A stretch of DNA of 64,000 nt, from contig NZ_CP017415.1 in NCBI RefSeq assembly GCF_001753245.1, positions 1 through 64,000 on the forward strand. The letters run 5' to 3'. Positions 1 to 64,000 of the stretch are shown in pieces; the first letter of the stretch is position 1, and every line of letters starts with the position of its first letter. A program made the position numbers and the translations under genes. The stretch is from Acidihalobacter yilgarnensis. Its GTDB lineage: Bacteria; Pseudomonadota; Gammaproteobacteria; DSM-5130; Acidihalobacteraceae. Under the pieces are notes generated by a model, which was given only the letters and a program-made list of their open reading frames with translations, ran no database searches and was not told the origin of the DNA.

Positions 1-1332
1 TTGGCTGGCAGTCCACTCTGGCAATCCTGTATTGCTCAGCTCCAGAACGAACTATCCGAACAGCAGATCAATACCTGGCTGCGCCCGCTCCATGCGGACG
101 AATCGGCCCATTCACTACGCCTTTTGGCGCCCAATCGCTTTGTGCTTGATTGGGTGCGTGAACACTTTCTCAGTCGCATCAACGAAATCGTGGCGGAAAT
201 CAGCCACCGTCATGACCTCCCGGTACTCATTGAGGTAGGTAGCGCCGAGGCCAAACCCAAGGCTGCCCCCGCACGTAAATCCGGCGCTGAAATCGAACGT
301 AGGGCTAGCGCTCGGCACAACATCAACCCGAGTTACTGCTTCGACAACTTCGTCGAAGGTAAGTCCAACCAACTTGCGCGTGCAGCGTCCTTTCAGGTCG
401 CGGAAAATGTAGGCAGGGCCTACAACCCCCTGTTTATCTATGGTGGCGTCGGTCTAGGCAAGACGCACCTGATGTATGCCGTTGGCAACGCCATCCTGGC
501 GCAGCGTCCAAATGCGCGCGTCATTTACCTGCACTCTGAACGCTTCGTCGGCGACATGATCAAGGCCCTCCAGCACAACGCCATCGCTGACTTCAAACGT
601 TACTACCGATCCGTCGACGCGCTGTTAATCGATGACATCCAGTTTTTCGCTAACAAGGAACGCTCTCAAGAGGAGTTTTTCCATACTTTCAATGCATTGC
701 TGGAAGGGCAACAGCAGATTATCTTGACCTGCGACCGCTATCCCAAGGAGGTCGACGGGCTAGAGGAGCGTCTCAAATCCCGTTTTGGCTGGGGGCTCAC
801 AGTTGCCATAGAACCCCCAGAACTGGAAACGCGTGTAGCCATCCTTCAACGCAAGGCCAGTGCGGCAGGCATGGTATTGAGCAGTGAAGTAGCCTTCTTC
901 GTCGCCAAACGAATCCGATCCAACGTCCGTGAACTGGAAGGTGCGCTACGACGAATCATCGCCAGCGCGCAGTTCAGTGGCAGGGAAGTCACCCTGGACT
1001 TCACGAAGGAAGCCCTGCGAGACCTACTTGCCCTACAAGACAAGCTAGTAACTCTCGACAACATCCAGAAGATCGTGGCGCAGTACTACAACATACGAGT
1101 CGCAGACCTGCTTTCTACCCGCCGCAGTCGTTCGATTACACGACCACGTCAGCTTGCCATGTCACTTTCCAAGGAATTCACCAGTCACAGCCTGCCTGAA
1201 ATTGGTGATGCCTTCGGCGGTAGAGACCATACAACCGTACTGCATGCCTGTAGGAAAATCAAAGAGTTAAGAGCGAGCGACGCTAGGATGGAAGAAGACT
1301 ACACCAACCTTGTGCGCTTGCTAACCAGCTAA
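1..1332 (+). CDS. dnaA: Chromosomal replication initiator protein DnaA
   Basis: Binds DnaA boxes at the origin and, with ATP, melts the duplex and recruits the helicase. The 443-residue product has a domain I at about 1-80, a short linker, and an AAA+ domain with Walker [10 protein letters not shown] at 148-156 and Walker B LLIDDIQF near 208-215. The C-terminal DNA-binding domain carries the DnaA signature [15 protein letters not shown] at 406-420. The reading frame begins at base 1 with TTG, which is probably the real start because the chromosome seems to be numbered from this gene. An upstream start outside the window cannot be excluded. dnaN follows after a DnaA-box-bearing gap. Confidence 0.97.
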
Positions 1333-1581
1333 AACTTAACTTGCTGTGGATAACCTGTATACATACTCTTGATCAAATAGTAGGGCAAAATAGCGAACAG
1401 GTTATCCACAGGTAGATGACAGCCGTCGAGTTCGCTTACACATGCGATATATTGCTTTTTTATGCAGTAAATACAATAAGATAGTAAACTTATCCACAGA
1501 AAAGGTGCTACCCTATTACTACAGTCTTTTAATATTTAAACCCTAATAACTACCCGCACACCGACACTGGAAGCCTGGACC
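1333..1581. other. dnaA-dnaN intergenic region with three DnaA boxes (origin-like or dnaN control)
   Basis: This 249-bp gap holds three perfect consensus DnaA boxes: TTATCCACA at 1402-1410 and 1490-1498 on the plus strand, and its complement TGTGGATAA at 1345-1353. The stretch 1441-1555 is AT-rich with runs of T and A. The arrangement fits either part of a bipartite oriC or autoregulation of dnaA/dnaN. In Pseudomonas both flanks of dnaA can carry origin activity, and the upstream flank lies outside this window. Confidence 0.7.
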
Positions 1582-2679
1582 ATGCGTTTCTCGATCAGCC
1601 GTTCTGAACTACTCAAACCTCTTCAGCGTGTCATCGGTGCGGTCGAGCGCCGACAAACAATGGCCATCCTCGGTAATGTCCTTTTGCAGATCGATGGCAA
1701 TCGGATGCAACTGACGGCAACGGACCTTGAAATCGAGTTAGTCAGTCACTGCTATCTGATCGATGGCGACAACGGTTCTGCAACCGTGCCCGCTCGCAAG
1801 CTCTACGAAATCTGTAAAGCGTTACCGGATGATTCCGAAATTTCGTTGGAATTTGAGGATGGGCGGGCGGTACTGCGCTCCGGCGGTAGCCGATTCTCAT
1901 TAGTGACCCTACCCGCGAGCGAATATCCCAATCTGGATGAATTCGTCCCTCAAGCGCAGTTCTCCTTGAGCCAGGCGCAACTAAAGGGGTTGCTGGTCCA
2001 TAGTTCGTTTGCCATGGCGCAGCAGGATGTCCGCTATTACCTCAATGGCTTGCTACTTGAAGCCAATGCGAGTCAGGTTACTGCCGTCGCTACGGATGGG
2101 CACCGCTTGGCCTTGGCGAAACTGGATAATGGCGTCGGGACGGGCGAGCACGCGGTGATCGTGCCTCGCAAGGCGATCATGGAATTGGTCAGAACGCTCG
2201 ATGAGCGTGATGCCGTCGTTAGTATCAATTTGGGTACGCAGACGATTCGCTTTGAATTTGATGACGTGCGCTTTACTTCAAAACTGATCGATGGCCGTTT
2301 CCCGGACTACAAGCGTGTGATACCAACGGGAGGAGAGAAGATCCTGACGGTGTCCAAAGATGTCCTGCGTCAGGCGCTTCAGCGTGTATCGATTCTTTCC
2401 AATGAGAAATACCGGGGCGTTAGGATTGGCCTGGACAAGCAGTTGCTTCGGGTCGAAGCTCATAATCCTGAACAGGAAGAAGCCCAGGTTGACTTGCAAG
2501 TTGACTACGATGGTGAACCACTGGATATCGGTTTTAACCTGACGTATCTGCTAGACGTGATTTCCACAGCAGCCGGTGAATCGTTGCAACTTTGCTTCAA
2601 GGATTCGAACAGTAGTGTGCTGATAACGGATCCGAGCGAACCGAGCGCTTTGTACGTTGTTATGCCAATGCGGCTCTAG
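1582..2679 (+). CDS. dnaN: DNA polymerase III sliding clamp, beta subunit
   Basis: Ring-shaped processivity clamp that tethers DNA polymerase III and other clamp-binding proteins to DNA. The product is 365 residues, the usual family length, and is colinear with three clamp domains: MRFSISRSELLKPLQRV opens domain 1, and the C-terminus ends in the conserved hydrophobic VMPMRL that forms part of the partner-binding cleft. It lies between the DnaA-box region and recF, the standard order. The ATG at 1582 follows a GGAAG-like ribosome-binding stretch (CTGGAAGCC). Confidence 0.97.
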   Translation: MRFSISRSELLKPLQRVIGAVERRQTMAILGNVLLQIDGNRMQLTATDLEIELVSHCYLIDGDNGSATVPARKLYEICKALPDDSEISLEFEDGRAVLRSGGSRFSLVTLPASEYPNLDEFVPQAQFSLSQAQLKGLLVHSSFAMAQQDVRYYLNGLLLEANASQVTAVATDGHRLALAKLDNGVGTGEHAVIVPRKAIMELVRTLDERDAVVSINLGTQTIRFEFDDVRFTSKLIDGRFPDYKRVIPTGGEKILTVSKDVLRQALQRVSILSNEKYRGVRIGLDKQLLRVEAHNPEQEEAQVDLQVDYDGEPLDIGFNLTYLLDVISTAAGESLQLCFKDSNSSVLITDPSEPSALYVVMPMRL

Positions 2680-2696
2680 TCGACGGCATCGTCAGT

Positions 2697-3776
2697 GTGC
2701 TGACGGAGATTGCGTTTTCTAACATTAGGAACCTGCAGGCTCAGCAACTTGTGCCAGGATCAGGTGTCAACCTGATTACTGGCGGTAATGCGGCTGGTAA
2801 AAGCAGCGTGCTTGAAGCGATACACCTGCTTTCCCTTGGCCGCTCGTTCCGAACTTCTCAGCTTGACCGGGTAATCCGCCAACCGCTGGACGCATGTTGG
2901 GTGCGCGGCCGGATCCGCGACGGGATCGACGGACGAGAACGCCTCATAGGCTTCCAGCGCGCGGACAAAAAGAACAAATCAAGAGTCGATGGTGCTGATG
3001 CCTCTAGCGTTGCCCAGTTGGCCAGACTTTTTCCGGTCCAAATCATCCACCCCGAATCGCATCGTTTACTGACCGGTGGTCCATCACTCCGTCGTGCATT
3101 TCTGGATTGGGGGTGTTTCTATGCGGATACCAACTTTCATCTCGCGTGGCGTCAATATCGTCGCGTATTGCTTCAGTACAACACTGCGTTGAAACGACAG
3201 TTAGACTCCAACACCCTACAGAGTCTTGAAACTGAGTTGTCGTTGCGTGGTATGGAACTGGACGAATCTCGTCGTCGCTACCTTAGCGAATTCTTGATGG
3301 CCCTACCCGTGACGGACGGCTTATGGCCAGACAAGTCGGATCGCTCGTTCAGATACGATTCGGGTTGGACAGATGGAATTTCATTGAATGAAGCACTAGC
3401 ACGAAATAGGCTGCGCTCTATGCGCGCCGGGACGGCTCTCGTAGGACCGCATCGAGCCGAATTGCGTGTAGAACATCAAAACGAGGCTGCTGCTGCAGTT
3501 CTGTCCAGAGGTCAAATCAAGCGCGTTACCGTTGCATTAATGTTGGCGCAAATAGAGCTCTATGAGCGAAACGCCAGTTGTAGTTGCGTACTGATGGTTG
3601 ACGATGTGGCATCGGAACTTGATTCTGAGTCGATGTTACTGGTCAGCCAGGTGGTTATGCAGCGTGGCGGCCAATGCTTTATTACTGCGCTGAGTGACCG
3701 CGATGTTGAAGCGTTTACCCGCCTTAACCACCGGATGTTCCACGTGGAACATGGGCAACTGAGCGAACTGGTATAA
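2697..3776 (+). CDS. recF: DNA replication and repair protein RecF
   Basis: SMC-like ATPase of the RecFOR pathway; loads RecA at single-strand gaps. The 359-residue product has Walker A GGNAAGKSS at 29-37, an ABC-signature-like LSRGQ at 269-273 and Walker B LMVDDVASELD at 299-309. The start is GTG at 2697, 17 bases after the dnaN stop, followed at once by the conserved LTEIAFSNIRNL. The final codons contain a parS-type palindrome. gyrB follows after 25 bases, completing the conserved dnaA-dnaN-recF-gyrB block. Confidence 0.95.
   Translation: MLTEIAFSNIRNLQAQQLVPGSGVNLITGGNAAGKSSVLEAIHLLSLGRSFRTSQLDRVIRQPLDACWVRGRIRDGIDGRERLIGFQRADKKNKSRVDGADASSVAQLARLFPVQIIHPESHRLLTGGPSLRRAFLDWGCFYADTNFHLAWRQYRRVLLQYNTALKRQLDSNTLQSLETELSLRGMELDESRRRYLSEFLMALPVTDGLWPDKSDRSFRYDSGWTDGISLNEALARNRLRSMRAGTALVGPHRAELRVEHQNEAAAAVLSRGQIKRVTVALMLAQIELYERNASCSCVLMVDDVASELDSESMLLVSQVVMQRGGQCFITALSDRDVEAFTRLNHRMFHVEHGQLSELV
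3736..3751. other. parS-type centromere site inside recF
   Basis: TGTTCCACGTGGAACA is a perfect 16-bp palindrome, extendable to 18 bp by the flanking A and T at 3735 and 3752. It matches the known chromosomal parS consensus bound by ParB/Spo0J (TGTTnCACGTGnAACA, the form used in Pseudomonas). It lies in the last codons of recF, about 3.7 kb from dnaA, in keeping with parS sites being origin-proximal and often intragenic. I saw no second full copy in the window. parA and parB are not here. Confidence 0.88.
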
Positions 3777-3798
3777 TGGCCAGCTGCCATAGAGGTGA

Positions 3799-6201
<2,403 letters not shown>

Positions 6202-6238
6202 CCTTATTAATCAATTGGTTAAGAAATAAAGGTATTAT

Positions 6239-8278
6239 ATGCACAATCCTTTGCTCGATGCGTCCGGCCTCCCTGAGTTTGCAAGCATCAAGGCAGAGCA
6301 TGTGGTTCCGGCGATCACCGAGATACTTAGTCAGAACAGAGGCAAGTTGGCGCGCCGATTGGCGAGCGACGAAGCGCCGGATTGGCGTAATGTGGCTGAA
6401 TTTATGGCAGAGCTCGACGAAAATATCGAACGGGTATGGTCCCCGGTCCGACATCTCAATGCTGTAGCCAATCACGATTCTTTACGCCAAGCCTACAATA
6501 CTTGTCTGCCGTTGATTTCGGAATACCACACTGAACTCGGTCATAATCGCGAGCTGTGTGAATTATGGCGTTCGCTCGGAGAGCAGGCGGAGACAAACGT
6601 ACTCGATGAATCGCAGCGAAAGTTGATTAGGGACACTCTGCGCGATTTTTATCTCTCTGGTGTGGATCTCGATGAGGATAGGAAGCAATCATTTTCAAAT
6701 CTGCAGCAGCGATTATCGGCGCTGCAGGCGAAGTTCGAAGAAAATATACTCGATGCAACAGATGGCTGGAGCATAACGTTTGTTGATGACGGCCGCTTAG
6801 CCGGCATGCCCGCATCTGCGCTTGCGCAAGCCAAGCAGGCAGCGCTCGCGCGTGGTGAGAAGGGATATCGCCTCACCCTCGATTTTCCGTCCTACGATGC
6901 TGTGGTGAGTTATTGCGAAGATCGTGAGTTACGTAAGCAGGTATATACGGCATACGCGACACGAGCATCAGATCAAGGCCCACATGCCGGTCGGTGGGAT
7001 AATTCTGGTGTTATGCGTGAGATCCTGGATGTGCGAAGACAACTCTCGCAACTGCTCGGTCTGAACTCATTTGCTGAAGAATCTCTGATGACCAAGATGG
7101 CCGAGTCGCCAGAAGAAGTGCTTGGTTTTTTGCAAGACCTTGCTGAGCGGTCACGTCCCGCAGCTCAGAGGGAACTTGATGAGCTTAGAAAATTTTCGGC
7201 ACAGGAATTGTCCTTACCAAATTTAGAGTCATGGGATTTGGCATATGCATCGCAGAAACTTCGGGAAAAGCGCTATGCCTTCAGTGAAGAACAAATCAAG
7301 GCATACTTTCCCGTCGACCGAGTCCTGAAAGGATTATTTGAGCTGGTGGCTGAGCTGTTCAATGTGAATATTACCGTCAGCCAAGCACCATACGAAACTT
7401 GGCATAGCGACGTCAGATTTTATGATGTGATGGATGCTACGGGTACGTTACGTGCTCAATTTTATATAGATCTTTACGCGCGCGAGCATAAGCGCGGCGG
7501 CGCATGGATGGATGAGTGTCGGGGATATCACATAAAACCCAATGGGAGCAGTCACCCAATTGCTTATCTAACCTGCAATTCATCGCCACCTGTCGATGGT
7601 ACACCTGGATTATTTACTCACGACGATGTCGTCACTTTATTCCATGAATTTGGTCATGGTTTGCACCATATGTTGACACGGGTACCCTACGCCCAGTTGG
7701 CCGGAATTCGCGGTGTTGAATGGGATGCTGTCGAATTACCCAGCCAATTTATGGAAAATTGGTGTTGGCGGGATGAGATACTTGAGCGGATATCTGGACA
7801 TTACGAGACAGGTGAGTCTCTGCCGAAATCATTGCGCGATTCACTGATAGCGACGCAGTTTTTCCAGGCGGGTATGCAGATGATCAGACAGATCGAATTT
7901 TCAATGATCGATATGCATTTGCATATGGTGAGGATATCCGATGAGAGCGGGATACAGGAAATCGTGGATTCAGTTAGAAATGAAATAGCTGTGATTACAC
8001 CACCAAAATTTAACCGGTTTCTGCAGGGTTTCGCACATATATTCGGTGGCGGTTATGCCGCCGGTTACTACAGCTATAAATGGGCCGAAGTGCTTTCTGC
8101 CGATGCCTTTTCAAGATTTGAAGAGGAAGGTTTATTCAATAGAGAGACAGGCGCTTCTTTTTTACGGGAAATCCTGGAAATGGGTGGTTCTAAACCCGCT
8201 ATGGAATTATTCAAAAATTTCCGCGGCCGAGAACCCAGAATCGATGCATTGCTCCAACATACCGGAATTGCAGCCTGA
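6239..8278 (+). CDS. prlC: Oligopeptidase A (M3 family zinc metallopeptidase)
   Basis: Cytoplasmic M3 metallopeptidase that degrades oligopeptides, including cleaved signal peptides. The 679-residue length matches PrlC/OpdA. The zinc motif HEFGH sits at about 468-472 in LFHEFGHGLHHML, and the family blocks ELPSQFMENW and GGYAAGYYSYKWAEVL follow. The opening NPLLDASGLPEFASI is typical of the family. Its TGA overlaps the ATG of xthA by one base, so the two are probably co-transcribed. The ribosome-binding site is weak. Confidence 0.95.
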   Translation: MHNPLLDASGLPEFASIKAEHVVPAITEILSQNRGKLARRLASDEAPDWRNVAEFMAELDENIERVWSPVRHLNAVANHDSLRQAYNTCLPLISEYHTELGHNRELCELWRSLGEQAETNVLDESQRKLIRDTLRDFYLSGVDLDEDRKQSFSNLQQRLSALQAKFEENILDATDGWSITFVDDGRLAGMPASALAQAKQAALARGEKGYRLTLDFPSYDAVVSYCEDRELRKQVYTAYATRASDQGPHAGRWDNSGVMREILDVRRQLSQLLGLNSFAEESLMTKMAESPEEVLGFLQDLAERSRPAAQRELDELRKFSAQELSLPNLESWDLAYASQKLREKRYAFSEEQIKAYFPVDRVLKGLFELVAELFNVNITVSQAPYETWHSDVRFYDVMDATGTLRAQFYIDLYAREHKRGGAWMDECRGYHIKPNGSSHPIAYLTCNSSPPVDGTPGLFTHDDVVTLFHEFGHGLHHMLTRVPYAQLAGIRGVEWDAVELPSQFMENWCWRDEILERISGHYETGESLPKSLRDSLIATQFFQAGMQMIRQIEFSMIDMHLHMVRISDESGIQEIVDSVRNEIAVITPPKFNRFLQGFAHIFGGGYAAGYYSYKWAEVLSADAFSRFEEEGLFNRETGASFLREILEMGGSKPAMELFKNFRGREPRIDALLQHTGIAA

Positions 8279-9090
8279 TGCCCGTGAAAATCGCGAGCTG
8301 GAACGTCAATTCCCTAAACGTAAGGCTGGAACATGTCAAGGACTGGCTTGCCAGTGAGCGACCGGATATTCTCGCAATTCAAGAAACCAAGTTGCCAGAT
8401 GATCGATTCCCTGCAGACGAATTTAAACAGATTGGTTACGAAGTAGTATTTTCTGGGCAGAAAACCTATAACGGTGTTGCGCTACTCGCCCGTTCTGGCT
8501 TTGGTATTAGCAATGTACTAACCGATATACCCGATCTGAATGACCCACAGAGGCGAATACTCGCAGCCGATGTGGGAAAATTGAGAATACTTAATTTATA
8601 TGTCGTAAATGGTCAGTCCGTAGGATCAGAAAAATATGCCTATAAAATGGATTGGCTAAATCGCATTGTAAAATTTATCGAGTCCGACATGGTCGGTCGA
8701 GATCATTACATTATATTGGGCGATTTCAACATCGCACCTGACGATAGAGATGTTCACGATCCTGAAGTTTGGCAGGATAAAATCCTTTGCTCGAAACCTG
8801 AGCGGGCGGCATTGGAGGCAATAAAATCTCTGGGTTTCTCAGATACGTTTAGATTATTTGAGCAATCCGAAGCATCATTTTCATGGTGGGATTACCGCGC
8901 AGCCGGTTTTCGCCGAAACATCGGTTTGCGGATAGATTTGTTACTGGCCAATACTCAGTTGGCCGAACTTTGCGTGAAATCCTGGATTGACCGCACTCCG
9001 CGAACATGGGACAGGCCATCGGACCATGCACCCATCGTGAGCGAATTTACCTTGGATATCGTACAAGCAGGCAATTTGGCTTCGCCATGA
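8278..9090 (+). CDS. xthA: Exodeoxyribonuclease III (AP endonuclease)
   Basis: Base-excision-repair enzyme with 3'-5' exonuclease, 3'-phosphatase and AP-endonuclease activity. The 270-residue product shows the endonuclease/exonuclease/phosphatase fold motifs in order: [13 protein letters not shown] at the N-terminus, AIQETKLPD (catalytic Glu), [13 protein letters not shown] (Asp-Asn pair) and the C-terminal [10 protein letters not shown] (catalytic Asp-His). It overlaps prlC by one base and ubiD by four, suggesting translational coupling. The codons are strikingly AT-rich compared with genes beyond 13 kb. Confidence 0.95.
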
Positions 9091-10553
9091 AATATAGAGA
9101 TTTAAGGGATTTCATCCGGCAGTTAGAACAACGCGGAGAATTGCGCAGGGTACAGATAGAAGTCGATCCCGCCTTGGAGATGACGGAGATTTGTGACCGC
9201 ACACTAAGGCTGGGAGGTCCGGCCTTGCTGTTCGAGCGGCCAAAAGGTCATGTTATTCCCGTCCTGGGCAATTTGTTCGGCACGCCGGATCGTGTGGCAT
9301 TGGGGATGGGTGAGGAATCTGTCGAGGCTTTGCGCGAAGTCGGACGTTTACTGGCTTTCCTTAAGGAACCCGAGCCGCCGAAGGGGCTCAGAGAAGCCTG
9401 GAAAAGTTTACCGATATTCAAGAAGATTTTGGATATGGCCCCTAAATTGGTCACGGGTGCGGCGTGCCAGGATGTGGTTTGGGAAGGTGAGGATGTTGAC
9501 CTAGCGAAGCTCCCGATACAAACCTGTTGGCCAGGTGATGCTGGACCATTGATTACATGGGGTTTGGTGACTACGCGAGGCCCATACAAGGAACGCCAGA
9601 ATCTCGGCATCTACCGCCAACAGGTATTGGGCCGCAATCGTGTGATCATGCGTTGGTTATCGCATCGTGGTGGAGCCTTGGATTATCGTGATTGGCAACG
9701 CGAGCATCCAGGCGAAGGTTTTCCGGTCGCGGTGACACTTGGTGCGGATCCAGCGACAATACTGGCGGCGGTGACACCTGTTCCCGACAGCTTGTCGGAA
9801 TATGCATTCGCGGGTCTGTTACGAGGCTCGAAGACCGAGTTGACCCGATGTCTGGGTTCAGACCTTAGAGTACCCGCCTCGGCTGAAATCGTACTCGAGG
9901 GCCATATCTTTCCTGGTGACGAAGCCGAAGAAGGCCCGTTCGGCGATCATACGGGTTATTACAATGAGATTGATCGCTTCCCTGTGCTGACCGTCGAGCG
10001 CATCACCCACCGCCGTGACCCGATTTACCATAGTACCTATACCGGTAGACCGCCTGATGAGCCAGCCGTATTGGGGCTGGCGTTGAACGAGGTATTCGTA
10101 CCTTTACTGCAAAAACAGTTCCCCGAAATTGTCGATTTTTATCTACCGCCTGAGGGATGTTCATATCGAATGGCCGTTGTGAGTATGCGCAAGCAGTACC
10201 CAGGCCATGCAAAGCGAATCATGATGGGCGTTTGGAGTTTCCTCAGACAGTTCATGTACACAAAATTCGTGATCGTGGTGGATGAAGATATCAATACACG
10301 CAATTGGCAAGATGTGATCTGGGCGATTACGACGCGAATGGATCCTGTGCGTGACACCGTCTTGATGGAAAACACACCGATCGACTATCTCGATTTTGCC
10401 TCACCGGTATCGGGTCTAGGTTCCAAGATGGGTATGGATGCTACGAACAAGTGGCCGGGCGAGACCCAGAGAGAATGGGGCCGCCCCATCAGCATGGACG
10501 CAGAGGTCAAGTCTAGGGTGGACACTATCTGGCATGCCCTGGACCTTGATTGA
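9087..10553 (+). CDS. ubiD: 4-hydroxy-3-polyprenylbenzoate decarboxylase UbiD
   Basis: Prenylated-FMN-dependent decarboxylase of ubiquinone synthesis, acting on 3-polyprenyl-4-hydroxybenzoate. The 488-residue product begins [19 protein letters not shown], the canonical UbiD N-terminus, and carries the [12 protein letters not shown] block with a conserved acidic and His cluster. The ATG at 9087 overlaps the xthA stop (ATGA). A longer in-frame extension to 9006 lies wholly inside xthA and is not needed. Its cofactor supplier UbiX is not in the window; later pathway genes ubiE, ubiJ and ubiB lie at 40-43 kb. Confidence 0.95.
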
Positions 10554-10572
10554 GCACAGGGATGAGGGATAA

Positions 10573-10588
10573 ACCGGCAATTGCCGGT
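10573..10588. promoter_or_regulatory. 16-bp perfect palindrome downstream of ubiD
   Basis: ACCGGCAATTGCCGGT is a perfect dyad with no loop and no following T-run, 20 bases after the ubiD stop and about 58 bases before the next start codon. The lack of loop favours a dimeric regulator's operator over a terminator, but this is inference from one site. Confidence 0.4.
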
Positions 10589-10645
10589 CAAACACGCTCT
10601 TACCTACCCATAAGTATTTCAATAAAATCGACTGTAGGAGGTTAT

Positions 10646-10792
10646 ATGCGCCGTCTCGGCTTGGTGCTCACCGGTGTTTGGTTGCTGTTGACCGGATTGA
10701 GCTCGCTTGTGCACATTCGTTTCGAATATCGCGAATTACTAATGTCAGCTCTTGCAGTAGTTGCGGGTATTCTGCTGATCGTACAGCGCTAA
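10646..10792 (+). CDS. Small two-helix membrane protein, unknown function
   Basis: A 48-residue product made almost wholly of two hydrophobic segments (about 4-20 and 28-46) separated by the polar HIRFEYRE. The short hairpin topology suggests a small inner-membrane protein. TAGGAGG at 10635-10641, five bases before ATG 10646, is a near-perfect ribosome-binding site and decides the start; a longer frame from 10550 is unlikely. I do not recognise the family. It stands alone between ubiD and the riboswitch. Confidence 0.65.
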   Translation: MRRLGLVLTGVWLLLTGLSSLVHIRFEYRELLMSALAVVAGILLIVQR

Positions 10793-10869
10793 TAGGCCGT
10801 TCGTCTGCCATTTCACACCATTTATCCAGAAGCTTGCCATTGGGCTCGGTATACGCTTAACATCCATAG

Positions 10870-10956
10870 TTCTAATAAGGGCAAACTCGTCGAAAGGCGA
10901 GGACGCAAAGCCAGGGGTCTAAAGCTCAATGGAGCCATGACAGCCGGTTGCCACGG
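10870..10956 (+). promoter_or_regulatory. Cyclic di-GMP-I (GEMM-I) riboswitch aptamer
   Basis: The hallmarks of the GEMM-I aptamer are present in order: GGGCAAACTCG, a P1 stem CTCGTC/GGCGAG capped by a GAAA tetraloop (10886-10901), the near-invariant GACGCAAAGCC at 10902-10912, CTAAAGCTC with its partner GGAGCC, and the closing ACAGCCGGTTGCC. The class binds the second messenger c-di-GMP and controls the downstream gene. It lies in the leader of the secreted protein at 11071, about 115 bases upstream of its start. Confidence 0.9.
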
Positions 10957-11000
10957 CGGAATCAGCACTGATTCCGAGTGAATCATGCGACTCACTGAGT
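10957..11000 (+). promoter_or_regulatory. Probable expression platform of the c-di-GMP riboswitch
   Basis: Directly after the aptamer, CGGAATCA-GCAC-TGATTCCG (10957-10976) forms a perfect 8-bp hairpin, followed by a weaker AGTGA...TCACT pairing (10977-10981 with 10992-10996). No U-run follows, so control of translation or of Rho access seems more likely than intrinsic termination. Which state c-di-GMP favours cannot be told from sequence. Confidence 0.5.
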
Positions 11001-11070
11001 GCGGCAGCGGATGACGGGCGCTTGGTCTTGAGACTCCCTACCGATAAGTAGGATGATGAGAGAGCTCGCG

Positions 11071-11415
11071 ATGAACCGATTTGGCGGTGTACGAGTCTTG
11101 CTATTGGCTAGCTGCCTAATGGTGCCGTCGTTGGCATTGGCGAGTACGCAGCTGGATCAGCCGGAAAATAATTGTCTTACCTGGACTCTGGTTGGGACGA
11201 AGACCCGGTCAGTAAACCCTCAGTTATTGATTGATACGATCAGCAGTGCTCGCGGGACGGCTTCACCTGCCAGGGTGATGGGTTACACGCCGGCACGTCT
11301 AGGATTTTATCTGGGGCCAGCAAACGAACCACCGGTTTCAATCGTGGGCCAGGATTTCAGGCAGGATCTTGCAGGTAGAATCAAATACGGATTTTATCTC
11401 GTCAGTACGTTCTAA
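11071..11415 (+). CDS. Small secreted protein under c-di-GMP riboswitch control, unknown function
   Basis: A 114-residue protein with a clear Sec signal peptide: MNRFGGVR followed by a hydrophobic stretch ending LALA-STQ (cleavage near residue 23). The mature part is about 90 residues with one Cys (NNCLTW) and no motif I know. Starts at 11053 or 11056 are in frame, but only 11071 places the signal peptide correctly and has GAGAG at a suitable distance. The riboswitch points to a role in the motile-sessile switch, such as pilus, matrix or surface adhesion. Its end overlaps the convergent transporter gene by four bases. Confidence 0.75.
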   Translation: MNRFGGVRVLLLASCLMVPSLALASTQLDQPENNCLTWTLVGTKTRSVNPQLLIDTISSARGTASPARVMGYTPARLGFYLGPANEPPVSIVGQDFRQDLAGRIKYGFYLVSTF

Positions 11416-12314
11416 AATCCATCCGCACGCCGGCGGAATGGATGGCTGAATCCAACGTTGGTTAGGTAGACGCCAGCGATTACCAAGCCACCTCCGACCA
11501 GAAGCGATCCGTCGATCGACTCCCCAAGCATGAAATGCGCCAGTGCGATTGCGCTGATCGGCACAATATTGATGAAAATGCTGGCGCGTGTCGCGCCAAT
11601 TTTTTTGATCCCCTGGTAATACCATACGAAGCCCAGTGCAGTGCCGGCAATGCCGAGGTAGGCTAGATTTGCCCAATCCAGAATCGAATAAGTCCACATG
11701 TTGTGAACAGTGCCAGCATAGAAGGCAGGCCAGGCGAGCAGTAGCGTGCCAGCGATCGACGAATAGGTAACCGATGCTAAGGGTGAGAGGCCCCGCATAA
11801 GCTGGCGACCGAGGAGCGAGTAGGCGACCCAGCTCAGTAGGCAAACGAGTATATCTAGCGTCCCGCGTGGTAGCGCCCCCAAAAGGAGGTCCGCGGGTCT
11901 GCCGTGCGAAATGACTAACAGCGCACCGGCGAGAGAGATTGCAATTCCAAAGAGACGGACTGGTCCGAGCGGTTCGCGCAATAGTAGCCAAGACAACAGT
12001 GCGATCACGGCAGGATTCATCGCGATTGTGGCGGCGGCCCGCCCGGCCGCGAGCGTTTCCAATGCCCTGAAGAAGAAAAGGTTGTAGGCGAAGACCCCGG
12101 TCAATCCAAGCAGAATAACGGCAAGCAACTGGCGGATCGTCAGTCGAGGTAAGCCACCCTCGCTGAACTGCGCGAAGACGAAGAGACCGAACGACGCGAA
12201 TAGGAAGCGGATGAAGGCGGCCGATGCGGGCTCCACGTGTCCGGAAAGCAAGCGTCCAGAGACGAAAGTGCCGCCCCATATGATCGCCATGGCAACAAGT
12301 TTAAGGTAGGTCAA
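11412..12314 (-). CDS. EamA/DMT-family membrane transporter
   Basis: A 300-residue inner-membrane protein with about ten hydrophobic helices in two repeated halves, typical of the drug/metabolite transporter superfamily (EamA). Family-like features are IIWGGTFVSGR in helix 1, AAFIRFLFAS in helix 2, and the second repeat with TAFGFV-type and INIVPISAIALA-type segments near the C-terminus. The substrate cannot be predicted; relatives export amino acids, metabolites or drugs. It is convergent with the riboswitch-controlled gene and is followed upstream on the same strand by the SDR gene. Confidence 0.85.
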   Translation of the reverse strand: MTYLKLVAMAIIWGGTFVSGRLLSGHVEPASAAFIRFLFASFGLFVFAQFSEGGLPRLTIRQLLAVILLGLTGVFAYNLFFFRALETLAAGRAAATIAMNPAVIALLSWLLLREPLGPVRLFGIAISLAGALLVISHGRPADLLLGALPRGTLDILVCLLSWVAYSLLGRQLMRGLSPLASVTYSSIAGTLLLAWPAFYAGTVHNMWTYSILDWANLAYLGIAGTALGFVWYYQGIKKIGATRASIFINIVPISAIALAHFMLGESIDGSLLVGGGLVIAGVYLTNVGFSHPFRRRADGF

Positions 12315-12347
12315 ATCGGGTACTTCCGTACGTGGCGATCGGCGTAA

Positions 12348-13226
12348 TCAACGGGTGTTGGTCGATGAAAATGTTGGGTAGCGCAGCTCGATGCCAAGTT
12401 TCTCGATTAGCAGACGATTGTCGAGGCGCCTGGACTCGGTCAGATAGACGCGTTCGGCTGGGCTTGCAGTACTTAATGCGGCACCGAGCGTGGTCGTTGG
12501 AGGGCGTGGGAGTCCCTGGGCATCGGCCACAGCTAGGATAAATTCGCTGCTGCTACTGGGATTGCCGTCGGAGACGTTGAAGAGCTCGTCATGCCCTATC
12601 CGGTTCAGCGCGGCGATACAAATCGCGCTCAGATCTTCGATGTGAATACGATTGCTCCAAGGCGCCTCCAATGGTGCGACCACAGGCCGCGTCTGGCGTA
12701 TGCGTTCGATGGGCAAGCGATCCGGTCCGTAGATACCCGAGACACGCAATAACGTACGACTGCAGTGGTGCCTCATACACCATTGATGCAGTTGTTGTTC
12801 GGCATGCAGCCTGCGACGTGCGCGTGCGTTGTTCGGTTGGGGTATGGCCGTTTCGTCGACCCAACGCCCACCGCAATCGCCATATACGCCGCTGGTGCCG
12901 ACATAGACTATGTGGGCAGGCGGCTTTTTCGCCAGCAAGCTGAGTACCCGCGATAGGCGTGTATCGAACTCTCCGTTGGGTGGTGGCGCGACGAGATAAA
13001 GCAGGCGGTAGGGGGTATTGGGTAAGGGGATTGCCGGCGGACTAACGTCATCGAGATCGATGGAGGTGCTGGGGATGCCAAGCGCACTTAATGCCGCTGC
13101 CCGCTCAGGGCGGCGTGTGCTTGCAAACACCTCATGTCCGGCCTGCCGATGCAAGCGTTGGGCGACGTGATGACCCAGATAGCCACATCCGATAATCAGC
13201 GTTGTCGTCACGATCTTATATCCCAT
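12348..13226 (-). CDS. NAD(P)-binding SDR-family protein (YeeZ-like epimerase/dehydratase)
   Basis: About 292 residues with an N-terminal Rossmann motif GCGYLGHHVAQ, the YVGTSGVYGD block with the extended-SDR Ser-Tyr region, and RVSGIYGPDRLP. These mark an atypical extended SDR close to E. coli YeeZ, whose substrate is unsettled. The start used here is ATG 13226 (MGYKIVTTT), directly before the Rossmann strand. ATG 13241 and a longer frame to 13277 are alternatives, but the last would run into the divergent gene's start. Confidence 0.8.
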   Translation of the reverse strand: MGYKIVTTTLIIGCGYLGHHVAQRLHRQAGHEVFASTRRPERAAALSALGIPSTSIDLDDVSPPAIPLPNTPYRLLYLVAPPPNGEFDTRLSRVLSLLAKKPPAHIVYVGTSGVYGDCGGRWVDETAIPQPNNARARRRLHAEQQLHQWCMRHHCSRTLLRVSGIYGPDRLPIERIRQTRPVVAPLEAPWSNRIHIEDLSAICIAALNRIGHDELFNVSDGNPSSSSEFILAVADAQGLPRPPTTTLGAALSTASPAERVYLTESRRLDNRLLIEKLGIELRYPTFSSTNTR

Positions 13227-13276
13227 GGACCAATGACCCATAATACTGCGTTCGGAATCATGCGGATGGATTGGCA

Positions 13277-14329
13277 ATGAGTTTTACGGTGACCCTGCGC
13301 CCGAGTGGCCACAGTTTTGAGGTAGACGACGACGAACGCATCCTGGAGGCCGCATTACGGGAAGGCTTCGCGTTTCCCTATGGTTGCCGTAACGGGGCGT
13401 GTCGCAGCTGTCTCGGGCGATTGATTGAAGGTGAGGTCGACTACGGACCGAAGAAGCCGCCGGGCCTGAGCGTGCATGATATCGAATCCGGCAAAGTGCT
13501 TTGCTGTCAGGCAGTGCCGTTGAGCGACTTGGAGCTGGAGGTCCGTGATATCGGCGCGGCACGTGGCATCGTAGTCAAGACGTTGCCGGTACGCGTAGCT
13601 GCTCTGGAGCGGCTCAATCACGATGTGATGGAGATGCGTCTGCGACTGCCGAGTACGGAGCAACTGGAGTTTTTACCGGGGCAGTATATCGATATTCTGC
13701 TCAGAGACGGTAAGCGCCGCAGTTTTTCGCTGGCCAACCCGCCGCACCGCAGTGAATATCTGGAGTTGCATGTACGGCATGTGACCGGCGGTTTGTTCAC
13801 AGGCCAAGTGTTCGAAAGCATGGCGGCTAAGGCACTGCTGCGTATAGAAGGCCCGCTCGGGGCATTTTTTCTGCGGGAGGATAGCGAGCGGCCGATGCTC
13901 ATGGTGGCCGGCGGTACGGGCTTCGCGCCGATCCAGGGCATGATCGAACATGCCATGGAGATGGACAGTAACCGACCGATACATTTTTTCTGGGGTGCAC
14001 GCGCCAAGGAAGACCTGTATCGCCACGAGCGCGTGCAGGCGTGGGCAACAGACTGGGAGCCCCTGCGTTACACGCCGGTGCTGTCGTCGCCTTCGCCTGA
14101 CGACGCCTGGTCGGGGGAAACCGGCTGGGTACACGAGACCGTACTGCGCGCCTATCCGGACATGAGCGCCTACGATGTCTATTTGTGTGGCCCGCCCGCG
14201 ATGATTGAAGCTGCCGAAGCCGCATTTATCGCGAGAGGCTTGCCGGAAGACCGGCTGTTTTACGACAGCTTCGAATACGGAGCCGATACGCTGGACGCGA
14301 TACAGGCTGATGGCGGCGACGCGGTATGA
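13277..14329 (+). CDS. 2Fe-2S ferredoxin/FAD/NAD(P)H reductase fusion (AscD/CDP-6-deoxy-glucoseen reductase-like)
   Basis: A 350-residue flavin reductase. The N-terminal plant-type ferredoxin domain (about 1-90) has the CRNGACRSC loop and a fourth Cys in VLCCQ. An FAD-binding domain follows with RSFSLANPP, and then an NAD(P)-binding domain with VAGGTGFAPIQGM and the C-terminal YLCGPPAMIEA. Relatives near ubiD in pseudomonads are annotated as CDP-6-deoxy-delta-3,4-glucoseen reductases, but the actual electron acceptor is unknown and may be an oxygenase. GGATGGA six bases upstream supports ATG 13277. Confidence 0.87.
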   Translation: MSFTVTLRPSGHSFEVDDDERILEAALREGFAFPYGCRNGACRSCLGRLIEGEVDYGPKKPPGLSVHDIESGKVLCCQAVPLSDLELEVRDIGAARGIVVKTLPVRVAALERLNHDVMEMRLRLPSTEQLEFLPGQYIDILLRDGKRRSFSLANPPHRSEYLELHVRHVTGGLFTGQVFESMAAKALLRIEGPLGAFFLREDSERPMLMVAGGTGFAPIQGMIEHAMEMDSNRPIHFFWGARAKEDLYRHERVQAWATDWEPLRYTPVLSSPSPDDAWSGETGWVHETVLRAYPDMSAYDVYLCGPPAMIEAAEAAFIARGLPEDRLFYDSFEYGADTLDAIQADGGDAV

Positions 14330-14359
14330 CGGTCGCGCCCACCGCGCTGCAATGTGGGG

Positions 14360-15652
14360 TTAAACCGTGTAGATGTCATCGACGTCGTTGACCAGGCGCT
14401 CGCTGATCTGCGGTCTGATGTAACGGTCCCGCTCAAGCCGGGGTTGATGGGTGCGTCCCAGGCTATGGGGGCCGTGTATCAGTAGGTTCAACCCGCGATG
14501 GTAGCAGTCGCTCGCCACCTCGCCCTCGCCGATTTGCACGAGTAGCTCGCCAAGTTCCAAATAGGCCTCGCCGCTGGGGTTTTCCGCGAGGCTGGCCTCG
14601 TAGTAGCTGCGGGCTTTACCCCAAAGCTGTGCTGCCCGGCTAATCCGCGCGAGGCTTAGCAAGAGCGCGGCGCTATGCGGGTTGGTACGCAGCCAGGACT
14701 CGGCCTGTTTCAGCTGCCGTGCCGGGTCCACGGGCGTCAATAAGCCGTAGCGAGCGGCGAGCGCATCGCTCCACAAGCGATTGAGGCTACGCGCCAACAG
14801 GCGTTCGGCTGATTCCGCCGCGCCCAGCGCGATCAGTTGGTCGACGTAAAGACTGATCAGCTCGGGCCGCTGCCGGCTCTTGCGCGGCAATGCCTCCCAG
14901 AAGGCACTCAATCGTTCCAGATCGACGCGTTCGGTCTGGCGCGCGAACAGCCCGCTGAGCACCTTGATTTCGAGATCCTCGACCCGCTCCGGGCTCATCG
15001 CCGTTGTGCGGCGCAACTTTGGCAGGAGTTTGGCCAAAGCCTCCCAGTCGTTGAGCTGGAGATACAGGCGGCCCAACAGCTTGGAGACGTAGGCGTGATC
15101 CGGCGCGACTTCACGTAAATGATTGAGTGTGGCCAGCGCCTGTTCCGTCTGGCCGTGTGCGAGTTGCAACTCGGCTTGGGTCAATTCGACGGCGATTTGT
15201 GCGTTGGGATTGTTTTCCAGGGCGCGCCGCAGGTACTCGTCGCGCCGATCATAGGCCTGTTGCATCTGCGCGCTTCTGGCCGCAGCAAGAAAATTGAGTA
15301 GGGGCGTCTGGCTACCGGAAACACTGCGAAGCAGTAAACGCTCGGATTCCTTCCATCGACCCTCCGCGAGTTCTATGAGTCCGCGGGTCAGGCCACGTCT
15401 GGCACGTTCAGCACGTCGCAGGTGTAGACGCGATGCGATGTCGCGAGGCGCACGCCACACGCGTGCGAGCAGACGGATCAAGCCATAGAGCAAGATAAAG
15501 CACAGAACTAGGATCACCAGTAGGTCAACGAGTGACAGTTCGACCGACCAGTGCCCCCACGCCAGTACGGCATAACCGGGATCTCGCAGCGCCCAATGTA
15601 CTGCCGCGCCGGTCGCTAGCATCGCAAGCAGGGCAACGAGCAGGAGTCTCAT
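14360..15652 (-). CDS. hemY: HemY-like membrane TPR protein of the hem operon
   Basis: A 430-residue protein with two N-terminal hydrophobic helices (about 1-20 and 40-65, VDLLVILVLCFILLYGLIRLL), then a long alpha-helical region of TPR type (for example AHGQTEQALATLNHLREVAPD and LYLQLNDWEALAKLL). This is the proteobacterial HemY_N family, unrelated in fold to protoporphyrinogen oxidase HemY of Bacillus. It is thought to act in or around late tetrapyrrole synthesis, possibly as a scaffold. It is the last gene of hemC-hemD-hemX-hemY and overlaps hemX by four bases. Confidence 0.92.
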   Translation of the reverse strand: MRLLLVALLAMLATGAAVHWALRDPGYAVLAWGHWSVELSLVDLLVILVLCFILLYGLIRLLARVWRAPRDIASRLHLRRAERARRGLTRGLIELAEGRWKESERLLLRSVSGSQTPLLNFLAAARSAQMQQAYDRRDEYLRRALENNPNAQIAVELTQAELQLAHGQTEQALATLNHLREVAPDHAYVSKLLGRLYLQLNDWEALAKLLPKLRRTTAMSPERVEDLEIKVLSGLFARQTERVDLERLSAFWEALPRKSRQRPELISLYVDQLIALGAAESAERLLARSLNRLWSDALAARYGLLTPVDPARQLKQAESWLRTNPHSAALLLSLARISRAAQLWGKARSYYEASLAENPSGEAYLELGELLVQIGEGEVASDCYHRGLNLLIHGPHSLGRTHQPRLERDRYIRPQISERLVNDVDDIYTV

Positions 15653-16803
15653 GGCGTCTGGCCCCCTGCCTGTGCGGGCTTACGCTCAGAGAGATGTTTT
15701 TTCAGGCGTGTGAGAGCTTCTCCGATGTTCGGCATGGCTGGCGCGATATCGATGGCGTTGAGCTTGTCGAGGGTTTCCACCATCCCAGTCCTCAAAGCCG
15801 TATCACCGGAGGTGTCCTGAAGTACCTTGAGGATCGCAGCCAGCGAATGGTGATAGGCGGTATTATCGCCAGTGATGACGGCGGCCCGTGCATTTTCAAG
15901 GTACAGATAAAGCGATTGTGCGGCCTGTGCCTGCGTCGTGACGACAGCCAGGTCGCTGACCCGCTGGGGGTAGTGCCGGATGCTGACGTGCTCGGAAATG
16001 CTCCGCCAGACGGCTTCGATGAATCCACGGAACCCGCCGGATGGTTTGACCGCGGGGGCTGCACTCTCGGTTGTCGCGCCATTTTTATCGAGCAGCGTAG
16101 CGCCTAGCGGAGTCGGTAAGACGATCCGGCTCATGATCTGATTGAGTTGCAGCAGAATGCCGACCTTGTCCGGGCCATGGTAATCGCGTAGGGATTGGAT
16201 CTCGGCAGCAAGCGCTTGGCGAACCGGCAGGAGGTCTGCATCGCCAAGGCGGGCCAGTCGCCGGTCCGCCAGGGTCAGGGCGTCATCGGCACCGTGGATG
16301 TCATGCAGTAGATCAAGCTGATAGCGGGCGATACGCATGAGATATGCGGCCTCCGAGAGTACCCAGCCGCGTTGGTCCCGCTGACTCAGGACCTGACTCT
16401 GTTGCAGGGTTTGACCGAGCGATTGTAGTTCGCGTGTTTGTGCTTCCTGCTGAGTGGCGAGCTGATCGGTCTGTCTGCCAAGCCCCTGCATATCCTCACG
16501 CGAAGCCTTTTCGGCCAACGCCTGGCGGAGGGTCTGCAGCTTCGTATCCTGCGATGCGATGGTTTGGCGGAACTGCATCCACGCCCAGTAGCCCGCGCCG
16601 CCGCCAGCCGCGAGGAGTAACAGGGCAAGCACGGCCAACACCAGCGCCACGCGAGCACCGTTAGCGCCACGTACCCGAGGCGCGGGTTCCGGGTGCTCCG
16701 GCTTGGAAGTCTCCGGTGATGCGGCCGACACCGATTCGTTGGCCACGGTGGTCGGCGTGGCCTCGTTGTCGGGCTTCGATTCTGGGGTTTCGGTTGTATT
16801 CAT
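15649..16803 (-). CDS. hemX: HemX family membrane protein of the hem operon
   Basis: 384 residues. The N-terminal third is low-complexity and polar (Glu, Pro, Thr and Ala rich). One transmembrane helix (about 54-77) follows, then a periplasmic coiled-coil region rich in Gln and Glu (TKLQTLRQALAEKASREDM onward) and the HemX domain. It is often labelled uroporphyrinogen-III C-methyltransferase, but no methyltransferase motif is visible, so a structural or regulatory role is more likely. The ATG at 16803 overlaps the hemD stop; a longer frame to 16959 lies inside hemD. Confidence 0.9.
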   Translation of the reverse strand: MNTTETPESKPDNEATPTTVANESVSAASPETSKPEHPEPAPRVRGANGARVALVLAVLALLLLAAGGGAGYWAWMQFRQTIASQDTKLQTLRQALAEKASREDMQGLGRQTDQLATQQEAQTRELQSLGQTLQQSQVLSQRDQRGWVLSEAAYLMRIARYQLDLLHDIHGADDALTLADRRLARLGDADLLPVRQALAAEIQSLRDYHGPDKVGILLQLNQIMSRIVLPTPLGATLLDKNGATTESAAPAVKPSGGFRGFIEAVWRSISEHVSIRHYPQRVSDLAVVTTQAQAAQSLYLYLENARAAVITGDNTAYHHSLAAILKVLQDTSGDTALRTGMVETLDKLNAIDIAPAMPNIGEALTRLKKHLSERKPAQAGGQTP

Positions 16804-17606
16804 GGTGCTTCCCGGTGGCATGCCCAGTCGGTGAGGGCGTCGAACATCGCTTCGTCGCTTGGATCCTCGGCAACGACGGGCGGTAGCTGGTGGCCCAATT
16901 CCTGTGCGGTTTCGGCGATGCGGGTGCTGCCCAGGATCAGTGGCGTCTTGCGCAGCCACATCTGACCGAGTTTGCCGACCATATCGAACAGGTTGTGCAG
17001 GCCCTCCGCGCTGGTGACCAGCACCGCGTTAACCTCGCCGCGCGACCAGTGATACAGCAGCGCACCGTTATCGGTGGAGGGCTTCTCCCGACGATAGGCG
17101 TTCGCATAGACAACATCCGCCCCTCTGGCCCGCAAGGTGTCGCCGAGCATCTCACGGCCACCATCGCCGCGGAAGATAATGACGCGACGACCGTTCATGA
17201 CCTGCAGTTCCGCCGCTTCCAGCAGCGCCTCGCTGTCGAAGCGGCGGCCAGGGCGTATGTCCACGGTAAGTCCGAACTGCTCCAGCGCACGCCCGGATTT
17301 CGCACCGATGGCCGCGATGCGCGTGCGTGCGGGCCACTCGCGACGGGCCTTGGTCAGGTTCATCACCTTGTGCACGGCGTTTGGGCTGATGAAGATCGCC
17401 AGATCAAAGGTATCGAGCTGATCGATCAAGCGGATCAGCGGACCGCTGTCGATCGGGTCGAGAATTTCCAGCACCGGGAAGCGGATGGCGCGGCCGCCGG
17501 CGTCTTCGATGCGAGAGCAGAGTTTGTCCGCCTGATGCGCTGGCCGCGTGACCACAACGCCAATACCTGCGAGAGGCGTTTGCGACAGAGGTGCGGTTGT
17601 GGACAC
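16800..17606 (-). CDS. hemD: Uroporphyrinogen-III synthase
   Basis: Cyclises hydroxymethylbilane with inversion of ring D to give uroporphyrinogen III, the branch point to haem, sirohaem and cobalamin. The 268-residue product shows the two-lobed HemD features: VVVTRPAHQADKLCSRIEDAGG at the N-terminus, DLAIFISPNAVHKVM, the ARTRIAAIGAKSGRAL hinge, RVIIFRGDGGREML and AVLVTSAEGLHNL. It lies 8 bases after hemC and overlaps hemX by four, so it is part of one transcript. Confidence 0.95.
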   Translation of the reverse strand: MSTTAPLSQTPLAGIGVVVTRPAHQADKLCSRIEDAGGRAIRFPVLEILDPIDSGPLIRLIDQLDTFDLAIFISPNAVHKVMNLTKARREWPARTRIAAIGAKSGRALEQFGLTVDIRPGRRFDSEALLEAAELQVMNGRRVIIFRGDGGREMLGDTLRARGADVVYANAYRREKPSTDNGALLYHWSRGEVNAVLVTSAEGLHNLFDMVGKLGQMWLRKTPLILGSTRIAETAQELGHQLPPVVAEDPSDEAMFDALTDWACHREAP

Positions 17607-17614
17607 GCGTGTGC

Positions 17615-18559
17615 CTAGTGAAAATTTTCGGCCGGGGCGATCCCGAGCGAAGCGAGGATATCGCCGGCACCCTGCGCGAGCAGCGCTTCACCGATGGCGG
17701 TACCTAGCGCCTCCGGCATGTTCGCGGGGCCATCGGCCTCGGCGCGGCAAATCCGACTGCCGTCGGGCATACCCACCAGGCCGCGCAGGTGGATGCGGTC
17801 GCCCTGGAGTTGAGCGAAGCCGGCGATCGGTACCTGACAACCGCCGTTGAGGCGGGCATTCAGGGCGCGTTCGGCACTGACGCAGCAGCGCGTTTCGGCA
17901 TGATCCAGTGGCGCAATCAGAGATTGCACGCGGGCATCGTCCAGCCGCGTTTCGATACCCAGGGCGCCTTGGCCGATGGCGGGCAGCGATTCGTCGGCAT
18001 TCAGCACGGATCGAATCCGTGCCCCCAAGCCCAGGCGTCGGAGGCCGGAGGCGGCGAGGATGATGGCGTCGAACTCATCAGCGTCGAGCTTGGCGAGGCG
18101 GGTATTCACGTTGCCGCGCAGCGGACTTACCGAAAAGCGCGGAAACCGAGCCTGGATCTGGGCTTGGCGCCGCAGACTCGCGCTGCCGATATGGGCGTCC
18201 GGTGGCATGTCTGCGGGGCTGTCGTAGCGGTTGGATACAAAGGCGTCGAAGGGACTGTCGCGTTCCAGAATAACCGACAGCCCGAGTCCTGGTGGGAAGC
18301 TGACGGGCACATCCTTCATGGAATGTACGGCGATATCGGCTTCATTCTCAAGCAGAGCTTGCTCCAGCTCCTTGACGAACAGCCCCTTGCCCCCAATCTT
18401 AGATAGAGGACTGTCGAGCATTTGGTCGCCGCGCGTGCTGAGGCGGACGAGGGTGATATCGAGTCCGGGATGCAGGATTTGCAGGCGTCTGCTGACCTCC
18501 TCGGCTTGCCACACGGCGAGGGGGCTTTTGCGGGTGGCTATCCTGAGGCTATTCGACAT
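17615..18559 (-). CDS. hemC: Hydroxymethylbilane synthase (porphobilinogen deaminase)
   Basis: Polymerises four porphobilinogens into hydroxymethylbilane. The 314-residue product starts [17 protein letters not shown] and contains the catalytic Asp at 83 (HSMKDVP), the arginine-rich substrate region [20 protein letters not shown], and the dipyrromethane-cofactor cysteine at 241 in [11 protein letters not shown]. It is the first gene of hemCDXY, reading leftward from a region divergent from the thioredoxin-fold gene. Confidence 0.97.
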
Positions 18560-18646
18560 AAATTTTGATTTTGATTGCGTGGAACAGGGCTATGAGTATA
18601 TAGGATTAGTCTGTGGCGTTGTGTGGCCATGGGTATGGGGGGCGAG

Positions 18647-19159
18647 ATGGGATCAAGGGCGAGATTTTGGAGCTTGGCGGCGGGTTTGCTGGCATTTCTA
18701 TCGGCTGGTGTCTATGCGGGTGGTCAGCTGCCGGAGGCGAGGGACTTGGCTGCCGTGGCAGCGGATGCGGGCACGCGCCCGATCTTGATTGAGGTCGCGC
18801 AGCGCGACTGTCCGTATTGCGCAGTCGTGCGCGAGGACTTCCTCGAACCGATGATTCTAAGCGGCGATTATCGCGATCGCGTGGTCATGCTGCAGCTGCA
18901 CCGGGATTCCGGGCAGTCGCTGAAGGGTTTCGACGGCGCACAGATCGAGCCCGAGGATTTCGCTGCGCGGTATCACATCACCGTCACGCCGACCGTACTG
19001 CTGCTCGGGCCGGACGGGCGGTTGTTAACGCCACCGTTGGTGGGCCTGAGCACGCCGGATTTCTACGGGGCCTTTCTGGACGAAGCGATTGATCAGGCCG
19101 GCGCCGCGCTTAAAGACGCTGCACGGACTCCCGCACCTCGGCGGCATGCCGACGGCTAA
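18647..19159 (+). CDS. Periplasmic thioredoxin-fold protein with CPYC motif
   Basis: 170 residues with a Sec signal peptide (hydrophobic 9-22, AGG cleavage region) and a thioredoxin fold carrying C55-P-Y-C58, the dithiol motif usual in glutaredoxins, plus the cis-proline region ITVTPTVLLLGPDGR. SoxW and DsbD-gamma-like thioredoxins have this layout. A role in keeping periplasmic sulfur or cytochrome enzymes reduced fits the sulfur-related genes elsewhere in the window, but this is inference. In-frame ATGs at 18629 and 18635 are possible; 18647 has GGGGGG upstream and the best signal peptide. The 3' end overlaps the convergent regulator by 50 bases. Confidence 0.8.
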   Translation: MGSRARFWSLAAGLLAFLSAGVYAGGQLPEARDLAAVAADAGTRPILIEVAQRDCPYCAVVREDFLEPMILSGDYRDRVVMLQLHRDSGQSLKGFDGAQIEPEDFAARYHITVTPTVLLLGPDGRLLTPPLVGLSTPDFYGAFLDEAIDQAGAALKDAARTPAPRRHADG

Positions 19160-19847
19160 CCTCCAGCCGATCATCGATACCCTTGAAGTAGACGGTCAGC
19201 CGGCCGCGACCGTCCCGCTCGAGCCCGGCGATGTGTGCACACGCCACCAGGGCGTTGCGATGGACGCGCAGGAATCGGCGCGCGAACTCCTCCTCAAGCG
19301 CCTTGAGCGATTCTTCGATCAGCATTTCGCCACCTGGATGCCGCACGGTGACGTATTTGTGATCGGCCTGCAGGTAGTAGACCGCTTCGATAGGCACCAG
19401 CTCCAGGCGCCCACGTGAGCGGGCACACAGGTGACTGCGTCCCGCATTGATCTCCTCCGCGCCTTGCTGAGCGTTGGCGAGTTGCGGGCGCGTCAGGCGC
19501 TGCGCTCTGGCGAGGGCTTCCTGCAGGCGTTCCCGACGGACTGGCTTGAGCAGATAGTCGGAGGCTTGGGCCTCGAATGCAGACAGGGCGTGCTGGTCGT
19601 AGGCGGTGGTGAAAATCACCGCGGGGGCGTCGTGTAATTCGGCAAGGCGTCGGGCGGCGGCCATACCGTCGATACCAGGCATGCGGATGTCCATCAGGAC
19701 GATATCCGGGTGGCATCGGGCGGCGGTCTGCAGGGCCTCTTCGCCATTCGAGGCCTCGCCGCAGAGGGTGTAGTCCCCGCAATCCGGCAGCAGGGCCTTC
19801 AGGCGCTCGCGCGCCAGGGGCTCGTCATCCACGATCATCACGCGCAT
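19110..19847 (-). CDS. algR: LytTR-family response regulator (AlgR-like)
   Basis: 245 residues. The N-terminal receiver domain has the acidic pocket DDE at 7-9, phosphoacceptor D53 (IVLMDIRMPGIDG) and the KPVR lysine near 103. The C-terminal LytTR DNA-binding domain from about 135 has AVYYLQADHKYVTVRH and RFLRVHRNALV. In Pseudomonas AlgR controls alginate, twitching and cyanide genes, and sits between hemC and argH as here. The start at 19847 gives [10 protein letters not shown]; the gene begins 23 bases inside the sensor gene, so the two are translationally linked. Confidence 0.9.
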   Translation of the reverse strand: MRVMIVDDEPLARERLKALLPDCGDYTLCGEASNGEEALQTAARCHPDIVLMDIRMPGIDGMAAARRLAELHDAPAVIFTTAYDQHALSAFEAQASDYLLKPVRRERLQEALARAQRLTRPQLANAQQGAEEINAGRSHLCARSRGRLELVPIEAVYYLQADHKYVTVRHPGGEMLIEESLKALEEEFARRFLRVHRNALVACAHIAGLERDGRGRLTVYFKGIDDRLEVSRRHAAEVRESVQRL

Positions 19848-20889
19848 CGGTTGCATCCATCGGCAGGCTGAGTTGTACCGAGAAACGCTCGGCGTCCTGT
19901 ACGACCACGAGTCTGGCATCCCCCTGGTAGGCTAGCGCGAGTCGTTCCTTGAGATTGTTAACGGCGATGCCGTTACCGCTATGCGGCACGGCGGTTTGGC
20001 CGGGCAGCGGGTTTTCAACCCGTATAATCAGCTTCGACGACGCGCATCGGGCGCTGATGCTGATCGTGCCACCCGCCGGTCTTGGTTGAATGCCGTGATA
20101 GACGGCGTTCTCGACCAGCGGCTGCAGGCTCAACGCGGGCATCCTGGTGTTCGCCAGCCCAGGCTCGATATGCCATTCGATGTTCAGTCGGTCGCCCAGG
20201 CGCAAGGCCTCCAGGGCGAGATAGTGCTTGCTCAGCTCCAACTCCTCTTCCAGGCTGGACCAGTCCCGCTCTACCAGCACCGAGCGAAAAACCGAGGCGA
20301 GGTCCAGCACGGCGGATTCGGCGACCAGGGGGCGACTGCGAATCAGCGCCGCGATGCTGTTCATGCTGTTGAACAGGAAATGCGGGCGTATCCGTGCCTG
20401 CAATGCCGCCAGACGCGCACCGGTGCGTGCCTCGATACTGCGTTTCCAATCGTGTTGCACATACATGTAGCGTAGACCGACTGCGGTCACAATGGCGCTA
20501 ATCAGCGTATTGCGCAGCAGAAATTGTAGATCGAATGACAAATCGACCTGGTCAGGATGCACGACCCAGTCGAGAAACAATGCCGTGAGCGTCGAAAGGC
20601 TCAGCGTGACCAGGATTACAATGGCATAGGCGATCATGGCCGCGACGGCGGGCGGGCGCCGGTTCAGCCAAGGACCCAAGCGACAAAGCAATGCGATAGA
20701 ACCCAGGGCGATCCACTGGATGAACAGCGAGGTCAGGGCAAGCGCTCGCCAGAAGCTGATGCTGGTGCCGCTGTGCGCGAGCGTCAGGATCACCGCGAGT
20801 AGCTCGGCCATGAGGATCACGAGCAGCAGGGTACCGTCCCGGCAAAAATCCGGGAGGAACTGAGTGGATGGGTTCCCCTCTTCTCGCAT
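19825..20889 (-). CDS. algZ: LytS/AlgZ-type sensor histidine kinase
   Basis: 354 residues: a membrane domain of four to five hydrophobic helices (about 20-150) without a visible extracytoplasmic sensor domain, then the His_kinase domain. The phosphoacceptor histidine lies in [12 protein letters not shown], and the ATPase part has [14 protein letters not shown] and [15 protein letters not shown]. It pairs with the LytTR regulator immediately downstream. The start at 20889 (MREEGNPS) removes an unlikely N-terminal extension reaching 20946. It is divergent from argH. Confidence 0.88.
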
Positions 20890-20981
20890 GCGGTATCGCT
20901 TATAGGATTTTCCCTGGATGGTCAGCGAGTTCGCCGGCAAACGCAAGTTGCGTATACTCGCGGCCTTACAGGAGGTGGATG

Positions 20982-22376
20982 ATGAGCGATCAGCGTGTCG
21001 ACAAGCTTTGGGGTGGACGTTTCAGCGAATCCACGGACGCCTTCGTCGAAGCGTTTACCGCCTCGGTGAACTTCGACCGCCGGCTGTACCGGCACGATAT
21101 CGAGGGCTCCAAGGCCCACGCACGCATGCTCGCCCACGTCGGCGTGCTCAGCGACCGCGAGTGCGACGATATCGTCGAAGGTCTGGACGCGATTCTCGAC
21201 GAGATCGAGCGCGGCGGATTCGAATGGTCCGTGAGCCTCGAAGACGTACACATGAACATCGAGGCGCGCCTCACCGCGCGCATCGGCGCCGCCGGCAAGA
21301 AGCTCCACACTGGCCGCTCGCGCAACGATCAGGTCGCCACCGACATCCGCCTGTGGCTGCGTGACGAAATCGACGGCATCCTCGTCGTGATCGCGCGCGC
21401 GCGCAGCGCCCTGCTCGATCTGGCCGAGCGCGAGGCCGCGACCATCATGCCCGGCTTCACCCACCTGCAGGTGGCCATGCCCATCACCTTCGGCCACCAC
21501 CTGCTCGCCTGGTATGAAATGCTCAGCCGCGACAGCGCGCGCCTGCGCGACGCCCGTCGCCGGATCAACGTCATGCCGCTCGGCGCCGCCGCGCTCGCAG
21601 GCACCACCTACCCCATCGACCGTCATTACACCGCGCAGCTACTCGGCTTCGAAGGCGTCGCGGCCAACTCGCTCGACGCCGTGTCCGACCGCGACTTCGC
21701 CATCGAAACCTGCGCCGCCGCCGCGCTGATCATGACCCACCTCTCGCGCATGTCCGAGGAAATGATTCTGTGGGCCTCCGCGCAATTCGGCTTCGTCGAG
21801 TTGCCCGACCGATTCTGCACCGGCTCTTCCATCATGCCGCAGAAGAAAAATCCCGACGTACCCGAGCTGCTGCGCGGCAAGACCGGGCGCGTCAACGGCG
21901 ACCTCATCAGCCTGCTCACCCTGATGAAGGGCCAGCCGCTCGCCTACAACAAGGACAACCAGGAAGACAAGGAACCCCTGTTCGACGCCGTCGACACCGT
22001 GCGCGACAGCCTGCGCGTGTTCGCCGACATGGTGCCGGCCATCGAGCCCCGGCGCGAACGCATGCGCGCCGCCGCCATGCAGGGCTACGCCACCGCCACC
22101 GACCTCGCCGACTATCTGGTGCGCAAGGGTGTGCCCTTCCGTGACGCCCACGAAGTCGTCGGCAAGGCCGTGCGCTACGGCATCGAGCGCCACCTCGACT
22201 TGAGCGAACTGCCGTTGGACGAACTGCAGGGCTTCAGCGACCAGATCGGCCCGGATGTCTTCGACGTGCTCACTCTAGAAGGCTCCGTCGCCGCCCGTGG
22301 CCACTACGGCGGCACCGCGCCCGACGCGGTGCGGGCGCGGATCAGGGAAGCAAGGGCGGCGCTGGAGAACGAATAA
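20982..22376 (+). CDS. argH: Argininosuccinate lyase
   Basis: Last enzyme of arginine synthesis: splits argininosuccinate into arginine and fumarate. The 464-residue product opens DKLWGGRF and carries the aspartase/fumarase superfamily signature [12 protein letters not shown] at about 281-292, plus [13 protein letters not shown] and the TTYPIDRH region. GGAGG at 20971-20975 gives six-base spacing to the second of two tandem ATGs (20979, 20982), so 20982 is preferred. The codons are unusually rich in GCC and CGC even for this window. It forms the left border of the integron. Confidence 0.97.
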
Positions 22377-22513
22377 TCGCGTTGCAGGCATTCACGCCGA
22401 TTCGGGTTTCACGGTGCCTGTAACGATTGTCGCAAAAATCGGCAAAGCGCTCACGCCAACCGCTTCATGGCATGCGACGACAGCGATTGCCGGCGCAATG
22501 CGCGCGCCTGGCC

Positions 22514-23527
22514 TCACACATCCAAAGGGCTGACCACGCCGCGTCCGCCCTTGTTCAGCACATGCGTGTAGCGCATCGTCGTTTCGACATGTCGATGCCC
22601 CAGCAATTCCTGCACCGTGCGAATATCGTAGCCGGATTGCAGCAAATGGGTCGCGAACGAATGGCGCAGCGTGTGCGGCGTGGCCTGCTTGACGATGCCC
22701 GCATCGCGCACCGCCTGCTTCATCGCGCGCTGTATGCCCTTCTCGTCCAGATGATGCCGACGTTCGATACCGGAACGCGGGTCGATGGAGCGTTTCACCG
22801 AAGGAAATACGTACTGCCAACCCCACTCACGTCCTGCGCCGGGATATTTCCGCGCCAGGGCGAACGGCAAATAAACCTCGCCAAAGCCCTGGGCAAGATC
22901 GTTCTCGTGCAGCGTCTTGACCTGGGCAAGATGCGCCCTCAATTCATCGGCCAGACGGGTCGGCAGCATCGTTACCCGGTCCTTGTTGCCTTTGCCTTCC
23001 CGGACCACGATTTCGCCACGCTCGAAATCCACATCCTTGACGCGCAAACGAATGCCTTCCATCAAGCGCATCCCCGTGCCGTATAACAGACGCGCGAGCA
23101 GCGAATGAATGCCTATCAAGCGCCCCAGCACCGCCTCGACCTCGCGTTTGGTCAACACGACCGGTAGCCGCTCGCCGCGTTTCGCGCTCGTCACGCCATC
23201 CAGCCAGGGCAGTTTGATGCCCAATACTTCGCGGTAAAGAAACAACAGCGCGCTTTTCGCCTGATTCTGCGTGGATGCGGAAACCCGCCCCTCGACGGCG
23301 AGGTGACTCAGGAACGCTTCAATTTCGGCTGCGCCCAATTCCCGAGGGTGGCGTTTGCCATGAAACAGAATGTAACGCCGGGCCCAGTCGACATAAACAG
23401 CCTCTGTACGGATGCTGTAATGCAGCGTCCGCAAGCGCTCGCGTACCTGGTCCAGCAGTTTCGGCTTTGAATTTGCATCCGAGGTGTGTTTGCGGGTGTT
23501 TATAGGGTGCGGTTGCTGACTTGACAT
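22514..23527 (-). CDS. intI: Integron integrase IntI (tyrosine recombinase)
   Basis: Site-specific recombinase that inserts and excises cassettes by attI x attC and attC x attC recombination using folded single-stranded attC. The 337-residue product matches IntI1 in length. Catalytic residues of the tyrosine-recombinase family are R154 (YGTGMRLME), K179 or K182 (EGKGNKDR), H285 and R288 (TPHTLRHSF), H311 (LLGHRHV) and nucleophile Y320 (MRYTHVL). The IntI-specific insertion is visible at about 247-275 ([19 protein letters not shown]), which separates it from XerC/XerD. ATG 23527 is preferred over an in-frame upstream start at 23572. It appears intact. Confidence 0.95.
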
Positions 23528-23549
23528 GGTTGATAAGCCTTGGTAAACC
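23521..23549 (+). promoter_or_regulatory. Candidate cassette promoter (Pc) overlapping the intI start
   Basis: A perfect -35 hexamer TTGACA at 23521-23526 points toward the cassettes and is followed after 17 bases by TAAACC (23544-23549), a weak -10. In other integrons Pc likewise lies in or next to intI and reads outward into the array. The -10 match is poor, so activity is uncertain. No CTGT-N8-ACAG LexA site was seen between intI and attI. Confidence 0.45.
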
Positions 23550-23565
23550 GAACATAAAGTCAGTT

Positions 23566-23625
23566 TAGACACCTACTAGGTGTGATTCAACGCACCCTTT
23601 TAGGGTGTCTACTTTTAGTTAGGGC
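23566..23625 (+). other. Probable attI recombination site and junction with cassette 1
   Basis: The insertion point is G23618^T23619 within GTTAGGGC (23618-23625). The preceding 50 bases carry nested dyads: TAGACACC (23566-23573) pairs with the GGTGTCTA at 23604-23611, and ACCCT-TTT-AGGGT (23594-23606) lies between. These may be the direct and inverted integrase-binding sites expected of attI, or promoter controls. The site was deduced from its position between divergent intI and cassette 1 and from the R''-matching bases; it shows no close match to attI1 apart from the core. Confidence 0.7.
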
Positions 23626-23640
23626 TCACAAGGAATCGCT

Positions 23641-24276
23641 ATGTCTTGGGCACAAAATAGCGCCGCCAATCTTCTGCCACTCAGCATCGAGCAATCTCGA
23701 CTGGCCGTTGCACTCAAAGAATGGCTCTACACCGGCGACATGTACGACCTTGAGGAACCAGTCGAAACATGTGAACTGTGTGAGCACCCTGACATTAGAT
23801 ATCAATTCAAAATCATCAACCGGCACAATGGAAATGAAATGCTGGTTGGCTCCGAGTGCATCAATAAGTTTGGAATCTCTGCAACTGATGAACTCGGCAA
23901 CGTCTTAGATCGAGAGGGTTCTAGACGCAGGGTTAATCGTGATCGTCGCTTCCTTGTTAATGAAGCTAGGAAACGTCGCATGATTAATACTCTTGTGGCG
24001 TTATCTGCAGTTGAAGAAGAATTCGACATCAATTCATTTATCTCATACGTCCTAGATCGAGACGCTTTCACTCCAAATCAGCTGGCATTGTTGTTCTGGC
24101 GTTTTGATCAGCGTGAAATTGAATACTCGCCTCGCGATTTCAAAATTGTCATCCGAAGAGATAGGGAAAAGAATCAGTTGCGGCAAATGGAAGACTGGAA
24201 AATTCAAAAACTGTGGGCATCCATGTCCACAAGCCAACGCACATGGGTGAGAAGGAATACCAACTATGAGCCCTAA
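23641..24276 (+). CDS. Integron cassette 1: three-cysteine putative zinc-binding protein
   Basis: 211 residues, unknown function. A compact cysteine site C44-x2-C47 (ETCELCEHPD) with C73 in MLVGSECINKFGI looks like a small metal-binding treble-clef or ribbon-type element, resembling N-terminal zinc sites of phage and plasmid proteins. The rest is charged and alpha-helical, with an arginine-rich stretch (GSRRRVNRDRRFLVNEARKRR, about 97-117) that could contact nucleic acid. It starts 22 bases after the cassette boundary with AAGGAA upstream. The TAA stop (24274-24276) falls inside the attC R'' box, a usual economy of cassettes. Confidence 0.8.
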   Translation: MSWAQNSAANLLPLSIEQSRLAVALKEWLYTGDMYDLEEPVETCELCEHPDIRYQFKIINRHNGNEMLVGSECINKFGISATDELGNVLDREGSRRRVNRDRRFLVNEARKRRMINTLVALSAVEEEFDINSFISYVLDRDAFTPNQLALLFWRFDQREIEYSPRDFKIVIRRDREKNQLRQMEDWKIQKLWASMSTSQRTWVRRNTNYEP

Positions 24277-24351
24277 CAAGCGCTTCGAGCGGGACGCTCC
24301 GCCAGCAAGCTTCGCTTGCTATCTCCGCGCCCCTCAAGCTAAACGTTAGAG
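24270..24351 (+). repeat. attC site of cassette 1
   Basis: R'' GCCCTAAC (24270-24277) complements the cassette's own GTTAGGGC start at 23618-23625. The 3' end AAACGTTAGAG contains the crossover G24345^T24346. Between them are imperfect inverted repeats such as AGCAAGCTTCGCTTGCT, giving the folded hairpin used by IntI. Length is about 82 bp. Confidence 0.88.
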
Positions 24352-24358
24352 TTTATTG

Positions 24359-24769
24359 ATGTCTTTGGCACTTGCGATCATTGCACTGCTGGTTTCTATC
24401 GCCAGTCTTGGATTCGGTATTTATCAGTACCGTATACTTGATCGTGTGCGTCGCGGCGAAAAGTCCAACAATCTATTACGCATAGCGTACGAATTGCAAA
24501 AGCGTTCCGAGGAGCTGAGGCATAAAATAGGATGCACTGACGACGCACCTGAGTGCGAACAGCTTCACACAGGGGTAAACGAAGCAGCGGATGCAATATT
24601 TGCAATGGTGGCGTCCAGCAAAGGACTGTCTTGGACAGAGCTAAATGATATGGAGACGCGCTTTCTATCTCTTGAGCAAGAAGTAGGTCTCCTTTATAAA
24701 CAAGTTACAGAGCTTAGCAGGTTCAACGAGGAAGTGCGCGAATATGAAAAGTCGCAGCGCAGGGAGTAA
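24359..24769 (+). CDS. Integron cassette 2: small membrane-anchored coiled-coil protein
   Basis: 136 residues, unknown function. One N-terminal transmembrane helix (MSLALAIIALLVSIASLGFGI) is followed by a basic stop-transfer (RVRRGEK) and a long charged helical region with heptad-like spacing (RIAYELQKRSEELRHKIG, then METRFLSLEQEVGLLYKQV). Two cysteines (CTDDAPEC) lie close together. The expected topology is a short tail outside and a cytoplasmic coiled coil. It starts only 13 bases after the cassette boundary with no ribosome-binding site, so it may rely on read-through or leaderless-type initiation. Confidence 0.72.
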   Translation: MSLALAIIALLVSIASLGFGIYQYRILDRVRRGEKSNNLLRIAYELQKRSEELRHKIGCTDDAPECEQLHTGVNEAADAIFAMVASSKGLSWTELNDMETRFLSLEQEVGLLYKQVTELSRFNEEVREYEKSQRRE

Positions 24770-24770
24770 G

Positions 24771-24844
24771 ACTCTAACCATTCAGTCAACCGGTCGCCAA
24801 AGTCGCTTCTCGGTTTCGTCACTAGTTACTTAAAGCGTTAGAGT
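24771..24844 (+). repeat. attC site of cassette 2
   Basis: R'' ACTCTAAC (24771-24778) complements the cassette's start GTTAGAGT at 24345-24352. The 3' R' is GCGTTAGAG with crossover G24837^T24838. Internal complementarity is imperfect (AACCGGTCGCCAAAG against CTTCTCGGTTTCG). About 74 bp, the shortest of the three. Confidence 0.85.
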
Positions 24845-24857
24845 TCAAGAAAATTAT

Positions 24858-25559
24858 ATGGATGAGAAAAAAACAGCAAACATAACTATAGAATGTCTTG
24901 CATCACAGGCTACTATCAGCAAAGTAGAATTACGTCAGAAAAGTGCTTTTGCATTACAGCATTTAATGGCAGCAGCTCGATTTTCTAGGCTATGTGGAGA
25001 AGTGCAAGAAAGGAATAAAAATAAACAGCTGGGGCCATTCTATGATGAACAAATAGCATATGTGTCAGCAACTATAATGCTTTGCGTGGCTTCGATTGAG
25101 TCAAATATAAATGAATATCTCTCAGAACCAACAATATTATTTCCAGAACTAAACTCAAACGCGCAAAATGAATTATGTTCTTTAATTGGCTCCTTATCAA
25201 TAATTGATAAATATCAAAAAGTTCTATCAAGTAAAGGTATAGAAATATTCGGCCGAGGAAAACAACCACTTCAAGATATTGAAGTTATTATATCATTGAG
25301 AAATGAGCTGGTACATTTTCATCCAGAATGGCATGACGAACAAGAACGTCATGAAAAATTGGGTAATAAACTAAGAGGAAAATTTGAATTAAGCCCATTT
25401 ATAACTGAACATAGTGGAGTTTTGTTTCCGCAGAGAATTATAAGTCATGGATGCACGAAATGGGCTGTTCAAAAAACTATAGAATTTTTAGATGAGTTTT
25501 GTTTTAAGCTTGGTATGGACAGCAAGCTTGATAACCTAAGAGGTTATTTACATGCATAA
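24858..25559 (+). CDS. Integron cassette 3: HEPN-like protein, candidate RNase or toxin
   Basis: 233 residues, no family recognised with certainty. The sequence is alpha-helical, and the segment SLRNELVHFHPEW contains R-N-E-L-V-H, the R-x4-6-H motif that is the RNase active site in many HEPN domains. An upstream helix (ATIMLCVASIESNINEYL) resembles the first conserved helix of abortive-infection-type HEPN proteins. HEPN proteins are frequent in toxin-antitoxin and antiphage systems, so a defence role is plausible but inferred from one motif. Base composition is far more AT-rich than the host genes. No separate antitoxin is visible in the cassette. Confidence 0.72.
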   Translation: MDEKKTANITIECLASQATISKVELRQKSAFALQHLMAAARFSRLCGEVQERNKNKQLGPFYDEQIAYVSATIMLCVASIESNINEYLSEPTILFPELNSNAQNELCSLIGSLSIIDKYQKVLSSKGIEIFGRGKQPLQDIEVIISLRNELVHFHPEWHDEQERHEKLGNKLRGKFELSPFITEHSGVLFPQRIISHGCTKWAVQKTIEFLDEFCFKLGMDSKLDNLRGYLHA

Positions 25560-25560
25560 A

Positions 25561-25653
25561 AACTCTAACAAGTGGGTCAAAACCGCTCCCTGCGGTCGCT
25601 CGGACCGTGGGGACGCTGCGCACCCCACGTCCGTTTACCCAAGTCGTTAGAAG
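25561..25653 (+). repeat. attC site of cassette 3
   Basis: R'' AACTCTAAC (25561-25569) complements the cassette's start GTTAGAGTT at 24837-24845. The 3' end AAGTCGTTAGAAG contains crossover G25646^T25647. A long inner stem (GGGGACGCTGCGCACCCC and GGTCGCTCGGACC regions) makes it the longest, about 93 bp. Confidence 0.87.
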
Positions 25654-25674
25654 AATTAAATAAGGAGAAATTAA

Positions 25675-25986
25675 ATGGCAGAGAACTTACCTTACAGCAC
25701 CTCTGTAGGAACATTAGAGAAAATGTTAGATAAGATAAAATCTGCATCTACTCCTGAAAGATTTACACAGGACTTCGTGAGCACAAAACTTGCCATGAAG
25801 GGCGGAACAGCTAGGGCACAGATACCATTGCTCAAAAAAATGAAGTTGGTTGCTGAGGATGGCTCACCGACAGATCTCTATCGAGAATATAGAAATCCAA
25901 ATAAATCTAGGGCTGCCCTAGAAGCGGAAATAGGGGTCAGGTCTCGCATTGTAACATCCGGCATCATCCGCTATGGTGCCTTCTAG
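25675..25986 (+). pseudogene. Integron cassette 4: truncated DUF5343-type gene
   Basis: The frame is 103 codons, but only the first 84 or so look native: LPYSTSVGTLEKMLDKIKSA, FTQDFVSTKLAMKGGTARAQIP and DLYREYRNPNKSRAALE match what I recall of the DUF5343 N-terminus, a probable winged-helix-like unit. From about 25927 the frame reads into a RAYT 5' fragment and stops by chance. AAGGAG at 25662-25667 precedes the ATG. The cassette's attC is absent, so it could no longer be excised alone. Its expected R'' (CTTCTAAC) was not found downstream. Confidence 0.75.
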
Positions 25987-26040
25987 GGCGCATCCTCTAC
26001 GTATGCAGTTTCCCGGAGCCCTCTACCACGTCACCTCGCG
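25927..26040 (+). repeat. RAYT 5' fragment, copy 1
   Basis: Closely matches the leader and first codons of the full RAYT (from GGGGTCAGG at 26592): GGGGTCAGG at 25933, ATTGTAACATC, CATCATCCGCTATGGTG, then a decayed coding start (ATGGCAC has become AGGGCGC). The match ends at CACCTCGCG (26040). It interrupts cassette 4. Confidence 0.85.
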
Positions 26041-26044
26041 CGCA

Positions 26045-26195
26045 GAAATAGGGGTCAGGTCTCGTATTGTAACATCTGGCATCATCCGCTATGGTGCCCT
26101 CTATGGCACGTCCCTTACGCATGGAGTTTCCCAGAACCCTCTACCACGTCACCTCGCGGGTTGATTGGCGCGAGCCGATTGTCGAAGACGACGAA
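26045..26195 (+). repeat. RAYT 5' fragment, copy 2 (tandem, 118-bp offset)
   Basis: GGGGTCAGG at 26051 is exactly 118 bases after copy 1, with the same GAAATA in front of it, so copies 1 and 2 form a tandem repeat. Homology to the full RAYT extends further than in copy 1, through CCGATTGTCGAAGACGACGAA (26195), then stops abruptly. Confidence 0.85.
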
Positions 26196-26225
26196 AGTGT
26201 ACCAGTCAGCCATGGGCACAAATAG
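26103..26225 (+). pseudogene. Truncated RAYT coding remnant
   Basis: Forty codons beginning MARPLRMEFPRTLYHVTSR and REPIVEDDE, clearly the N-terminus of the RAYT at 26644, then nine unrelated codons to a TAG. The catalytic HUH and Tyr region is missing, so it cannot be an active transposase. Confidence 0.8.
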
Positions 26226-26280
26226 AATGTACTGCCCGTGATGGATATCTGCCGCAGATACAGACAACAAGGAGCTTGAT

Positions 26281-26535
26281 ATGAAGGATATTTTCTTTTT
26301 TGACAAAATGCTGATACCAAGAATTATCACGGGGATTTACTGGATAACGCTCTTAGCGGTTTTGATAGGTGGGTTGGGCTCAATGTTTGAGGGGTACGGT
26401 GGCTTTACCGCTGGCAAATTCTTTGAAGGGCTTTTTTACATCGTTGCTGGTGCGATTGCGGCCAGAATTTGGTGCGAATTGCTGATCGTCCTGTTCAAGA
26501 TGAACGAGGCACTTCAGGAAATCCGGCACAAATAA
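26281..26535 (+). CDS. Small membrane protein, DUF4282-like
   Basis: 84 residues opening KDIFFFDKMLIPRIITGIYW, followed by two hydrophobic segments (about 17-31 and 50-72) and a polar tail KMNEALQEIRHK. This pattern matches what I know of the DUF4282 family of small membrane proteins of unknown function. AAGGAG at 26269-26274 gives a good ribosome-binding site. It lies between RAYT pieces and has no attC, so it is not visibly a cassette; it may have been carried in between RAYT events. An AT palindrome (26542-26553) follows the stop. Confidence 0.7.
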   Translation: MKDIFFFDKMLIPRIITGIYWITLLAVLIGGLGSMFEGYGGFTAGKFFEGLFYIVAGAIAARIWCELLIVLFKMNEALQEIRHK

Positions 26536-26591
26536 CGATCTAAAAATATTTTTGGAAAGGGGTTTGCAATCGCGACCTCCTGTAAAACAAC

Positions 26592-26643
26592 GGGGTCAGG
26601 TCTCGTATTGTAACATCCCTCATCATCCGCTATGGTGTCCTCT
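26592..26643 (+). repeat. RAYT leader repeat, copy 3 (upstream of the intact gene)
   Basis: GGGGTCAGGTCTCGTATTGT followed by AACATC and CATCATCCGCTATGGTG, nearly identical to positions 25933 and 26051. Such leaders recur upstream of RAYT genes and may be the element end recognised by the transposase. Confidence 0.75.
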
Positions 26644-27495
26644 ATGGCACGTCCCCTACGCATTGAGTTTTCCGGAGCGCTCTACCACGTTACCTCGCGG
26701 GGTGATCGGCGTGAGCCGATTGTCGAAGACGACGAAGACCGGTTGACGTTTTTGAGGGTGTTGGCCGAGGTTGTGGGGCAATTCAATTGGATTTGCCATG
26801 CCTATTGCTTGATGACCAACCATTATCACTTGGTCATCGAGACGCCGGATGGGAATCTTTCCAAAGGCATGCGGCAACTCAATGGCGTATACACGCAGGC
26901 GACGAACCGTCGCCACCATAAAAGCGGGCATTTGTTCCAGGGTCGCTTCAAAGGCATTCTGGTCGACAAGGATCATTACCTGCTGGAACTCGCCCGTTAC
27001 GTCGTGCTCAATCCGGTTCGTGCCGGGATGGTCAAACATCCGAACGATTACCCCTGGAGTAGCTATCCGGCAATGATGGGCGAAGCAACGCCTCCCGGTT
27101 GGCTGGCCACGCAGGGGTTGCTGGCGCTATTTGCCAGCCGCCGCTCAGTCGCCCGGCGGCGCTACGCGCAGTTTGTGGCCGAAGGCATCGGGCAGGAAAG
27201 TTTGTGGACAGCGCTGCGCCAGCAAATCTATCTGGGTGACGAGACGTTCGTGCGGCGGGTGCAGAAAAAGGCCGCAAAACAGAACGATCGACTCGCTATC
27301 CCGCGCGCGCAACGTAGAGCGCCGCCGAAATCGCTGGCGACCATCGAAGCCCGGCATGCGGAGCGGAACGAAGCCATGATCGAGGCCTATGCTACGGGCG
27401 CCTACAGTTACCGCGAGATTGCGGAACATTTCGGGCTGCATCTGGCCACGGTAGGGCGCATCGTCAGATCGGCGATGCTACAAGGCGTGACCTGA
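26644..27495 (+). CDS. REP-associated tyrosine transposase (RAYT, Y1/HUH type)
   Basis: 283 residues. The N-terminus MARPLRIEFSGALYHVTSRGD is the RAYT hallmark, the HUH-type metal site is in MTNHYHLVIET, and the block KSGHLFQGRFKGILVDKDHYLLELARYV with the catalytic tyrosine region and LNPVRAGM follows. A C-terminal helix-turn-helix is visible in YSYREIAEHFGLHLATVGRIVR. RAYTs are single-copy domesticated relatives of IS200/IS605 transposases that mobilise REP sequences. ATG 26644 is preferred over 26632 by family length. Intact. Confidence 0.9.
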   Translation: MARPLRIEFSGALYHVTSRGDRREPIVEDDEDRLTFLRVLAEVVGQFNWICHAYCLMTNHYHLVIETPDGNLSKGMRQLNGVYTQATNRRHHKSGHLFQGRFKGILVDKDHYLLELARYVVLNPVRAGMVKHPNDYPWSSYPAMMGEATPPGWLATQGLLALFASRRSVARRRYAQFVAEGIGQESLWTALRQQIYLGDETFVRRVQKKAAKQNDRLAIPRAQRRAPPKSLATIEARHAERNEAMIEAYATGAYSYREIAEHFGLHLATVGRIVRSAMLQGVT

Positions 27496-27554
27496 GCACG
27501 CCCGTGGCGTGTGATGCGTCACCCGCATGATACGCGGGCCATTTTCACGGAGCA

Positions 27555-29156
27555 TCATCTCGTGAAGCCGTAATTCTCCGGCCAATATTGATACAGCCAC
27601 GTCTCGCTCAGTGTTTTGTCGCCGAGCTTCAGGTAGCAGCGCAGCTCTACCGGCTCGCTGCCTTCCGAATGCAGGTCGAACTGCGCACGCCACCGATTCG
27701 TTCCGAGGATTTTGAGCACGAATTGATGGCTCAGGTGGCCGCGCGAGGCGGTTATCACGGGGACGATGTCGAATCGTTGCGGCATGCCGGCGAGTGGGCC
27801 GCCTGTGAATTCGATGACGAATTTGCGGCCGTGGGGATCACGCGGGGTGTGCTGGCCGGGGATGCCGGGTTGGCCCAGGCGTGTGGCGGCGACGCGGGCG
27901 ACGTCGGGGATGAAGGGTTCGTGTGCGGCCCAGTAGAGGCGGTAGTCGAGCTTCCAGGTATCGCCGACGCTGGCTGCGCGTGCGGGTTGCCAGAAGGCGA
28001 CGATGTTGTCGCTGGTTTCGTCGTCGGTGGGGATTTCCACCAGCACGACGGCGCCTGCCCCCCAGGCCCCTTTGGGCTCGACCCAGACGCTGGGCCGGCG
28101 GTCGTAATAGGCGCTGTCGTCCAGGTAGTGGCGGAAGTCGCGGTCGCGCTGAAGCAGCCCGAAGCCCTTGGGGTTGTGGTCCTGGTAGCTGTTGGTCTGC
28201 ACGTGCGGGGGATTGTTGAGTGGCACCCAGATGCGCTCGCCCTGCCCCGTCCACAGAGCGAGGCCGTCGCTGTCGTGAATTTCGGGGTGCCAGTCGGGAG
28301 CGGTGCGCCGGTTGGTTTCGCTGTACCAGTACATGCTGGTCAGCGGCGCGATGCCGAGCTGGGCGATGTCACTGCGCTGGAACAGCTCGGCCTCGATGTC
28401 GGTGGTGAATGCCTCTCGGCTCCGGCGCCAGGTCATGCGGTAGGCGCCGGTCAGGCTGGGGCCGTCGAGCAGCGCGTAGACCACGATGTCGTCGCTGCCG
28501 GGCGGCTCCTCTAGCCAGAAGGCGGTGAAGTTGGGGAACTCCTCCTGCCGGCCCGGCACAGTGGTGTCGATGGCGATGCCGCGCGCGGACAGGCCGTATT
28601 GATCCTCCGGCCCGGCGCTGCGGAAGTAGCTTGCGCCCATGTAAGCGAGCCAATCGCCGGGCTCCTTGCCGGTATTCATGACGCGAAAGCCGGCGAAGCC
28701 GAGGTCGCCCGGTGCTGCGGTGCGCAGACCGCTCTTGCCGTAATCGAAGAGATCGGGGCTATAGATGACGCGCCGCGCCTTGCCGTCGACGAGCGCATGG
28801 ATCGCCACCGGTTTGCGGGCATAGCGTCCGAGATGGAAGAACTCGATCGGATATGGCCGACGACCGGTACGCCACAACGCATCGGCGCTGCGGTAACGGA
28901 TCTGCTGATAGGTGTCGTAGTTGATGCGGTCGAGCAACGCGGGATGGCGTGTCGGTGTGGACTGATAGGGGTGTTTCGCCAGTGCGCGGGCCTGATGGCG
29001 GAGGCGGTCGAAGTCGAAGGGCTGCGCGGGTCCGAAGCGAAGGGTTTCCTCGCTCAACGGCATGGCGTTGACGATGCCCGATCTGGATGTGGCGGCGATC
29101 AGGCCTAGTGCCTGCATGGCCTGCAATAGCCGACGACGCGTCAGATCGATACCCAT
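27555..29156 (-). CDS. opgD: Periplasmic glucan biosynthesis protein OpgD/OpgG family (OpgD-like)
   Basis: 533 residues with a twin-arginine signal (TRRRLLQAMQALGLIAA), which favours OpgD, a Tat substrate, over the Sec-exported OpgG. The mature part shows the MdoG family pattern: FDFDRLRHQARALAKHPYQ, FFHLGRYARKPVAIH, the SMYWYSETN and YQDHNPKGFGLLQRDRDF blocks, and C-terminal LRCYLKLGDKTLSETWLYQY. It shapes osmoregulated periplasmic glucans, often acting with the glucosyltransferase OpgH, which is not here. It marks the right border of the integron/RAYT region. Confidence 0.9.
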   Translation of the reverse strand: MGIDLTRRRLLQAMQALGLIAATSRSGIVNAMPLSEETLRFGPAQPFDFDRLRHQARALAKHPYQSTPTRHPALLDRINYDTYQQIRYRSADALWRTGRRPYPIEFFHLGRYARKPVAIHALVDGKARRVIYSPDLFDYGKSGLRTAAPGDLGFAGFRVMNTGKEPGDWLAYMGASYFRSAGPEDQYGLSARGIAIDTTVPGRQEEFPNFTAFWLEEPPGSDDIVVYALLDGPSLTGAYRMTWRRSREAFTTDIEAELFQRSDIAQLGIAPLTSMYWYSETNRRTAPDWHPEIHDSDGLALWTGQGERIWVPLNNPPHVQTNSYQDHNPKGFGLLQRDRDFRHYLDDSAYYDRRPSVWVEPKGAWGAGAVVLVEIPTDDETSDNIVAFWQPARAASVGDTWKLDYRLYWAAHEPFIPDVARVAATRLGQPGIPGQHTPRDPHGRKFVIEFTGGPLAGMPQRFDIVPVITASRGHLSHQFVLKILGTNRWRAQFDLHSEGSEPVELRCYLKLGDKTLSETWLYQYWPENYGFTR

Positions 29157-29529
29157 ATTTGGTTGCTATCCCCGGTTGCCCGCAACGCGTAGCGGGATGC
29201 GAGCAAGGCAAAGCGCGTTGCGCGACGGTAGCACGCAACCGTTCCGTGATGGACCTGTCGCTCGGTGGCGACGGCACGGGCTCTGGCATGAGCGTTTTGC
29301 GGGGTTGCCATCGGGGTGTCTTGCACGGCGAATGCTGCGTAGACGCATTCAGGTTCATGGCTGCGGGCGATTTAAAGAGAACTATTGGATGGCTTGCCGA
29401 GTCACACGGATACAAAGGTTTTATGCCGGGTATGCCATGCGGCCCGGATTACGATGGCATATACGCATGTCGCCATGCGTGTTGATGGCGTCGATGCATG
29501 GCCGTCGATTCTAAGGAGGGAGTGAGATC
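29157..29529. other. Intergenic region between opgD and the Cys/Met-rich gene
   Basis: This 373-bp region must hold the divergent promoters of opgD and the small secreted protein. A perfect hairpin ACGCATG-TCGC-CATGCGT lies at 29463-29480 with no T-run, about 50 bases before the next start, and could be an operator. A 42-codon frame at 29357 with several Cys codons is not convincing. No RNA gene was seen. Confidence 0.4.
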
Positions 29530-29793
29530 ATGAAGAAAAATCCGAAGGCCCGTAAGGTTGTCATCGCGCTCGCCAGTGGCGGGTTGATCGGTCTTGCGGC
29601 GGGGGCGTTGCCTGCCCAAGCGGCTACGCCGTGCAAGCCTTGTGCGCCCCATGCCATGAAAAAGGCCAATCCCGGTGCGATGAAAAATCCCTGCGCCGCA
29701 AAACACATGGATAAGAAAAAACCGGATGCGATGAAGCACCCTTGCGCGGCCAAGAGCATGAACGGCAAGGGTTCGTCCTCTTCGGGCATGTAG
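29530..29793 (+). CDS. Secreted Cys/Met/Lys-rich mini-protein, possible metal binder
   Basis: 87 residues with a Sec signal peptide (KARKVVIALASGGLIGLAAG, cleavage near AQAA-TP). The mature 56 residues are low-complexity and repetitive: CKPCAPHAMKK, then MKNPCAAKHMDKKKPDAMKHPCAAKSM, a near-duplicate of NPCAAK-M and HPCAAK-M units. Four Cys, many Met and two to three His suggest soft-metal (copper-like) binding, similar in spirit to bufferin-type or other periplasmic metallopeptides, although I cannot assign a family. AAGGAGGGAG at 29513-29522 is a very strong ribosome-binding site, implying high expression. Confidence 0.75.
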   Translation: MKKNPKARKVVIALASGGLIGLAAGALPAQAATPCKPCAPHAMKKANPGAMKNPCAAKHMDKKKPDAMKHPCAAKSMNGKGSSSSGM

Positions 29794-29839
29794 GGCGCAC
29801 TGCCGGCATGGCCTGTTGTCGTACCGCGGCGTGCGTGTG

Positions 29840-30604
29840 ATGCGGCCCGAGTCACCGCCTGATGGGCTTGCGCCCACGGATGTACTGCCATCGCTTCCCG
29901 AGCCGATCCCGCCCTCGGCCCTTGGTTTCGATGCGCGTGCGCGCGAGGTCCTGCTGGCGGCAGGGAATGAGATACGCGAGTGCTATCGAGTGCTCGAACG
30001 GGGTGGGCTGAATGTCGTCGGCGAGGTGCTTCGCGAGCAGGGGGATTTTGTCGAGCTGGAGCATTATCCGCGTGATGATGTCGAGGACATCGGGCACTAC
30101 TCGCAGTATTACTATCACGCGCATCGCGGTGTCGGCGAGGCGCACGGACACTTCCATACCTTTATCCGCACGGGCCTTCTGGCAAGCCCACCGCTCCCGG
30201 AGGCGACCTTTCAGGTCTCCGAGCCGTGGCCTCGCGAGCAAGCGGCTATTGCCCATCTGATTGCCATTGCGATGGACGACTGGGGCTATCCCATCGGGCT
30301 TTTCACTACCAACCGCTGGGTAACCGGGGAAACTTGGTATGCGGCGGAAACGGTTGCCGGGTTGCTACCGGGTTTCGTGATCGATCACGCCAACCCCTCT
30401 TGGCCGACCAACCGCTGGATTACCGCGATGCTGCGTCTCTTTCACCCGCAGATTGAGGCCCTGCTGGCGCATCGCGACGCGTGCATTGGGTTGTGGCAGC
30501 GGGCCTTGCCGGAGTGCGACGTTCTGGAGGATCGCCGGCTCGAAGTCATCGGCTATCTGCCGATCAGCGTGGAGGCCTGGATGGCTCAGCTGCAGGGGTC
30601 ATGA
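29840..30604 (+). CDS. Uncharacterised cytoplasmic protein with HGHFHTF motif (DUF6969-like)
   Basis: 254 residues, soluble, no signal. Notable features are the repeated histidines in YYYHAHRGVGEAHGHFHTFIR (about 87-107), two near-identical TNRWVTGETWY and TNRWITAMLR segments, and WGYPIGLF. The pattern recalls a conserved proteobacterial family I believe is catalogued as DUF6969, with no assigned activity; the His cluster may bind metal. The start is uncertain: ATG 29840 is used, TTG 29816 is in frame, and neither has a good ribosome-binding site. It lies 46 bases downstream of the metal-binder-like gene and may share its transcript. Confidence 0.65.
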   Translation: MRPESPPDGLAPTDVLPSLPEPIPPSALGFDARAREVLLAAGNEIRECYRVLERGGLNVVGEVLREQGDFVELEHYPRDDVEDIGHYSQYYYHAHRGVGEAHGHFHTFIRTGLLASPPLPEATFQVSEPWPREQAAIAHLIAIAMDDWGYPIGLFTTNRWVTGETWYAAETVAGLLPGFVIDHANPSWPTNRWITAMLRLFHPQIEALLAHRDACIGLWQRALPECDVLEDRRLEVIGYLPISVEAWMAQLQGS

Positions 30605-30718
30605 TGCATCGACGCATGCGTGTGGCGCGATGCGCAAACATGTGGCGGAATATGTTTTGACGACGTACCTGCTGACTCGTCGAAGTGGCGTCCAATGGCC
30701 CGCGCATTCGCGCGTTGG

Positions 30719-30919
30719 CTATTTCCGAAACCACCAGATCAGCAGCGAAATCACGAGGCTGATCACAATCGAAGTGGTCAGCGGGAAGTAGAAGGCGAAG
30801 CCTTCGCGGCTGAAGAGGAAGTCACCGGGTAGCCGCCCGAGCCCAAGCCGGGGGAGGATTGGCCAGACGAGTCCCAGCGCAACCAGCGCCCACCCGATAA
30901 CGATCAGCGTCCGCGCCAT
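30719..30919 (-). CDS. DUF2905 family small membrane protein
   Basis: 66 residues: MARTLIVIGWALVALGLVWP, a linker RLGLGRLPGDFLFSREGF, then a second transmembrane helix VISLVISLLIWWF. This two-helix architecture with the conserved GRLPGD loop is the DUF2905 family, function unknown. Its start codon lies 16 bases inside the preceding gene, suggesting translational coupling. A longer in-frame reading to 31213 is only a shadow of that gene. Confidence 0.85.
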   Translation of the reverse strand: MARTLIVIGWALVALGLVWPILPRLGLGRLPGDFLFSREGFAFYFPLTTSIVISLVISLLIWWFRK

Positions 30920-31281
30920 GTCCGCTGGGGTCTGGGTTGGCCGATCAGCACGGCCTCGGGCACGCAGAGTTTGACCGCCGTGGGCAATTCCAGGCAGATC
31001 CCAGGCACGGGGCGTACGCTGACCCAGAGGGTGTTGATCTTGAGGTTGAGGTCGGCGAAGAGCACGACGCTGCGGTAGCGCATGAGTACGCCGTCGATCT
31101 CGCGCAGGGTGCGCTGGATGATGTGTGGCGGTTGTTGCCGCAGGCGCGGGATGAGCATCATGAAGTCGCTGACCGGCCGGCCATCGGGCATGCGCGTGGG
31201 GACACGCCGCCATAGCGGCTCCGCGGGTTCGAGTCCAATGCTCGATGCGAGCGGACCCGAAGAGGGTGTGTCACGGTCCAT
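30904..31281 (-). CDS. Conserved hypothetical protein, 125 residues
   Basis: Soluble protein with a polar, Ser/Pro-rich first 25 residues, then RRVPTRMPDGRPVSDFMMLIPRL, a stretch predicted to form beta strands (RYRSVVLFADLNLKINTLWVSVRP) and AVLIGQPRP. No motif recognised. The start at 31281 (MDRDTPSSG) is chosen because the upstream part reads through the esterase gene. It is the middle gene of a leftward group: esterase, this gene, DUF2905. Confidence 0.6.
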   Translation of the reverse strand: MDRDTPSSGPLASSIGLEPAEPLWRRVPTRMPDGRPVSDFMMLIPRLRQQPPHIIQRTLREIDGVLMRYRSVVLFADLNLKINTLWVSVRPVPGICLELPTAVKLCVPEAVLIGQPRPQRTWRGR

Positions 31282-31340
31282 GGGCTGAGCATAGTCCCAT
31301 GCAGGGGCGCGTGTCAGCCATGACGCGGTTGTCGCCGGGT

Positions 31341-31994
31341 CTAGGCCGTCAGCATGGTGTGCAGGCTTTTGGAAATGTCCAAGATTTCCGCCGCGCAAAT
31401 GGTGTGTTCCATGGCGTATTCCCGCCACTCTAGGGCGATGCCCTGCGCACGCAGTCGTTCGGCGGAGGTGCGGCCGATGTCTATCGGGATGACCGGGTCG
31501 GCTCGGCCGTGGGCCATGAATACCGGGGTGGCGGGTCTCGCTGCCACGGTGGCCGTCCACAGATACGTCGACAGTGCGACGATGCCGTCCACGGGCGTGT
31601 CGCCTGCCAGGCCGGCGGCAAGGGCGATGAGCCCGCCCTGGGAAAATCCTCCGAGGATGAGGCGTCCATCGGCTGGAAGCGCGCGCCGTTCGCGTTTCAG
31701 CAGGGCTTCGACCTGATCTACCGAGGTACGAATGTCGGCGTCGTTCTCGCCTTGGCCGAATGTCATCTTGTCGAAGCGATACCAGGCGCGCAGCGGAATG
31801 TCGCCCAAGAGGTCGATGCGGCGGAAAGGGGCGTGCGGAAAGACCTGTCTAACACCCTCCATCGAGGGTAGTTCGAGTGCGTCGGCAAAGGGACGCAGAT
31901 CGTGCCCGTCGGCACCGAGCCCATGCAACCAGACGAGTGTATGTCGATGCTCGGTTGCGCCGGTTTCGACGTATTCCAGGGTTTCAGGTGGCAT
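31341..31994 (-). CDS. Carboxylesterase/phospholipase-type alpha/beta hydrolase
   Basis: 217 residues, matching the small bacterial carboxylesterase/acyl-protein thioesterase-like family. The catalytic triad is visible: S118 in GGFSQGG, D166 in HGRADPVIP and H197 in AMEHTI. The oxyanion region LHGLGADGHD is at 24-32. It hydrolyses short-chain esters or lysophospholipids; the natural substrate is unknown. ATG 31994 gives the family-length protein; the frame extends to 32051 without support. It overlaps the upstream membrane-protein gene by 11 bases. Confidence 0.9.
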   Translation of the reverse strand: MPPETLEYVETGATEHRHTLVWLHGLGADGHDLRPFADALELPSMEGVRQVFPHAPFRRIDLLGDIPLRAWYRFDKMTFGQGENDADIRTSVDQVEALLKRERRALPADGRLILGGFSQGGLIALAAGLAGDTPVDGIVALSTYLWTATVAARPATPVFMAHGRADPVIPIDIGRTSAERLRAQGIALEWREYAMEHTICAAEILDISKSLHTMLTA

Positions 31995-32640
31995 GGAGGT
32001 TCCTATGGGTGATGGGTTCCGGTGGTTGCAGGGTGTTGGCGGCTTCGGCATTGAGCGGTCGAATGGTGAGCTCTCGACGCCCTATCAGCAGACGATAGCG
32101 GGCGCCCGCGCTCATCGGCAGACACGCGTGCAGCGGTGCTTCTGCCCGTACCCAGGATAGTCCAGGAACCCGCCCGGCTATTTGCCAGATCGGGATGCGC
32201 GCACGGCTTGGCGGGCGTATCTCGGTATCGATGTCGCTGCGGATGCCCGATAGACGATACATCGGTTTAAGGCCAATTCGAGCGGCAGAGGGTCGCCAAT
32301 CGATCTCATGTATCGTCAAACACAGGCGTGAACCGTTGAGATCATGCCACCAATCTGCGCGCCCCGGCCGTGCGACTCGGATGCGATAGCGACTCGGCCC
32401 ACTCAGGTGCATGTCGATACGAACGACGGCGCTATCGGAGGGTGTCAGCGGTAGATAGTCGACCAAGCCGAGCGCGCTGAGCACGGCGCTTGCGCAAAGG
32501 CCGCCGGTGAGTACGGCAAGACATAATCCGCCGGCCAGGAATAGTGGCCGATTACGAAATCGGCTAGCAAGGACGAGGCCGGTCAGCGTGAGCAGCCCGG
32601 CGAGCAGGATGATGATCCCGAGGTTGAGTGCGGCGGTCAT
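31984..32640 (-). CDS. Membrane protein of unknown function
   Basis: 218 residues. Two N-terminal transmembrane helices (about 6-26 and 34-60, FLAGGLCLAVLTGGLCASAVL) are followed by a roughly 150-residue domain with beta-strand character (VVRIDMHLSGPSRYRIRVARPG, LNGSRLCLTIHEIDWRP), probably periplasmic. No family recognised. It shares a strand and an 11-base overlap with the esterase gene, and is divergent from lptM. Confidence 0.62.
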   Translation of the reverse strand: MTAALNLGIIILLAGLLTLTGLVLASRFRNRPLFLAGGLCLAVLTGGLCASAVLSALGLVDYLPLTPSDSAVVRIDMHLSGPSRYRIRVARPGRADWWHDLNGSRLCLTIHEIDWRPSAARIGLKPMYRLSGIRSDIDTEIRPPSRARIPIWQIAGRVPGLSWVRAEAPLHACLPMSAGARYRLLIGRRELTIRPLNAEAANTLQPPEPITHRNLHAT

Positions 32641-32704
32641 GGTCGTGGGTCTGTGCTGTTATACTCGTGCCCGTTTCGGCGTCACCACATTCAAGGCCGT
32701 CCCC

Positions 32705-32845
32705 ATGTTGCTTCTCTGGTTGCGGCGGCTAGTGCCGCTTACCTGTGCGATCCTGTTGGCCGTGGCCGTATCCGGTTGCGGACAGAAGGGTCCATTATAT
32801 CTACCTTCAAATCCGGGCACGTCGAGCCCATCCGCCGGGAGCTGA
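32705..32845 (+). CDS. lptM: LPS translocon maturation lipoprotein LptM (YifL)
   Basis: A 46-residue lipoprotein: hydrophobic signal LVPLTCAILLAVAVSGC with the lipobox cysteine at 25 and the diagnostic downstream GCGQKGPLYLP. In E. coli LptM helps oxidative maturation of the LptD outer-membrane translocon. The position directly before lysA (2-base gap) is the conserved gammaproteobacterial arrangement. ATG 32705 is chosen because it directly precedes the signal; in-frame starts further upstream add nothing sensible. Confidence 0.93.
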   Translation: MLLLWLRRLVPLTCAILLAVAVSGCGQKGPLYLPSNPGTSSPSAGS

Positions 32846-32847
32846 GT

Positions 32848-34104
32848 ATGGACCACTTCGTCTATCGCGAGGATGCGCTGTGCGCGGAGGCGGCGTCTCT
32901 GGAGGACATCGCAGCGCGCTTCGGCACGCCTTGCTACGTCTACTCAAGGGCGACTTTGGAGCGTCACTGGCGCGCCTTCGACGATGCGCTTGGCGAACAT
33001 CCGCACCTGATTTGTTATGCAGTGAAGGCGAATGCCAACCTCGCGGTACTTAATCTGCTGGCTCGGCTGGGTTCGGGCTTCGATATCGTTTCCGTGGGCG
33101 AGCTGGAGCGTGTAATGCGGGCGGGGGGCGATCCTGCGCGCGTGGTTTTTTCGGGTATTGGCAAGCAGGCGCACGAGATGCGCCGTGCACTGGAGGTCGG
33201 TATCCGCTGCTTCAACGTGGAATCCGAGCCTGAACTGGAACGGCTCAACGCGGTGGCCGGTGAGATGGGCCTGCGTGCGCCGGTTTCGCTGCGCGTCAAT
33301 CCGGATGTGGACCCTGGCACACACCCCTATATCGCCACCGGACTCAAGGAAAGCAAGTTCGGTATCGATATCGGGGACGCCAGAGCCGTTTACCGACGTG
33401 CTGCCGCGCTGCCTCACCTCGACGTGGTTGGCGTGGACTGTCACATCGGTTCTCAGTTGACGCGTCTGGCGCCTTTTCAAGATGCGCTGGACCGCGTGTT
33501 GGCGCTGGTCGATGCGCTGCAGGAAGAGGGCCTTTCCATCCATCATTTGGATCTTGGCGGTGGGCTTGGCATTCGCTACCGCGATGAGACGCCGCCGTCA
33601 CCGGCCGAATATGCCGCCGCGCTCAAGGCGCGTCTCAGCGGGCGGTCTTTGGAAATCCTACTGGAGCCCGGGCGGGCCATCGTCGGCAATGCCGGCGTAT
33701 TGCTGACGCGCGTCGAATACGTCAAGTCGACCGCGCACAAACACTTTGCCATCGTTGATGCGGCCATGAACGACCTGCTCCGACCCGCGCTTTACCAGGG
33801 TTGGCACGAGATCGTGCCGGTGCGTGCCGGTGGTAGCGGTGAAGCACGGCTGTACGACGTGGTCGGCCCGGTCTGTGAGACCGGCGACTTTCTCGGCAAG
33901 GAACGGACATTGAGCATCGTGCCGGGCGATCTGCTGGCAGTGCGCAGCGCCGGTGCCTACGGTTTCTCGATGAGCTCCAATTACAATGCCCGCCCACGTC
34001 CGCCGGAGGTAATGGTCGATGGCGAGCAGGTGTACGAGGTGCGTGCGCGCGAGTCGATCGAACATTTGATGGCGGGTGAGACTTGCTTGCCCGGTGGAAT
34101 CTGA
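32848..34104 (+). CDS. lysA: Diaminopimelate decarboxylase
   Basis: PLP-dependent decarboxylation of meso-diaminopimelate to lysine, the last step of the pathway. The 418-residue product has the PLP lysine K60 in CYAVKANANL, the HIGSQL motif, the glycine-rich LDLGGGLGIRY phosphate loop, EPGRAIVGNAG, and the C-terminal CETGDFL and AYGFSMSSNYNARPRPPEV blocks. ATG 32848 follows the lptM stop by two bases with GGGAG upstream. The pathway's dapF lies 1.2 kb downstream. Confidence 0.96.
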   Translation: MDHFVYREDALCAEAASLEDIAARFGTPCYVYSRATLERHWRAFDDALGEHPHLICYAVKANANLAVLNLLARLGSGFDIVSVGELERVMRAGGDPARVVFSGIGKQAHEMRRALEVGIRCFNVESEPELERLNAVAGEMGLRAPVSLRVNPDVDPGTHPYIATGLKESKFGIDIGDARAVYRRAAALPHLDVVGVDCHIGSQLTRLAPFQDALDRVLALVDALQEEGLSIHHLDLGGGLGIRYRDETPPSPAEYAAALKARLSGRSLEILLEPGRAIVGNAGVLLTRVEYVKSTAHKHFAIVDAAMNDLLRPALYQGWHEIVPVRAGGSGEARLYDVVGPVCETGDFLGKERTLSIVPGDLLAVRSAGAYGFSMSSNYNARPRPPEVMVDGEQVYEVRARESIEHLMAGETCLPGGI

Positions 34105-34108
34105 ACCG

Positions 34109-34780
34109 ATGGAGCGCATACCCGAACCCGAGCTAATGCTGGACGAGGCCCAGGCGCGGGCTTACGCAGAGGCCGATTTCGAGGCGCCGCATGCGCGCGT
34201 GGTCGAGCTGTTCCGTGAGTCGTTCCCGGACTGGTCGGGGCGCGGCGCGGTACTGGACCTGGGCTGCGGGCCGGGCGACATCAGCCTGCGTTTCGCCGTT
34301 GCCTATCCGTACTGCCAGGTGGATGGCGTGGATGGCTCGGAGGCGATGATGGCGGCCGGTCGTGGGCGTATCCAGGCCTCGGGCCTGGATACGCGGGTTC
34401 GGCTGCACAAGGCCCTGCTGCCGACGGATGCGGCGCCGCGTCCGCTCTACGATGCGGTGATATCCAACAGCTTGCTGCATCACTTGCACGAACCGCAGGT
34501 GCTGTGGTCGGCGGTCAATCGCTACGCGGCGGACGGTGCGCCGGTGTTCATCATCGACCTGCTCAGGCCGGATAGCCTCACCGAGGCGCGGATGCTGTGC
34601 GATCGTTATGCGGATGGCGAACCAGAGGTGTTGCGGCAGGATTTCTTCCATTCACTCTGCGCGGCCTTCACGCTGGAAGAGCTGCATGCGCAGTTGCGGT
34701 CGGCAGGATTGGACTATCTGGAAGCGAGTGCGGTGAGTGATCGGCACTGCATGATTCGGGGACGCCTGCGCCGGAGTTGA
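34109..34780 (+). CDS. Class I SAM-dependent methyltransferase
   Basis: 223 residues. Rossmann methyltransferase motif I VLDLGCGPGDISLRFA (about 48-63), motif II acidic residue in VDGVDGSEAMM, and a motif IV-like DAVISNSLLHHL. The HH pair after motif IV is common in small-molecule methyltransferases. The substrate is unknown. It sits 4 bases after lysA, so it is probably co-transcribed, but lysine synthesis needs no methyltransferase and related genomes usually pass straight from lysA to dapF. Confidence 0.85.
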   Translation: MERIPEPELMLDEAQARAYAEADFEAPHARVVELFRESFPDWSGRGAVLDLGCGPGDISLRFAVAYPYCQVDGVDGSEAMMAAGRGRIQASGLDTRVRLHKALLPTDAAPRPLYDAVISNSLLHHLHEPQVLWSAVNRYAADGAPVFIIDLLRPDSLTEARMLCDRYADGEPEVLRQDFFHSLCAAFTLEELHAQLRSAGLDYLEASAVSDRHCMIRGRLRRS

Positions 34781-34792
34781 CCGGATTTGGCG

Positions 34793-34823
34793 TGCGGAGG
34801 CGGACGTGCTGCCCGCCTCCGCA
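34793..34823. terminator. Bidirectional terminator-like hairpin
   Basis: TGCGGAGGCGG (34793-34803) and CCGCCTCCGCA (34813-34823) form a perfect 11-bp GC-rich stem with a 9-base loop, between the convergent methyltransferase and tusA genes. No clear T-run follows on either strand, so efficiency is uncertain. Confidence 0.65.
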
Positions 34824-34840
34824 ACTACGGCCTGTGGGGC

Positions 34841-35071
34841 TTAGGCCTTGCGCAGAATGAAGGTGAACTCGCCACCCGCCTCGCTGTGCTCGACCAGCTC
34901 GTTACCGGTCTGCTTGCAGAACGCTTCGAAATCCTTGACCGCACCTGGATCGGTGGCGATCACTTTCAGGGTTTCGCCGGAACTCAGCTCGTTGATGGCC
35001 TTCTTGGTGCGCAAAATCGGCAGCGGGCAGTTCAGGCCGCGGGCATCCAGTTCCTTGTTAGCAGTCGTCAT
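34841..35071 (-). CDS. tusA: TusA-family sulfur carrier protein (copy 1)
   Basis: 76 residues. The active-site Cys15 lies in the family signature LDARGLNCPLPILRTKKA, and IATDPGAVKDFEAFCKQTG follows. TusA carries persulfide sulfur for tRNA thiolation and molybdenum-cofactor sulfuration and, in sulfur oxidisers, for the cytoplasmic Dsr/Hdr-type oxidation routes. It is transcribed alone, convergent with the lysA transcript. A close paralogue is at 49087. Dedicated oxidation partners (rhodanese, DsrE2, hdr) are not adjacent, so its specific role is open. Confidence 0.92.
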   Translation of the reverse strand: MTTANKELDARGLNCPLPILRTKKAINELSSGETLKVIATDPGAVKDFEAFCKQTGNELVEHSEAGGEFTFILRKA

Positions 35072-35327
35072 CTAAATCACTCCTTACTTCGAGGTTGTGG
35101 CGGTCAGGCGCCGTCCGGCGCCCAAACTCTCTGTCGAACTCAGCATAGCCGTCACGACGGCGAGTGGGGCGGGTGATACTATGGCCTAACCGAGCTGCCG
35201 ACCCGATCCCATACCCGTGCGGGCTGGTGCTCCGAGCGCGCGAAGTGGCCGCAGGGGAACCGCGGCAGTATGGCTGACCTTTATTAGCGTTTCAAGAATT
35301 AGGTCGGCGGACAAGAGGGTGGGCGGC

Positions 35328-36164
35328 ATGGAATACAAGGGTTTGCGATTTGCCAAGATGCACGGCCTCGGTAACGACTTCGTCGTGATCGACGCCATTA
35401 ACCAGCGCTTCGAACCCACGCCGGAAAACGTGCGTAGGCTGGCCGATCGGCACCGGGGCATCGGTTGCGATCAACTCCTGCTGGTCGAGCCGGCTGAGGG
35501 CGAGGAAGCGGATTTTCGTTACCGGATATTCAATGCCGATGGCGGCGAGGTAGGCCAGTGCGGCAATGGTGCGCGCTGTTTTGCCCGCTTCGTGGTCGAT
35601 CATGGTCTGGCCGCCGGGCCGGAGATTCGGGTCGAGACCCTGGGCGGTCCGATGCGCCTGCGGCTCGAACCCGATGGTCAGGTGTGCGTCGATATGGGCG
35701 TGCCGAGGTTCGATCCCGCGGACGTTCCGTTCGACGCACCCGAGCGTGCGCGACGCTATCCGCTGGAGGTTGGAGGCGAGCACCATGAAATCGCTGCGGT
35801 ATCGATGGGCAACCCGCATGCGATTTTGCGCGTTGATGACCTCGACGCCGCGCCGGTCGCGAGGCTCGGACCGCTGATCGAGGCGCATCCGCGCTTCCCG
35901 CAACGGGTCAACGTTGGTTTCATGCAGATCATCACCCCCCGGCATATCCGCCTGCGCGTCTTCGAGCGGGGCGTGGGCGAAACCCAGGCCTGCGGCAGCG
36001 GTGCCTGCGCCGCGGTCGCAGTCGGACGCGACAACGGCTGGCTTGAGGAATGCGTGGCGGTTGACCTGACCGGCGGTGGGCTTATGATTAGGTGGGAGGG
36101 CGAGGGTAAATCTCTGAGAATGACCGGCCCCGCCTCCACCGTTTACGAAGGGCGTGTGGCCTAA
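35328..36164 (+). CDS. dapF: Diaminopimelate epimerase
   Basis: Interconverts LL- and meso-diaminopimelate for lysine and peptidoglycan. The 278-residue product has both catalytic cysteines: C78 in [10 protein letters not shown] and the second near 222 in QACGSGACA. The N-terminal [15 protein letters not shown] is the family signature. ATG 35328 is preceded by GGGTGGGCGG; an extension to 35217 is not supported. It overlaps the next gene by one base, beginning the conserved dapF-DUF484-xerC run. Confidence 0.96.
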
Positions 36165-36862
36165 TGACCCGACAGACGACCAGCGAGCCGTATCAGGAAC
36201 CCCTGACGGAAGTGGATGTGGCGGCGTATCTGCGCGCGCATCCCGATTTTTTCGTGCGCAACCTTTCACTGCTGGAGATTTTGCGCGTACCCCATCCGAC
36301 TCATGGGGCGGTGTCGCTGGTCGAGCGGCAGACCTCCGTGTTGCGCGAGCGTAACCGGCAGCTTGAACACAAGCTCAAGGAGCTGATCCAGCTTGCCCGC
36401 GAGAACGAGCAGCTCGGCGCCAACCTGCATCGGCTCGGGCTGGGCCTGTTGCAGGCAGACAGCCTGGACAGCGTGTTGGCGTTGACCCGCGAGCAGCTCT
36501 GCGACGAATTCAAGGCGGACGAGGTCATGGTGCGCCTGATCGGTCCGGATGCATCGGGGGCGCCCTACTTTTGCACGCCCGATGATCCGGGTCTGGCGCA
36601 CTTTGCCGGATTGTTCGAACACCGCCGCCCGGTTTGTGGTCGGGCGGACCCACAGCAACTCGACTGGTTGTTTGGGGCCGAGGTGGCGGAGGGCTTGGGC
36701 TCGGCCGTGTTGATCCCGCTATTCGATACCGAGCCCTTGGGCGTGTTGGCTCTCGGCAGCCGGGATGCCGTTCGTTTTCATCCGAGCATGGGCACCCTGT
36801 TTCTGGGGTATCTGGGCGAGTTGGTTGGCGCCGCCGTGAGCAATCGGCTCGGACGCACATGA
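36164..36862 (+). CDS. DUF484 family protein
   Basis: 232 residues. Starts with a helical region VAAYLRAHPDFFVRNLSLLEIL, then a basic coiled coil (SLVERQTSVLRERNRQLEHKLKEL), then a GAF-like domain (ILIPLF-type strand: SAVLIPLFDTEPLGVLALGS). DUF484 proteins are found between dapF and xerC in Gammaproteobacteria; function is unknown, though the GAF-like fold suggests sensing or protein interaction. It overlaps dapF by one base and xerC by four. Confidence 0.92.
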   Translation: MTRQTTSEPYQEPLTEVDVAAYLRAHPDFFVRNLSLLEILRVPHPTHGAVSLVERQTSVLRERNRQLEHKLKELIQLARENEQLGANLHRLGLGLLQADSLDSVLALTREQLCDEFKADEVMVRLIGPDASGAPYFCTPDDPGLAHFAGLFEHRRPVCGRADPQQLDWLFGAEVAEGLGSAVLIPLFDTEPLGVLALGSRDAVRFHPSMGTLFLGYLGELVGAAVSNRLGRT

Positions 36863-37761
36863 CTGACCCCGCGGTCGAGGCCTATCTCGACTCGTTATCC
36901 GGGCAGCGCCATTACTCGCCGCAAAGCGTTGCGGCCTATCGTCGCGATCTCGCCTTGTATCTGGCGTTTCTCAGTGCGCGATCGCGCACGGTGATCGAGG
37001 CGGCCAGCCACGACGTGCGCGATTTCATTGCCGGCGAGCATCGCCGGGGGCGTAGCGCCCCCACGTTGCGTCGACGGTTGTCTGCGATCCGCGGGCTATA
37101 CCACTTCCTGATCGGCGAGGGACAAGTCCACCAGCATCCCGCGCTGGAGCTGCGTGCGCCCAAGGGCGAGCGGCGCCTGCCGGAGGTGCTTGCGCCCGAG
37201 CAGCTCGACCGCCTGCTTGCGGGTTCCGGCGAGGATGCGCTGGCGCGGCGCGACCGTGCACTGTTCGAGCTGATGTATTCCTCCGGGCTGCGTCTGGCCG
37301 AGACGGTCGCCTTGGACCTCGTCGATCTGGATCTTGCCGCGGGCATGGTGCGGGTCACCGGCAAGGGTCGCAAGACACGGGATGTGCCGGTCGGACGTCG
37401 GGCACGCGATGCGCTGGGTCTGTGGTTGCGCGCTCGCGTAACCCTGGTGTCGCCGGGCGTGACGGCGGTATTCGTTGGTCGCGGCGGAGGCCGCTTGGGC
37501 GCGCGTTCCGTGCAGTTGCGGCTGGGGCGGCTGGCACGTGTGAACGGCCTGGAGATCCCGATCCATCCACACCTGCTGCGCCATGCCTTCGCGAGCCACA
37601 TGCTGGAATCCTCGGGCGACCTGCGCGCGGTTCAGGAATTGCTCGGCCACGCGAATATCGCCACCACCCAAATCTATACCCATCTCGATTTCCAGCATTT
37701 GGCGTCGGTCTACGATCAGGCGCACCCGCGCGCGCGGCGTCGCGGCAAGGCATCGGAGTAG
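36859..37761 (+). CDS. xerC: Tyrosine recombinase XerC
   Basis: With XerD resolves chromosome dimers at dif. The 300-residue product has the full tyrosine-recombinase set: R145 (SSGLRLAE), K169 or K172 (GKGRKTR), H238 and R241 (HLLRHAFASH), H264 (LLGHANIATT) and nucleophile Y273 (IYTHLDF). ATG 36859 overlaps the DUF484 stop; a frame extending to 36634 lies inside that gene. It lacks the IntI-specific insertion seen in the integrase at 22.5 kb, so the two are distinct. Confidence 0.96.
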   Translation: MTDPAVEAYLDSLSGQRHYSPQSVAAYRRDLALYLAFLSARSRTVIEAASHDVRDFIAGEHRRGRSAPTLRRRLSAIRGLYHFLIGEGQVHQHPALELRAPKGERRLPEVLAPEQLDRLLAGSGEDALARRDRALFELMYSSGLRLAETVALDLVDLDLAAGMVRVTGKGRKTRDVPVGRRARDALGLWLRARVTLVSPGVTAVFVGRGGGRLGARSVQLRLGRLARVNGLEIPIHPHLLRHAFASHMLESSGDLRAVQELLGHANIATTQIYTHLDFQHLASVYDQAHPRARRRGKASE

Positions 37762-37832
37762 CTCGGCCAGAGGCCACGTGGCCATGGGTAACGGTGTTAG
37801 AATGCCCGGCCTGTGCTGGTGGAGGTCGGTGA

Positions 37833-38372
37833 ATGGAGCAATACCGCGGTACGACGATTCTGTCGGTTCGGCGCGACGGTCAGGTCACCATGGGCGGCGA
37901 CGGCCAAGTGACGCTGGGCAATACGATCATGAAGGGCAATGCGCGCAAGGTGCGACGGCTTTATCATGATCGGATTCTTGCAGGCTTTGCCGGCGGTACC
38001 GCCGATGCCTTTACCCTGTTCGAGCGCTTCGAGTCGCAGCTGGAACGCCACGGCGGCAACATGACGCGCGCAGCGGTGGAGTTGGCCAAGGATTGGCGCA
38101 GCGATCGGGCGCTCAGGCGTCTGGAGGCGCTGCTTGCGGTTGCCGATGGCGAAGTCTCGCTGATTATCTCCGGCAATGGTGACGTGATCGAACCCGAGGG
38201 TGGGTTGATCGCCATCGGCTCCGGCGGTGCCTTCGCACAGGCGGCGGCCCGCGCCCTACTCGATGGCAGTGGGCACGACGCCCGCGAAATCACCGAACGC
38301 GCCTTGAATATCGCTGCAGATATCTGCATTTATACCAATCGCAATTTGACCATCGAAACGCTGGGCGAGTGA
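37833..38372 (+). CDS. hslV: ATP-dependent protease peptidase subunit HslV
   Basis: Proteasome-like threonine peptidase that forms a dodecamer capped by HslU. The 179-residue product begins [14 protein letters not shown]. The catalytic N-terminal threonine corresponds to T7 of TTILSVRR, so a six-residue leader must be removed, whereas E. coli HslV needs only Met removal. [23 protein letters not shown] and [14 protein letters not shown] are family blocks. GGTGGAGG upstream supports the start. hslU follows after 31 bases. Confidence 0.95.
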
Positions 38373-38403
38373 TGACCCGCCCGACGATGCCCAGGACCGC
38401 ACC

Positions 38404-39741
38404 ATGATTCCCATGACCCCGCGCGAGATTGTCGAGGAACTCGACAAACACATTATCGGTCAGGCCAATGCCAAGCGCGCCGTGGCCATCGCCCTGCGTA
38501 ACCGCTGGCGCCGTCAGCAACTCCCTGAGAGCCTGCGCCAGGAAGTGACGCCCAAGAATATCTTGATGATCGGTCCGACCGGTGTGGGCAAGACCGAGAT
38601 CGCTCGTCGCCTGGCCAGATTGGCCAACGCGCCCTTCATCAAGATCGAGGCAACCAAGTTCACCGAAGTGGGCTATGTGGGGCGTGATGTCGAGTCGATC
38701 GTGCGCGATCTGGTCGACGCGGCGATCAAGCTGGCGCGCGAATCGGAAAAGACCAAGGTGCGCCATCGTGCAGAGGAGGCCGCCGAGGAACGTATCCTGG
38801 ACGCGCTGCTGCCCCGCGCGCATGGCGACTTTCTCTCCGAGCCGGCAGTGTCCTCACCGGGCGAGGGGGCGACCCGCCAGAAGTTCCGGCAGCGGCTGCG
38901 CGATGGTGAGCTGGACGACCGTGAAATCGAGATCGAGGTGTCCGCTATGGGCGCCGGAGTCGAGATCATGACCCCGCCCGGGATGGAGGAAATGGCCAGC
39001 CAGTTGCAGGGGCTGTTCCAGAATCTCTCCGGCGGGCGTAGCCAGCGCCGCAAGCTGCACATCAGCGAGGCCCGCAAGTTGTTGGTCGAGGAAGAGGCGC
39101 AACGCCTGATCAACGACGAGGAGCTCAAGCTGCAGGCGGTCCGCGAGGTCGAGCAGAACGGCATCGTCTTTCTCGACGAGCTGGACAAGATCGCGCGCCG
39201 CGGCGAACACGGTGGTAGCGACGTCTCCCGCGAGGGTGTGCAACGAGATTTGCTGCCGCTGGTTGAGGGCTGCACGGTGAGCACCAAGTACGGCAGTGTG
39301 CGCACCGATCACATCCTGTTCATCGCCTCGGGCGCATTCCATCTGTCCAAACCCTCGGATCTGATTCCAGAGTTGCAGGGGCGCCTGCCGATTCGCGTCG
39401 AACTCGAGGCTCTGACCGCCGACGACTTCGTGCGTATCCTCACCGAACCGGACGCATCGCTGGTGGAGCAGTACATCGCGCTCCTCGGAACCGAGGGTTT
39501 GAGCATCGAATTCACGCCCGAGGCGGTGCGCCGGATCGGTGCGATCGCCTTTGAGGTCAATGAGCGCACCGAGAACATTGGCGCGCGCCGGCTGCATACC
39601 GTGATGGAGCGCCTGCTGGAGGATTTGTCCTACGAGGCGCCTGATCGTCAGGGCGAGCATCTGGTGATCGACGCCAAGGACGTTGACGCCGCGCTGGGCG
39701 AACTGGCCGTGGACGAGGATCTGAGCCGTTACATTCTCTAG
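38404..39741 (+). CDS. hslU: ATP-dependent protease ATPase subunit HslU
   Basis: AAA+ unfoldase partner of HslV. 445 residues, normal length. N-terminal [17 protein letters not shown], Walker [10 protein letters not shown] at 58-66, the GYVGRDVE pore-loop motif near 96-103, Walker [12 protein letters not shown] at about 256-266, and the C-terminal extension ending [10 protein letters not shown] that docks into HslV. The internal I domain lies between about 110 and 240. Confidence 0.97.
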
Positions 39742-39824
39742 GAATGTCGCGCCATACAAGGCCGCAATACCGCTGCGCCAGATGAGCGTTCGCGGCCGAC
39801 CGACCAAGAGGCATAGCCGGACCG

Positions 39825-40196
39825 ATGAGTAGCGAGCGACCGACCGAAATCCGCCTGCACCAGCAATCGCGCGTGCTTGAGCTGGCCTATGAGAATGGCG
39901 AACGGTTTCGCCTGCCCTGCGAATATCTGCGGGTATTTTCGCCCTCGGCCGAGGTGCGGGGGCACGGGCCTGGGCAAGAGGTACTACAGACCGGTAAGGA
40001 AGACGTCAACATCGTTGGCATCGAGCCGGTCGGCAACTACGCGGTGAAGCTGGTCTTCTCGGATGGGCACGATACGGGGATCTACGACTGGCACTATCTT
40101 TACCGCATGGGCGAGAATCAAGCGGCCAGTTGGCAGGATTACCTCGATCGGCTGGCCGAGGCGGGCCATCAGCGCCGCGCGGGCGCGGAGGAATAG
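39825..40196 (+). CDS. DUF971 / GBBH-like N-terminal domain protein
   Basis: 123 residues: PTEIRLHQQSRVLELAYENG, RLPCEYLRVFSPSAEVRGHG, then VKLVFSDGHDTGIYDWHYLYRMG. This is the domain found at the N-terminus of gamma-butyrobetaine hydroxylases and as a stand-alone protein in many proteobacteria. It usually sits between hslU and ubiE, as here. Function is unknown; related domains bind metal or iron-sulfur clusters. It is followed by ubiE after three bases. Confidence 0.9.
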   Translation: MSSERPTEIRLHQQSRVLELAYENGERFRLPCEYLRVFSPSAEVRGHGPGQEVLQTGKEDVNIVGIEPVGNYAVKLVFSDGHDTGIYDWHYLYRMGENQAASWQDYLDRLAEAGHQRRAGAEE

Positions 40197-40199
40197 CGT

Positions 40200-40958
40200 A
40201 TGAACGAAGGCGACGGCAAGGACACGACTCATTTCGGCTACCAGCAGGTGCCGGTGGGTGAGAAGGCGCGGCGCGTGGCCGAGGTCTTTCACTCGGTGGC
40301 GGAACGCTACGATGTGATGAACGACCTCATGTCGCTGGGCGTGCACCGTCTGTGGAAGCGCTATACGGTGAACCTCGCCGCAGTGCGCCGGGGCGAGCGC
40401 GTGCTCGATCTGGCTGGCGGCACGGGCGACCTGGCTGAGCGCTTCGCTCGGCTGGTCGGGCCTGAGGGCGAAGTTGTGCTGGCCGATATCAACGCCTCCA
40501 TGCTACGCCACGGGCGCGAGCGCCTGGTCGATGCCGGCGTGGTCGGCAACCTGCGTTTCGCGCAGGTCAATGCCGAAGCGCTGCCCTTTCCCGATAATTA
40601 CTTCAATCTCATCACCATTGCATTCGGCCTACGCAATGTCACCGACAAGGCGGCCGCACTGCGTTCCATGTACCGCGTGCTCAAACCGGGTGGGCGCCTG
40701 CTGGTGCTGGAGTTCTCCAAGCCGGTCTTGCCGGGCCTGGGCAAGGTCTACGACGCCTACTCGTTCACCGCCCTGCCGCTGATGGGCCGTCTGGTCACGG
40801 GCGATGCAGCCAGCTACCGCTATCTGGCCGAATCGATCCGTATGCACCCCGACCAACAGGGTCTACGCGAGCTGATGACGTCCGCCGGTTTCGAGCGTAC
40901 CGAGTATTACAACCTGACCGGCGGCATCGTCGCTGTGCACCGGGGTTACAAGTTTTGA
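40200..40958 (+). CDS. ubiE: Ubiquinone/menaquinone C-methyltransferase UbiE
   Basis: SAM-dependent C-methylation of demethoxyubiquinol (and demethylmenaquinol). 252 residues with the UbiE family motifs [18 protein letters not shown] near the N-terminus, motif [17 protein letters not shown], and [20 protein letters not shown]. The C-terminus ends [12 protein letters not shown] as usual. It heads the ubiE-ubiJ-ubiB cluster that supports aerobic respiration. Confidence 0.97.
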
Positions 40959-41013
40959 TGGCACAAGCGTATCGCCGCACTTCTCCGATCAGGACACAGA
41001 GAGGCTTTCGGTC

Positions 41014-41634
41014 GTGAGGCTCGCCACCAGTCTGGCAGCCGGCCTGGAAAAAGCGCTGAATCTCTACCTGGAAGCTGACCCCGAGATCGCAGCTGGGCTC
41101 GATCGTATCGCCGGTCGGCACGTGGTCTTCGAGTTGGTGGGTACGGGTTTGCAGCTGACCCTCGTGCCCGAGCAAGGCGGCAAGGTTGGCGTGTATGCCA
41201 TGCTGGGCGACCCCCCGGATGCGGTCATCCGCGCGACACCACTGGCCTTGCTGCGCACGGTGCTTTCGGAGCAGGCCGCGGCGGCCAGCGGCGACCTGGT
41301 CATCGAGGGCGACGCGGAAATCGCACACCGCCTCTGGTCGGTATTGCGCGGCGTCGAGCTGGATTGGGAGGAATGGTTGAGCGGGCCGATGGGCGACGCG
41401 CTTGCGCATATCGTGGCCGAACGCTTGCGTGGCCTGGGTAGCTGGGGACGCCGAACCCGCGACCACCTTGCCGGCGACCTGGGCGAGTACATGACGGAAG
41501 AGGCGCGGGTCACCCCCGCGCGGGCCGAGTTGGACGACTTCATGGATGCCGTCGATCAGCTACGCGAGGGATTGGACCGGCTCGAAGCACGACTGGCCCG
41601 ACTGGAATCGCGCAGCACAGACGAGGGCGCATGA
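41014..41634 (+). CDS. ubiJ: Ubiquinone biosynthesis accessory factor UbiJ (SCP2 domain)
   Basis: 206 residues. N-terminal SCP2-type lipid-binding domain (about 1-110, for example HVVFELVGTGLQLTLVPEQG and DLVIEGDAEIAHRLWSVL), then a helical tail ending in a coiled coil (LREGLDRLEARLARLESR). UbiJ assembles the soluble Ubi metabolon that hydroxylates and methylates ubiquinone precursors. The start is GTG 41014 with weak upstream signal. It overlaps ubiB by four bases. Confidence 0.92.
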   Translation: MRLATSLAAGLEKALNLYLEADPEIAAGLDRIAGRHVVFELVGTGLQLTLVPEQGGKVGVYAMLGDPPDAVIRATPLALLRTVLSEQAAAASGDLVIEGDAEIAHRLWSVLRGVELDWEEWLSGPMGDALAHIVAERLRGLGSWGRRTRDHLAGDLGEYMTEEARVTPARAELDDFMDAVDQLREGLDRLEARLARLESRSTDEGA

Positions 41635-43325
41635 GCCGGCGCTCCAATGCCGGCGCGCTCGGGTTGCCGCAGCAAGTACTGCGGCTGATCCATATCAACT
41701 TCGTACTGGTGCGGCATGGCCTCGAAGAGGTGGTGTTTGCGATCCATCTATTCCGGCCGTTGCGTTTTATTCTGTATCTCATGCCCTGGCACTGGCTGCG
41801 TCGGCGTGACCTTAGCCGTGGCGTTCGCATCCGTCGCGCGCTGGAGGATCTGGGGCCGATCTTCATCAAATTCGGTCAGATGTTGTCGACGCGGCGCGAC
41901 CTGCTGCCGGACGACATTGCCCTGGAACTGGCGCGCTTGCAGGACCACGTGCCGCCGTTCCCCGGCGCGCAGGCACGCCAGTTGATCGAGCAGGCGTATG
42001 GGCGGCCGATCTCCGAGATTTTTCGCACGTTCGAAGACGAGCCGATGGCCTCGGCCTCGATCGCGCAGGTACATGGCGCGACCCTGCACGACGGCCGCGA
42101 GGTGGTGGTCAAGGTGGTGCGCCCGGAAATCGACCGCGTGATCCGGCGCGATCTATCCCTGCTGCACGCCGTGGCCGATCTGGCCCAGCGTTACTGGCCG
42201 GAGGCGCGCAGACTGCGTCCACGCGAAGTCGTGGATGAGTACGAAAAGACCGTATTGGATGAACTCGATCTGTTCCGCGAGGCAGCTAACGGTAGCCAAT
42301 TGCGGCGCAACTTTGAGGGCTCCGATCAGCTCTATATCCCCGAAATCTATTGGGATTATGTGCGCCGTCGCGTGATTGTGATGGAGCGCATCCACGGTAT
42401 CCCGATCTCGGATGTGGACCGGCTGCGTGCCGCAGGGGTGGACTTCAAGGTACTGGCCGAGCGCGGTGTCGAGATCTTCTTCACCCAGGTCTTTCGGCAC
42501 AATTTCTTCCATGCCGACATGCACCCCGGCAATATCTTCGTCAATGCTGACAATCCGCTGTCTGCGCAATATTTGGCGGTCGACTTCGGCATCGTGGGCA
42601 GTCTCGACACCGAGGATCAGCGTTATCTGGCGGAGAATTTCTACGCCTTTTTCAATCGCGATTACCGCCGGGTGGCCGAACTGCACGTCGAATCCGGCTG
42701 GGTGCCGGCGACCACGCGTATCAACGAGTTCGAATCGGCCATTCGTACCGTTTGTGAGCCGATTTTCGAGCGTCCGCTCAAGGAGATTTCATTCGGGCAG
42801 GTACTGCTGCGTCTTTTTCAGACCGCGCGGCGCTACGACATGGAGGTACAGCCGCAACTGGTACTGCTGCAGAAGACCCTGCTCAATATTGAGGGTTTGG
42901 GCCGTCAGCTATATCCCGACCTCGATCTGTGGAAGACGGCAAAACCCTTCATCGAGCGCTGGATGAGCGAGCAGATCGGTCTACGCGCCTTCGTCAAGGA
43001 AGCCAAGCTACGACTGCCGCGCGTGCTGGAACAACTGCCGGAGATGCCGCAATTGCTGCATCAGTTCCTGGAGCGAGGTGCGACCGGGCGCCTGCAGGTA
43101 CAGGCGCAGGTCGAGGAACTGGCCGCATTGCGCGAGGCCGTGCGTGACGGCAACCGCCAGGGGGTGTTGCGTACGGGGGGCGGCGCACTGCTGATCGCTT
43201 CGGCGGTGATCTATGCGCTCCAGCCGGTGGGGCTGGAGCGCTGGCTCGATGTGCCGGCGATGAGCTGGGTGCTCGCAGGTCTGGGCGTGGCCGCGCTGTT
43301 CGCGGCCTGGCTGCGCTGCCGCTAA
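41631..43325 (+). CDS. ubiB: Ubiquinone biosynthesis regulatory kinase-like protein UbiB
   Basis: Membrane-associated ABC1/ADCK atypical kinase needed for ubiquinone synthesis, probably extracting lipid precursors from the membrane. The 564-residue product has the KxGQ motif (FIKFGQMLSTRRDLLP), an ABC1 catalytic segment FFHADMHPGNIFV and AVDFGIVGSL (DFG-like), and two C-terminal transmembrane helices (VLRTGGGALLIASAVIYAL and MSWVLAGLGVAALFAAW). It completes the ubiE-ubiJ-ubiB transcript and is convergent with lpd. Confidence 0.96.
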   Translation: MSRRSNAGALGLPQQVLRLIHINFVLVRHGLEEVVFAIHLFRPLRFILYLMPWHWLRRRDLSRGVRIRRALEDLGPIFIKFGQMLSTRRDLLPDDIALELARLQDHVPPFPGAQARQLIEQAYGRPISEIFRTFEDEPMASASIAQVHGATLHDGREVVVKVVRPEIDRVIRRDLSLLHAVADLAQRYWPEARRLRPREVVDEYEKTVLDELDLFREAANGSQLRRNFEGSDQLYIPEIYWDYVRRRVIVMERIHGIPISDVDRLRAAGVDFKVLAERGVEIFFTQVFRHNFFHADMHPGNIFVNADNPLSAQYLAVDFGIVGSLDTEDQRYLAENFYAFFNRDYRRVAELHVESGWVPATTRINEFESAIRTVCEPIFERPLKEISFGQVLLRLFQTARRYDMEVQPQLVLLQKTLLNIEGLGRQLYPDLDLWKTAKPFIERWMSEQIGLRAFVKEAKLRLPRVLEQLPEMPQLLHQFLERGATGRLQVQAQVEELAALREAVRDGNRQGVLRTGGGALLIASAVIYALQPVGLERWLDVPAMSWVLAGLGVAALFAAWLRCR

Positions 43326-43329
43326 GGCG

Positions 43330-44769
43330 TCAACGCTTGGGCTTGGCCAGATGCAGGGCGCGCCCTGCCATGTCCAGCGCCGCTTCATGCACCGCTTCGG
43401 ATAGTGATGGATGCGCGAACAATGTGCGCGCCAGATCCTCGGCCGATCCTTCCAGCGACAGCGTAATCATCGCCTGCGCGATCAGCTCGGAGGCATCCGG
43501 CGTGAACAGGTGTGCGGCCAGCAGGCGGTCGGTTTCGGCATGCGCGAGTAGTTTGACCTCGCCGACGGCGTCGCCCTGGGCAAGCGCGCGACCATTGGCG
43601 GCCATCGGAAAGCGACCGCAGCGGTAGGGAACGCCGGTCTGTTTGAGCTGCTCTTCGCTGGGGCCGACCCAGGCGAACTCGGGCTGGGTGTAGATCACCG
43701 ATGGAATGTGGTCGTAGACGATAGTGGTTTGCCCTCCGGCAATACGCTCGACCACCATGACGCCTTCCTCCGAGCCTTTGTGGGCCAGCATCGGACCACG
43801 CACGGCATCGCCGATGGCCCAGACACCCGGTAAATTGGTCCGGCAGTGGGCATCGACGCCGATGAAGCGCCGTTCGTCCAGTTGCAGCCCGCTGTCGTCG
43901 CTGTAGAGATCGCTGGTGTTGGGCCGTCGGCCGACGGCCACGATCAGGCGGTCGAAGCGTTCCTGCTGTTCGCCGTCGGCGTCTAGATACTGCACCTTGA
44001 CGCCGTGCCCGCTGACACGAGCCTCCTTGACCCGTGCGCCCAGGCGAATCCTCAGACCCTGAGCGGTGTAGGACTTGAGCGCCATGCGCGCGATGCCGGC
44101 GTCGGCGATCGGCAGGAAGGTGTTCTGCGCCTCCAACAGGAGTACCTCAGCGCCGAAGCGGCGCCAGACGCTGCCGAGTTCCAGCCCGATCACGCCGGCA
44201 CCGACGATGGCGAGTCGCTTGGGTACTTCGGTGAAATTGAGCGCGCCGTCCGAGTCGACGATGTATTCGCCGTCGACGGGGGCGGTCTCGATGGTCGACG
44301 GATGCGAGCCAGGTGCGAGGATGATGTGCTCGGCGCTCAATTCCTTGGGGTTCCTGCGCCCGTGTGGCGTGTAGCCGACCCGGCGTGGACCGAGTAGCAG
44401 GCCGTGCCCCTTGAGCCACTCCACGCCCTGTGCGGAGAATAGCGTGGCGATACCCTGCGTCAGGCGTTTGACCACCGCCTGCTTACGCGCCTGCGCCTGC
44501 GCCAGATCCAGGGTGATGCCGTTGACGAGGATGCCGTGCCCGGCGAAATCGTCGCGCAGGCGGGCGTAGTGGTGCGAGGTTTCAAGCAGTGCCTTGGACG
44601 GTATACAGCCGGCGTTGAGACAGGTACCCCCGAGGCTGGGGCCGCGATCGGGGTCGCGCCAGCGGTCTATGCACGCGGTCCGCAGGCCGAGCTGCGTCGC
44701 GCGCAATGCGGCCACGTAACCGGCAGGGCCGCCGCCGATAACGATAAGGTCGTAATCGTATTCGCTCAT
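43330..44769 (-). CDS. lpd: Dihydrolipoamide dehydrogenase (E3)
   Basis: FAD enzyme that reoxidises lipoamide in 2-oxoacid dehydrogenase complexes. 479 residues. N-terminal FAD motif IVIGGGPAGYVAA, redox disulfide C50-C55 (GGTCLNAGCIPSK), second nucleotide motif GAGVIGLELGS, YTQPEFAWVG, and a C-terminal catalytic AHPSLSEAVHEA. ATG 44769 gives the typical MSEYDYDLIV start; the longer frame lacks support. It is third gene of odhA-odhB-lpd, 13 bases after odhB. Confidence 0.96.
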   Translation of the reverse strand: MSEYDYDLIVIGGGPAGYVAALRATQLGLRTACIDRWRDPDRGPSLGGTCLNAGCIPSKALLETSHHYARLRDDFAGHGILVNGITLDLAQAQARKQAVVKRLTQGIATLFSAQGVEWLKGHGLLLGPRRVGYTPHGRRNPKELSAEHIILAPGSHPSTIETAPVDGEYIVDSDGALNFTEVPKRLAIVGAGVIGLELGSVWRRFGAEVLLLEAQNTFLPIADAGIARMALKSYTAQGLRIRLGARVKEARVSGHGVKVQYLDADGEQQERFDRLIVAVGRRPNTSDLYSDDSGLQLDERRFIGVDAHCRTNLPGVWAIGDAVRGPMLAHKGSEEGVMVVERIAGGQTTIVYDHIPSVIYTQPEFAWVGPSEEQLKQTGVPYRCGRFPMAANGRALAQGDAVGEVKLLAHAETDRLLAAHLFTPDASELIAQAMITLSLEGSAEDLARTLFAHPSLSEAVHEAALDMAGRALHLAKPKR

Positions 44770-44782
44770 GACATTCCCCGAT

Positions 44783-46024
44783 TCACAGGCCAAGCAACAA
44801 GCGGGCCGGGTCCTCAAGCGCGGCCTTGATTGCGGCGAGAAATTGAACGGCCTCGCGACCGTCGATCATACGGTGGTCGTATGACAGCGCGAGGTACATC
44901 ATCGGCCGCGCGACGATCTGGCCATCCATTACGATGGCGCGTTCCTGGATCTTGTGCATACCGAGGATTGCGCTCTGTGGTGGATTGAGGATTGGCGTCG
45001 ACAGCAATGAGCCGAACACGCCGCCGTTGGTGATGGTGAACGTGCCGCCGGTAATTTCGTCGAGTCCGAGGGCGTTGTCGCGGGCGCGGGCGCCGAATTC
45101 GGCGATGCGTCGCTCAATGTCGGCGGCAGAAAGCTGATCGGCGTCCCGTAGGACGGGGACGACCAGTCCGCGTGGCGAGGAGACTGCGATACCGATGTCG
45201 TAAAAGCCATGGTAGACCACGTCATTGCCATCAATGGAGGCGTTCACGGCGGGGTAACGTTGCAGGGCGGCCACGGTGGCGATGACGAAGAAGGACATGA
45301 AGCCAAGGCGCGTTTCGTGGGTCTTTTCGAAGGCCTCGCGGTAACGCTGGCGCAAGTCCATTACCGGCTTCATGTCCACCTCGTTGAAGGTAGTGAGCAT
45401 GGCGGTGTTGCGCTGGGCGGCGAGCAGACGTTCGGCGATGCGCGCGCGTAAGCGCGTCATGGGCACGCGTCGTTCCATACGTTCGCCGTCGACGGAGGCC
45501 GTCTCGGGAGTTTCGTCGCGCGCGGTCGGCGGCGCTGCGGGTGTTGCATGCATTGTTGGGGCTGGCGCGTTCGCTGCGGACGTTTGCCCGGCCGTCGCAA
45601 GGTGGGCGAGTACATCCTCTTTGAGTATGCGGCCATTGCGACCGCTACCCGCGATCTGTTGGGGCTTCAGATTGTGCTCGGCCAAGAGCTGCCGAGCGGC
45701 CGGGCCGGCTGGGGCGTTGTCCACGGAGGCGACCGCCGCCGTTTCTTCCGGGGGCCGCGCAGGGGTAGAGACGGCAGCGGTTGTGGCATCGCTCCGGAGC
45801 CGTGCTATCACCTGTCCTGCGATCACCGTGGCCCCGGCCGGCACCAGGATTTCTTCGAGCACGCCGCTGTTCGGGGCGGGCAATTCGAGTACGACCTTGT
45901 CAGTTTCCAGATCGGCCAGGTTGTCGTCTGCGTTGACGGTTTCGCCCGGCTGTTTGTGCCAGGCGGCCAGCGTAGCGTCCGCAATAGACTCCGGGAGCGG
46001 CGGGATTTTGACCTCTATGCTCAT
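44783..46024 (-). CDS. odhB: 2-oxoglutarate dehydrogenase E2, dihydrolipoyl succinyltransferase
   Basis: 413 residues. N-terminal lipoyl domain with the lipoyl-lysine in [10 protein letters not shown] (K43 area), an Ala/Pro/Thr-rich linker, a peripheral-subunit-binding domain ([32 protein letters not shown]), a second linker, and the catalytic domain ending with the active-site [17 protein letters not shown]. It transfers succinyl groups to CoA in the TCA cycle. The start at 46024 gives [14 protein letters not shown]. It is 37 bases downstream of odhA. Confidence 0.95.
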
Positions 46025-46061
46025 CCTGTGTTGACTCCTTGGGCCAGCGTCGAGCCGGTTC

Positions 46062-48902
46062 TCAGGGGTTGAATACGGCTTCCAGCAGCTCATGCTGCTG
46101 GCGTGTATGAAGCTCGAACTGTCCGACTGCGGGTGCGGCCGATGCAGGGCGCGCCACGCATTCCATCAGGGGACGCTTCATGCCGATGGTTTGGTTCAGC
46201 GTCCAGGACAGCGAAGGCCATGCACCCTGGTTGCGGGGTTCATCCTGGCACCAGACGAAGCGTTTTGCCTGTGGGTAATGGCGGAGTACGCGTTTGACCT
46301 CGGCCTCTGGGAAGGGGTAGAGCTGTTCGATGCGGATCAACGCGATATCTTCGCGGGCCTCGGTACGGCGGCGCTGTAACAAGTCGTAGTAGATCTTGCC
46401 GGTGCAAAAAACGACGGTTTCGACGCCACGGCCGGGCAGCTCGTCGATTTCTCCGATGACCTCCTGAAAACGGCCTTCGGCAAGTTCGTCGAGGCTGCTG
46501 ACGGCGAGTTTGTGGCGCAACAAGCTCTTGGGAGACATCACGATGAGCGGTTTGCGCAGTGCGCGGAGCATCTGGCGTCGCAGTAAATGGAACATTTGCG
46601 CAGGTGTGGTTGGCATGCACACCTGCATATTGTCGTTGGCGCAAAGCTGGAGGAATCGTTCCAGGCGGGCGGAAGAGTGTTCTGCGCCCTGCCCCTCGTA
46701 ACCATGTGGCAGCAGCAGAACGAGACCGGTGAGACGTGCCCATTTTTCTTCGCCGGCGCTGATGAACTGGTCGATGACGACTTGCGCGCCGTTGGCGAAA
46801 TCGCCGAATTGGGCCTCCCAGATGACCAGGGCGTCCGGCGATGCAGTGGCGTAGCCGTACTCGAAGGCAAGCACCGCCTCCTCGGAGAGTAGCGAGTCGA
46901 TGACCAGGAAATCGCCCTGGCCGGGACGTACGTGGCGCAGCGGCACATGCACGCCGCGCTTGAGCTGGTTGTGCAGTACGGCGTGGCGATGGAAGAAGGT
47001 GCCGCGTGCCGCGTCTTGTCCGCATAAGCGCACGCGGTAGTCGGCGTCGACCAAGGTTGCATAGGCCAGCGTCTCGGCGAAGCCCCAGTCGATGGCCAGA
47101 GCACCAGCCGCCATCTTGCGTCGGTCGTCCATGATCTTGGCGACGCGGGGATGTAGCGCGAAGCCTTCGGGCAGCTGTTGCAGGGCTTCGGTCAGCGCTT
47201 GCAGATGGTCCAACGGGACGTTGGTGGGCGCATCCTCGTTTGGGTCGGCTTCAAGGTAACGACGCCAATCCACGGCGTAGGGATATTCGAGCGCCTGACT
47301 GTCGATGCGGTTGGGCACCACGACCGGGCCGGCTTCCAGTTGACCGCGATAGTCGCTTGTCAGCGTGCGGGCTTGCGCCTCGTCGAGCAGGCCCAAACCG
47401 ATCAGTCGCTCGGCATAGCGAGCGCGCGTCGTGGGTAACGCGTGGATCCGCTGATACATCATCGGCTGGGTGACGTCCGGCGCATCGGCTTCGTTGTGCC
47501 CGTGCCGACGGTAACACACCAGGTCGATGACCACGTCCTTGTGAAAGTGCAGACGGTAGTCGAGCGCCAGTTCGGTCACGAAGGCAATCGCCTCGGGGTC
47601 GTCGCCATTGACGTGCAGAATCGGCGCATTGACCATCTTGGCGACGTCGGTGCAGTAGTAGCTCGAGCGTGCGTCGGCGTGGGTGCTGGTGGTGAAGCCG
47701 ATCTGGTTGTTCACGACGATATGCACGGTGCCCTTGGTCGAGAAACCGCGCGTTTGCGACATGTTCAACGTTTCCATGACGACACCCTGGCCGGCGAAGG
47801 CCGCATCACCGTGGATAATGACCGGCAATACCTGCCGCCCCTCGGCGTCGCCGCGGCGGTCCTGACGTGCGCGTACCGAACCCTCGACGACCGGGCCGAC
47901 GATTTCCAGGTGCGAGGGATTGAAGGCCAGCGCGAGATGCACCGGGCCGCCCGAGGTGATGCGGTCGGTTGAAAAGCCGAGGTGATACTTGACGTCGCCG
48001 GCCAGCGCGCGTCCGTGATGTTTGCCCTCGAACTCTTGGAATAGTTCGCTCGGCGCCTTGCCCATGATGTTGATGAGTACGTTGAGGCGCCCGCGATGAG
48101 CCATGCCGAGGACGATCTCGCGCACCCCGTTGCCGCCGGCGCGCTCGATCAGGATATCGAGCAAGGGTATCAGCCCTTCGCCGCCCTCCAGTGAAAATCG
48201 CTTCTGCCCCACGTAGCGGCTGTGCAGGTGTTGCTCCAGGGCTTCGGCGGCGGTGAGCCGTTGCAGCAGGTAGAGGCGCTGTTCCGCTGCTGGTTCGGGT
48301 CTACCGTAGGCGCCTTCCAGGCGTTGCTGCAGCCAGCGCTTTTCGGCGGTGGCGCTGATGTGCATGTATTCGGCGCCGATGGCGCCGCAGTAGGTCGTTT
48401 CCAACCGTGCGAGGATCTCGCGCAGTGGTGCGCGCTCGACACCTACCAGCGAGCCGGCTTGGAAGGGCGTGTCGAGATCGGCTTCGCCGAGCTGATAGTG
48501 GCTCAGCTTCAATTCGTCTGTGCGTGGACCCAAGCCCAGTGCCAGAGGGTCGAGAGCGGCAGCGCGATGGCCAAGGAAGCGATAGGCATTGATCAGCTGG
48601 AGCACCCGCAGTTGCTTGGCGACGCTGGATGGACCGGGTCGTGTATGCGCCCATCCCGGCCGTCGATCGCCATGCGTGAACTGCGCGCGAATGGGGGCAT
48701 GCGCGATATCGGTTTGATGTCCGTTGACGCGAGGTAGTGCATCGAAATACTGCCGCCAGGCGGGCGGAATGGTGTCGGGGGACTTCAGATAGGTTTCGAA
48801 CAGCGCTTCGAGGTAATCGGCGTTGCTGCCGTAAAGCAGGGAGCTGGCCCACTCGTCCTGCATCGAGGGCGAATCGGGCGGGGGGTCTTGTGCGTCATCC
48901 AT
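46062..48902 (-). CDS. odhA: 2-oxoglutarate dehydrogenase E1 component
   Basis: Thiamine-diphosphate-dependent decarboxylase of the TCA cycle (sucA in E. coli). 946 residues. The N-terminus has the OdhA-type [20 protein letters not shown], followed by [14 protein letters not shown], the ThDP-binding [29 protein letters not shown] and the C-terminal transketolase part with [20 protein letters not shown] (catalytic His). First gene of odhA-odhB-lpd; a divergent region with tusA copy 2 lies upstream. Confidence 0.96.
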
Positions 48903-49015
48903 AAAGGCGGCTTGTCGTCTGGGGATCGGCGTAACTCGTCACATTACTTTCAATACTAACCCACGCGAGCCCAGTTGGCTGGTACTTGATTGACGGCCGC
49001 ATGATGTGCGTCTAT

Positions 49016-49035
49016 GTTAGTAAACGAACACTAAC
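49016..49035. promoter_or_regulatory. Dyad operator candidate upstream of tusA copy 2 / TetR gene
   Basis: GTTAGT (49016-49021) and ACTAAC (49030-49035) form a perfect 6-bp inverted repeat across an 8-base spacer, about 52 bases before the tusA start, in the odhA-tusA divergent region. Length and spacing fit a TetR-family operator, and such a regulator lies one gene downstream. It could affect odhA as well. Confidence 0.5.
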
Positions 49036-49086
49036 TTATGTGTTCGGGGCGATTTTAACGCCAAACATCATTCGAGGTGAACCGTT

Positions 49087-49314
49087 ATGAACTTCGACAG
49101 GGAACTGGATGCCAGCGGCCTGAACTGCCCATTGCCGATCCTGCGCACCAAAAAGGCGATCAACGAGCTGTCCAGCGGACAGGTCATGAAGGTGATGGCC
49201 ACCGATCCGGGGGCGGTCAAGGATTTCGAGGCCTTTTGCAAGCAAACGGGCAACGCATTGCTGGAGCATGCGCAGGAATCGGATCGTTTCGTGTTCTTCA
49301 TTCGCAAGCAGTAG
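49087..49314 (+). CDS. tusA: TusA-family sulfur carrier protein (copy 2)
   Basis: 75 residues, highly similar to the copy at 34841: LDASGLNCPLPILRTKKAINELSSG with Cys14 and ATDPGAVKDFEAFCKQTG. Only the N-terminus and the last third differ. Two near-identical sulfur carriers suggest split roles, for example tRNA/Moco sulfuration and oxidation of reduced sulfur. GAGGTGA before the ATG is a good ribosome-binding site. The TetR gene starts 70 bases later, so this copy may be conditionally expressed. Confidence 0.92.
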   Translation: MNFDRELDASGLNCPLPILRTKKAINELSSGQVMKVMATDPGAVKDFEAFCKQTGNALLEHAQESDRFVFFIRKQ

Positions 49315-49384
49315 GCTGCGTGTCATCGGCGGAAACGCTGGGCGGGCTTGTATACTCGGCGGCCGAGTCACAGGAATGACCGCT

Positions 49385-49993
49385 ATGCACAAGCGCCTGC
49401 GCGGGCCGGAACGTCGTGCCTCGATTTTGCACGAGGCGGCGGGATTGTTCGCCGATAAGGGTTTCCACGGTATTTCAATCGACGACATCGCCAGCGCGGT
49501 CGGGGTCAGCCCGGCCGCGCTATATCGCTATTTCCCTTCCAAGGAAGCGCTTTACGAGGCGGTTCTCGATGCACTCGCCTGCACTCGGGAGGATTACATC
49601 GATACCGTGTTGGCGGGTGAATCCGACTTTGCCGCGGTGTTGCGCAGCCTTGTCCGTGTGTTCGCGCGCGGTATGGCCGAGCAACCGGATCTGCTCAAAA
49701 TGGAGCTACACAGCCTGTTGGATGGGCACTCGGCGGCCGAGGTCTTTTTCGAGCATCGCTGGAAGACCCTTACCGATTACATCGAGTTTTCCTTGACCGA
49801 ACTACAGCGCGAGGAACGCGTGGGTCCGCTGGATGCCCGGCTCAGCGCGCTGATGTTCCAAGGCATGGTGCGCGAGGTGCTGATCGTCAAATGTCTGCCG
49901 GCACACGACCGCTTTGCCGAGCAGCCGCTGGAAGCGTTGGTTGACGGCCTCGTCGACCTGTTTCTACGCGCAGTGGGTTACGCGGATCAATAG
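49385..49993 (+). CDS. TetR-family transcriptional regulator
   Basis: 202 residues. N-terminal helix-turn-helix: ILHEAAGLFADKGFHGISIDDIASAVGVSPAALYRYFPSK, the classical TetR pattern ending in LYRYFPSKEALYEAV. The C-terminal helical ligand domain is unrelated to any family I can name. Start 49385 is used (MHKRLRGPERR) because AGGA lies 9 bases upstream; ATG 49376 is an in-frame alternative. It probably represses itself or tusA copy 2. Confidence 0.85.
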   Translation: MHKRLRGPERRASILHEAAGLFADKGFHGISIDDIASAVGVSPAALYRYFPSKEALYEAVLDALACTREDYIDTVLAGESDFAAVLRSLVRVFARGMAEQPDLLKMELHSLLDGHSAAEVFFEHRWKTLTDYIEFSLTELQREERVGPLDARLSALMFQGMVREVLIVKCLPAHDRFAEQPLEALVDGLVDLFLRAVGYADQ

Positions 49994-50097
49994 GCGTACT
50001 CGGAGTCTCGCGTGCGGGCGCGGGGCGGGTACCGGCCTGTAACCTCGGGCTGAAATCCGCGATTCCGGTCGCCCGCCAAAGCCGTTACAAGAAGCCC

Positions 50098-51033
50098 CTA
50101 GACTCGCGATGAAATGTAGCTCGCAGTGGATGGCCAGTTGGCCAACAAGGCGTGCCAGCGCGTGCGCTGCGCCTGGCTGAAATCGAGGCTATCGAAGCAG
50201 GCCTCCAGCGCGGTGAAGTCGACCGGGCGTGGTTCGGCCGGGCGTTCGACGTCGAGTGGGACGCGACAGTCGATGCCGGTGAGCTGTCGGGCGAAACGCA
50301 CCGTCTCCTGATGTTCGTCCACCAGGCGCATGAGGCGGCTGGCACCCCGCAGTTTGAGCGTGCCGATACGGGGAATGTCGGCAAGCAGGGCCTCTAGTCC
50401 GTCGAAGGGTTTCAACAGGCGTGCGGCTGTGGCCATGCCGACGCCGGGAATGCCCGGAATGTTGTCCACCTTGTCTCCGGCGAGGGCGAGCTGGTCGGCG
50501 ATCAGTCCCGGCCGTACGCCGAATGTCCGTTCTACTCCGCGAGGCCCGAGACGTCGGCCACGCGCGTAGTCCCACCAGACGTCCCCTTCATGCACCAACT
50601 GCGCAAGGTCCTTGTCGCCGGTGAGCATGGCCACGTGCAAGCCGCGTCTGCGTTCCTCACCCGCCAAGGTACCGATGAGGTCGTCGGCCTCATAGCCTGG
50701 ACGAGCCAGTGCGCTCAAGCCGAGTGCGCCGACGAAGCGGCGGCAGTGCTCGAACTGGTGCTTGAGGTCGGGGGGTGTCGGCGGGCGATTGGCTTTGTAT
50801 TCCGGAAACAGCGTCCGCCGCTGCGAGCCCGCCTGGGTTTCGTCGAAGGCGAAGGCGATGCGTTCTGGACGATGCGTGTCGAGCAGCTCGTAGATGAATT
50901 CGGCAAAACCATGCACCGCGTTCGCGGGCCTGCCCTCGGCATCGCATAGCGCTTCCGGCCAGGTGAACCAGGCACGGAAGATATAGATGCTACTGTCGAC
51001 GAGCAGGGTATAGCCGGGTTCCAGTGGCGTCAC
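50098..51033 (-). CDS. 5'-3' exonuclease (flap endonuclease Xni/PolA-N type)
   Basis: 311 residues from a GTG start. Stand-alone equivalent of the DNA polymerase I 5'-nuclease domain: LLVDSSIYIFRAWF, acidic metal-site blocks FAFDETQAGSQRRTLFPEYKANR and GYEADDLIGTLA (three acidic residues), MLTGDKDLAQLV, and a helix-hairpin-helix DKVDNIPGIPGVGMATAARLL. It likely removes RNA primers or flaps. The GTG at 51033 has AGGTG upstream; a longer frame to 51180 runs into the malic enzyme gene. Confidence 0.88.
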   Translation of the reverse strand: MTPLEPGYTLLVDSSIYIFRAWFTWPEALCDAEGRPANAVHGFAEFIYELLDTHRPERIAFAFDETQAGSQRRTLFPEYKANRPPTPPDLKHQFEHCRRFVGALGLSALARPGYEADDLIGTLAGEERRRGLHVAMLTGDKDLAQLVHEGDVWWDYARGRRLGPRGVERTFGVRPGLIADQLALAGDKVDNIPGIPGVGMATAARLLKPFDGLEALLADIPRIGTLKLRGASRLMRLVDEHQETVRFARQLTGIDCRVPLDVERPAEPRPVDFTALEACFDSLDFSQAQRTRWHALLANWPSTASYISSRV

Positions 51034-51103
51034 GGCAGGCACCTGTGGACTCGGCGTGCCGCGCCTTGCGGCGGTGCACGCCGGCGCCAGTGTGGCATCG
51101 GCT

Positions 51104-52342
51104 TCAGGGTCGAATGACCTGCGTGATGCGCGCCACGCCGGAGTCGATTGCGGCCTGGCTGATCGCGGCCGGTACGACATCGATCAAGCGCGGGTCGAAG
51201 GGCTTGGGAATGAAATAGTCCCGGCCGAAGCTCAGCGAGGCTAGGTCGTAGGCCTTGAGTACGGCAGCGGGCACGGGTTCATGCGCGAGCGCCGCGAGTG
51301 CATGTACGGCGGCGGTGAGCATGGCGTCGTTGATGGTGCGGGCGCGGACGTCCAGAGCGCCACGGAAGATGTAAGGGAAGCCCAGGACGTTGTTGATCTG
51401 GTTCGGGTAGTCGGTACGGCCGGTGGCCATGATGACATCCTGGCGGGTTTGCTGCGCGAGCTCCGGAGCGATTTCAGGGTCGGGATTGGCGAGGGCGAAT
51501 ACCACCGGATTTTCGGCCATCGAGGCCAACATCTCGGCGGTCAATAAGTTGGGGCCAGAGACGCCGACGAAGACGTCTGCATCGACGCAGGCATCGGCGA
51601 GGGTCCGTCGATCCGTGTTTGCCGCGAAGGCGCGCTGATATTCGTTGACGCTTTCGTCGCCGGCGCGGATTACGCCCTGACGATCCACCATCAGAATATG
51701 TTCGCGACGGGCGCCGAGCGTGACCAACAGACGCATCGCGGCGAGCCCGGCGGCGCCAGCACCCAGGCACACGATGCGCGCGTCTTCCAAGTGCTTGCCG
51801 GCGAGCTTCACGGCGTTGATCAGTCCCGCCGAGATGATCACGGCGGTACCGTGTTGATCGTCGTGGAAGACCGGTATGTCCAGGCGTTCACGCAGGGTTT
51901 TTTCGATGCGGAAGCAATGCGGTGCGGCGATGTCTTCGAGATTGATGCCGCCGAAGCCACCCGCGATGAGGGCGACGGTATCGATGAAGGCATCGGGGTC
52001 GTGCGTGTCCACTTCGATGTCGAAGGCGTCGATGCCGGCGAAGGCCTTGAACAGCACGACCTTGCCCTCCATGACGGGTTTGCCCGCAAGTGCGCCGACA
52101 TCACCCAAGCCGAGTACGGCGGTGCCATTGGTGATCACGGCGACGAGATTACCCTTGGCCGTATAGCGGTAGGCGGCCTCGGGGTCTTGGTGAATCGCGC
52201 GCACGGGTTCCGCAACACCAGGGGTATATGCCAGTGCGAGGTCGCGCTGCGTCTCGGTGGGCTTGGTGATCTCGATGGCGATCTTGCCGGGTTTCGGCTG
52301 GGCGTGATAATCCAGCGCGGCTTGCTTCAGGTCGGTCGACAT
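51104..52342 (-). CDS. maeB: Malic enzyme (short, without phosphotransacetylase domain)
   Basis: Oxidative decarboxylation of malate to pyruvate, probably NADP-linked. 412 residues, about half the length of E. coli MaeB (759) because the C-terminal PTA-like domain is absent. Features: AYTPGVAEPVRAIHQDPEAAYRYT, GLGDVGALAGKPVMEGKVVLFKAFAGIDAF, the catalytic KLAGKHLEDARIVCLGAGAAGLAAMRLL dinucleotide region and FALANPDPEI. It is one of the few carbon-metabolism genes in this stretch. Confidence 0.93.
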   Translation of the reverse strand: MSTDLKQAALDYHAQPKPGKIAIEITKPTETQRDLALAYTPGVAEPVRAIHQDPEAAYRYTAKGNLVAVITNGTAVLGLGDVGALAGKPVMEGKVVLFKAFAGIDAFDIEVDTHDPDAFIDTVALIAGGFGGINLEDIAAPHCFRIEKTLRERLDIPVFHDDQHGTAVIISAGLINAVKLAGKHLEDARIVCLGAGAAGLAAMRLLVTLGARREHILMVDRQGVIRAGDESVNEYQRAFAANTDRRTLADACVDADVFVGVSGPNLLTAEMLASMAENPVVFALANPDPEIAPELAQQTRQDVIMATGRTDYPNQINNVLGFPYIFRGALDVRARTINDAMLTAAVHALAALAHEPVPAAVLKAYDLASLSFGRDYFIPKPFDPRLIDVVPAAISQAAIDSGVARITQVIRP

Positions 52343-52476
52343 GGGTCTGCTTTGGCTCGCGGTTCGTGGTGTGTGCGGGGTGGTGAGTGGGCCTAGTGCC
52401 GTCGGAGCGGGTTTCTAGGTCCATGAATGATAGGGGATGCTCGGAAGGGGCGCCAATCTTCGACGAGACGGGGCAT

Positions 52477-53313
52477 TCAGTCGGATTGAAGCATGCGCGA
52501 CGCGCCTTCGACGTGTCGGCGTGCGGCTTGATCCCAGCCTAGCGCTAGAGGGTGGCGAATCGAGATGCGTCGTTCGCCCTTGCTCGCGTGGACCCATCCG
52601 CGGGCGCTGATCTGGGTGCCTTCGAGTCGGCGGAGATCAATCTCGCGGAAGTAAGCTAGGTCGCGCCGGTCGATACGCAGGGCGACGTGCCCTTCCAAGT
52701 TTATCCAGACCGCACGGCGAGCGAAGCCGACGTGTACGACGCGTCCATGCACGATGTGAAAGCCGTGCGCGCGCTTGGGTAGTGCGGTGCTGGCGACCGG
52801 TTGATAGCGGGCTAATGCCCAGAGGCCCGCGCGCTGCGCACGCGCTTGGGCCTCGGCCCGTTGGTAGCACGCGGCCTCCGCGAGGTTGGGCGGTACGACC
52901 AAGGCGGTGGCGAGACCGTACCGGAGCAACGCCGCAGACACGCTGGTTCCGTCGGGGAGATAGGCGTGCGCCAGCGTGCGGCCATAATGATCCCTGCGCT
53001 CCACGTCGAAGCGTAGGCGAAGCGTCCAGCCGCTGCGGGCGAGCAGGCCTTCAAGGCGGCGCCGCGCATCGTCGGCCAGCGGATCGGCGGGCCGCTGTCG
53101 ATGGGCCAATTCGGGCGTATCGAGGCCGATCAGGCGAACGTGTACGCCGGAGTTCAGCAGGACCGTGTCGCCGTCGAAGACGCGGGAAACGTGGGCGACG
53201 GTATCGGCATGTTGCGCGCCGCAGTCGGCGCGCAACGGAGGCGCTGCGCTGGCGAGGCAACAAAAAAGGGCGCCCGCGAGGAGCGCCCTTTGTATTCGTG
53301 TCCTGCCCTGCAC
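52477..53313 (-). CDS. Secreted thermonuclease-like protein (SNase/TNase family)
   Basis: 278 residues with a Sec signal peptide (QRALLAGALFCCLASAAPPLRA). The SNase/TNase core is present: VFDGDTVLL, RLIGLDTPELAHRQRP, then LRLRFDVERRDHYGRTLAHAYLPDG with the catalytic Arg and Glu, and GLATALVVPPN. The C-terminal 110 residues form an extra domain (RVVHVGFARRAVWINLEGHVAL) of unknown role. The first codons overlap the terminator hairpin of rpmE, so expression may depend on read-through from rpmE or on a promoter in between. Confidence 0.9.
   Translation of the reverse strand: MQGRTRIQRALLAGALFCCLASAAPPLRADCGAQHADTVAHVSRVFDGDTVLLNSGVHVRLIGLDTPELAHRQRPADPLADDARRRLEGLLARSGWTLRLRFDVERRDHYGRTLAHAYLPDGTSVSAALLRYGLATALVVPPNLAEAACYQRAEAQARAQRAGLWALARYQPVASTALPKRAHGFHIVHGRVVHVGFARRAVWINLEGHVALRIDRRDLAYFREIDLRRLEGTQISARGWVHASKGERRISIRHPLALGWDQAARRHVEGASRMLQSD
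53265..53291 (-). terminator. Intrinsic terminator of rpmE, embedded in the nuclease signal-peptide codons
   Basis: On the minus strand AAAGGGCGC (53291-53283), a 9-base loop and GCGCCCTTT (53273-53265) form a perfect 9-bp stem followed by more T, making TTTTTT in all. The rpmE stop at 53318 is 27 bases upstream. The hairpin lies in codons 8-17 of the nuclease gene. Confidence 0.85.
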
Positions 53314-53317
53314 CGGC

Positions 53318-53521
53318 TTACATGCCGTAGCGGCGGCGGAACTTGTCGACCTGACCGGCGGTATCGAGAATCTTCTGCTTGCCGGTGTAAAAAGGATGGC
53401 ACTGCGAGCAGACTTCGACCTGAAGCTCGGTCTTGCCGTAGGTGGAGCGGGTCACGAAGCTGCTGCCGCAGCTGCAGGTGACCTTGGTGTCATGGTAATT
53501 GGGATGGATGTTCGCTTTCAT
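53318..53521 (-). CDS. rpmE: 50S ribosomal protein L31 (zinc-type)
   Basis: 67 residues starting [14 protein letters not shown]. Four zinc-ligand cysteines are present: C16 and C18 (TCSCGS), and C38 and C41 (CSQC). This is the C+ form replaced by YkgM/RpmE2 under zinc starvation; no zinc-free paralogue is visible here. Six extra in-frame codons upstream (MTEAAA, to 53539) are not conserved. The usual neighbour priA is not adjacent. Confidence 0.95.
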
Positions 53522-53581
53522 CGCGGCGGCCTCGGTCAAGCTCTCAGTGCACCTTAAAGGGACGCGAATTCTACAGGCTTG

Positions 53582-53934
53582 CCAGCCTCAGGGCAATGGG
53601 TCGAAAATCCGAGTCAGACGCTAGGTCATGCGTAGAAAATCCCGTACATGTTTCGCCAACCCCCCGTCCCTGCGGGATTTATTGAGTTGTCCACAGAAGC
53701 TGTGGATAAGTCTGTGGACGAAACGGTGACAAAGCGCCCAAATGCCCGCCACTGTTACGATTCCGTTAACTTGTCGAAGAATTGAGCACAATAGATAACA
53801 TGTTGATTTCAAATGATATTAAATAATTCAAGTGCTTATGGTCATGGTTATGTGACGGGCCGTAAAGAGGCGTTGCGCGATGGCAGCGGTGTGTGTATAA
53901 GGTGACAGCCGAATGGGAAGCAGACCCTATCCGC
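53582..53934. other. Gene-free region with DnaA-box-like sequences and AT-rich tract (origin-like)
   Basis: Between rpmE and rimO there is no credible gene. TTGTCCACA (53687-53695) faces TGTGGATAA (53701-53709) across a 5-base gap as a near-perfect 23-bp inverted repeat, and TGTGGACGA (53713-53721) is a third related box. From 53781 to 53835 the sequence is strongly AT-rich (ATGATATTAAATAATTC), like a DNA-unwinding element. Alternatively it is only the rimO/rpmE promoter region with a DnaA-sensitive control. It also carries a small hairpin CCCGTCCCTGCGGG at 53664-53677. Confidence 0.5.
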
Positions 53935-55260
53935 ATGCCTAACACCCCCTCAACAGCCCCTACCGTGGGTTTCGTCAGCCTAGGCTGCCCGAAGGCCCTG
54001 GTCGACTCCGAGCGCATCCTCACCCAATTGCGGGCAGAGGGTTACGCCATTTCGCCGAGCTATGAAGCGGCCGATCTGGTGGTGGTCAACACCTGTGGCT
54101 TCATCGATGCAGCCGTCGCCGAATCATTGGAAGCCATCGGCGAGGCGTTGGATGAGAATGGGCGGGTCATCGTGACCGGTTGCTTGGGAGGGGACGAAGC
54201 CAAGGTGCGTGCGGTGCATCCTTCGGTGTTGGCAGTGACCGGGCCGCATGCCTACGAGGCGGTGATGTCCGAGGTGCATCGGTATCTGCCGGCGCCACAC
54301 GATCCCTACAGCAGCTTGGTGCCGCCGCAGGGCGTCAAGCTCACGCCGCGCCACTATGCCTACCTGAAGATTTCGGAGGGCTGCAATCACCGCTGCAGCT
54401 TCTGCATCATCCCTAGCCTGCGCGGTGATCTGGTCAGTCGCCCAATCGGCGAGGTCATGGTCGAGGCCGAGAACCTGGTCAACGCGGGGGTACGGGAGCT
54501 GCTGGTGATCTCGCAGGATACCTCGGCCTACGGCGTTGATGTGCGTTACCGCACCGGATTCTGGCGCGGGCGACCGCTCAAGTCGCATGTGCAGACCCTG
54601 GCCGAGGCTTTGGGCGAGTTGGGCGTTTGGGTCAGGTTGCACTATATCTATCCCTACCCGCATGTCGACGCGCTGATACCGCTGATGGCCGATGGACGCT
54701 TGCTCCCCTATCTCGACATGCCCCTGCAACACGGCAGCCCGCGCATTCTCAAGGCCATGCGCCGGCCTGCTGCGAGCGAGCGCATGCTTGAGCGCATCCA
54801 CAGCTGGCGTGAACAATGCGCTGAGCTGACCCTGCGCAGCACCTTCATCGTGGGATTTCCCGGTGAGACGGACGCCGAATTCGAGGCCTTGCTGGATTTC
54901 ATCGAAGAGGCGCAGTTGGATCGCGTAGGAGCCTTCGCCTATTCGCCCGTCGATGGCGCAGCCGCGAATGCCTTGCCCGATGCGGTGCCTGAGGCGCTCA
55001 AGCAGGAGCGTCTGGAGCGCTTCATGGCGCGGCAGGCGCAGATCAGCGCAGCCCGTCTGCGAGCGCGTATTGGACGTGAGATCGATGTATTGGTGGATGA
55101 GGTGGATGCGGAAGGCATCGTGGCGCGCAGCACGGCGGACGCACCGGAAATCGACGGATGCGTATACGTCGAATCGCAAGCCGGCGTGGCGCCAGGCGAC
55201 CGCCTGAGGGTCGAAGTGACCGACGCCGACGAACACGATCTATGGGGTCGCGTGCGTTAA
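53935..55260 (+). CDS. rimO: Ribosomal protein S12 methylthiotransferase RimO
   Basis: Radical-SAM methylthiotransferase that modifies Asp89 of S12. 441 residues from ATG 53935. The MTTase cluster ligands C18 (SLGCPK), C54 (NTCGF) and C83 (TGCLGG) are present, with the radical-SAM cluster C150-x3-C154-x2-C157 (GCNHRCSFC) and a C-terminal TRAM domain ending [10 protein letters not shown] longer frame to 53893 adds 14 non-conserved residues. Intact. Confidence 0.96.
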
Positions 55261-55314
55261 GCCGTGGCGATATCCGGCGCCGCGCAGGCGACGCTTACAC
55301 GTGAGGTAGCCGGC

Positions 55315-55605
55315 ATGAGACGTAAATCCGTTGATTTCAACCCGAGTCGCCGACACATATTGCGTGGCGCCGGTACGCTGGTGGTGGCGGTGATTTCGGC
55401 CGGGCTGCTCAGCCCGCCGGCGCGTGCAGCCAAGGTTTCCAAGGCCGCCATGCTCTATCAGACCCATCCACGCGACGGTGCGGCATGCGCCAATTGCGTG
55501 CACTTCGAGCCGGGCTCTTCGCCGTCGGCGATGGGTGCCTGCACCGTGGTCGAGGGTAGCATCAGCCCCCGTGGCTACTGCATGGCCTACACGCCTCGGG
55601 CGTAA
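55315..55605 (+). CDS. High-potential iron-sulfur protein (HiPIP)
   Basis: 96 residues. Twin-arginine signal (PSRRHILRGAGTLVVAVISAG) for export with a preassembled [4Fe-4S] cluster, whose four ligands are C58, C61, C76 and C89 (CANCVHF, GACTVV, GYCMAY). HiPIPs carry electrons in the periplasm in photosynthetic and in iron- or sulfur-oxidising Gammaproteobacteria. The start at 55315 places the RR motif near the N-terminus. The final codons fall in a large hairpin that probably terminates the transcript. Confidence 0.92.
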   Translation: MRRKSVDFNPSRRHILRGAGTLVVAVISAGLLSPPARAAKVSKAAMLYQTHPRDGAACANCVHFEPGSSPSAMGACTVVEGSISPRGYCMAYTPRA

Positions 55606-55617
55606 GCCATGCAGTAG
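55575..55617 (+). terminator. Long hairpin over the HiPIP stop codon
   Basis: CTACTGCATGGC (55575-55586) and GCCATGCAGTAG (55606-55617) pair perfectly over 12 bp, with an inner 5-bp stem ACGCC-TCG-GGCGT (55591-55603). No T-run follows. It may terminate the HiPIP transcript or protect its 3' end, and also faces the convergent DsrE-like gene 11 bases away. Confidence 0.6.
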
Positions 55618-55627
55618 GTGTTATCGG

Positions 55628-56152
55628 TCAGTATACGGGTACGAGCGAATAGCCCTTGGCTTGATAGGCGATCACGGAGATGAAGCCGTTGCCGACCGGT
55701 TTGACCGCCGGGATGAGGTCTTTGGGGGAGACGTCCATGCCCTTCATGGCGATACCGCAGGCCTCGACCGGCACGCCCTCATGCGCTAATCCGTCGATCT
55801 CGTGCTGGACCTGCGATACGGCACGTTCCTGCATGTAGCCGATGCCGCGGCGGTCCTTGGTGAGGAAGGCGACGGCCGGACCGACGAAGACCACGATCAA
55901 ATGTGGCTTGACGCCTTGTTCGCTGAGGCCTTTGCGGGTCATACCCACGACCTTGAGGACGTGAGCGACGCGGTTGGGGTCATTGATGTCGATCAGAAAC
56001 AGTCCCTTGGCTTCGTGCAGACCGGCGAGGGCGGCATGGTCGTTGAGTTTTGAGCCTGGGCCCTGTTCGGCGGCCTGCGCCGTGCCCAGCCAGGCACAGG
56101 CGAAAAGGCTTAGAAACAGGGCGACAATGCGATGCGGCATGGTCAGCTTCAT
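55628..56152 (-). CDS. Periplasmic DsrE/DsrF-like protein
   Basis: 174 residues with a Sec signal peptide (RIVALFLSLFACAWLGTAQA-AEQ). The mature part has the alternating alpha/beta pattern of DsrE-like proteins: LFLIDINDPNRVAHVL, LIVVFVGPAVAFLTKD, and a Cys in VEACGIAMKGM at the usual DsrE position. DsrE family members bind sulfur; a periplasmic one in an oxidiser may take part in sulfur handling, but this is inference. The start at 56152 is required by the signal peptide; the frame continues upstream to 56449 without merit. Convergent with the HiPIP gene. Confidence 0.8.
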   Translation of the reverse strand: MKLTMPHRIVALFLSLFACAWLGTAQAAEQGPGSKLNDHAALAGLHEAKGLFLIDINDPNRVAHVLKVVGMTRKGLSEQGVKPHLIVVFVGPAVAFLTKDRRGIGYMQERAVSQVQHEIDGLAHEGVPVEACGIAMKGMDVSPKDLIPAVKPVGNGFISVIAYQAKGYSLVPVY

Positions 56153-56492
56153 GGCAATCAACTCCTTCGGTGGTGGTGGCCTTGTGGCCGGGGATTGCGC
56201 CACTGCGGGCGCTTGATTCAAGGGTATCTGAGTGGCTGAGCCTCGGTGATGCGGTCGGCAGGCGCCAATCCCTTTGGGCTGCGCGCGATCAGGTATTGGG
56301 TGTGCCGGTGCGTGCGCAGGTTCAGCGGCGTGAGGGGTTTCGATGCGGCGGCTGCCGCGAAGCGTCAGTCGCAAGCGCTGGCGTCGCAGGATGGACAGCT
56401 CCAATGCGCGGCATCGTACGCAGGCGTTGGGTGAGTCTTCCCTGTTCAATGCAATCGATCCTTGGCGGTGTGCCGTGGTCGGCCACGGCGCT
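56153..56492. other. Intergenic region between the DsrE-like gene and hemW
   Basis: A 340-bp GC-rich region. GCCGTGG-TCGG-CCACGGC (56472-56489) is a perfect 7-bp hairpin just beyond the hemW stop and probably marks the hemW transcript's end, though no T-run follows. The rest should hold the promoter of the DsrE-like gene. No gene, tRNA or repeat was seen. Confidence 0.45.
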
Positions 56493-57650
56493 TCAGGGCA
56501 GGAACAGGGCCGTCAGATCGTTCAGGAAATTCCAGCCCAGCGGGCTGGGGCGGACCCGTTCGCCGTCACGTTCGATGAGTTTACGCTGGCGCGCGCCGTT
56601 CAGGGTGTCCTCGATGTGTGCGCGTGGCAGGTCGGTGCGTGCCTCGAACAGGGAGAGGTCGAACCCTTCGCGCAGACGCAGGGCGTTGAGCATAAATTCG
56701 AAGGCCCGCTCGGTGGACGTGATCTCGTTGCTGCCGCCAGTGGCGTCGCCCGCGCGCGCGGTCTTCATATATTGTGCGGGTTGGCGCATCTTCCAGCGAC
56801 GGTTGATGGCACCGCTGGCCGGGTCGGTGAGTTTGCCGTGCGCCCCGGCCCCGATGCCGAGGTAGTCGCCGAAGGTCCAGTAATTCAGGTTGTGCCGACA
56901 GCGCCGGCCGGCGCGGGCGTAGGCGGAGACTTCGTACTGTGCGAACCCACCTTCGGCGAGCTGCGTTTGGGCTGCGGCCTGCATCTCGGCGATCAGATCC
57001 TCGTCGGGCAGTGTGGGCGGATCGTGATGAAACAGCGTGTTGGGTTCCAGCGTGAGCTGATAATAGGAAAGATGAGTCGGCGCGAGCGCGAGCGCGGTTT
57101 CGATGTCGTGCCGTGCAGCGGCCAGATCTTGGCCGGGTAGTCCAAACATCAGGTCGAGATTGAAGTCCTCGAAGCCGGAGGCTCGCGCGATATCGGCTGC
57201 CCGCAAGGCCTCTGCCCCTCCGTGGATGCGCCCTAGGCGGCGCAGGGCAGCGTCGTCGAAGCTTTGCACGCCGATGGACAGACGGTTGATGCCGAGTTGG
57301 CGGTAATCGGCAAAGCGTGCCTGCTCGAAGGTCCCAGGGTTGGCCTCCAGGGTGATTTCGATATCTGGACGCAGCGGCAGTCGGGCGCGCAGGCCGTCGA
57401 GCAGGTTTTCCAGCGCAGCTGCAGAGAACAGGCTGGGTGTTCCTCCGCCGATGAATACGCTCTCGATGCGCCTACCCCAGACGCGCGGCAGTTCGGATTC
57501 GAGATCGGCGATCAGGGCTTCGACATACTCGGCCTCTGGCAGTATTTCGCCGGCGGTATGCGAATTGAAATCGCAATAAGGGCACTTGCGCACGCACCAG
57601 GGAAGATGCACGTAAAGCGACAGGGGGATCGGCTCGGCGAAGCCGCTCAT
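56493..57650 (-). CDS. hemW: HemW-like heme chaperone (radical SAM)
   Basis: 385 residues. Radical-SAM cluster C19-x3-C23-x2-C26 (WCVRKCPYCDF), GGGTPSLF, the conserved ANPGTFE, RLSIGVQSFDD, and the HemW-type HNLNYWTFGDYLGIGAGAH in the C-terminal half, which separates it from the true coproporphyrinogen dehydrogenase HemN. HemW inserts haem into respiratory enzymes. It is the last gene of rph-rdgB-hemW, beginning 11 bases after rdgB. Confidence 0.94.
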   Translation of the reverse strand: MSGFAEPIPLSLYVHLPWCVRKCPYCDFNSHTAGEILPEAEYVEALIADLESELPRVWGRRIESVFIGGGTPSLFSAAALENLLDGLRARLPLRPDIEITLEANPGTFEQARFADYRQLGINRLSIGVQSFDDAALRRLGRIHGGAEALRAADIARASGFEDFNLDLMFGLPGQDLAAARHDIETALALAPTHLSYYQLTLEPNTLFHHDPPTLPDEDLIAEMQAAAQTQLAEGGFAQYEVSAYARAGRRCRHNLNYWTFGDYLGIGAGAHGKLTDPASGAINRRWKMRQPAQYMKTARAGDATGGSNEITSTERAFEFMLNALRLREGFDLSLFEARTDLPRAHIEDTLNGARQRKLIERDGERVRPSPLGWNFLNDLTALFLP

Positions 57651-57661
57651 GGGATCGATTC

Positions 57662-58282
57662 TCAGGCGCCGGTCAGGGCGGACAGCAAGGCGCGTACGGC
57701 TTGGCCGCGGTGGCTGATCCGGTTTTTTTCGACAGGGTCCAGCTCGGCGGCGCTGCAGCCGGCGGTGGGCACGAAAAACAGCGGGTCGTAGCCGAAGCCG
57801 CCCGCACCGGCAGGCGCGGTGAGTATGTGGCCTTCCCAGGCAGCCTGGGCGATCAGCGGGGAGGCGTCGCTGGCATGGCGCAGAAACACCATGGCGCAGC
57901 GGAAGCGCGCAGCGCGCGCCGCTGCGGGGTGGTCATGGAGGGCGGCGAGCAGCTTGTGGTTATTGGTCGCATCGTCGGCGGTCGGCCCGGCGTAACGGGC
58001 CGAATGGATGCCGGGTGCGCCGCCTAGCACATCGACTTCCAGCCCGGAGTCGTCGGCGATCGCGGGCAGGCCGGTGTGCAGCGCCGCATTGCGTGCCTTG
58101 ATCAGTGCATTCTCGACGAAACTCAGTCCGGTTTCGTCGGCCTCGGGGACGTCGAAGTCGGCCTGCGCCAGTACGCGCACCCCGCAGCCCGCGAGCAGGG
58201 CATCGAGTTCGCGGACCTTGCCGGGATTGCCGGTGGCTAGCACGATGCGCTCGATGCCCTGCAACGGGGATACGGTTGCCAC
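57662..58282 (-). CDS. rdgB: XTP/dITP diphosphatase RdgB (HAM1 family)
   Basis: Removes dITP, XTP and similar non-canonical purine nucleotides. 206 residues: VLATGNPGKVRELDALLA, the acidic ETGLSFVENALIKARNAA, DDSGLEVDVLGGAPGIHSARYAG, GGFGYDPLFFVP and SHRGQAVRAL. All family motifs are present. Its 5' end is 2 bases after rph, the conserved arrangement. Confidence 0.95.
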   Translation of the reverse strand: MATVSPLQGIERIVLATGNPGKVRELDALLAGCGVRVLAQADFDVPEADETGLSFVENALIKARNAALHTGLPAIADDSGLEVDVLGGAPGIHSARYAGPTADDATNNHKLLAALHDHPAAARAARFRCAMVFLRHASDASPLIAQAAWEGHILTAPAGAGGFGYDPLFFVPTAGCSAAELDPVEKNRISHRGQAVRALLSALTGA

Positions 58283-58284
58283 GT

Positions 58285-59001
58285 TCAGCCTTCCAGGGCC
58301 GTGCGCTGCATCGCGATGATTTGCTCGATGCCGCCGCCGGCAAGATCGAGCATCGCGTCGAGTTCGTCGCGGCGGTAAGCGTGACCCTCGGCCGTGCCCT
58401 GGACTTCGATGAAGTGGCCGGCGTCGTTCATCACCACGTTCATGTCGGTTTCGGCATTGGAATCTTCGGCGTAATCGAGATCCAGCACCGGTTGGCCGTT
58501 GTGGATGCCGACGGAGACCGAGGCAACCATACCATGCAGCGGATCACGCTTGAGCTGCCCGCGCTTGCGCAACACGGCGATGGCGTCGCACAGCGCGACG
58601 AAGCCGCCGCTGATCGAGGCGGTGCGGGTGCCGCCGTCGGCCTGGATTACGTCGCAGTCGATGGTGATCTGGCGCTCGCCCAGGGCCTCAAGGTCGACCG
58701 CTGCGCGTAGCGAACGGCCGATCAGACGCTGGATTTCGAGTGTGCGGCCACCCTGCTTGCCACGGCTGGCCTCGCGCGGCATGCGCGAACCGGTCGAACG
58801 CGGCAGCATGCCGTATTCGGCGGTAACCCAACCTTGCTTCGTGCCCTTGAGCCAGGGCGGTTGACGGTCGTCGATGGTGGCCGTGCAGAGCACGCGGGTG
58901 TTGCCGAAGCAGACCAGGACCGATCCCTCCGCATGCATCGTGTAATGGCGGGTGAAGCTGATCGGTCTCAGATCGTTCGGGGCACGGCCGCTTGGTCGCA
59001 T
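58285..59001 (-). CDS. rph: Ribonuclease PH
   Basis: Phosphorolytic 3' exoribonuclease for tRNA and rRNA 3' ends. 238 residues opening [14 protein letters not shown] with the RPH block [60 protein letters not shown], and the phosphate-binding [30 protein letters not shown] upstream supports ATG 59001. First gene of rph-rdgB-hemW, divergent from yicC. Confidence 0.97.
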
Positions 59002-59105
59002 GCAAGACTCCTTAAGTTGGCAGGGTGGGCATTATAGGGGCTGGGCGCGCGGCGAACCATGCAGACGCGTAGAATGCGCAGCGGTGTCCGTTGGAGGAGA
59101 GAAAC

Positions 59106-59972
59106 GTGGTACAGAGCATGACGGCATTTGCCCGCCGCGAGTCGCTGGGCGACTGGGGTACGCTTGCCTGCGAACTGCGCGGGGTGAACCACCGGTATCT
59201 GGATATGAGTCTGAGACTGCCCGAGGACTTGCGTGCGGTGGAGGGCCCGCTGCGTGAGCGCTTGCAGGGCAAGCTGGGCCGCGGCAAGGTCGATTGCGGT
59301 CTGCGCTACACGCCGCCCGCAGGCGGCGCCACGGCGTTGAACATCGATCACGCCTTGGTGCAGGGCCTGCTTGAGGCCTGCGAGCAGGTCGAGGGGCTGA
59401 TGGGCGCTTCGACCCAGTTCAATGCCCTTGACGTGCTGCGCTGGCCGGGTGTGGTGCGCGAACCCGCGCGTGACCTCGGCCCGTTGCACGCGGCCGCGCT
59501 GCGTCTGGCGGACGAAGCGGTGGAGGAGTTTATTCAGGCGCGGCGTGGCGAGGGCGAACGTATGGCCGCCTTACTGCGCCAGCGCGCCGAGGCGATCGGT
59601 GCTTTGGTCGTGCGCGTGCGTGGGCGGCGCAAGGATATGATGGCTGCGTTGCGCGACAAGTACCGCGCGCGGCTCTCGGAGCTGGGCGTGGAGGCCGAAC
59701 CCGGCCGATTGGAGCAGGAATTGGCCATGGTGGCGCAGCGTCTGGATGTGGATGAGGAGCTGGATCGTCTGGACAGCCACCTGACGGAGCTCGAATCCGT
59801 GTTGGCACGCAAGGAGCCGATCGGTCGTCGACTGGACTTCCTGATGCAGGAATTCAACCGCGAGGCCAATACCCTGGGCTCGAAGTCAGCCGACATCGAA
59901 ACCACGCAGGCAGCGGTGGAGCTCAAGGTGCTGATCGAACAGATGCGCGAACAGGTACAGAACATCGAGTAA
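59106..59972 (+). CDS. yicC: YicC family protein (endoribonuclease-like)
   Basis: 288 residues. N-terminal YicC_N domain SMTAFARRESLGDWGTLACELR-GVNHRYLDMSLRLPEDLR, then a coiled region and DUF1732 C-terminal domain LDFLMQEFNREANTLGSKSAD. YicC proteins act in RNA turnover and cell survival in stationary phase. The start is GTG 59106 (VQSMTAFARR), five bases after GGAGGAGAG; ATG 59118 or TTG 59091 are less likely. Confidence 0.92.
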   Translation: MVQSMTAFARRESLGDWGTLACELRGVNHRYLDMSLRLPEDLRAVEGPLRERLQGKLGRGKVDCGLRYTPPAGGATALNIDHALVQGLLEACEQVEGLMGASTQFNALDVLRWPGVVREPARDLGPLHAAALRLADEAVEEFIQARRGEGERMAALLRQRAEAIGALVVRVRGRRKDMMAALRDKYRARLSELGVEAEPGRLEQELAMVAQRLDVDEELDRLDSHLTELESVLARKEPIGRRLDFLMQEFNREANTLGSKSADIETTQAAVELKVLIEQMREQVQNIE

Positions 59973-59998
59973 ATCCGCGAACTGCCGCCGGAGGGGCG

Positions 59999-60328
59999 AT
60001 GAAAAAGGTCTATGCGGCACCGGATCTGCTTAGCGCCGGGCATGTGCGTAACCTGCTTGAACAAAGCGGCATCGGGAGCGATTTACGTAACTATTATCTC
60101 GGCGGCGGTGTGGGTGATTTGCCAGTGAACGAATGCTGGCCGGAAATCTGGGTGGACGATGGCGATGCCTCGCGTGCCGAACAGCTGATTCGCGAGCTGC
60201 AGTCGGCACTCGCAGCGCCCCCTGGCCCGCTCTGGCACTGCGCCCGCTGCGGCGAACCCAACGAAGGTCAGTTCAGCGAGTGCTGGCGCTGCGGTGCGCC
60301 TCGCTCGGAGGCGCCGCAGACCCCTTGA
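59999..60328 (+). CDS. DUF2007-type signal-transducing-like protein with C-terminal zinc ribbon
   Basis: 109 residues. N-terminal KKVYAAPDLLSAGHVRNLLEQSGI followed by NECWPEIWVDDGDASRAEQLI is the DUF2007 pattern. The C-terminal 30 residues form a CxxC...CxxC zinc ribbon (HCARCGEPNEGQFSECWRCGA), like RanBP2-type fingers that bind RNA or proteins. Function is unknown. It lies 26 bases after yicC and upstream of the heat-shock genes. Confidence 0.8.
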   Translation: MKKVYAAPDLLSAGHVRNLLEQSGIGSDLRNYYLGGGVGDLPVNECWPEIWVDDGDASRAEQLIRELQSALAAPPGPLWHCARCGEPNEGQFSECWRCGAPRSEAPQTP

Positions 60329-60411
60329 TAATCTATCCGCACGCCTGCATTTGTATGTCAAGCGGATCGTCGGCGATCCGAGTGAACCCACAGTTTGCAG
60401 GAGATCGGACT

Positions 60412-60852
60412 ATGTCTATGGTGCGTTATCAACCCTTTGGGGTGCTCAATCAGCTTTATCGTGAAATGGACCATGCCTTCGGCCTGCCCGGCACGAATGG
60501 CACGGGCGACGAAGCGGCGACCAGCGACTGGCTGCCTTCGGTGGACATCAAGGAAGAGGAGAATGCCTTCGTGATCCACGCTGACGTGCCTGGGGTCAAT
60601 CCGAAGAATATCGACATCCACATGGAGGACGGCGTGCTGACCGTCAAGGGCGAGCGCGAAACGATCAATGAGGAGGCGCGCAAGCAGTATCGTCGCGTCG
60701 AGCGGGTACGGGGGCAGTTTTACCGACGCTTCACCCTGCCCGATACCGCGGACCAGGACCAGATCACCGCGCGCATGGACCAGGGCGTGCTTGAGGTGCG
60801 GATTCCCAAGCAGGCTCGCGTGTTGCCTCGCAAGATTCAGATCGAGGGCTAG
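60412..60852 (+). CDS. Small heat-shock protein Hsp20 (IbpA-type)
   Basis: 146 residues with an alpha-crystallin domain: SDWLPSVDIKEEENAFVIHADVPGVNPKNIDIHMEDGVLTVKGERE, FYRRFTLPDTADQDQI and a C-terminal IPK motif (RIPKQARV). It binds unfolded proteins as a holdase. The start is ATG 60412 with AGGAGA upstream; a frame to 60133 overlaps the DUF2007 gene and is not the start. It forms a heat-shock group with the following DnaJ-like gene. Confidence 0.94.
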   Translation: MSMVRYQPFGVLNQLYREMDHAFGLPGTNGTGDEAATSDWLPSVDIKEEENAFVIHADVPGVNPKNIDIHMEDGVLTVKGERETINEEARKQYRRVERVRGQFYRRFTLPDTADQDQITARMDQGVLEVRIPKQARVLPRKIQIEG

Positions 60853-60860
60853 ACCCCTCC

Positions 60861-60907
60861 GGCGAAGCCGGGCGCCATGCCATGAAGGCGGGCGCCCGGC
60901 CTTCGCC
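60861..60907 (+). terminator. Large hairpin between hsp20 and the DnaJ-like gene
   Basis: GGCGAAGCCGGGCGCC (60861-60876) pairs with GGGCGCCCGGCCTTCGCC (60890-60907) with one bulge, giving a stem of about 16 bp and a 13-base loop. No T-run follows; it may be an attenuator that lowers expression of the second gene. Confidence 0.55.
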
Positions 60908-60933
60908 ACTCACAGTCAGGTCAAGACAACACC

Positions 60934-61848
60934 ATGGAATTCAAGGATTATTACAAGATTCTCGGGGTCGCGCGGGATGCCGATCAGGCCGAGATCAAGA
61001 AGGCTTATCGGCGCCTAGCCCGTAAATACCACCCGGACGTGAGCAAGGAGCCAGAGGCTGAGACACGCTTCAAGGAGGTCAACGAGGCCAATGAGGTACT
61101 CGGCGATGTCGAGAAACGACGCGCCTATGACCGGCTTGGACCCAGTTGGCAGTCCGGTCAGGATTTCCGTCCACCGCCGGGTGGAGGACATACCGGCGGT
61201 TTCGGTCAGGGCGGATTTGGTGGCGCCGGCTTTGGCGATGGCGCTAGCGGCTTCAGCGATTTTTTCGAGTCTATGTTCGGGGCCGGGATGCACCAGGGCG
61301 CGGGCGCACGGGGCAGTTTCCGCGCGCGCGGCCAGGATCAGGAGGCACGCCTGGATCTGGATCTGGAAACCGTCTATCACGGCGCTCGCCAGACCCTCCA
61401 GCTCGCTGGCAGAGCGTTGAACGTAAATATTCCGGCCGGCGTGGCCGAGGGGCAACGTATTCGCCTGTCCGGTCAAGGCCAGCCCGGCCACGGTGGTGGG
61501 CCCGCTGGAGATTTGTACCTTGTGGTGCATATACGCCCACATGCTCTGTACCGGCTGGATGGACGCGACGTGATCCTGCCTTTGCCGGTTACGCCGTGGG
61601 AAGCGGCCCTCGGCGCGCAAGTCACGGTGCCGACGCTCGCCGGCAAGGTCGAGTTACGCGTGCCCGCCGGTTCCGGTTCCGGGCGCAAGCTGCGTCTCAA
61701 GGGGCGTGGACTGCCGGGGCAGCCAGTCGGAGATCAGTATGTCGAGCTGCATATCGAAACCCCGCCGGTCGAGACGGATGCGCATCGGGATTTTTATGAG
61801 CGCATGCGTCAGGAGCTACCCTTCGACCCACGCGCACATCTTGCCTAG
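60934..61848 (+). CDS. cbpA: DnaJ-like curved-DNA-binding protein CbpA
   Basis: 304 residues. J domain at about 1-68 with HPD at 33-35 ([12 protein letters not shown]), a Gly/Phe-rich linker ([18 protein letters not shown]), and C-terminal substrate-binding domains [19 protein letters not shown] onward. No zinc-finger cysteines are present, so it is a CbpA-type, not a DnaJ-type, protein. It cooperates with DnaK. Located 26 bases after the hairpin. Confidence 0.92.
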
Positions 61849-61937
61849 GGTTTGCCGATAATGCGGGTGATGCCATCGCTCGCGGGCCCGCCAAGCGTTA
61901 CGATTGAAGCATTCATCGATCAGGAGACTCCGAGCCC

Positions 61938-63323
61938 ATGAAGCGTCCGCTCCGCGTACTGCCCGCATTGCTGTTCGTTGCCCTGTTCACGGGTGGCATG
62001 TCCTTGTCGCTCCCGGCCTTCGCCGAACTACCGCCGGTGGTCGACGGGCATCAGGTGCCCTCGCTGGCACCCATGTTGAGCAAGATTCTCCCGGCCGTGG
62101 TGAACATCTCGGCGCGCGGCGAGGTGAAGGTACACAATCCGCTGCTCGACAACCCTCAGTTCCGGCGGTATTTCGGGCTACCGGACGTACCTGAGGAGCA
62201 GCGGGTCGAGGAACTCGGTTCCGGCGTCATCATCAATGCCGCCAAGGGTTATGTGTTGACCAACAACCACGTGGTCAAGGATGCCCAGAAGATCACCGTT
62301 ACCTTGCGCGACGGCCGACAGTTCGATGCCCGTCTGATCGGTCGTGACAAGGCGACCGACATCGCCATCCTGCAGATTCCGGCCGGGCACTTGACGCAGC
62401 TACCGCTGGGCGATTCCACGCGCCTGCGCGTCGGCGATTATGTCGTCGCCATCGGCAATCCCTTCGGGCTTGGCCAGACGGTGACATCCGGTATTGTCTC
62501 TGCACTGGGTCGTAGCGGCCTGGGTATCGAGTCGTACGAAGACTTCATCCAGACCGATGCACCGATCAATCCGGGTAATTCCGGCGGCGCACTGGTGGAT
62601 CTGCATGGCCATCTGGTGGGTATCAATACCGCAATCCTCGGCCCCGACGGCGCCAATATCGGTATCGGTTTCGCCATTCCCGTGAACATGGCCATCGACG
62701 TCATGGACCAGCTGGTCAAATATGGGCGCGTCGAGCGCGGGCGCATCGGTATCGCCGCGCAGAATCTCACGCCGGCACTGGCCAAGGCGTTTGGTGTCAA
62801 GCAAACGCAAGGCGCGATTATTGCCCAGGTCCAGCCCGATTCGCCCGCGACCAAGGCCGGGCTGAAGGCCGGTGATATCGTGATCGAGGTCAATGGCCGC
62901 AAGGTTCACGATGCCGCACAGATGCGCAATATCTTTGGCCTGCTGCGTATTGGCACCGAGGTCAAGATGCAGGTACTTCGTCACGACCGGCCCATGACGT
63001 TCTCGGTGGTCATTGCCAAGCCGACGCAAACTACCGTTGCCGGTGCGCGCATCAATCCGCTGCTTGCTGGCGCGACCCTGGGCGAGGTGCCGGCGGAGCT
63101 GGCGCGGCAAGCCAAGCTGCATGGCGTGGCCGTGATGGCGGTTCAGGCCGGCTCCCCGGCGGAACACGGGGGGCTGCTGAAGGGCGACGTGATTCAGTCG
63201 GTGAATCAGGTGCCGGTGGGCGATATGTCGACCTTCGTGCGTGAGATCAAGCGTCACCCGAAGTCGCTGTTGTTCAACGTACGGCGCGGTAATGGTGCCT
63301 TGTTTATCTCCCTCGGCGGTTGA
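61938..63323 (+). CDS. degP: Periplasmic serine endoprotease of the DegP/DegQ family
   Basis: 461 residues with a Sec signal peptide (LRVLPALLFVALFTGGMSL, cleavage near AFA-EL). The protease triad is H111 (TNNHVVKD), D141 (ATDIAILQI) and S215 (NPGNSGGALVD). Two PDZ domains follow, at about 265-360 and 370-458 (AGLKAGDIVIEVNG and GGLLKGDVIQSVNQ). Functions as protease and chaperone for envelope proteins. CAGGAG at 61921 supports the start. DegP and DegQ cannot be told apart safely; the acidic/Gln-rich LA loop of DegP is short here, which favours DegQ-like. Confidence 0.94.
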   Translation: MKRPLRVLPALLFVALFTGGMSLSLPAFAELPPVVDGHQVPSLAPMLSKILPAVVNISARGEVKVHNPLLDNPQFRRYFGLPDVPEEQRVEELGSGVIINAAKGYVLTNNHVVKDAQKITVTLRDGRQFDARLIGRDKATDIAILQIPAGHLTQLPLGDSTRLRVGDYVVAIGNPFGLGQTVTSGIVSALGRSGLGIESYEDFIQTDAPINPGNSGGALVDLHGHLVGINTAILGPDGANIGIGFAIPVNMAIDVMDQLVKYGRVERGRIGIAAQNLTPALAKAFGVKQTQGAIIAQVQPDSPATKAGLKAGDIVIEVNGRKVHDAAQMRNIFGLLRIGTEVKMQVLRHDRPMTFSVVIAKPTQTTVAGARINPLLAGATLGEVPAELARQAKLHGVAVMAVQAGSPAEHGGLLKGDVIQSVNQVPVGDMSTFVREIKRHPKSLLFNVRRGNGALFISLGG

Positions 63324-63332
63324 GCGGACTGC

Positions 63333-63360
63333 GAACACCCCGGCTTAACCCGGGGTGTTC
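63333..63360. terminator. Bidirectional terminator between deg protease and moaE
   Basis: GAACACCCCGG (63333-63343) and CCGGGGTGTTC (63350-63360) form a perfect 11-bp stem with loop CTTAAC. It overlaps the last five codons and the TAA of moaE and follows the protease stop by 10 bases, so it could end both convergent transcripts. Confidence 0.75.
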
Positions 63361-63788
63361 TGCTCCACCCAGCGTTGGGTGCCGTCGTCGAGGGTTTCCC
63401 GCTTCCAGAAGGGCGCGCGGTGCTTGAGCGCCTCCATCAGGTGGCGGCAGGCCTCGAAGGCTGCGGCACGGTGCGCCGACCAGGCTGCGGTGAGTACGAT
63501 CGGCTCGCCGGGCAGTAGCCGTCCGACACGGTGAATCACCAGGCAGTCGGTCAGCGGCCAGCGCGCTTCCGCCTCGCCGACGATCACGCCGAGTTCGCGC
63601 TCCGTCATGCCAGGATAGTGTTCGAGAAACAGCTCGCAGACGTTGTCGCCGACATTGAAGTCGCGCATGGTACCGACGAACGCGGACGTGGCGCCGACGC
63701 GTCCGTCATCGAGCCGGTGCTCGGCGGTGTATGCCGCCAGCGACATCCATGGGTCGAAGCCCGTTTTTTCAAGTCGGACGCAGGACAT
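63345..63788 (-). CDS. moaE: Molybdopterin synthase catalytic subunit MoaE
   Basis: With MoaD converts cyclic pyranopterin monophosphate to molybdopterin. 147 residues with the MoaE blocks GATSAFVGTMRDFNVGD, LEHYPGMTERELG, HRVGRLLPGEPIVLTAAWSAHRAAAFEACRHLMEALKHRAPFWKRE (catalytic lysines) and EGETQ-like end. Its 5' end abuts moaD directly. TusA-type sulfur carriers elsewhere in the window may help feed this pathway. Confidence 0.95.
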   Translation of the reverse strand: MSCVRLEKTGFDPWMSLAAYTAEHRLDDGRVGATSAFVGTMRDFNVGDNVCELFLEHYPGMTERELGVIVGEAEARWPLTDCLVIHRVGRLLPGEPIVLTAAWSAHRAAAFEACRHLMEALKHRAPFWKRETLDDGTQRWVEQNTPG

Positions 63789-64000
63789 TCAGCCGCCCGT
63801 GACCGGTGGGAAGAAGGCGACCTCGTCGCCGTCGGCCACCGGGTGGCTGGAGGCGACATACTCCTGGTTGAGTGCGGCCAGAACGCGCGCATCGGCGTCG
63901 GCACCCGGTGCGACCTTGGCCCATACGTCAGCCACGGTCGTGATGCCGGCGAATTCGATACGATCCTCGCCGCGCCCCACGCGTTCGCGCAGGCTGGCGA
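63789..64000 (-). CDS. moaD: Molybdopterin synthase sulfur-carrier subunit MoaD (5' end beyond the window)
   Basis: About 70 residues are visible: the frame [18 protein letters not shown] runs on past the window edge, so the N-terminal roughly ten residues are missing. The C-terminus [16 protein letters not shown] ends in the Gly-Gly that is thiocarboxylated for sulfur transfer to MoaE. The ATG at 63980 is internal and not the true start. Directly followed by moaE. Confidence 0.9.

Follow-up and report, generated by a model that had tools for sequence, protein, structure and literature searches.

A. yilgarnensis carries a GEMM-I riboswitch aptamer, which sequence comparison supports well as genuine and ordinary, directly ahead of a gene for a small exported protein. 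It lies in the 64,000-nucleotide stretch analysed here (the window; positions 1 to 64,000 of Acidihalobacter yilgarnensis contig NZ_CP017415.1). We consider it probable that this riboswitch, with a promoter of its own, controls that one gene, whose product is restricted to the bacterial family, and that it is an ON switch acting on translation, with a surface role for the protein. In the mechanism we propose, c-di-GMP would bind the nascent leader, the folded aptamer would alter access to the ribosome-binding site, and high c-di-GMP, as in the surface or biofilm state, would lead to more translation. The mature protein, predicted to combine a variable central region with a conserved C-terminal beta-sheet portion, would be exported to the periplasm or beyond, where it may aid surface life as a matrix protein, an adhesin or an envelope component.

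The aptamer and its transcript

An earlier reading of the letters alone (the preliminary description) had proposed a well-formed GEMM-I aptamer followed by a perfect 8-bp hairpin and by a single gene ahead of a convergent one, and each of these features was recovered (Table 1). With cmscan, the aptamer matched RF01051 over model positions 1-87 of 87 with 83.5 bits and an E-value of 5.8e-15, far from the poor covariance score that was to be looked for, the curated cut-off being 35 bits. It was the one match when the whole window was searched against Rfam, and the only RF01051 match in the 3,566,941-base A. yilgarnensis genome. Families beyond the RF01051 clan gave no score at these positions, even with permissive filters.

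Table 1. Features of the riboswitch locus, in window coordinates
Feature	Position	Strand	Remarks
Promoter-like pair TTGCCA-18-TAACAT	10834..10863	+	Consensus scan
c-di-GMP-I (GEMM-I) riboswitch aptamer	10870..10955	+	RF01051, full length; contact equivalents kept
8-bp hairpin CGGAATCA-GCAC-TGATTCCG	10957..10976	+	First element of expression platform
Region able to pair with or around Shine-Dalgarno (CTCCCTACC...GTAGGATGATGAGAGAG)	11028..11068	+	Tentative
Gene for 114-residue exported protein	11071..11415	+	Signal peptide ~1-24, mature ~90 residues
Conserved C-terminal part (ARLGFYLG...GFYLVSTF)	11296..11412	+	Predicted three-stranded beta-meander
EamA-family transporter gene	11412..12314	-	Convergent; bounds transcript; outside the system

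The contacts between the Vc2 aptamer and c-di-GMP have been listed (PMC4744006), and by our own mapping of the Vc2 numbering (G20, A47, C92) their equivalents in the present aptamer are G11, A38-40 and C83, which all four Acidihalobacter species retain, along with the GAAA tetraloop. Vc2 G20 is a factor in selectivity between different cyclic dinucleotides (PMC9262584), and its equivalent is a G in each of the four. As these contact equivalents and the selectivity G are kept in four species, c-di-GMP is the expected ligand. We regard as very unlikely the alternative that the aptamer is a GEMM-Ib type sensing cGAMP: Geobacter has cGAMP-selective GEMM-I variants (PMC8835794) and related, same-clan families overlap the aptamer, but these score lower than the top match, RF01051, and the G at the selectivity position speaks against it. 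The ligand itself should be made, since the A. yilgarnensis genome contains 51 matches to the GGDEF domain.

The aptamer resembles the RF01051 family in its full-length match, conserved core and tetraloop and is otherwise typical, but differs in showing no evident P1 helix in three of four species. By inspection, the outer P1 helix could form one or two pairs at most in A. yilgarnensis and two congeners, and the flanks of the A. ferrooxydans aptamer hold a possible P1 pairing, GGUAG/CUACC. In the window, the flanks at 10860-10885 and 10945-10960 leave P1 barely there, and the transcript appears to begin right at the aptamer. The promoter-like pair stops six bases short of the aptamer, and its elements 'CTTGCC' and 'TAACATCCATA' are identical across A. 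yilgarnensis and two congeners. Because these conserved boxes end just 5' of the aptamer, transcription probably starts almost exactly there, the spacing placing the start near 10869-10871.

Only one gene is expected on the riboswitch transcript, since the convergent EamA transporter gene overlaps its 3' end by 4 bp. The gene has an in-frame ATG upstream at 11053; the start codon is probably the one at 11071, because in one congener the orthologue begins at the position corresponding to 11071. Just past the stop codon, an inverted repeat at 11418-11444 reads as a terminator of the convergent transporter gene, with its T-run on the minus strand. On the other side, between ubiD and the riboswitch, positions 10646-10792 encode a probably membrane-embedded protein of 48 residues (MRRLGLVLTGVWLLLTGLSSLVHIRFEYRELLMSALAVVAGILLIVQR), well conserved in two congeners and not seen at that place in A. 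ferrooxydans, for which the DUF308 match was sub-threshold only.

Conservation of the riboswitch and its exported protein

We compared five genomes of the family, namely A. yilgarnensis (G000), three relatives taken as A. prosperus (G001), A. aeolianus (G002) and A. ferrooxydans (G004), and a fifth, G003. All four Acidihalobacter genomes hold an orthologue of the gene, those of the three relatives being 60, 56 and 33% identical to the window protein, and directly upstream of each relative's orthologue lies an RF01051 aptamer (82.0, 80.7 and 68.7 bits) that, as in A. yilgarnensis, is the sole match of its genome. The preliminary description had counted homologues without the riboswitch against its proposal; all four orthologues carry it. 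The locus sits just after ubiD in the four genomes. In G003, ubiD is present (84% identity) with an antiporter-like gene after it; both the aptamer and the exported-protein gene are missing from that genome. Thus, with the pair present in four of four Acidihalobacter genomes and both members missing from G003, the sequence comparison indicates that aptamer and gene are inherited, or lost, as a unit.

Outside the family, a profile search of 369 sampled genomes of the class returned no homologue; two further matches in that set were at chance level, contained stop codons and were discarded. The collections of species genome contigs, plasmids and viral contigs likewise yielded no homologue outside the family, and a profile search of the A. 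yilgarnensis genome gave no paralogue. By its sequence distribution the protein would represent a lineage-specific family restricted to acidophilic halotolerant bacteria.

The protein is small and basic. The preliminary description of a secreted product with a mature part of about 90 residues and no recognised domain agrees with what we found, namely a signal peptide and, in searches of Pfam, NCBIfam and PDB sequences, no match. Residues A22 and A24, invariant among the orthologues, fit an AxA motif at the cleavage site, which was placed by eye. Both the signal peptide and the central stretch of the mature protein vary, and across congeners the last 40 residues hardly change at all (dN 0.04-0.11). 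The dN/dS ratio was 0.11 between A. yilgarnensis and A. prosperus and 0.17, 0.27 and 0.59 (the last for G001-G004) in comparisons with A. ferrooxydans; with several dS values saturated, it was ~0.1-0.3 in most computable pairs and below 1 in all of them, from which we conclude that the protein sequence is under purifying selection. A short frame with no known domain might be no gene at all, or its aptamer a decayed relic, a prospect that we consider negligible. Orthologues at the identities given above with dN/dS <1, aptamers of 69-84 bits in all four species and the conserved promoter refute it for practical purposes.

AlphaFold models built from four sequences were poor for the full-length protein (mean pLDDT 42) and moderate for the mature chain (mean pLDDT 61, with C-terminal blocks at about 75-81). 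In the latter, strands E53-59, E67-74 and E80-88 form the C-terminal three-stranded beta-meander. With this moderate model, the best Foldseek E-value was 1.1 and the best Z of a second aligner 4.7; kinship to NEIL1/MutM was considered and set aside, the similarity (Z up to 4.7 only) being weak and probably generic. Among PHROGs there was one weak match, from one orthologue only (E 0.094), and no adhesin, pilin or matrix signature emerged from the searches of Pfam, NCBIfam, PDB sequences and PHROGs.

Mode and direction of control

The leader continues past the aptamer with the 8-bp hairpin, whose end lies about 95 bases from the gene. A stem this good arose in 23 of 500 shuffles of the first 45 nt past the aptamer. 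In two congeners a hairpin of different sequence starts at the equal place, and the stems of the three species (8, 6 and 8 bp) were matched by 23, 102 and 17 of 500 shuffles, respectively, which suggests, at the level of sequence, that the structure is kept. Covariation support in the leader was almost nil by RNAalifold with three species, and stems in the tentative pairing region near the Shine-Dalgarno sequence were no better than those of shuffles. The hairpin carries no T-run and was ruled out as an intrinsic terminator.

No terminator was found after the A. yilgarnensis aptamer, and the A. ferrooxydans start codon follows its aptamer by ~13 nt, a spacing that leaves little room for one; translational control is therefore likelier than termination. 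Folds computed with and without the aptamer gave no consistent change in Shine-Dalgarno access across the four species, which, like the lack of an evident P1 helix in A. yilgarnensis and two congeners, counts against the proposed mechanism; simple sequestration of the Shine-Dalgarno sequence was rejected as inconsistent between species and window lengths.

By precedent only, that of Vc1-gbpA in Vibrio cholerae, the switch is probably ON: c-di-GMP acting through Vc1 increases expression of gbpA (PMC4744006), by a mechanism that has also been described as unclear. We hold it unlikely that c-di-GMP instead turns the gene off, with the protein made by motile or planktonic cells and its synthesis stopping on attachment. 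GEMM-I OFF switches do exist, such as Cd1 before a flagellar operon, and in A. yilgarnensis the folded aptamer lowers the predicted access to the start codon at five of five window lengths; this effect was, however, inconsistent in the other three species, and the closest precedent from the gammaproteobacteria in which the target is secreted, Vc1-gbpA, is an ON switch. No c-di-GMP-II riboswitch was found in the five family genomes, by a search that found none in control genomes either, so that this does not prove their absence.

Relation to known GEMM-I systems and possible role

The Vc1-gbpA system (PMC4744006) shares with the present one a GEMM-I aptamer, an exported target and a gammaproteobacterial host, as well as a long leader with no obvious terminator or anti-Shine-Dalgarno sequence. 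The two differ in that GbpA is a chitin- and GlcNAc-binding colonisation factor whereas the Acidihalobacter protein has no known domain, and in that direction and ligand response were measured for Vc1 and are inferred for the Acidihalobacter switch.

GEMM-I riboswitches occurred in 49 of 274 sampled genomes of the class. One class relative (G170, with loci such as L047) held 15 c-di-GMP-I aptamers, far above the other sampled genomes. At many correctly oriented loci the first plausible downstream gene had, by a crude criterion, a signal-peptide-like start, as was often so at the gammaproteobacterial loci L020, L049, L050, L051 and L053. The name GEMM stands for genes of the environment, membranes and motility, and targets with signal peptides fit it. 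At L049, from another gammaproteobacterial family, a GEMM-I aptamer precedes a single exported orphan of 109 residues, its frame, on the other strand of that locus, beginning 58 nt after the aptamer; this protein ends in ...SIYFRATF and resembles the Acidihalobacter protein in size, layout and final F. When the two were compared there was no detectable homology, and a profile search found no homologue of the exported protein near the other sampled gammaproteobacterial GEMM-I aptamers. The Acidihalobacter case thus has the usual architecture, its only novelty being the riboswitch target.

By analogy, a role of the protein in adhesion, matrix or mineral attachment is plausible; it derives solely from what GEMM-I riboswitches often control, because no sequence or fold match indicates a function. 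The more specific proposal, that this is a new small secreted family dedicated to attachment or matrix in saline ore-leaching bacteria and the sole target of their only c-di-GMP-I riboswitch, is one that we advance as speculative and rather doubtful. We give somewhat more credence, still short of thinking it likely, to a periplasmic or envelope-stress factor that is not itself directly involved in attachment and that c-di-GMP merely times to sessile growth. The lack of any adhesin, pilin or matrix signature favours such a factor, as does a small, basic protein confined to acidophilic halotolerant bacteria; the results as a whole neither speak against it nor place it above a matrix role.

In Acidithiobacillus, c-di-GMP is reported to control both adherence and biofilm formation (PMC5852609, PMC4331095), and a full-text search of the literature found no description of a c-di-GMP riboswitch in Acidihalobacter. 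One riboswitch and one exported protein, kept in four of four Acidihalobacter species, point to a specific and testable output of c-di-GMP signalling. If the protein were indeed dedicated to attachment, this would be the one output under RNA control in a genome that encodes about 50 domains of the diguanylate-cyclase type. Attachment to minerals favours bioleaching, and the exported protein may help these salt-tolerant, ore-leaching cells to live on mineral surfaces.
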